Part shown: in pieces, positions 1 through 22,191 of the stretch | How the letters are laid out: each line of letters begins with the position of its first letter | Position numbering within the stretch: the stretch's first letter is position 1 | Origin: a virus | Length of the DNA stretch: 22,191 bases | Reading direction: 5' to 3' (one strand) | Virus record (IMG/VR): IMGVR_UViG_3300048924_000598 | Coordinates: 1 to 22,191 of that record | Translations under genes and position numbers: made by a program | The notes under the pieces: generated by a model | The model's database searches: none | The model's input: only the letters and a program-made list of their open reading frames with translations | Told to the model about the DNA's origin: nothing

Positions 1-1182
1 ATGGCCATCAATACGCTTACCGATGCAGACTGCCGCCGCGCCACGCCGAACGACGGCAAGCTGCGCAAGCTCTTCGATGGCCACGGCCTGATGCTGGCCG
101 TCCTGCCAAGCGGAAACAAGGTTTGGCGCATGGCCTATCGTAACGACGAGGGCAAGCAGCAAACTGCCGTCATCGGCCCGTATCCCCTGATCGGCCTCAA
201 GGAAGCGCGCGAGCGCCGGGACGTTTTGCGGTTGAAACTGATCGACGGCGACGACCTCAAGCCGAAGCGCAAGGCAAGCAGCCCATCCATTACTCTTGAT
301 GCCGCCATCGATACCTACTGGGCGGGACGCACGGACATCAGCGCCGGCTACAAGGCAAATGCACTGCGCGCGCTGGCCATGTACATCTCGCCGACGCTGG
401 GCGCGAAAACCGTGCGTGAAATTACCAAGGAAGACTTGATGGCCGCGCTGCGCCCGATGGATGCCGCCGGCCTGTCCGTCTACGTCCGGCGCGTGCGCAT
501 GTGGGTGGGCCAGGTGCTCGACTGGTCCATCCAGCATGGCCACTGCGAAGAGAACCCCGCATCGAACATCAATTCGAAGGTCGCCTTTTCCCGCAAGCCG
601 CGCGAAGGGTTCGCCGCACTGGCATTGGCCGAGGTGCATCCGTTCATGGAGCGCCTGGACCTGGAAGATGAAATTCAGTCTGTGCTGGCCTGCAAGCTGT
701 TGGCGTTGACGTGGACGCGCACGGACGAGCTGCGGCGCATGACCTGGGGGGAAGTTGAGGGCGATGTCTGGCGGATACCGGGCAAGCGCATGAAGAAGGG
801 CCGCGAGCACCTGGTGCCGCTGTCTTCCCAGGCGCTGGCCCTGCTGGCGGAAATGAAACTGCGTTCGCGGGGCAGCAACTACGTTTTCCCGAACGACCGG
901 GGCGGCAGCCGCCCCATGAGTGAAAATGCGATTCTTTACCTCATTCACCGTATCGGCTTCAAGGGCAAGATGACGGGCCACGGCTGGCGCAAGGTAGGTT
1001 CCACCTGGGCCAACGAGCACGAATACAACTCGGACCACGTCGAGGTGCAGCTCGCGCACAAGGATGGCGGCGTGCGCGGGGTCTACAACTCGGCGGAATA
1101 CCTGAAGCAGCGCCGCGTGATGCTTCAGGCTTTCGCTGACTGGCTGTTAAAGCAGCCTGATCCCAGCGGCTTGGAGTGTTGA
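1..1182 (+). CDS. int: Tyrosine recombinase integrase, P4 family
   Basis: Site-specific recombinase that would integrate and, with an excisionase, excise the prophage. The 393-aa protein has the P4-integrase layout: an N-terminal arm-binding (DUF4102-like) domain at about residues 5-90, a core-binding helical domain at about 100-195, and a C-terminal catalytic domain. The catalytic set is visible: Arg240 (in TRTDELRRMTW), Lys265 in the beta-hairpin before HLVPLS, His327 and Arg330 (HGWR), His353 (LAH) and the nucleophile Tyr362 (VYNSAEYL). The ATG is base 1, so the promoter and ribosome site are outside the window. P4-type integrases usually sit next to their tRNA-type attachment site and read inward, which fits a prophage boundary just left of base 1. 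The 3' end overlaps the convergent excisionase-like gene by 36 bases. Confidence 0.95.
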   Translation: MAINTLTDADCRRATPNDGKLRKLFDGHGLMLAVLPSGNKVWRMAYRNDEGKQQTAVIGPYPLIGLKEARERRDVLRLKLIDGDDLKPKRKASSPSITLDAAIDTYWAGRTDISAGYKANALRALAMYISPTLGAKTVREITKEDLMAALRPMDAAGLSVYVRRVRMWVGQVLDWSIQHGHCEENPASNINSKVAFSRKPREGFAALALAEVHPFMERLDLEDEIQSVLACKLLALTWTRTDELRRMTWGEVEGDVWRIPGKRMKKGREHLVPLSSQALALLAEMKLRSRGSNYVFPNDRGGSRPMSENAILYLIHRIGFKGKMTGHGWRKVGSTWANEHEYNSDHVEVQLAHKDGGVRGVYNSAEYLKQRRVMLQAFADWLLKQPDPSGLEC

Positions 1183-1326
1183 AAGGCGCCATCCCAGCGT
1201 GCGCTGGGTTATGGCAACGTCCGCTGGCGGCAGCTTGTTATCCTTGACCCATCTGCGCAGCGTCTCCGAAGTGACACCCAGCATTTTGTATAAGTCCTGG
1301 CGGTAGATGATTCGGTCTTCATTCAT
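1147..1326 (-). CDS. AlpA/excisionase-like small HTH protein
   Basis: A 59-aa reading frame beginning MNEDRIIYRQDLYKMLGVTS. The segment RQDLYKMLGVTSETLRRW (about residues 9-26) followed by a positively charged wing is the MerR/AlpA-type helix-turn-helix of excisionases and AlpA regulators, and the length fits that family. An AAAGG ribosome site lies about nine bases before the ATG, inside the end of the upstream gene. It is the last gene of the early operon, and its 3' end runs 36 bases into the convergent integrase gene. From family and position it is probably the recombination directionality factor (Xis/Cox role), perhaps also regulating int. This function is inferred. The frame itself is well supported by its HTH content, ribosome site and six-base gap to its neighbour. 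Confidence 0.8.
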   Translation of the reverse strand: MNEDRIIYRQDLYKMLGVTSETLRRWVKDNKLPPADVAITQRTLGWRLSTLQAAGIRLL

Positions 1327-1332
1327 TGGTTT

Positions 1333-1611
1333 TTACCTTTCGTGGGTTGGTTTTTTCTTGTGCTGGACTGGTTCTGCATGGCTGGCTTTGTTTTGGGCCG
1401 CCAGTGCGAACGCCTCCGCCTCCGTGTAGTGCGGTACTTCGATGCCAGGTTTGCGGTAGTCGCGCAGCCGGCAGAATTCTTTGTATTGGTCCATATGGTT
1501 TGTTTGTGCTTCAGTTGATTGATTAAATTGGCCGAAAAACAGCTTTCTTCGTTGCTTGTCACTCATGCAGACCAACTCGTGGAAATATTGCTCGTTCAGG
1601 TAGCTCATCAT
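1333..1611 (-). CDS. Hypothetical phage protein, 92 aa
   Basis: I do not recognise a family. The protein is hydrophilic, with an aromatic N-terminal half (MMSYLNEQYFHELV) and a lysine/histidine-rich tail (HKKKPTHER). It has no membrane segment or cysteine pair. It lies in the distal part of the early operon, 36 bases after the 69-aa gene and six bases before the excisionase-like gene. The ribosome site is weak (a GAGAG about ten bases before the ATG), and an internal ATG at residue 16 (MSDKQRRK) is an alternative start. Such end-of-operon small proteins in P2-like phages vary and are often host-takeover factors, but nothing in the sequence shows this here. Confidence 0.6.
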   Translation of the reverse strand: MMSYLNEQYFHELVCMSDKQRRKLFFGQFNQSTEAQTNHMDQYKEFCRLRDYRKPGIEVPHYTEAEAFALAAQNKASHAEPVQHKKKPTHER

Positions 1612-1647
1612 GCGGGGATACTCTCGTCTTTTTTTGCGGGCTGCACT

Positions 1648-1857
1648 TCACCCTGGCAATGCCATGTTCAGTCCGATCTGCGCACGACTTACACTCAGCA
1701 CGACCATGCCGCCGCGCTCTACGGTGACGCCGCCACGGTACTTCCAGACGCGTGCAATGTCGCCTGGCTGACTCCCGGCCATAACTAGCGCGTCAAGGCG
1801 CATTTCTTCGCTAGTCAGCTTCGCTTGGAAGGATTTTTTGTAGGTGGTTTTGTTCAT
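1648..1857 (-). CDS. Hypothetical phage protein, 69 aa
   Basis: Small basic protein starting MNKTTYKKSFQAKLTSEEMR, with no recognised domain. The C-terminal half (KYRGGVTVERGGMVVLSVS) looks like short beta strands. A CGGAG ribosome site sits about nine bases before the ATG, and the gene follows the 97-aa gene with only three bases between, so the two are almost certainly co-translated from the early operon. Function unknown. Support for being real comes from operon packing and the ribosome site. Confidence 0.65.
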   Translation of the reverse strand: MNKTTYKKSFQAKLTSEEMRLDALVMAGSQPGDIARVWKYRGGVTVERGGMVVLSVSRAQIGLNMALPG

Positions 1858-1860
1858 GGC

Positions 1861-2154
1861 TTAAAACTCCGTGGTCAAACTGCCGTCTGGCAGTCTGAAC
1901 ATCACATCGAATCTCACTCCGCAATCACCGCCCATTCGAAATGCCTCGTGGTATGTGCCGCACCTGCAATGGTCCCAAACGTATTCGTCCACTGTTCCCG
2001 GGTTCTCTACCACTACCCAGCGCTTCGCCTCGTGTTTCTCAGCCAGCTTCTGTGCGCGCAGCACGCGTGCAGCCTCACGATCTGCGCTGGTGATTGGTTT
2101 GCGCGATGCGCGGACCTCTGGCGGGAACATGTCGAGCGTGGCGGTATCGTTCAT
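1861..2154 (-). CDS. Hypothetical phage protein with HC-x-C segment, 97 aa
   Basis: The frame is open further upstream, but the start chosen is the ATG at 2154 (MNDTATLDMFPPEVRASRKP), because it forms an ATGA overlap with the stop of the preceding gene, as elsewhere in this operon. Residues about 20-40 form a charged helix (DREAARVLRAQKLAEKHEAK). The C-terminal half carries WDHCRCGTYHEAFRMGGDCG, with three cysteines and two histidines that could bind a metal, although the spacing matches no zinc-finger family I know. Not assigned to a function. It belongs to the chain of coupled small genes downstream of gpA. Confidence 0.7.
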   Translation of the reverse strand: MNDTATLDMFPPEVRASRKPITSADREAARVLRAQKLAEKHEAKRWVVVENPGTVDEYVWDHCRCGTYHEAFRMGGDCGVRFDVMFRLPDGSLTTEF

Positions 2155-2381
2155 GCGGCCACCAACAGGGCAGCGTGGCTGGAAACAATGGCCGTCAGCG
2201 GCACGGCGCGGAACATGCCCGGCCACTGGTGGTCCAGCTCGACCCACGCGTGCAGCTCGCCATTGCCCGCGTCGCGGCGCAGGTCGTTGACGATGCCGGC
2301 CTGGTAGCCTTCGTCGGTATCGAATGTCACGCGGTCGCCCAGGGCGATTTGCTGCGGTGAATTGGTCAGGGTGTTCAGCAT
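2151..2381 (-). CDS. Small phage protein sharing its N-terminus with the upstream gene, 76 aa
   Basis: Starts MLNTLTNSPQQIALGDRVTF, with an AAGGA ribosome site about eight bases before the ATG. Residues 1-29 are almost identical to residues 1-29 of the upstream 100-aa protein; after that point the two diverge completely. The shared part (GDRVTFDTDEGYQA) resembles a small beta-barrel binding motif, and the remaining half continues plausibly in that style (HAWVELDHQWPGMFRAVPL). Function unknown. It overlaps the upstream gene's stop through the sequence ATGCTGA and the downstream gene's start through ATGA, so translation is probably coupled on both sides. Confidence 0.7.
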   Translation of the reverse strand: MLNTLTNSPQQIALGDRVTFDTDEGYQAGIVNDLRRDAGNGELHAWVELDHQWPGMFRAVPLTAIVSSHAALLVAA

Positions 2382-2694
2382 TGCAGGCTTCCTTTCAGCT
2401 TTTTGGCGTACAGAATATTCAAGGTGGCATCGATTTCAAGGAGGTCTGCATGTGCGGCAGACACATCTGCCTGGAACACGCCAGTTTTCCGTATTCCACA
2501 AAGCTGGGTCACCATTTGCTCTAAGAGGTCGTCCTTGTGGTCCAGTGCAATACGCCGCTTTTCGTGCAAAATCCGCAACTCGTCGGCGATCCGTGCCTGG
2601 TAGCCTTCGTCGGTATCGAATGTCACGCGGTCGCCCAAGGCGATTTGCCGCGGTGAATCGGTCAGGGTGTTCAGCATTGCGGTGCTCCTTTCAG
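2299..2694. repeat. Two direct copies of a 100-bp gene-junction block, 296 bp apart
   Basis: Bases 2299-2398 and 2595-2694 match at about 93 of 100 positions by eye. Each copy holds the last codons of one gene, a CTGAAAGGA ribosome site, the ATGCTGA stop/start overlap and the first 29 codons of the next gene. Most differences lie in the few bases between ribosome site and start; only three fall in the coding part. This indicates a recent duplication or recombination that placed the same head, with its translation signals, on two different bodies. Confidence 0.9.
2375..2677 (-). CDS. Small phage protein, chimeric with its downstream neighbour, 100 aa
   Basis: The start at 2677 (MLNTLTDSPRQIALGDRVTF) is preferred over the ATG at 2713 because it has an AAGGAG site eight bases upstream, overlaps the preceding gene through ATGCTGA, and matches its paralogue's start. 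Residues 1-29 duplicate the N-terminus of the downstream 76-aa protein. The rest is an unrelated helical stretch (DELRILHEKRRIALDHKDDL and onward), probably a coiled coil, ending LKGSLQC. That ending resembles the LKGAPQC end of the gene before it, so the duplicated block spans a gene junction. Function unknown. Confidence 0.7.
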   Translation of the reverse strand: MLNTLTDSPRQIALGDRVTFDTDEGYQARIADELRILHEKRRIALDHKDDLLEQMVTQLCGIRKTGVFQADVSAAHADLLEIDATLNILYAKKLKGSLQC

Positions 2695-2823
2695 TTTGGC
2701 GGTAACGCCGCACACGCCGAAGTGGTCGAGGGCGGCCTGGATCGCGTCGCCGCTGGAAGCGGCAATCGCGGCGTATTCAAAGCGTTCGGTTTGCGTGCGA
2801 ACGGTCACGGCAAAGGTGCTCAT
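2671..2823 (-). CDS. Small phage protein, 50 aa
   Basis: Reading frame starting MSTFAVTVRTQTERFEYAAI and ending LKGAPQC. It is bounded on both sides by translational-coupling overlaps: ATGA with the stop of gpA and ATGCTGA with the start of the 100-aa gene. The composition is that of a compact alpha/beta protein: strands MSTFAVTVRTQTERFEYAAI, then a helix in GDAIQAALDHFGV. I recall similar small frames directly after gene A in betaproteobacterial P2-like phages, but cannot assign a role. The double overlap is the main evidence that it is a gene. Confidence 0.7.
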   Translation of the reverse strand: MSTFAVTVRTQTERFEYAAIAASSGDAIQAALDHFGVCGVTAKLKGAPQC

Positions 2824-4658
2824 GTGCCATCTCCTTCATGGGGTGAGGTATCGGGAACGATCAGCCGGGGCCATGGGCAGGCGTTGACCGCCGCCCAGGC
2901 GGCAATCACGGCTGTTTTTGCCTCGTCAGGCAGGTCAGGGATAGGCGCCGCTGGCGGCGCGGCCGGGGCAGGGCCAACGGGGTGCGTACAGTTATTTACA
3001 CGAGTCCGAGGAACGGCAACCCCCACAGCCACCGCGCGAGCGCCTGTGGCCTGTACGGGCGTCCATGTATGGCGTACGGACTTGAAGACCACGCCAATCA
3101 GATCACTGCAGCGCACGCCGTAGGGCGTGGTGCGCAGCGTTTCACCGTAGCGGCCGATGACGGTTTTTTCATCCTTGGCCAGCGTGACGACCAGTTCCTT
3201 GCGCGGCACCAGGGCGCCGCCTTGGGCGCGCAGGTATTCAGCCCAGCAGGCGCGTTTTTCGCCGTCGATCTTTTGCACGGCGTCCCAGGCGCGGCGCATG
3301 GCGGCCGGCGCCTCGTTGAGCATACTTTCCTCGATGCGGCGCAGTTCGCGCCAGACGGTGACGGGCGCGCCGCCCCATTGCTGGAATTGGCGGATGCCCC
3401 AGCAGGCGGCCCAGGACTCGACGCGCGCCGATGGCGTCAGCTCGACATCGCCTTCGGTGTCGGCCGTGACGACATAGCCTTCTTTTGTCTTGTGCTCGGC
3501 CACGCCGTCGATGTTCTTGGCCACGTACTTGGCGATATAGCCGGCGGCGCTGCCCTTGGCCCAGTCAATGCGTTTCACGTCCAGGCGGCGCGCGAAGGCG
3601 CCCGGTTCGCCACGGTCCACGCGCCAGGCGTAGCGCTTCATGATGCGGATGGCGCGGCCGGCCACGTCCTGCAGGTGGGCCGTCTTGTATTTCGCGGTGG
3701 GGCGCACGAACAGCAGCAGATGCCAATGCGGGCAGCCGTCGTGGTGCGGTTCGGCGATGCGAAAGCCGTACAGGCCTATGCCACGGCGCGCCAGCGCGGA
3801 ACGGCACAGGGAAGTCATCTTGCCCAGGTAGGCATTCGCCTCGCGCGGCGTGGAGCCGTCGAACTTGTCGTTGGGCTTGCCGCTGTGCTGCATGGCGTGA
3901 AAGCGCGATGGGCACGTCCAGGTGATGAAAATGCCCTGGTCACCGGATTCGCGGGCGATCTGTTCAAAGCCGTTGATGCGCAACATCAGCTCGCCGCGCC
4001 GGATGGCTTTATTCGCCGTCGTTTTCTCGGCCAGCTCGGCGATGCTGAATTGCTGGCCGTTTTCGTTTTGTACCAAGGTGGCCGCCAGCGCTGCCGCGTT
4101 GCGGCGGTTTTGCGCCAGGCGAGACAGCACGGCATCGTTGCTGGCGTAGGGCTCGCCGCGATAGTTCACATAGCCCAGGCGGATATTGCCCGCCTCAAAG
4201 GCGCGCTTGACGCGCTTGCGCAGTTGACGGCGCCACCAGCGCGCATCCACCAGGCGGGCGATGGTGTCGGTCATCGTGTCGAACTCAGGCAGCTCGATGC
4301 CATACGAGGCGCATTCGTCTTCCATGATCTGCAGGGCGTGCGTGTCGGACACTGCCATCCACAGCATTTTGGTGACGCCGGCCGCCGCGCGCTCGGCGGT
4401 GGCCACGATGTCGGCATCGCTCTGCGACAGGTCAACGCCGGCCGGCACGTAATGCTCGGCGAACTCGCGCACAAAGCTGGTGGCGACGGACTCATAGACT
4501 TTGTACCAGGACGACCAGGCCATCTTGGCCATGGCCGCGTTGATGACGCGGTTGCGCCACTTGAACGGAATGCGGGCCAGCTCGGGCGCGAACTGGGCGG
4601 ATCGCAAGAAGGCTTCGTGACGCTGGGCGTCAGGCAGCAGGATTTGTTTAGATTGCAT
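2820..4658 (-). CDS. A: Replication initiation endonuclease gpA (rolling circle)
   Basis: Nicks one strand of the phage origin and stays attached to the 5' end to start rolling-circle replication. The 612-aa protein shows the HUH-type signature of the P2 gpA family: the metal-binding motif HWH at residues 311-313 (GCPHWHLLLF) and the paired active-site tyrosines Tyr374 and Tyr378 in YIAKYVAKN. It is shorter than P2 gpA (about 760 aa), and residues about 550-612 form an Ala/Pro-rich, probably disordered tail. In P2 the origin lies inside gene A itself, so the nick site is probably within this gene; I could not pinpoint it. Its start overlaps the end of the 117-aa gene by 11 bases, and its stop overlaps the next start as ATGA. 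Confidence 0.95.
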   Translation of the reverse strand: MQSKQILLPDAQRHEAFLRSAQFAPELARIPFKWRNRVINAAMAKMAWSSWYKVYESVATSFVREFAEHYVPAGVDLSQSDADIVATAERAAAGVTKMLWMAVSDTHALQIMEDECASYGIELPEFDTMTDTIARLVDARWWRRQLRKRVKRAFEAGNIRLGYVNYRGEPYASNDAVLSRLAQNRRNAAALAATLVQNENGQQFSIAELAEKTTANKAIRRGELMLRINGFEQIARESGDQGIFITWTCPSRFHAMQHSGKPNDKFDGSTPREANAYLGKMTSLCRSALARRGIGLYGFRIAEPHHDGCPHWHLLLFVRPTAKYKTAHLQDVAGRAIRIMKRYAWRVDRGEPGAFARRLDVKRIDWAKGSAAGYIAKYVAKNIDGVAEHKTKEGYVVTADTEGDVELTPSARVESWAACWGIRQFQQWGGAPVTVWRELRRIEESMLNEAPAAMRRAWDAVQKIDGEKRACWAEYLRAQGGALVPRKELVVTLAKDEKTVIGRYGETLRTTPYGVRCSDLIGVVFKSVRHTWTPVQATGARAVAVGVAVPRTRVNNCTHPVGPAPAAPPAAPIPDLPDEAKTAVIAAWAAVNACPWPRLIVPDTSPHEGDGT

Positions 4659-5001
4659 TCAACAGTCTTTCGTACACACGGATAGCGGCTGAGGTGGCGG
4701 CGCGTAGTTCGATGCGCTCTTCCTCGGTAAATGAATGGATGGGCGATTCCCTGCGGTCGGCGACCATGCCGGCGGCGATCAGCACGGAGCGGCGCGCGCC
4801 GCGCGGCGACAATCCCCAGGCCTGAGCCATGAAGGGCGCCAGGTTGCGCGGCTTGATGCTGCGTAGCTGGGCCTTGGCTTCGGCGATGGCGGCCAGCGCA
4901 TGCCCAGCGCCTGGTGGCGTCGGCATGTCCTTGTCGCGCGCTGCCAGAATCTGGGCGGCAGGCTGGAACGACAGGTGATTGTCGATAAGGGACGCCGGCA
5001 T
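4648..5001 (-). CDS. Hypothetical early protein, 117 aa
   Basis: Starts MPASLIDNHLSFQPAAQIL; alanine-rich and mostly helical, with no recognised domain. Residues 60-80 (AWGLSPRGARRSVLIAAGM) contain an Arg-rich turn that could contact nucleic acid, but this is only an impression. An AAGGA site lies about eight bases before the ATG, inside the end of the 32-aa microprotein gene, and the stop overlaps gpA by 11 bases. Direct coupling to gpA suggests a role around replication. The ending RVYERLLNAI is helical. Confidence 0.75.
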   Translation of the reverse strand: MPASLIDNHLSFQPAAQILAARDKDMPTPPGAGHALAAIAEAKAQLRSIKPRNLAPFMAQAWGLSPRGARRSVLIAAGMVADRRESPIHSFTEEERIELRAATSAAIRVYERLLNAI

Positions 5002-5004
5002 GGT

Positions 5005-5103
5005 TCAGTCCTTGATGGCGCCGATGGCCCGCAGCACGTCAGGGGTAATGACGATCAGGAGCGACAGCAGCCAGATGCCGCAGGTTTTGGCCAGGCGCAG
5101 CAT
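5005..5103 (-). CDS. Single-pass membrane microprotein, 32 aa
   Basis: A 32-codon frame starting MLRLAKTCGIWLLSLLIVIT. Residues about 8-20 are strongly hydrophobic, with basic residues on the N-terminal side, so it looks like a tiny membrane protein. It shares one base with the upstream gene (TGATG), and its own stop lies three bases before the ATG of the 117-aa gene, whose ribosome site it contains. Without it there would be a 100-base hole in an operon that otherwise has few long gaps. The function is unknown; it may serve mainly as a translational bridge. Confidence 0.55.
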   Translation of the reverse strand: MLRLAKTCGIWLLSLLIVITPDVLRAIGAIKD

Positions 5104-5504
5104 CAGCGTGCCCCTGGCTTGAGAAAATGTTCTGCCCAGTACGGGAGCGTGTGCGATGCGCCGCAGCAGTGGCGGGAACCCGCTTCGTTGGCGAAAATGT
5201 AGTTCACCTCGATGGGCAGCTTGCCGACTAGGGCGCGCTGCTTGGCTGGCGCGAAAAAGCCGTCACGCTCTAGTGCCTGCGCATCGCTGACGATGAAGGT
5301 CAGATTGGCAGCGCCGTAGGCGTGATAGGTCTTGGCAATCTCATGGATGTGGGCGGTCAGCGCCGCGATGCCGATGCCTGCGCTGGCTTGCAGCAGAAAA
5401 CACGTCGGCGCCACGGGGACAATACAATTTTGCAAGGTCGGGCGGATCGTGCTTGATGCCATGGATTGGTCGGCGTGACTGGTGGCGTGCAGCGTGTTTT
5501 CCAT
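5103..5504 (-). CDS. Hypothetical early protein, 133 aa
   Basis: Starts MENTLHATSHADQSMASSTI, with an AAGGA site eight bases before the ATG. The N-terminal 30 residues are polar. They are followed by an alternating hydrophobic segment (CIVPVAPTCFLLQASAGIGI) that looks like a soluble alpha/beta core more than a membrane anchor, because it is followed by TAHIHEIAKTYHAYGAANLT. The C-terminal part has a CC pair and a lone His (RHCCGASHTLPYW). No family recognised. It is separated from ogr by about 120 bases that hold only a weak 5-bp hairpin. Confidence 0.75.
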   Translation of the reverse strand: MENTLHATSHADQSMASSTIRPTLQNCIVPVAPTCFLLQASAGIGIAALTAHIHEIAKTYHAYGAANLTFIVSDAQALERDGFFAPAKQRALVGKLPIEVNYIFANEAGSRHCCGASHTLPYWAEHFLKPGAR

Positions 5505-5624
5505 CGGTTTTCCTTATTTCAGGTTGAACGAATCCCGCACGCTCAAAAGGGAGCGCTGCAGGGCACAGCAAACGAGGGGCGTTACAGCGGCCGGGTTACG
5601 GCGGCGCGAGGATCGGGATAGTCA

Positions 5625-5888
5625 TCAGCAGCCCGCCGTCAGATCGAGGGCCAGCTGGCTGGTGGCTGCCGCGCGCGCATGCTGGGACATTGGGATGCGG
5701 ATATCCGGCTTGGGCATGGCGGACAGCGAGAGGGTGCGCAGCACTTCCAGGCCGGCCACGAAGGAGTGCCCGCAGTCGGGGTTCTGGCACATGTAGGTGA
5801 TTTCCTTGAACATGGCGGACATCGTGCGGCTTTTGACGGCGCGGACGGTGTTTTCGCAATGCGGGCAGGGCAGGCCGATGACTCTCAT
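5625..5888 (-). CDS. ogr: Ogr/Delta-type late gene transcription activator
   Basis: Zinc-finger activator that recruits host RNA polymerase to P2-type late promoters. The start at 5888 (MRVIGLPCPHC) is chosen over a longer frame because it begins like the family and overlaps the upstream stop as ATGA. The four zinc ligands are visible: Cys8 and Cys11 (CPHC), Cys34 and Cys39 (CQNPDC), followed by GHSF, as in Ogr. The length of 87 aa is slightly longer than P2 Ogr (about 72). In P2 ogr lies downstream of gene D; here it sits in the early operon some 650 bases after the early promoter, so it would be made as soon as repression is lifted. Confidence 0.93.
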   Translation of the reverse strand: MRVIGLPCPHCENTVRAVKSRTMSAMFKEITYMCQNPDCGHSFVAGLEVLRTLSLSAMPKPDIRIPMSQHARAAATSQLALDLTAGC

Positions 5889-6073
5889 TTCAGCTTTCTT
5901 TCCACTTGGTACAGGGCGCGACCGCGACCTGTCATGTTTTTCGACTGTATGCGTAAGCGCGACTTGACGAGCCATTCGGCCGCCTGATCGATACTTGCCA
6001 GCCCCTGGCGCTGGCGCACGAGTTCCAGAACCGCGCGCTCTTCGTCATTGAGGTTAATTTGATGGTCTGGCAT
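5885..6073 (-). CDS. Hypothetical early protein upstream of ogr, 62 aa
   Basis: Starts MPDHQINLNDEERAVLELVR. The middle is helical (DQAAEWLVKSRLRIQSK) and the end is basic. The layout of a short strand followed by two helices resembles ribbon-helix-helix or small HTH proteins, but this is not decisive. Its stop overlaps the Ogr start as ATGA, so the two should be co-translated; a role modulating Ogr or early transcription would fit but is inference. The ribosome site is poor. Confidence 0.65.
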   Translation of the reverse strand: MPDHQINLNDEERAVLELVRQRQGLASIDQAAEWLVKSRLRIQSKNMTGRGRALYQVERKLK

Positions 6074-6110
6074 TTTCTGTAACTTTAGAGTTGCTCAAAA
6101 GTGACTCGGT

Positions 6111-6314
6111 TTAAACGCTGCGACGCTGTACGCTGTCGATGGTGGCGTCATCCAGGGCGATCACGGCCAGAGCTTCACGCATCACGATCTGGCGCACCAG
6201 TACCGCAAGCTCTTCGCCCTGGTAGTTGGCGATCGAGGAAACGAGCTGGTGCTCGTAATCGTCCAGGCGCAGCATGACGCGATGGCTGCGGATACGTTTT
6301 GCATCGGGGTACAT
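6111..6314 (-). CDS. Small early protein, possible ribbon-helix-helix, 67 aa
   Basis: Starts MYPDAKRIRSHRVMLRLDDY, with an AAGGA site about eight bases before the ATG. The order basic strand (SHRVMLRLDD), helix (YEHQLVSSIANYQG), turn, second helix (ELAVLVRQIVMREAL) is what a ribbon-helix-helix DNA-binding protein looks like. It lies 11 bases after the first early gene. It could be a Cox-like early regulator, but no specific family is recognised. Confidence 0.65.
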   Translation of the reverse strand: MYPDAKRIRSHRVMLRLDDYEHQLVSSIANYQGEELAVLVRQIVMREALAVIALDDATIDSVQRRSV

Positions 6315-6324
6315 GACGTTGTCC

Positions 6325-6528
6325 TTAGTGGGTGGGTTTGGAGGCTAGTTCGCGTTTGTAGTCGGCAAGGCCGCGTAGGATCAGAAAGCGAAGAAACCAG
6401 GCACGGGAACGTTCGAGTTTCTTTGCGTAGTATTCGACTTCATCCACTTCGCTGGATGTTAGACGGACGCCGAGGGGGTTGGTAGTAATGCCCTTGGCAG
6501 TCCGCCTCGCTATGGATACGTTTTTCAT
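6325..6528 (-). CDS. First early gene, small DNA-binding-like protein, 67 aa
   Basis: First gene after the leftward early promoter. It starts MKNVSIARRTAKGITTNPLG and contains the segment GVRLTSSEVDEVEYYAKKLE followed by RSRAWFLRFLILRGL. This strand-helix-helix order resembles ribbon-helix-helix proteins. In P2 the first early gene is cox, which represses the repressor promoter and directs excision; by position this gene is a Cox counterpart, but the sequence does not prove it. No clear ribosome site is present in the 29-base leader, and a small inverted repeat (CATAA-TG-TTATG, 6526-6537) covers the start codon. Confidence 0.65.
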   Translation of the reverse strand: MKNVSIARRTAKGITTNPLGVRLTSSEVDEVEYYAKKLERSRAWFLRFLILRGLADYKRELASKPTH

Positions 6529-6563
6529 AATGTTATGATGTGTAATCGCTACAGGATGGCGTA

Positions 6564-6592
6564 ACTATAGTATGTTAAAACATACTTGTCAA
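6564..6592 (-). promoter_or_regulatory. Leftward early (lytic) promoter
   Basis: On the minus strand, TTGACA (6592-6587) and TATAGT (6569-6564) are separated by exactly 17 bases, a near-consensus sigma-70 promoter. Transcription should start around 6557 and enter the first early gene after a leader of about 29 bases. Confidence 0.85.
6569..6586. promoter_or_regulatory. Probable repressor operator (perfect 8+8 inverted repeat)
   Basis: AGTATGTT-AA-AACATACT is a perfect inverted repeat with a 2-bp centre. It lies almost entirely within the spacer of the leftward promoter, touching the last base of the -10 box, and ends 15 bases before the repressor ATG. A repressor dimer bound here would block the early promoter and could autoregulate its own gene. 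That the CI-like protein binds it is inference from position and symmetry. Confidence 0.75.
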
Positions 6593-6601
6593 TATAGATG
6601 T

Positions 6602-7045
6602 ATGGATAAAAATATTTTTGGTGATAGATTAAGGCAGGAGAGAACACGCCTGGGCCTTACACAAGAAGCGTTCGCGGCAATTGGTGGCGTGAAGAAACTC
6701 GCTCAGATTAACTATGAGCAAGGAAAGACCTTACCCGATGCAGGCTATATGGTTGCCTTGGCAGGTATAGGTGTTGACATCGCGTATGTAATGCTTGGAG
6801 TGCCAGCCAGCAACTCTTTAACTGATGATGAGAACGAGTTGTTGGTGGGTTATCGGCGCTTAGATTTGCGGGGGAAAGCCCGTGTACTTGGTGTTGTGGA
6901 AGGAATTTCTGACGCGCCAGCAAGCCCAGTTACCAAGTCTGGTGAACGGCACACGCAGGTCATCGTTCATGGTGAGATTGGTCAGCAGATTCATGGGAAC
7001 ATAACTGCTCCCCAGACAATCCACGTCGGCCGTAAAAAAAAGTGA
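6602..7045 (+). CDS. CI/C-like Xre-family immunity repressor
   Basis: Probable lysogeny repressor of 147 aa. Residues about 5-62 form a typical Xre helix-turn-helix domain (DRLRQERTRLGLTQEAFAAI, then a recognition region around KKLAQINYEQGKTLP). The C-terminal part is short and ends VIVHGEIGQQIHGNI followed by a KKK tail; there is no LexA-type Ser-Lys peptidase domain, so release from repression is probably not by RecA-stimulated self-cleavage. The frame is open from 6572, but that start lies inside the operator and the HTH begins right after the ATG at 6602, which I prefer. No clear ribosome site precedes it. It is divergent from the early operon. Confidence 0.88.
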   Translation: MDKNIFGDRLRQERTRLGLTQEAFAAIGGVKKLAQINYEQGKTLPDAGYMVALAGIGVDIAYVMLGVPASNSLTDDENELLVGYRRLDLRGKARVLGVVEGISDAPASPVTKSGERHTQVIVHGEIGQQIHGNITAPQTIHVGRKKK

Positions 7046-7055
7046 GCGGCGTGCT

Positions 7056-7325
7056 TTGCCGAGAGTCGGGAAGTTGTCACGACTAAGGTGCGCCATAAAA
7101 TGGAATTTTATTTCCCTTGTCGTGTACGCTTTTGCATGGTATTGGCCACTTTACATATGCGGCGCTAATGTCACTTCATTTGGTTGGGCACTCAGAAATA
7201 CATGCTTTTACGATGGCAAAGCATACACGACCGGCATTATCATCGAAACGACGCCAGGTATAAGGTGTAAGTGTTCTTCTGTTCGGGATACTACAGCCAA
7301 CTGGATTGAGTCGCAATTAAGTTAA
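7056..7325 (+). CDS. Possible small exported cysteine-containing protein (DUF1496-like), 89 aa
   Basis: Open frame ten bases after the repressor, beginning with TTG. A hydrophobic stretch (WNFISLVVYAFAWYWPLYIC) looks like a signal or membrane anchor. The C-terminal part contains NTCFYDGKAYTTGIIIE followed by RCKC. The pattern C-x-Y-x-G-K-x-Y-x-x-G-x-x-I-x(n)-C resembles DUF1496-type small secreted proteins, from memory. The start is uncertain: no ATG precedes the hydrophobic region in frame, and the best ribosome-like site (AAGG, 7085-7088) precedes an ATA codon. It could be a gene with a rare start, or the remains of one. Composition is lower in GC than the phage core, so it probably belongs to the cargo block. 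Confidence 0.4.
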   Translation: MPRVGKLSRLRCAIKWNFISLVVYAFAWYWPLYICGANVTSFGWALRNTCFYDGKAYTTGIIIETTPGIRCKCSSVRDTTANWIESQLS

Positions 7326-7394
7326 GGCGCGCTACGAATATATTATTTTTATTCCGGTAACTTTACGTCTTCTGCTGTAACGGATCTGAATTTT

Positions 7395-7419
7395 GAATAT
7401 TTATAAAAAATAAATATTC
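7395..7419. promoter_or_regulatory. AT-rich perfect inverted repeat upstream of the synthetase gene
   Basis: Ten-base arms (GAATATTTAT and ATAAATATTC) match perfectly around an AAAAA centre, 37 bases before the ATG at 7456. It has no GC stem and no following T-run, so it is not a convincing terminator. Position and symmetry suit an operator for the cargo genes; this is inference. Confidence 0.5.
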
Positions 7420-7439
7420 ACCTAATTAATGAGAATTGT

Positions 7440-7445
7440 AGGAGG
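7440..7445 (+). promoter_or_regulatory. Strong ribosome binding site fixing the synthetase start
   Basis: AGGAGG lies ten bases before the ATG at 7456. The longer open frame begins at 7429, upstream of this site, so 7456 is the likely true start. Confidence 0.8.
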
Positions 7446-7455
7446 AAGTTATTGT

Positions 7456-8427
7456 ATGAGTGGAACAACGTTGCGTTTGGAATATGACAAGAGACTTCCC
7501 ACATATATAAGAGCCTCCAAGAACATTCGGGATGCTATTGAATTATTGATCGAAGAAGCTGGAATTCCATTTCTTACGGTTTTATCTAGAGTGAAAACTT
7601 TTGAATCATTTCAAGAGAAGATTGAACGGAAGAATTATGATTCTCCTTTTAGTCAAGCAACAGATTTTGTAGGAATTAGAGTGGTTTTGTATTTTCCAAA
7701 AGATGTGGATGTGGTTAAGAATTTGCTATCCAAGGAATTTTATATACTGGAAAGTTCTGATAAGTCCGACTTGCTTAAAGCTAATGAGTTTGGCTATAGA
7801 TCACATCATCTTTTGCTTAGGACTCCAAAGTCTTGGGCTAAAACGCCAAATTATCGAGGATTGAACGATGTCACTGTTGAAGTCCAACTGCGTACTGTTT
7901 TTATGCATGCATGGGCTGAAATTGAACATAAACTTCAGTATAAGTCGAATGTTCAAGTTCCTCGTGATCTCCAGCGAAAACTTTTTCTACTCTCGGCAAA
8001 GGTAGAGGAGGCGGATGATCAATTTCAGAGTTTAGTAGCCGACGTAAACACATACCGCCATGAAATCGCATTGAAAGCTTCTAAGGAGGGAAAGTTTGAT
8101 TCAACATTAGAGTTAAATTTAGATACTTTGAAGGAGTTGCTTGCTTTCTTTTATCCGGAAAATTCCACTCATGACGTAATGACTCAAAATCTATTTGACG
8201 TTATAGTTAAGAAAAATATCACACTGCCGGAGTTGATAAATTATGCCACTCAATTTAGACCCTATAGGGAGACCTTGGGGGAATTTGTTTCTGGTTTATC
8301 ATCTGCAGCAGAATTTAGTTATGCTCTCGATATCTTTGCGCCAAACTATTCAACTGCAAAGGATTATACTGATGGCCGTAATGAAATAATAAAAAAACTT
8401 CGTGATATAGTAATGTCGCAGAAATAG
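7456..8427 (+). CDS. RelA/SpoT-type (p)ppGpp synthetase-domain protein, no hydrolase domain
   Basis: Probable nucleotide pyrophosphotransferase of the small alarmone synthetase type. The 323-aa protein has the RelA_SpoT synthetase domain at about residues 35-160. The conserved motifs look intact: Arg45, Lys47, Ser51, Lys55 and Arg58-Lys59 (SRVKTFESFQEKIERK), Asp70 (ATDFVGIR), Gly113-Tyr114-Arg115-Ser116-His117 (GYRSHH), Glu142-x-Gln144 (EVQLRT) and His158 (AWAEIEH). There is no HD hydrolase domain before it and no TGS/ACT domains after it. Residues about 165-323 are mostly helical and unassigned. Phage-borne relatives include toxic synthetases and the CapRel-type fused toxin-antitoxin that senses phage capsid; I cannot tell which, if either, this is. 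The low GC marks it as acquired cargo. The 265-aa gene follows after 42 bases on the same strand and is probably co-transcribed. Confidence 0.88.
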   Translation: MSGTTLRLEYDKRLPTYIRASKNIRDAIELLIEEAGIPFLTVLSRVKTFESFQEKIERKNYDSPFSQATDFVGIRVVLYFPKDVDVVKNLLSKEFYILESSDKSDLLKANEFGYRSHHLLLRTPKSWAKTPNYRGLNDVTVEVQLRTVFMHAWAEIEHKLQYKSNVQVPRDLQRKLFLLSAKVEEADDQFQSLVADVNTYRHEIALKASKEGKFDSTLELNLDTLKELLAFFYPENSTHDVMTQNLFDVIVKKNITLPELINYATQFRPYRETLGEFVSGLSSAAEFSYALDIFAPNYSTAKDYTDGRNEIIKKLRDIVMSQK

Positions 8428-8469
8428 GTAATTGTTGCCACTAGCAGTACTTGATAACAGGTAATAATT

Positions 8470-9267
8470 GTGAATTCATTTGAGCTGTTTCTAGCGAGGA
8501 AATTCTTTGCGAAAGCCCTGCATTGTCCTTGCCCGCAATTAATTACTCGATCTAGCCCTGGCGGAGCGCAGGTTAAGTGCTTTATCATTTATATCGACAA
8601 GATAGAGAAGCCGTATCTGCTCGTGCGAAGTTTGTCTGGCGACAACCTAGAATGCCATGAATGGTCTGGACAATCTTTCGATAAACCGGTTACTGTTCCG
8701 CTCAGTTCCGTCGACGCGAAGGATGTTTCGATCACACATTTCTATGGATACAGCGAAGTGCAGTATAGAGGCATACTTGACTTTTCCATCGGACGGACAC
8801 TATTTTTACCTTATCTCAAGATTCACTTCATACGTACCATTAACGCCGTCGATCAATACTTTTTCAATAAAAAGAAACTCTTTACGCGGCAGAGAATTGA
8901 ACTTTTAAAATTTTTAGTTGAGCGTCGACTCGAAGGTGCTCCGATCTCCGGTGGCATTGATTTGATGACCGGCCTATACTCTCTCAAGTGGGTACTTCAT
9001 CCGGATAAGGATTCGCAGCTACGGCGAGTTAACTTTTACCTCGATTCACTTGTCGATACAGGTGAACTGCGGCGTGAAAACTACAAGTACGAACTTACTG
9101 GGGAAGCCCTTAAGGCGATTGAAATCTATGAAGAGCAGGAGAGGAAGCATACAGAGAATGTAAAAATTCAGCGACGAATGCTTTTGTTGACCTTCGCAAT
9201 CGTTTTACTTACCGGAGCACAAGCTGGCTTGTATAAGCTGCCAATGCTTTTAGATTTGAGTAAATAG
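8470..9267 (+). CDS. Unknown protein with winged-helix-like region and C-terminal membrane anchor, 265 aa
   Basis: Starts with GTG (MNSFELFLARKFFAK), with an AGG eight bases upstream. I do not recognise the family. Residues about 36-115 look like a beta-rich domain (CFIIYIDKIEKPYLLVRSLS). Residues about 138-215 look like a winged helix: QRIELLKFLVERR, then a helix in QLRRVNFYLDSLVDTGELRR, then a wing ending YKYELTGEAL. A charged linker (YEEQERKHTENVKIQRR) leads to one hydrophobic segment at about 237-257 (MLLLTFAIVLLTG). It would therefore be tail-anchored with the bulk in the cytoplasm. GC content is visibly higher than in the synthetase gene before it, so the two may not share an origin, but order and spacing suggest co-expression. 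Confidence 0.75.
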   Translation: MNSFELFLARKFFAKALHCPCPQLITRSSPGGAQVKCFIIYIDKIEKPYLLVRSLSGDNLECHEWSGQSFDKPVTVPLSSVDAKDVSITHFYGYSEVQYRGILDFSIGRTLFLPYLKIHFIRTINAVDQYFFNKKKLFTRQRIELLKFLVERRLEGAPISGGIDLMTGLYSLKWVLHPDKDSQLRRVNFYLDSLVDTGELRRENYKYELTGEALKAIEIYEEQERKHTENVKIQRRMLLLTFAIVLLTGAQAGLYKLPMLLDLSK

Positions 9268-9533
9268 ACGTTAGGGCAGAACACGACGTCGATCTTATTA
9301 TAAACACCAAGATGGCGTTAATGGACCAGCTTTAAATTTTAATTTTACTATACAAAATGCTTTATGTTTGATTGATAAATAAATGCCGCGACGAATATGG
9401 AAATCTCATTTATTGCCGATGATAGGAAAAATCTTCTTGGTTTAGTGGATTATATATAAAAAATAATTAGTTGTCGAAAAAATTAAAATAGCAAGTGCGT
9501 CCGATTTAATGAAATAATCAATGTGGAGAAACA
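9268..9533. other. AT-rich intergenic region inside the cargo block
   Basis: 266 bases with no convincing coding frame. It must hold the promoter of the 9534 operon, but no -35/-10 pair is clear enough to call among the many AT-rich hexamers. No inverted repeat of the kind at 7395 was found. Confidence 0.6.
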
Positions 9534-10031
9534 ATGTCTATTAACGATATACAAAATCCTATTTTGTATTCAACCATGACTGCATTAGCGTACAATATTA
9601 ATAAAAAATACTACAAAGACAAGCATTACATGTGGTGCACGCCTTATTTCGGGTCAGACTTTCAGTCACCGCACTTTACTGTTCCTCCAAGCTCTTCTCC
9701 GCTTGAAATCTACAATATGTTGCAAAAGGAAATTTCCGGGGCAGATTTGCACAACACAAAAATAAAACTAAATCGTCGTGGCATTAGAAATGGTGCAGGA
9801 ATTATGTTGAGATTGGGGAAAATAACACAGGAGACTCATGATGAAATTGTCACCATTTCTAAACGAGCGACAGATCAACAATTTAAGCCATTGTTTTGTG
9901 TTATATCGCGTTTGGAGGCCGTGCCATTTTATAAGAAAGTTGACGTTAAAGATCGTGCGAATCCAATGTCATATGAGTATATATTATCCGATTTACCTCA
10001 ATCAGCATTCGATATAATAAGGATTGGTTAA
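9534..10031 (+). CDS. Unknown cargo protein, first of a two-gene operon, 165 aa
   Basis: Starts MSINDIQNPILYSTMTALAY, with GGAG five bases before the ATG. The protein is slightly basic (about 21 Lys/Arg against 16 Asp/Glu). Notable segments are YSTMTALAYNINKKYYKD, YMWCTPYFGS, a run of prolines and serines (VPPSSSP), LNRRGIRNGAG and PLFCVISRLEAVPF. I have an impression of having seen this architecture as an uncharacterised family in other bacteria, but cannot name it or give a function. It has no membrane segment. The stop is followed after one base by the next ATG, whose ribosome site (AAGGA) lies in the last codons of this gene, so the two proteins are probably made together. AT-rich and unlike the phage core. 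Confidence 0.78.
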   Translation: MSINDIQNPILYSTMTALAYNINKKYYKDKHYMWCTPYFGSDFQSPHFTVPPSSSPLEIYNMLQKEISGADLHNTKIKLNRRGIRNGAGIMLRLGKITQETHDEIVTISKRATDQQFKPLFCVISRLEAVPFYKKVDVKDRANPMSYEYILSDLPQSAFDIIRIG

Positions 10032-10032
10032 A

Positions 10033-10401
10033 ATGAATGAACTTAGGTCTGTAATTTCAGGATATTCTTTATCAGAGGCTCGATCAGCATTTTATTATTT
10101 AAGTCGTTATTTAAAGCAGGCGGCAAACGATGAATATGAGAAAGATATTTTTGATGATTACTCAGAATTGGAACTTGGTGAGGGTGCAAGAGTACTAACT
10201 GAAAAGATGATATCTTTTATTGAAAAAAAGCAAGGAAAATTTGCTAAAAATTTCACTGACGAAGAGTATTTCGAATGGATGAATGAAATAGATTTAATTG
10301 AAGCCGAACTTGATCCATTGCCTTCAGCCGATCAGATTGATCAAGCCGAGAAAGTCATAAAAGAATTGGTAATTCCAACCTTAGGGGTAAATAAAAAGTA
10401 G
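10033..10401 (+). CDS. Unknown acidic cargo protein, second of a two-gene operon, 122 aa
   Basis: The start at 10033 (MNELRSVISGYSLSEARSAF) is preferred over an upstream TTG because AAGGA lies about nine bases before it. The protein is acidic (about 26 Asp/Glu against 15 Lys/Arg) and all-helical in appearance, with an acidic patch in residues 33-50 (DEYEKDIFDDYSELELGEG). It has no recognised domain. A basic protein followed directly by a small acidic partner is a common arrangement for toxin-antitoxin or immunity pairs, but here the acidic protein comes second and nothing else in the sequence proves toxicity. Confidence 0.75.
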   Translation: MNELRSVISGYSLSEARSAFYYLSRYLKQAANDEYEKDIFDDYSELELGEGARVLTEKMISFIEKKQGKFAKNFTDEEYFEWMNEIDLIEAELDPLPSADQIDQAEKVIKELVIPTLGVNKK

Positions 10402-10647
10402 AAGCGTATATTTTTTTACAGGTTCTGGAAGAACTGATTTTACCAAGCTGTATGTACAAATGGGATGTTCATTTTTTTTCAAAATCTTAAATCAATGATT
10501 ATAGAATATTTGAATGGATAATTAATTCTGAAATTTGGAAAGCTGCTTCAGTGCAGCGATAAGGGAAAATTCCGTCTACTGGGCGAAATCGGCTGCCGAG
10601 CTTACACAAATGATGCCTTTCCCTGTTGCTTCTGCGTTGGTTACTGC
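10402..10647. other. Intergenic region between cargo and gene D, convergent ends
   Basis: The cargo operon (+) and the late operon (-) converge here. No gene is seen. Two weak hairpins could end late transcription on the minus strand: GCTGC-ACTGAA-GCAGC followed by TTT (near 10542-10557), and TCGG-CAG-CCGA followed by TTT (near 10590-10600). Both stems are short, so neither is called a terminator. Confidence 0.5.
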
Positions 10648-11892
10648 TTACGTATACCCGATAGGTTCCTCCCTGTTTTCACGAATGATTGCTCGCACTT
10701 CCTCAATGTGCCGCCACGCATGCAGCGCCGCCCGCTTGGCGGCCTGCTTGCTCTGGTAAGCATGTTCCAGTATCTTAAGCGTGCCAGTAGCGCCAGCCTG
10801 CTCCTGGCCTGTTTTTTTCTTCTTCGCCGCCACGTCCTTCCACTTGGCCACCACGCCCGTGATGCCTTCGTCCGGGTCTTTCTCTTCCTCGCGCTCGGCC
10901 TCGACCGCTTCCGTCTTGGTTTCAAATTCCACCCGCGTGGTAAAGCCGTTGCCGCCCAGGTTGTGCGTGACCTTGACCGATAGCCAGTCGGTGGCGTCGA
11001 TCTCGGGCTTGAATCCTTGCACGGTTACGGGCGATTGCGGGAACACCGCCGGGTTGCCCAGGGCCAGGCTCATTTCAAAGGTGGCCAGGCCGCGCAGGAT
11101 GCGCTGCCATTCGGCCACGGCCGCCGCGCGCGCGTCGGTTTCGTTGGCGAAGGTTGTGCGCAGGCGCTTGCTGTTGCCGGGCACGCCGGCTACGACGCTG
11201 CGGCGGCGCGCGTAGCGTTCGTCGTACCAGAAGGCGCGCACGCCTGTGTAGGCATCGCTTTCGGCGCTGTGGTAGCGGTGGCCGTCGCCCAGGGCGCGCG
11301 TGATGGGGATGACGGGCAGCGCCTTTCCGCTGGCCGTGCGGCTCTGGTTGATGGGGATGAAGAGCAAGGTGTCATTCTTGACGGTGGCCACCGCGTCGTA
11401 TTTCCTGCCCAGCCGGCGCAGGAAGGCCGCATCGCTTTCGTGGGTCTGGTCAATGTGTTCGATGGCGGTATCGCGCAGGCGCGCCGACACGCCCGACGCC
11501 AGCTCGTTGCGAAAGGCGATGGCCTCGATGATGGCGCCCAGGGTGGTCTTGTGAAAGCTGTGTTCCTGCTGCTGTTTGAAGGTGTCGATCAGGTTGGCCG
11601 ACCTGGCGCGCAGGGTGATGGTGTCGGGCGCGCCGCTGTGCTCCACCTCGTCGACGGTGAATTTGCCCATGTCCACCAGGCCGGATGATTGCCAGCCCAG
11701 CGCCAGGGCGATCTGCGCGCCGCGCGGCGGCATGGCCAGCTTGCCGTCGCTGTCATCCAGGGAGATATCGAGCTGGTCGCTCTCGTCGCCACGGCACAGG
11801 GTCAAGGTCAGATTGATCAGCCGCGGCGAAACGATGGCCGTCAAATCCTTGTCCTCGATGCTGACCTTGAATGCGGGGATATTGGTACTCAT
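10648..11892 (-). CDS. D: Tail protein gpD (baseplate hub, late control D family)
   Basis: P2 gpD-family baseplate hub protein joining tail tube, tape measure end and spike. The start at 11892 (MSTNIPAFKVSIEDKDLTAI) overlaps the gpU stop as ATGA and is typical of the family; the frame stays open far upstream but that part is only a shadow of gpU. Family segments include GDESDQLDISLDD at residues 34-46 and DQTHESDAAFLRRLGRKYDA near residue 150. The 414-aa length is slightly more than P2 gpD (about 390), the excess being a Lys/Glu-rich C-terminus (WKDVAAKKKKTGQEQAG and following helix). It is the last gene of the late operon, as in P2, but is followed here by cargo instead of ogr. Confidence 0.93.
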   Translation of the reverse strand: MSTNIPAFKVSIEDKDLTAIVSPRLINLTLTLCRGDESDQLDISLDDSDGKLAMPPRGAQIALALGWQSSGLVDMGKFTVDEVEHSGAPDTITLRARSANLIDTFKQQQEHSFHKTTLGAIIEAIAFRNELASGVSARLRDTAIEHIDQTHESDAAFLRRLGRKYDAVATVKNDTLLFIPINQSRTASGKALPVIPITRALGDGHRYHSAESDAYTGVRAFWYDERYARRRSVVAGVPGNSKRLRTTFANETDARAAAVAEWQRILRGLATFEMSLALGNPAVFPQSPVTVQGFKPEIDATDWLSVKVTHNLGGNGFTTRVEFETKTEAVEAEREEEKDPDEGITGVVAKWKDVAAKKKKTGQEQAGATGTLKILEHAYQSKQAAKRAALHAWRHIEEVRAIIRENREEPIGYT

Positions 11893-12497
11893 TTGAACTT
11901 GTCCGCCGCGCTGCCGATGGCGCCGCTGATGCTGCCGCCGATCTTGTCTTTCATTTCGCTGACCACGCCGCCGTATTTCGACGTGATGCCGCCGACGACA
12001 TTGCCCACTACGCTGCCCACGGCATTCTTGGCCGCGCCCGCAATGCTGCTGGTCATGCCATCGATGCTGAGCATGTTTTTCAGGTCGCCGATGTCGCCCA
12101 GGCCGACCATGGCCAGCACGCCGTCGTCGTCGCGCTTGAGCGCAATCGAGAACTCGACGCGGCGCGCGCCGCCGCTGCCGTCCAGGATGGTGCGCCCTTC
12201 GGTCATGCTCGTGATGCGGTACGAGCCGAGAATGCGGCCGGTGCCCTGGATCAAAATCCACGATTTACCGGTGTCGGCCATCATGCGCAGGGCATCGAGC
12301 GAGTACAGGGAGCCGGTCAGTTCCGGCGCCACCCAGCCCGACAGGGTGATGGTGTCGTCGCCGGGCCCTACGTACTGGTGCGCATCGCGCAGACCCACAC
12401 GCGCCGTGCTGGCGTGCTTCCATTCCGTTTGCCGCTGCAGCTCGTGATAGGCCAAGGTCGGCAGACTGAACACGAACATTCCTAAAATCATCATCAT
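11889..12497 (-). CDS. U: Tail protein gpU (tail terminator-like)
   Basis: P2 gpU family. The N-terminal region (MILGMFVFSLPTLAYHELQR, then WKHASTARVGLRDAHQYVGP) is the family signature. The 202-aa protein is longer than P2 gpU (about 159) by a Gly/Ser-rich C-terminal extension (residues about 140-202, SSIAGAAKNAVGSVVGNVVG and following). An AGGA site sits nine bases before the first of three consecutive ATG codons, favouring the outermost. It lies between T and D and overlaps D as ATGA. Confidence 0.92.
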   Translation of the reverse strand: MMMILGMFVFSLPTLAYHELQRQTEWKHASTARVGLRDAHQYVGPGDDTITLSGWVAPELTGSLYSLDALRMMADTGKSWILIQGTGRILGSYRITSMTEGRTILDGSGGARRVEFSIALKRDDDGVLAMVGLGDIGDLKNMLSIDGMTSSIAGAAKNAVGSVVGNVVGGITSKYGGVVSEMKDKIGGSISGAIGSAADKFK

Positions 12498-12512
12498 GGT
12501 GGTGTTTCCTTC

Positions 12513-15383
12513 TTAATCGTGGTCGCGCAGGGACGAGCGGATGCGTGCCGCCTTCTCGCGGTCGCGCTGTTCCATGGCCGCATACACGGCACGCGCGATG
12601 GCCTGGGGATCGGTGCCGGCCTGCACGTTGAAAGTGATTTCGATTTTGTCTCCCTGAATCGTCATGCCAGCGCCAAATCCTCCCTGGGACAGTGCGGCGC
12701 GCGTGTCAAAGGCGCTGGCCGGCAGGGAGGTGGCCGTGCCGATGGCGATGCCGGCGCCCAGTTGCGTTAAGCGCTGCGCCAGGCCCGATACCTTGGCAAT
12801 CGGCGCGCCCTCGCTGCGGTCCAGGCCCACGGCCAAGCCCTGCATGGTGTAGTCGCCCAACTGGGCAAACACGCGGCTCGGGCTGTGGATGCCCAGCTTT
12901 TCCTTGAACCAGGCAATGGTGCTGGAACCGGCATTGCTGATGGCGTCCTTGACGGCGCCCATGGAACCGGTGATGCCGTTGACCAGGCCGCGCAGGATGT
13001 TGGCGCCGAACTCGGTGAACTGGGCCGGCAGCTGGATGCCGAACCAGCTCATGACGCCCGCGAAGGCCTGGTAAAACACGCCGACCGGCGACCAGTTGAT
13101 AATCAGGGCGCTGATACCGGCCATGCCGCCGCTGAAGGTGGTTTTCAGCTGCGACCACAGGCTGGCGATGAAGCCTGTCAGCGGCGCCAGTCCCTCGACA
13201 AGGCTGTGCCGGATGTTGGCGGCAAAGTCGGTGAATTTGGCCGGCAGCGCGATGCCGAACCAGCCCAGCACGCCCGCGAAGGCGCGATAGAACAGACCCA
13301 ACGGTGACCAGTCGGCGATCAGGCTGTTGATGCCGGTAAAGCCGCCGGCAAACGCCGCCTTAACGTCCGACCACAGGCCGCCGAAGAAAGCCTTGATCGG
13401 CTCCCAGTATTTGTAGATCAGGAAGGCGGCGCCGGCAATGACCGTGACGGCGATGCCAATCGGGTTCATCAGAAGAGCCCGCCCCAGCCACAGCACGGCG
13501 CGGCCCGCCCACATGAAGGCGCCGCCCAGGTTGCGCAGGATGGGCGTGAGCACGCCGCCCGTCACGCCCATCTTGGCGAACATGACGTGCAGCATGGCAT
13601 ACGGGCCGATCAGGGCGGCGATGCCCAGCATCAGCGGGCCGAGCACCAGCAGCAGGCCGGCGAGGACAGCAAAACCGGCGATCATGACCTTGGCCAAGGT
13701 CGGGTTGCGCTCCATGAAGCCATTCAGGCGTGTAATGGCGCTGATCGCCAGTTCCAGCCCCTGTGCATACAGCGGCAGGATTTTTTCGCCCATGGTCAGT
13801 TTCAGGTTGGCCAGCCTGGCCGTCGCTTCCAGTTCGGCGCCGCCGGCCTGCTGCTTGCCCAGGTCATAAATCTGCTCGATGTCGTACGCGCCTGCGTTCA
13901 GCTTGGCATTCTTGTGCATCTGGATGCGCTGCCGGAACATGTCCAAAAACTGATTGCCGGCCGTGCGGTTTGAAAACAAACTGCCGATGGTGTCCTCAAT
14001 TTGTTTGGGATCCGTAATGCCTTTCTTTTCCAGTTGTGGCAACAGCACCTGCTCCAGCCACTCAAACTGGCTGCGTCGGAAAATGTCACTGCCCAGCAGG
14101 GCGCCAGGGCCAAGGGTGGCACTTTGCGCCACTTTGTCGTGCTTGACCTGACCTCGATCTTTAATCAGCCCCAGTTTTTCCATGTTGCTGACGGCGCGTT
14201 TCGTGGTGCGCCCCTGGTACAAGTTCGTATAGCCGGACATCAGGGCCGTGCCGGCACGGTGGCCGCCGACTTCCTGCACCAGCGGTTCCATCTGGTAATA
14301 GAACTGCTTGTCGTCCATGATCTTGGCGGCGATGCCGCCCGTCTTGATGAAGTTCAGCCATTCCGTCGGGCCCACGCGTCCGCCCGTGGCCGTGATGACC
14401 TTTTGCATCATGTTCGCCTGGTCGTGGAATTTCTCCGAACTGGCCGTGCCGCCGCGCTGTTCGATGACTTTGAGCAAGTCCATGAAGATGCGCTCGTTCT
14501 CTTCGCCAGATTCCTTGCCAAAGAAAGCCTTGTTGGCAAACTTCATCTTGGCCAGGGTGGGCGCGACCATTTCCGCGTGGTGCAGATCGCCAAAGATCGA
14601 CATCGCGTCGCGCACCAGTTCCAGGTTTTCATTCTGGCTGGTGCCGTAGGTTTTCATGTTTTTGGCGAACTGGATGGCCTGCTCGCTGGTTTTCGGCCCC
14701 AGGCCCAAGGCATTCACGCGGGCCTTTTCCAGCTGGTAATGCTTCGCCTCATTCAGCCCTTTGGCCACGGGCATGGCCATGACTGCGCCGGCCGCTGTCG
14801 CGCCAGCGCCGGCCGTGGCAATGCTGCCCGCTTTGCTGCGTAGCTTGTCGGCGTGCTGGGTGGCGTTGGTGACGCGCTGCTGTTTGGCGGCGGAGGGGGC
14901 CAGGCGCTTTTGTTGCGAGGCCAGCTCGACGTTGGTCAATTGAATACTGTTCTTAAGCCACTCCTGGGCCTTGCCCAGTTGGCGCGTGTCGATGCCGGCC
15001 TCTTTGAGGCTGTTGCGCAGGACGCGGAATTGCTGGCTCTGTTCTCGGCCTTTCAGCGTCAAGGCCTGCGTGACCTTCGTCGCCGCCTTCAAATCACGCG
15101 TCATGGCGCGTGTAGGAGACTCGGTCTGTTTTATGCTTGCGGCCAGCTCTTTTACTTTCTTTTGAGCTTCTTTCAGCTCAACCCCCGTTGTTCGAATACC
15201 GCTATGCAGTTCGCGGAATTTCCCCAGGTTTCTCTGCTGGGTATTCAGCTCGCGCAAGCGGTCGCTGGTGGCCTTCAATGCCTTCGCCGTCTCGCTGGAC
15301 CCGCCCATGATTTTTTTCAGCGGGCCGGTGATTTTGTCCAGCGCTGCAAACACTACCTGTAACCTCAAATCCCGACCAGCCAT
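12513..15383 (-). CDS. T: Tail tape measure protein gpT
   Basis: Sets tail length and probably takes part in DNA ejection. The 956-aa protein begins MAGRDLRLQVVFAALDKITG, with GGAG eight bases before the ATG. Residues about 30-180 are coiled coil. Hydrophobic segments lie at about 185-206, 565-600 and 640-657. The tail-typical motif GIHSPSRVFAQLGDYTMQGL is at 831-850. It is longer than P2 gpT (about 815 aa), and part of the excess is an internal duplication (residues about 664-731 and 738-804). It follows the frameshifting E/E' pair, as tape measure genes do: the E' stop codon directly abuts this ATG. Confidence 0.95.
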   Translation of the reverse strand: MAGRDLRLQVVFAALDKITGPLKKIMGGSSETAKALKATSDRLRELNTQQRNLGKFRELHSGIRTTGVELKEAQKKVKELAASIKQTESPTRAMTRDLKAATKVTQALTLKGREQSQQFRVLRNSLKEAGIDTRQLGKAQEWLKNSIQLTNVELASQQKRLAPSAAKQQRVTNATQHADKLRSKAGSIATAGAGATAAGAVMAMPVAKGLNEAKHYQLEKARVNALGLGPKTSEQAIQFAKNMKTYGTSQNENLELVRDAMSIFGDLHHAEMVAPTLAKMKFANKAFFGKESGEENERIFMDLLKVIEQRGGTASSEKFHDQANMMQKVITATGGRVGPTEWLNFIKTGGIAAKIMDDKQFYYQMEPLVQEVGGHRAGTALMSGYTNLYQGRTTKRAVSNMEKLGLIKDRGQVKHDKVAQSATLGPGALLGSDIFRRSQFEWLEQVLLPQLEKKGITDPKQIEDTIGSLFSNRTAGNQFLDMFRQRIQMHKNAKLNAGAYDIEQIYDLGKQQAGGAELEATARLANLKLTMGEKILPLYAQGLELAISAITRLNGFMERNPTLAKVMIAGFAVLAGLLLVLGPLMLGIAALIGPYAMLHVMFAKMGVTGGVLTPILRNLGGAFMWAGRAVLWLGRALLMNPIGIAVTVIAGAAFLIYKYWEPIKAFFGGLWSDVKAAFAGGFTGINSLIADWSPLGLFYRAFAGVLGWFGIALPAKFTDFAANIRHSLVEGLAPLTGFIASLWSQLKTTFSGGMAGISALIINWSPVGVFYQAFAGVMSWFGIQLPAQFTEFGANILRGLVNGITGSMGAVKDAISNAGSSTIAWFKEKLGIHSPSRVFAQLGDYTMQGLAVGLDRSEGAPIAKVSGLAQRLTQLGAGIAIGTATSLPASAFDTRAALSQGGFGAGMTIQGDKIEITFNVQAGTDPQAIARAVYAAMEQRDREKAARIRSSLRDHD
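12972..13394. repeat. Tandem internal duplication in the tape measure gene
   Basis: Two copies of a block of about 67 residues, offset by 72 residues (216 bp): gpT residues about 664-731 and 738-804. Both contain LWSxxKxxFxGGxxGIxxL, NWSP or DWSP, FYxAFAGV and LPAxFTxFxANI. The copies differ at many positions, so the duplication is old. Confidence 0.8.
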
Positions 15384-15497
15384 CTATTCCGCTCCGCTTC
15401 GCTGCCGGGCGCGTTCGCGCCAGGCCATCAGTTCATCAATCGTAAAGCCGTCCATCGCTGCCGGCGTCCAGTGGAAGACGCCGGCAATGTCGGCCAT
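15384..15497 (-). CDS. E': GpE'-type tail assembly protein, -1 frame extension of gpE
   Basis: Small P2 GpE-family frame: MADIAGVFHWTPAAMDGFTI, then DELMAWRERARQRSGAE, 37 aa from its own ATG. It is in the -1 frame relative to E and open back to the slippery site, so it is expected to be made mainly as a gpE+E' fusion of about 143 aa (89 residues from E plus 54). The pattern FHWxPxxMDxxxxxELMxWRERA is the family hallmark. In P2 and other tailed phages the fused product is a tail assembly chaperone acting on the tape measure protein, which is encoded directly downstream: the stop codon abuts the gpT ATG. Confidence 0.92.
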   Translation of the reverse strand: MADIAGVFHWTPAAMDGFTIDELMAWRERARQRSGAE

Positions 15498-15505
15498 GGC
15501 GTCTT

Positions 15506-15814
15506 CTACTTCGCCGGGGATACCGAAAGGCGATCGACTCTGCTCGCCAAAAAACCGGCAACCTCGACGCCCACGGCCAGCAGGTCGGCCGGGTCCATGT
15601 TGGCGATGTCGTGTGCGGTCAAGGTCGGCTCGGTGATGCGCGGCAGCACGATCTGCAGGGCCGACACGTTCAGGTTGGCCAGCTCGATCAGGGAAATGCC
15701 GCGCAGGGCGCCCGCCTTGGGCTTGCGCACGGTCAGCGAGTTGATGAAGGTGTCGCCGCGCTTGATCGGCTCGTCCAGTTCGATGACGGCTTGGTTTTGG
15801 GTATCGTTGTTCAT
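15506..15814 (-). CDS. E: Tail assembly chaperone gpE
   Basis: 102-aa protein starting MNNDTQNQAVIELDEPIKRG. The family pattern is present: an acidic N-terminus, then INSLTVRKPKAGALRGISL, a conserved segment of phage tail assembly proteins, then TAHDIANMDPADLLAVGVEV near the C-terminus. P2 gpE is about 91 aa. Most ribosomes should finish here; a fraction should shift at codon 89 into E'. It acts with the tape measure protein during tail assembly in the cytoplasm and is not expected in the virion. Confidence 0.92.
   Translation of the reverse strand: MNNDTQNQAVIELDEPIKRGDTFINSLTVRKPKAGALRGISLIELANLNVSALQIVLPRITEPTLTAHDIANMDPADLLAVGVEVAGFLASRVDRLSVSPAK
15548..15554 (-). other. Programmed -1 ribosomal frameshift site (T-TTT-TTG)
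   Basis: In the E frame the codons are GGT TTT TTG, giving the heptamer T-TTT-TTG, the same slippery sequence as known in P2 gene E. It lies 14 codons before the E stop, and the -1 frame from here is open through E' to the stop before gpT. Confidence 0.9.
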
Positions 15815-15853
15815 GGTGTTGTCCTTGTTGGGTGGTGGTGAAAAGTAAAACGG

Positions 15854-16363
15854 TTACAGGCCGATGGCCTTGCGGATGGCCGCATTCGTGTCGCCGCCGC
15901 CGAAGTTCTCGGTGCCGCTCATGAAGTCCAGTTCGATGACGGTGGCGCCGTCGATCATCAGCTTGTAATAGCTGCAGGCCATCGTATATTTGTGGGTCGT
16001 GTCGTCGCCCATCTTGGCCGCGCCCATGTCGATTTCCTTGTAACGGCCGCGCACGACGACCTCGACGGCGGCGACGCTGCCGTCATCGTCGTTCTGGTAC
16101 GCGCCGGCAAAGCGCAGTTGCACGGCGCCGTGCGTATGCGCGCCGTACTGTTTCAGGGCTTCGGCGATCAGGCCGCCGGCGCTCCATTCCAGCGACAGCG
16201 CCTCATTGCCGAAGTCCACAGACACAGGGCCGCTCATGCCTCCGGCGCGGTACTCTTCCATCTTGCGGCTGAGCTTGGGCAAGGTGACTTCGGGCACCAT
16301 GCCCATGAACAGGACGCCGTTTTGAAATACGTTGAATTGCTTGAGTTTGTGGGGCATGCCCAT
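15854..16363 (-). CDS. FII: Major tail tube protein gpFII
   Basis: Forms the inner tail tube. The start at 16363 (MGMPHKLKQFNVFQNGVLFM) is chosen because TGGAGA lies eight bases upstream and the P2 protein begins in the same way; a TTG four codons earlier is not needed. Family segments: VTLPKLSRKMEEYRAGGMSG and ALSLEWSAGG. The length of 169 aa matches P2 FII closely. It lies between sheath FI and E, as in P2. Confidence 0.95.
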   Translation of the reverse strand: MGMPHKLKQFNVFQNGVLFMGMVPEVTLPKLSRKMEEYRAGGMSGPVSVDFGNEALSLEWSAGGLIAEALKQYGAHTHGAVQLRFAGAYQNDDDGSVAAVEVVVRGRYKEIDMGAAKMGDDTTHKYTMACSYYKLMIDGATVIELDFMSGTENFGGGDTNAAIRKAIGL

Positions 16364-16413
16364 AGTGTTCTCCAATGGTCAGTGGCACCCGCACGCGGCG
16401 GGCACGGGGATGG

Positions 16414-17589
16414 TTAAGCCGCGATACGCGAGGCGAAGTCGGCCAGGTAACGGTCGGTGATGCGCTGCTGGAATTTCAGGTTTTCCAGCGGCGGCACGGG
16501 CGTGTAGTCGTAATCGATGGCCAGCTTGCCGTCTTTCAGCCCCGTCTTGTCGTTGTACTGCTCGTCATACCAGGCGTGGCCGTCGATGATGTAGCCCTGC
16601 AGTTTCAAGTCGCGGAATTTGGCGTTGATGCTTTCCAGCAGGTCGCGAACCAGGGACGGGTGCAAGGGCACATCTACATAGGCGAAGTGCGCCTCGGCGA
16701 TGGTGTCGGCCAGCACCTGGGCCGTGCGCGTGTAGCTTTCGAAATAGAAGAAGCCGCCCGGCGCCTCGCAGGTGCGCGAACCCCAGAAGCGGTAACCGCC
16801 CATGTTGATCAGGGTGGTCACTTCCTTGGCGTTGAGCATGCCGGCATCGGTGGCCGGGTCTTGCAGGTCGAAAAACACGTCCTTGGTGATGCCGGTCGGG
16901 CCATTCACGACCACGTTCGACAGCGTCTTGTGCCAGCCCGTTTCCTCGTCAATCTTGGCGCGCAGGCCCATGGCGTAGGCCACGGCCGAGATACTGGCTT
17001 CTGCGTCGGTGGCGGTATCCCAGTTGACAAAATCCGGCCAGATGAGCATCAGCTCGCGCTGGCCGAACTGGCCGCGGTAGGTGATGGCTTCCGTGGCGGT
17101 GGCGCAGCCGTAGGCCGACGCATAGGCAAAGGCGCGCAGGCGCTGCGCCACGCTGGCCAGGGCATTGGTGACTGCCTGGGTGTCCAGGCCCGGCGCGCCC
17201 AGGATGCGCGGCTTTACGCCCAGTTTGCTTTGCGCGGCCAGCAGCGCCTGGGCGCCCAGGTACTGGCCGTCCGGCGACACGCCGCCCACGGCGTTGCTGG
17301 TAGTTTCCGCTTCCGTCTCGCCTTCGGCCACGCGCACCACGACGGTCAGGGGTTTGGTCTGGGCGGCAATCGCTTTCAGTGCGCGGTACAAGGTGCCCGA
17401 CTTGCCGGCCTTGCCCATGGCGGCCAGCACGTTGGTGACGAGCACGGGTTTATTCAGCGGGAAGGCGGCCGCGTCGGCATCGTCGGCCGTGGCGATCAGG
17501 CCCAGAACGGCGGTGGAGACGGTGCGGATGGGGCGCGATCCCTCGTTGATTTCAATGACGCGCACGCCATGGTGGTAGTCGGTGGCCAT
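16414..17589 (-). CDS. FI: Tail sheath protein gpFI
   Basis: Contractile sheath subunit. The start at 17589 (MATDYHHGVRVIEINEGSRP) has AGGAGA close upstream and matches the family beginning; the frame is open further upstream but that part only shadows the fibre chaperone gene. The 391-aa length agrees with P2 FI (about 396). Recognisable segments are STAVLGLIATADDADAAAFP near the N-terminus, then GMLNAKEVTTLINMGGYRFW and GSRTCEAPGGFFYFESYTRT in the C-terminal half, typical of the sheath core. Confidence 0.95.
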   Translation of the reverse strand: MATDYHHGVRVIEINEGSRPIRTVSTAVLGLIATADDADAAAFPLNKPVLVTNVLAAMGKAGKSGTLYRALKAIAAQTKPLTVVVRVAEGETEAETTSNAVGGVSPDGQYLGAQALLAAQSKLGVKPRILGAPGLDTQAVTNALASVAQRLRAFAYASAYGCATATEAITYRGQFGQRELMLIWPDFVNWDTATDAEASISAVAYAMGLRAKIDEETGWHKTLSNVVVNGPTGITKDVFFDLQDPATDAGMLNAKEVTTLINMGGYRFWGSRTCEAPGGFFYFESYTRTAQVLADTIAEAHFAYVDVPLHPSLVRDLLESINAKFRDLKLQGYIIDGHAWYDEQYNDKTGLKDGKLAIDYDYTPVPPLENLKFQQRITDRYLADFASRIAA

Positions 17590-17620
17590 AGGGCTCTCCT
17601 GGTGAGTGGTGAATGGGGCG

Positions 17621-18130
17621 TTACTGGGTGGATGCCATGCCGGCGGTAGCATCGAAGGCGCGCCGCGCCTCGCCGGACAGGGTGGCGGCGATGCGCGCGT
17701 ATTCGGCGTCGACGGCCGCTTGCAGCGCCTCGATGTCCTGCGCGGCGGCAACCGTCGGGCAGGTGGTGATGTCGAGCAGCCAAGCGCGCGCCGCCGCGAT
17801 GGCTTGCACGGTGCCGGCGTCGCCGTCGGCCATGGCGGCAAAGCCGATGCCGGCCAGGCGGTTCAAGATGGCGTCGCGCGTCTGGCGCACGCCGGCCAAG
17901 TAGGGTGCCGCCAGCACGGCAAAGGGCAAAGGCGGGGGTGCGGTGATGTCCCACTTGCCGCCGGATTTTTTACGGATGGTCGCGCCGGCGGTAATCGCCG
18001 CGCGCAGCATGGCTTCATCCTCGGGCGTGACCTCGACGCCATCGGCCGGCCAGGTGCCAGCCGCTTCATACGCGGCTTGCATGTCGGACGGAAAGAAACC
18101 ACGGGCCTTGTTGGAGTAGAGCGTTGTCAT
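17621..18130 (-). CDS. Tail fibre assembly chaperone (gpG position)
   Basis: 169 aa starting MTTLYSNKARGFFPSDMQAA. The N-terminus (ARGFFPSDMQAAYEAAGTWP, then ADGVEVTPEDE) is typical of tail-fibre assembly proteins of betaproteobacterial P2-like phages. A middle segment GKWDITAPPP is followed by an Ala-rich helical C-terminus. It occupies the place of P2 gene G, directly after the fibre gene, and begins one base after the fibre stop codon. The function in folding or trimerising the fibre is from the family. The start at 18130 is chosen on this spacing; the frame is open further upstream only as a shadow. Confidence 0.88.
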   Translation of the reverse strand: MTTLYSNKARGFFPSDMQAAYEAAGTWPADGVEVTPEDEAMLRAAITAGATIRKKSGGKWDITAPPPLPFAVLAAPYLAGVRQTRDAILNRLAGIGFAAMADGDAGTVQAIAAARAWLLDITTCPTVAAAQDIEALQAAVDAEYARIAATLSGEARRAFDATAGMASTQ

Positions 18131-18131
18131 G

Positions 18132-19652
18132 TTATTTTCCGATGGCGAGGAAGTTGGCCGAGGCATCTGCGGCGGCATAGGCGTTAAACCCGGTAATGGT
18201 GGGAGAGTCCGAGCTGACATAGCCCGGATAGTTGCCGTTCGATACGGTGAGGAAGACGCGCAGGCACTGCTGCGGAAAGGCAAACTTGAAAGGCACGCGC
18301 GTGCCGGCCGGCCCTGCCGTCACGGAGCCCCATTGCATGATGAAGTCGCCCGGCAGTTTTAGATCGCCGTCAGGCAGCAGCCGGGATGCAAAGTCCGCAT
18401 TGCGCCACAGCTCGGCGGTCGAGTCGATGACTCGCCAAATCTGATTGGTGGTCGCCATCAAGGTGAGCGACTGCCCTTTTTTGAGGATGATGCTTGCCGT
18501 GGCGTCCGGGGCCACGAGCGACGTTCCGACACCGGCCACCAATTGCGCGTTATACGGGCCGGTGCAATGCAGGTGAACGCACGCCCCGGCGGTGTGAGGG
18601 ATATTCAGGGCTTGCGGCGTTGGAATGGTGAGCGTTGTTGCGGCAATACCAAGCAGGAGAACAGAACCGGCGTCATCCGCGGTAAGCGCACGGTCGGCAT
18701 CCACACGAGCGAACCCCACCATGCCACCGCGCGCGCGCTGGACAAAATCGGTGTTGGCCAGCTTGCTCGACGCGTCGAACTTCGGCAGTGTCGCCACTTC
18801 CTTCATGCTGTATTGCGGATGCGGGTCAGCGGCGGCCAGATGCTTGGCCAGTTGCTGATCGCCATAGGTGCGTGCGCTTGCGTCCTGCTGATCGACATAG
18901 GCGACCTTGGCCAGCAGCGGGTGCGGGTCGGCGGCAGCCTGGTGCTTGGCCAGTTGCTGATCGCCATAGGCGCGTGCGCTGGCGTCCTGCTGATCGACAT
19001 AGGCGACTTTCGCCAGCAGCGGGTGCGGATCGGCAGCAGCCTGGTGCTTGGCCAGTTGCTGGTCGCCATAGGTGCGCGCGCTGGCGTCCTGCTGATCGAC
19101 ATAGGCGACCTTCGCCAGCAGCGGGTGCGGGTCGGCAGCGGCCAGGTGCTTGGCCAGTTGCGCGTCGCTGTAGGCGCGCACGGTAATGTTCTGGTCATCG
19201 ACATACTTGCGCGTGGCCAGAATGACGGACGGGTCGATTTTCAGCTCGATGGCGGCCGTGCTGGCGACGATCAGCACGATGCGCACCACTTGCGTGCGCC
19301 CGCTGCCTTCCGTCATCAGTGGCTTGTAGCTGGGCGGACAGTTGGCCACCGCGCACAGGTCGCCGGCTTCGTCGTAAATACCGATTTCACGAATCCACCA
19401 GCCGCCCACGTCCTCGGGCAAGACTTGCTCGACGATGATCTGGCTGGTGTTGGCCGGGTCGACCGTGAGCTGGTTCAGGCCCGCGCGGCGCACTTCGCGC
19501 ACCAGCGCCTTTTGCTTGCGCTCGGGCATGGGCAGCGTGCCGTTGCCGTCGCCCACGGCCAGGCTTTTCAGTTTCAGGGTTTGGCCCAGGGCGATGGCGT
19601 TGGCCAGCTTGGCCTCGCCCACTTCGGTCAGGATGGCAAAGTATGTGCTCAT
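18132..19652 (-). CDS. Tail fibre protein (gpH-like)
   Basis: Host receptor-binding fibre, 506 aa. Residues 1-145 (MSTYFAILTEVGEAKLANAI and onward, with GGWWIREIGIYDEAGDLCAV near 82-102) are the conserved P2 gpH-type baseplate-attachment domain. Residues about 149-279 are four tandem 34-residue units. Residues about 280-506 form a distal domain ending in a compact tip with GDFIMQWGSVTAGPAGTRVP followed by FKFAFPQQC, a common tip module in P2-like and lambda-like fibres. It is shorter than P2 gpH (about 670 aa). The start at 19652 overlaps the gpI stop as ATGA. The assembly chaperone follows. Confidence 0.93.
   Translation of the reverse strand: MSTYFAILTEVGEAKLANAIALGQTLKLKSLAVGDGNGTLPMPERKQKALVREVRRAGLNQLTVDPANTSQIIVEQVLPEDVGGWWIREIGIYDEAGDLCAVANCPPSYKPLMTEGSGRTQVVRIVLIVASTAAIELKIDPSVILATRKYVDDQNITVRAYSDAQLAKHLAAADPHPLLAKVAYVDQQDASARTYGDQQLAKHQAAADPHPLLAKVAYVDQQDASARAYGDQQLAKHQAAADPHPLLAKVAYVDQQDASARTYGDQQLAKHLAAADPHPQYSMKEVATLPKFDASSKLANTDFVQRARGGMVGFARVDADRALTADDAGSVLLLGIAATTLTIPTPQALNIPHTAGACVHLHCTGPYNAQLVAGVGTSLVAPDATASIILKKGQSLTLMATTNQIWRVIDSTAELWRNADFASRLLPDGDLKLPGDFIMQWGSVTAGPAGTRVPFKFAFPQQCLRVFLTVSNGNYPGYVSSDSPTITGFNAYAAADASANFLAIGK
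18816..19208. repeat. Four tandem 102-bp repeats in the tail fibre gene
   Basis: The marker CAGTTGC recurs at 18849, 18951, 19053 and 19155, exactly 102 bp apart. The encoded 34-residue unit runs from YVDQQDASART through YGDQQLAKHQ to AAADPHPLLAK, and the DPHP motif matches known phage fibre repeats. The unit nearest the N-terminus (YVDDQNITVRAYSDAQ) is the most diverged; the middle units are almost identical at DNA level. Confidence 0.95.
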
Positions 19653-20269
19653 GGATAGATGGTGAGGGTGTCGATGGTATGGGATGCGCCGGCCTGCAAC
19701 AGCGTGCCGCGCACTTCGATGGTTTCCGGGATCCAGGGATACACGGTCATGGCGTCGCCGTGGTACGCGCAAGCGCCTGCGTAGACGGTGCCGCGACTTT
19801 CTAGATAAATGGCCAGACCTGTCATGTGGCGGCTGACGGGCTTGGCGTCGGCAATCAGGCGTTCCATTTCCTGAAACATGGCGTCCGTGATGCCGGTATC
19901 GAGCACGCCGACATCGAGGCGGAAAGTGCCTGGCACGCCCGGTGGTGTGGTTTGCCACCATTCGGTAATGCGGATCAGATAGCCCAGGGACTCCACCACG
20001 CGGCGCACGGCGGCAATCGTGCCCTTGTGCTTGTGGATGAAATAGGACGCCTTGATGGCGCCGCGCTTGGTCGACTCGGGCCAGGCGTCGTCCCAGCGGT
20101 CGACGGAACAGGCCCAGGCCAGAAACGGCAGCAGGGTGACCGGGCAGCGGTCGGCGCTCCACAGGTCGCGCAGCGGCACGGGCACGTTGACCAGCTCGGC
20201 GCAGGCCACGGCAATGGCGCGTTCCAGCGCCGTGGTGTTGGGCGGCAATGTCGGCACGGTCTTATTCAT
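19649..20269 (-). CDS. I: Tail protein gpI (baseplate)
   Basis: P2 gpI-family baseplate protein. The start at 20269 (MNKTVPTLPPNTTALERAIA) overlaps the gpJ stop by eight bases. Family segments are LWSADRCPVTLLPFLAWACS, then VDRWDDAWPESTKRGAIKAS, then HKHKGTIAAVRRVVESLGY. The 206-aa protein is longer than P2 gpI (about 176), with the extra residues at the C-terminus (about 150-206). Its stop overlaps the fibre start as ATGA. Confidence 0.94.
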   Translation of the reverse strand: MNKTVPTLPPNTTALERAIAVACAELVNVPVPLRDLWSADRCPVTLLPFLAWACSVDRWDDAWPESTKRGAIKASYFIHKHKGTIAAVRRVVESLGYLIRITEWWQTTPPGVPGTFRLDVGVLDTGITDAMFQEMERLIADAKPVSRHMTGLAIYLESRGTVYAGACAYHGDAMTVYPWIPETIEVRGTLLQAGASHTIDTLTIYP

Positions 20270-21173
20270 CGAGCACCACCACATTCAGTTTGATGGCCGT
20301 GCAGCGCGCGGCCTGGGTGGCGTTCAGTTCGATGTCCGCCGCCGGGCTGGTGAGCACGACCTTGCGCACGCCTTCGACGTGCACGGCGGCGCTGCAGGCG
20401 GAACGGTAGATGCTGTGGCCCAGGGGGCGGCGCGGCTGCGACACGCGCACGGCGTTGGCGCGCGCGGCGTCCAGCAAAATCGGCACTTCCGGGCCGACGC
20501 CGATAAACAAGGTGGCCTCGATCTGGTAGTCGATGACCTGGGCGGCTTGCACGCTCAAGCGGTCGCCCAGGGGGCGCACTTCCTCGGCGTTGAGCGCGCG
20601 CGCCACGATGGCCAGCAGCGCGGCGTCGGCGATGCCGCTGGCGTTGTTGGCCAGCACCGTGACGATGACGTGCGCCGGTGCGGGGCTGGTGGCGCTTGCG
20701 TCCTTGACGCGGCCGTCGCTGCTACGGGCGTGGAATTCGTAGGAGGCTTTCGGGCCGGCCACGGACAGGCCGTCCGGCGCTTCCTGGATGCGCAGGCGGT
20801 AGGCGTCGTTGTCTTCCATGACGGCGGCCACGGGCGGCAGGGCGTTGGGATTGGCCGGCGTGATGGTCAGGCGTGCCACGTTGACGTTGGCGCCCAGCTG
20901 GTCCAGGTCGCCATCGAGGGAAAATGCCAGCATGACGGCCTTGCCCGCCTCGTTGACGCGGTTGCGCAGGATGGTTTCCTGATATGCGTTCTCTTCCAGC
21001 AGCTTGGTGGCCGGCTCCGACTCCAGCTCCAACAGGGCCGTGACGGCTTGGCGCTCGGCTTCCGGCAGCAGGCTGACCAGGTGGGCTTTACGGCTGGCGA
21101 GGATGGCTTCGAAGTCCAGCACCTCGACCACGCTGGGCGCCGGCAACTGTGTCAGGTCGATGGGCGTGCTCAT
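20262..21173 (-). CDS. J: Baseplate wedge protein gpJ
   Basis: 303 aa, practically the length of P2 gpJ (302). It begins MSTPIDLTQLPAPSVVEVLD, with FEAILASRKAHLVSLLPEAE following, the family's N-terminal signature. The conserved segments AYQETILRNRVNEAGKAVML and DNDAYRLRIQEAPDGLSVAG are present. The start at 21173 overlaps the gpW stop as ATGA; the frame is open further upstream only as a shadow of gpW. Confidence 0.95.
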   Translation of the reverse strand: MSTPIDLTQLPAPSVVEVLDFEAILASRKAHLVSLLPEAERQAVTALLELESEPATKLLEENAYQETILRNRVNEAGKAVMLAFSLDGDLDQLGANVNVARLTITPANPNALPPVAAVMEDNDAYRLRIQEAPDGLSVAGPKASYEFHARSSDGRVKDASATSPAPAHVIVTVLANNASGIADAALLAIVARALNAEEVRPLGDRLSVQAAQVIDYQIEATLFIGVGPEVPILLDAARANAVRVSQPRRPLGHSIYRSACSAAVHVEGVRKVVLTSPAADIELNATQAARCTAIKLNVVVLDE

Positions 21174-21514
21174 ATGGCGCCCCCTTGCTTGACGGGTACG
21201 GACAGGGTGATGCCCTGGCCATTCGCCGTGCCATCGAGCAGCAGGGCGATGGCGCCGTCCGTGTCGCGCGTGAGCTGTACGCTGGCCAGCTGCAAACGCG
21301 GCTCCCAGCGGCGCAATGCAAAGGCGGTGGCCGCATAGATGCGCAATTGCGTGGCGCTGTTCAGGGGCTGGTCGATCAGCTCGGGCACTTCGGAGCCATA
21401 GCGGCGGCGCCGGATGCGCGAGCCGATGGGTGTGGTGAGAATGTCGGTGACCGACTGGCGCAGGTGGTCCAGGCCGGTCAGGCTGCGCCCGGTGGCGGCG
21501 TGCATGCCCATCAT
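21170..21514 (-). CDS. W: Baseplate protein gpW (gp25-like)
   Basis: 114 aa, like P2 gpW (115), belonging to the gp25-like baseplate family. The segment SLTGLDHLRQSVTDILTTPI followed by GSRIRRRRYGS is the signature, and RRWEPRLQL near residue 70 is also conserved. The start at 21514 (MMGMHAATGR) overlaps the gpV stop as ATGA. Confidence 0.95.
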   Translation of the reverse strand: MMGMHAATGRSLTGLDHLRQSVTDILTTPIGSRIRRRRYGSEVPELIDQPLNSATQLRIYAATAFALRRWEPRLQLASVQLTRDTDGAIALLLDGTANGQGITLSVPVKQGGAI

Positions 21515-22173
21515 GATTGCGGCCCGCCCGACTGGTCGCCGCCGGCCTTGACGCCGCCGTGCGCATGCTTGGCCAGGCTGATGGCACCGGCCAGCACGTC
21601 CTCGCTGGCTTTGATCGTGCCTTGCACGGCCATGGCCACGCCGCCAGCGGCGCCGGCCTTGGCGTTCACGCCGCCGTTCAGCGTGGTGGTGCCTTCCACG
21701 GTGGTCGATTGCTTGACGATCAGGTTTTTCATGACGGTCAGGTCGCCCGTGCAGATGGTGCTCGGTGCGTTCGATGTCACTTTGTCGGCGGTGATGGTGG
21801 CGGTGCCGCCGGGTAGGGTGGCCGTCAGCGCGTGGGCGGCGTGGTCGTACTGCACCACGGCGCCGTCGGGGTAATGCGTGGTGTGGATAGTGTCGCTGGT
21901 TTCTGGCGCGTCAAATTCCTGCGAGTACAGCGCCGGCAGGATGATGCCGCGCGTCAGGTCGCCGCCAGGGGAAAAGACGATGACTTGTTCGCCCACGGTG
22001 GGCGCCGACCAGGTGCGGGTGCTGCCGGCGCGCCGGGTTGCCCAGTTCAGCCATTCCGTGGTGAGGGTTGGCCCCAGCCGCACGCGCGCCTTGGCCCCTT
22101 TGACCTCGGCGATGGTGCCCAGGCGGATCAGGTTTTGCAGCAAGCGGAGGAGGTCGGACAGGTCGGCGTTCAT
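21511..22173 (-). CDS. V: Baseplate spike protein gpV
   Basis: Membrane-piercing tail spike, 220 aa (P2 gpV is 211). The start at 22173 (MNADLSDLLRLLQNLIRLGT) resembles P2 gpV; an ATG three codons upstream is also possible, and neither has a good ribosome site. The N-terminal OB-like domain contains TEWLNWATRRAGSTRTWSAP, then VGEQVIVFSPGGDL and an HYPDGAVVQYD strand. Residues about 115-190 are repetitive beta-helix-like strands rich in Thr and Val. The end carries KHAHGG, an H-x-H motif in the position where P2 spikes bind iron at the tip. Confidence 0.93.
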   Translation of the reverse strand: MNADLSDLLRLLQNLIRLGTIAEVKGAKARVRLGPTLTTEWLNWATRRAGSTRTWSAPTVGEQVIVFSPGGDLTRGIILPALYSQEFDAPETSDTIHTTHYPDGAVVQYDHAAHALTATLPGGTATITADKVTSNAPSTICTGDLTVMKNLIVKQSTTVEGTTTLNGGVNAKAGAAGGVAMAVQGTIKASEDVLAGAISLAKHAHGGVKAGGDQSGGPQS

Positions 22174-22191
22174 GCAATGCATGTTGCCGAA

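Follow-up and report, generated by a model that had tools for sequence, protein, structure and literature searches.

A predicted single-gene small alarmone synthetase as putative defence cargo of a P2-like phage

The window analysed here (22,191 nucleotides, positions 1 to 22,191 of the IMG/VR record IMGVR_UViG_3300048924_000598) derives from a P2-like phage, in which gpA, gpD, tail genes and an integrase were recognised (partial phage). Next to the repressor, it carries a gene for a RelA/SpoT synthetase-domain protein, SYN. In the reading that we favour, with a probability of about 0.5, SYN, a small alarmone synthetase encoded by a single gene, would act on its own as a superinfection defence controlled by its C-terminus and belongs to the exchangeable cargo of P2-like prophages, while the downstream gene, PART, is unrelated to it.

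Cargo region of the phage

6316-10662, no strand: variable region of the phage lineage, containing the repressor (blastn alignment with the viral contig L151 breaks at 6315 and resumes at 10663)
6572-7045, + strand: HTH repressor, on the same strand as SYN and PART, 42% identical to the repressor of the sister phage
7441-7447, + strand: SYN ribosome-binding site AGGAGGA, 8 bases upstream of ATG 7456, from direct reading of the sequence
7456-8427, + strand: SYN, 323 aa, RelA/SpoT synthetase-domain protein with a core at about residues 1-205 and a helical C-terminal region at about residues 206-323
8470-9267, + strand: PART, 265 aa, GTG start, N-terminal beta region, winged helix and C-terminal membrane segment; probably an independent cargo gene
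9534-10031, + strand: ORF165, another AT-rich cargo gene of this variable region
10024-10401, + strand: ORF125, AT-rich cargo with an 8-base overlap with ORF165

The AT-rich cargo filled the interval from the repressor to gpD, which ends at position 10648. The GC content was 37% in SYN, 44% in PART, 37% in ORF165 and 33% in ORF125, compared to 59% in the window and 64-65% in gpD and gpA, in agreement with the initial annotation, which had described SYN and PART as AT-rich cargo adjoining the repressor. The SYN start was assigned to ATG 7456, downstream of the AGGAGGA motif, as the other in-frame ATG (7429) precedes the ribosome site. The GTG start of PART, 42 bases past SYN, agreed with that of a 70%-identical homologue on another viral contig (L016). 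Promoter and terminator scans returned fewer sites than shuffled sequence did and were not informative. Between the repressor and SYN, a TTG-start frame of 89 aa (7056-7325) was weakly similar to phrog_6521 (E=4e-6), a family of phage membrane proteins, and is possibly a remnant gene. ORF165 and ORF125, neither of which matched a known family, have counterparts that also overlap on a plasmid of Sinorhizobium chiapasense (64% and 32% identity, respectively). In contrast to SYN and PART, this pair is thus kept elsewhere, and it may form a two-gene toxin-antitoxin or defence unit.

A sister phage was found on the viral contig L117/L151, with 87-91% DNA identity to the window over the aligned backbone (blastn) and protein identities of 95% for gpI, 93% for gpJ and 97% for gpA. 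Its repressor-gpD slot (L151:7975-10262) held another repressor (42% identical) and, in place of SYN and PART, genes for a membrane protein and for a protein of 260 aa with a putAbiC domain (E=3.5e-10). The presence of a putAbiC gene in one phage and of SYN in the other indicates that this slot swaps defence-type cargo, and the difference in cargo at 6316-10662 marks SYN as exchangeable, its slot being variable in a phage that is otherwise conserved. Between gpS and gpV, the sister phage also possessed a solitary SYN-family gene for a protein of 350 aa that belongs to a different branch of the tree, and no PART homologue was found in this phage. Two near relatives thus acquired different family members at different places.

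Catalytic core and relation to known synthetases

SYN matched the Pfam RelA_SpoT domain over residues 44-165 (E=4.7e-23; 82 bits compared to a cut-off of 27). All active-site motifs were intact: R45-x-K47...S51...EK55..RK59, D70..G73.R75, GYRSxH (113-118), ExQxRT (142-147) and HAWA...YK (151-163). No HD hydrolase domain was detected in Pfam or NCBIfam, and the modelled structure, built with 74 relatives (mean pLDDT 93.2), left no length for such a domain. The intact synthetase domain without HD hydrolase reported by the initial annotation was therefore confirmed, and SYN combines the two features of a small alarmone synthetase (SAS), a RelA_SpoT domain with catalytic motifs and the absence of HD. 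It also matched phrog_9640, a family without known function, over residues 4-229 (E=3.2e-45), the last 94 residues lying outside the match.

The nearest cores, by both profile and fold, were those of RelQ and RelP (YjbM/YwaC, SAS1/SAS2), which share all the catalytic motifs with SYN. The SYN core fold (residues 2-204) gave Z-scores of 19-20 to RelQ/RelP; in the structure list, CapRel followed with 13-14 and FaRel2 with about 7.7. The sequence profile gave the same ordering, with E-values of ~1e-30 to 1e-32 for RelQ/RelP-type chains (~1e-25 for the weakest of them) and 1.7e-12 for CapRel. RelQ and RelP differ from SYN in being shorter (~210-250 aa), in lacking its extra C-terminus and in forming their own group in the tree (support 100/98), so that SYN has neither the short length nor the tree position of the housekeeping enzymes. 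Its score against the NCBIfam YjbM equivalog was 79, for a cut-off of 320. The expectation that the C-terminus would set SYN apart from a housekeeping synthetase thus held, since RelP/RelQ-type enzymes are without this region and the tree places them outside the family.

CapRel, which senses phage proteins and then abolishes phage growth (PMC9712102), resembles SYN as a prophage-borne, single-gene synthetase with a C-terminal extension. SYN possessed the toxSYNTH core of CapRel (profile match of the cores, E=8.9e-12), as any SAS would, and the profile alignment of the two proteins covered the core only, ending at residue 207. The C-terminus of CapRel is a beta-rich pseudo-zinc finger with a YXXY motif, whereas that of SYN is helical, and YXXY was sought in SYN and found absent. 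Based on sequence and model, SYN is not a CapRel, because the CapRel-type C-terminal domain is missing. The PADLOC model PDC-S33 was considered as the catalogued home of the SYN family, as 74 of 74 relatives matched it, but was dropped once CapRel SJ46 proved to match the model over its full length (E=7e-87), compared to residues 40-154 alone for SYN (E=2.4e-16). PDC-S33 is therefore a CapRel-type model, which SYN matches by its core alone. A literature search under the name PDC-S33 returned no description.

PART and its association with SYN

The initial annotation had described, 42 bases downstream of the synthetase, a gene for a protein with a winged-helix-like region and one C-terminal membrane segment, and both features were recovered. 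The PART model was of moderate quality (pLDDT 73.6, 8 sequences), its winged helix giving a best structure comparison of Z 9.4 (rmsd 1.7 across 63 residues) and its beta region receiving no assignment. A single strongly hydrophobic segment of 17 residues began at residue 238 (mean 2.0, compared to 1.05 for the next best), and 13 of 13 aligned members shared such a segment at the C-terminus. PART matched phrog_7611, whose function is not known (E=3e-14); profile comparison with solved structures gave chance-level matches only, the Pfam search returned nothing shared, and no match below E=0.001 was obtained in the viral structure library.

Homologues of PART were found in 21 plasmid records, four Vibrio filamentous phage records and one other viral contig (L016), where the 70%-identical homologue stood alone among tail genes. 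The DNA similarity between L016 and the window extended from the start codon of PART to near its stop. On a Burkholderiales chromosome (L122), a PART homologue adjoined an OLD-like ATPase gene. No PART homologue was found in 297 Hyphomicrobiales genomes, a result that carries little weight without a positive control in that order.

The recurrence of the pair in homologous loci, on which the initial annotation had made its two-gene proposal depend, was surveyed in both directions, with results against the pair. No PART homologue was present at the 103 other synthetase loci, and no synthetase at the 13 other PART loci fetched; nor was a family synthetase found anywhere on the L016 contig or in ten complete PART-carrying records of plasmids or phages. 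Among 399 Burkholderiales genomes, PART-like genes occurred in 4 and synthetases (E<1e-20) in 15, and no genome had both; with genes this infrequent, chance alone would predict no overlap, and the result indicates no linkage rather than avoidance. A conserved two-gene system was rejected accordingly, co-occurrence being absent whichever gene the search started from, and the conserved adjacent antitoxin gene of two-gene toxSAS is lacking. PART is most likely a separate, independently moving gene and not the partner of SYN, judging from these distributions. As a guess only, it may be a stand-alone exclusion or regulatory gene.

The two-gene systems FaRel2-ATfaRel2 and Phrann gp29-gp30 share the synthetase domain with SYN, but require a dedicated neighbour, whereas relatives of SYN occur alone and PART is not found with them. 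Since the prophage-encoded synthetase pair Phrann gp29/gp30 blocks other phages (PMC9262239), the general idea of a pair has a precedent, although the SYN locus gives it no support.

Distribution of the synthetase family

Searches for the synthetase family recovered about 104 loci, from phages and from many bacterial phyla. In the tree, five Bacillota RelP/RelQ-type SAS sequences fell outside the family (support 100/98), and SYN was placed in a poorly resolved part amid Bacteroidota, Bacillota and phage sequences. The nearest relatives found were only ~38% identical across the whole protein. Taken together, the distribution has the pattern of a family scattered by horizontal transfer.

P2-like prophages have two defence-enriched positions, one between the replication endonuclease and portal genes (tin, old) and one at the fun position (Vassallo et al., PMC9519451). 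Relatives of SYN were located at both. At the first, two loci (L109 and L111) showed gpA, the synthetase, then portal and terminase genes on the opposite strand (identified by reading the proteins). At the second, in one locus (L015), the synthetase was flanked on one side by the gene of a NO VEIN C-terminal domain protein, which followed tail fibre genes, and on the other by the FI sheath gene. A TIR-TM type gene lay upstream of another relative (L102). Besides the copy in the sister phage, a solo family member followed the G1P/Zot gene of a Vibrio filamentous phage. The 3.5-kb ColRNAI plasmid pZZW20-3.5K of Klebsiella (L152), with four listed genes, carried as its main cargo a 378-aa family synthetase and a small HTH gene. 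In two different Vibrio filamentous phages (L007 and L008), a PART homologue and a SYN homologue, respectively, occupied the equivalent site just past the G1P/Zot-type gene, and by position appear to be alternative cargo for one slot.

Some relatives in Lachnospiraceae and Bacteroidales had conserved chromosomal neighbours, so part of the family lies outside phage defence, and some members carried a plain (p)ppGpp synthetase annotation. At L054, L061, L080, L094 and other Bacteroidales loci, the synthetases adjoined genes of recurring clusters (including, by reading, an anti-sigma-type kinase, an antagonist, and HD or phosphotransferase-type proteins), possibly a chromosomal signalling operon.

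With relatives in hotspots and solo copies, SYN looks like accessory defence-type cargo; of the candidate prophage defence system first proposed, this part stands, while a system formed with PART does not.

C-terminal region of SYN

In the model, a long helix (170-211) was followed by five further helices spanning residues 222-322, without strands past residue 147. The C-terminus had been described as helical and about 155 residues long; its helical nature was borne out, but part of that length is the long helix also present in RelQ/RelP, and the predicted extra part is ~110-118 residues. This C-terminus had no Pfam assignment and no match among solved structures in a sequence search.

The tail past the core measured 91-167 residues across the family. 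Family pairs with 54% core identity had a mean of 22% identity in the tail, and those with 63% core identity a mean of 32%, although tail alignment is poor at such distance. Fast change of this kind would be expected of a sensor, and equally of any domain under loose constraint; a structural or oligomerising role of the C-terminus is also conceivable. Because the C-terminus is fast-changing, relatives sit in P2 defence hotspots and copies are solo, SYN is most plausibly controlled by a regulator built into its C-terminus. This option had been put forward initially together with PART as antitoxin or effector, and only the former is retained.

Proposed function and alternatives

Under the favoured reading, SYN would be produced in the lysogen yet kept inactive by its own C-terminus, until a superinfecting phage, through a protein or an infection-induced change, lifts the inhibition. 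SYN would then transfer pyrophosphate from ATP to an acceptor, leading growth and phage production to halt. GDP/GTP, giving (p)ppGpp, is judged a likelier acceptor than tRNA, because the sequence and fold of SYN are closest to RelQ/RelP.

The choice of acceptor bears on an alternative that we consider unlikely, in which SYN is a fused toxin-antitoxin-like tRNA pyrophosphokinase following the CapRel logic, with another C-terminal sensor and the tRNA CCA as target. Consistent with this, SYN, like CapRel, is one prophage-encoded polypeptide whose C-terminus varies, and its core is matched by the PADLOC CapRel-type model; however, that core is nearer to the cores of (p)ppGpp-producing enzymes than to those of CapRel or FaRel2, both YXXY and the beta-rich C-terminal domain are lacking, and the profile comparison with CapRel aligns the core alone. 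The same RelQ/RelP-like core would also suit a role outside defence, in which (p)ppGpp made constitutively or on starvation tunes the growth state of the host for lysogeny or induction. The conserved chromosomal positions and plain (p)ppGpp synthetase annotations of certain family members point in this direction, but the scatter of the family over phyla, the repeated use of phage defence slots by its members and the putAbiC gene in the slot of SYN in the sister phage make it similarly doubtful.

Least probable of all is a lineage-specific system, in which membrane-anchored PART keeps SYN inactive or serves as its effector. SYN and PART do share a strand, a 42-base gap and AT-richness, and since the nearest SYN relatives are only distantly related, a young partnership would be invisible in them. 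Against this, the close PART homologue of L016 stands without a synthetase, the two genes were never together in any of the loci, whole records and Burkholderiales genomes surveyed, and their GC/GC3 contents are unlike (37/32% for SYN and 44/46% for PART), which fits separate acquisition. The self-contained synthetase with PART as an unrelated neighbour therefore remains the preferred reading.

Significance

The finding that the membrane neighbour is most likely not a partner spares effort on the wrong pair. The SYN family is common and widespread, without a function described here, and the defence database searched has no model of its own for it, only a CapRel-type model matching at the core. 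More speculatively, it may be a large family, so far uncatalogued, of phage sensors that consist of one protein and combine a RelQ-like (p)ppGpp core with a rapidly diversifying helical C-terminus that recognises phage products, in P2-like, filamentous and other phages and in small plasmids, with (p)ppGpp, and not tRNA modification or (p)ppApp, as the abortive-infection signal. CapRel provides the precedent for one synthetase-type protein being both phage sensor and effector. If this is true, the SYN family would be a second solution to the problem solved by CapRel, based on another sensor and on a core of (p)ppGpp type, and common on phages.
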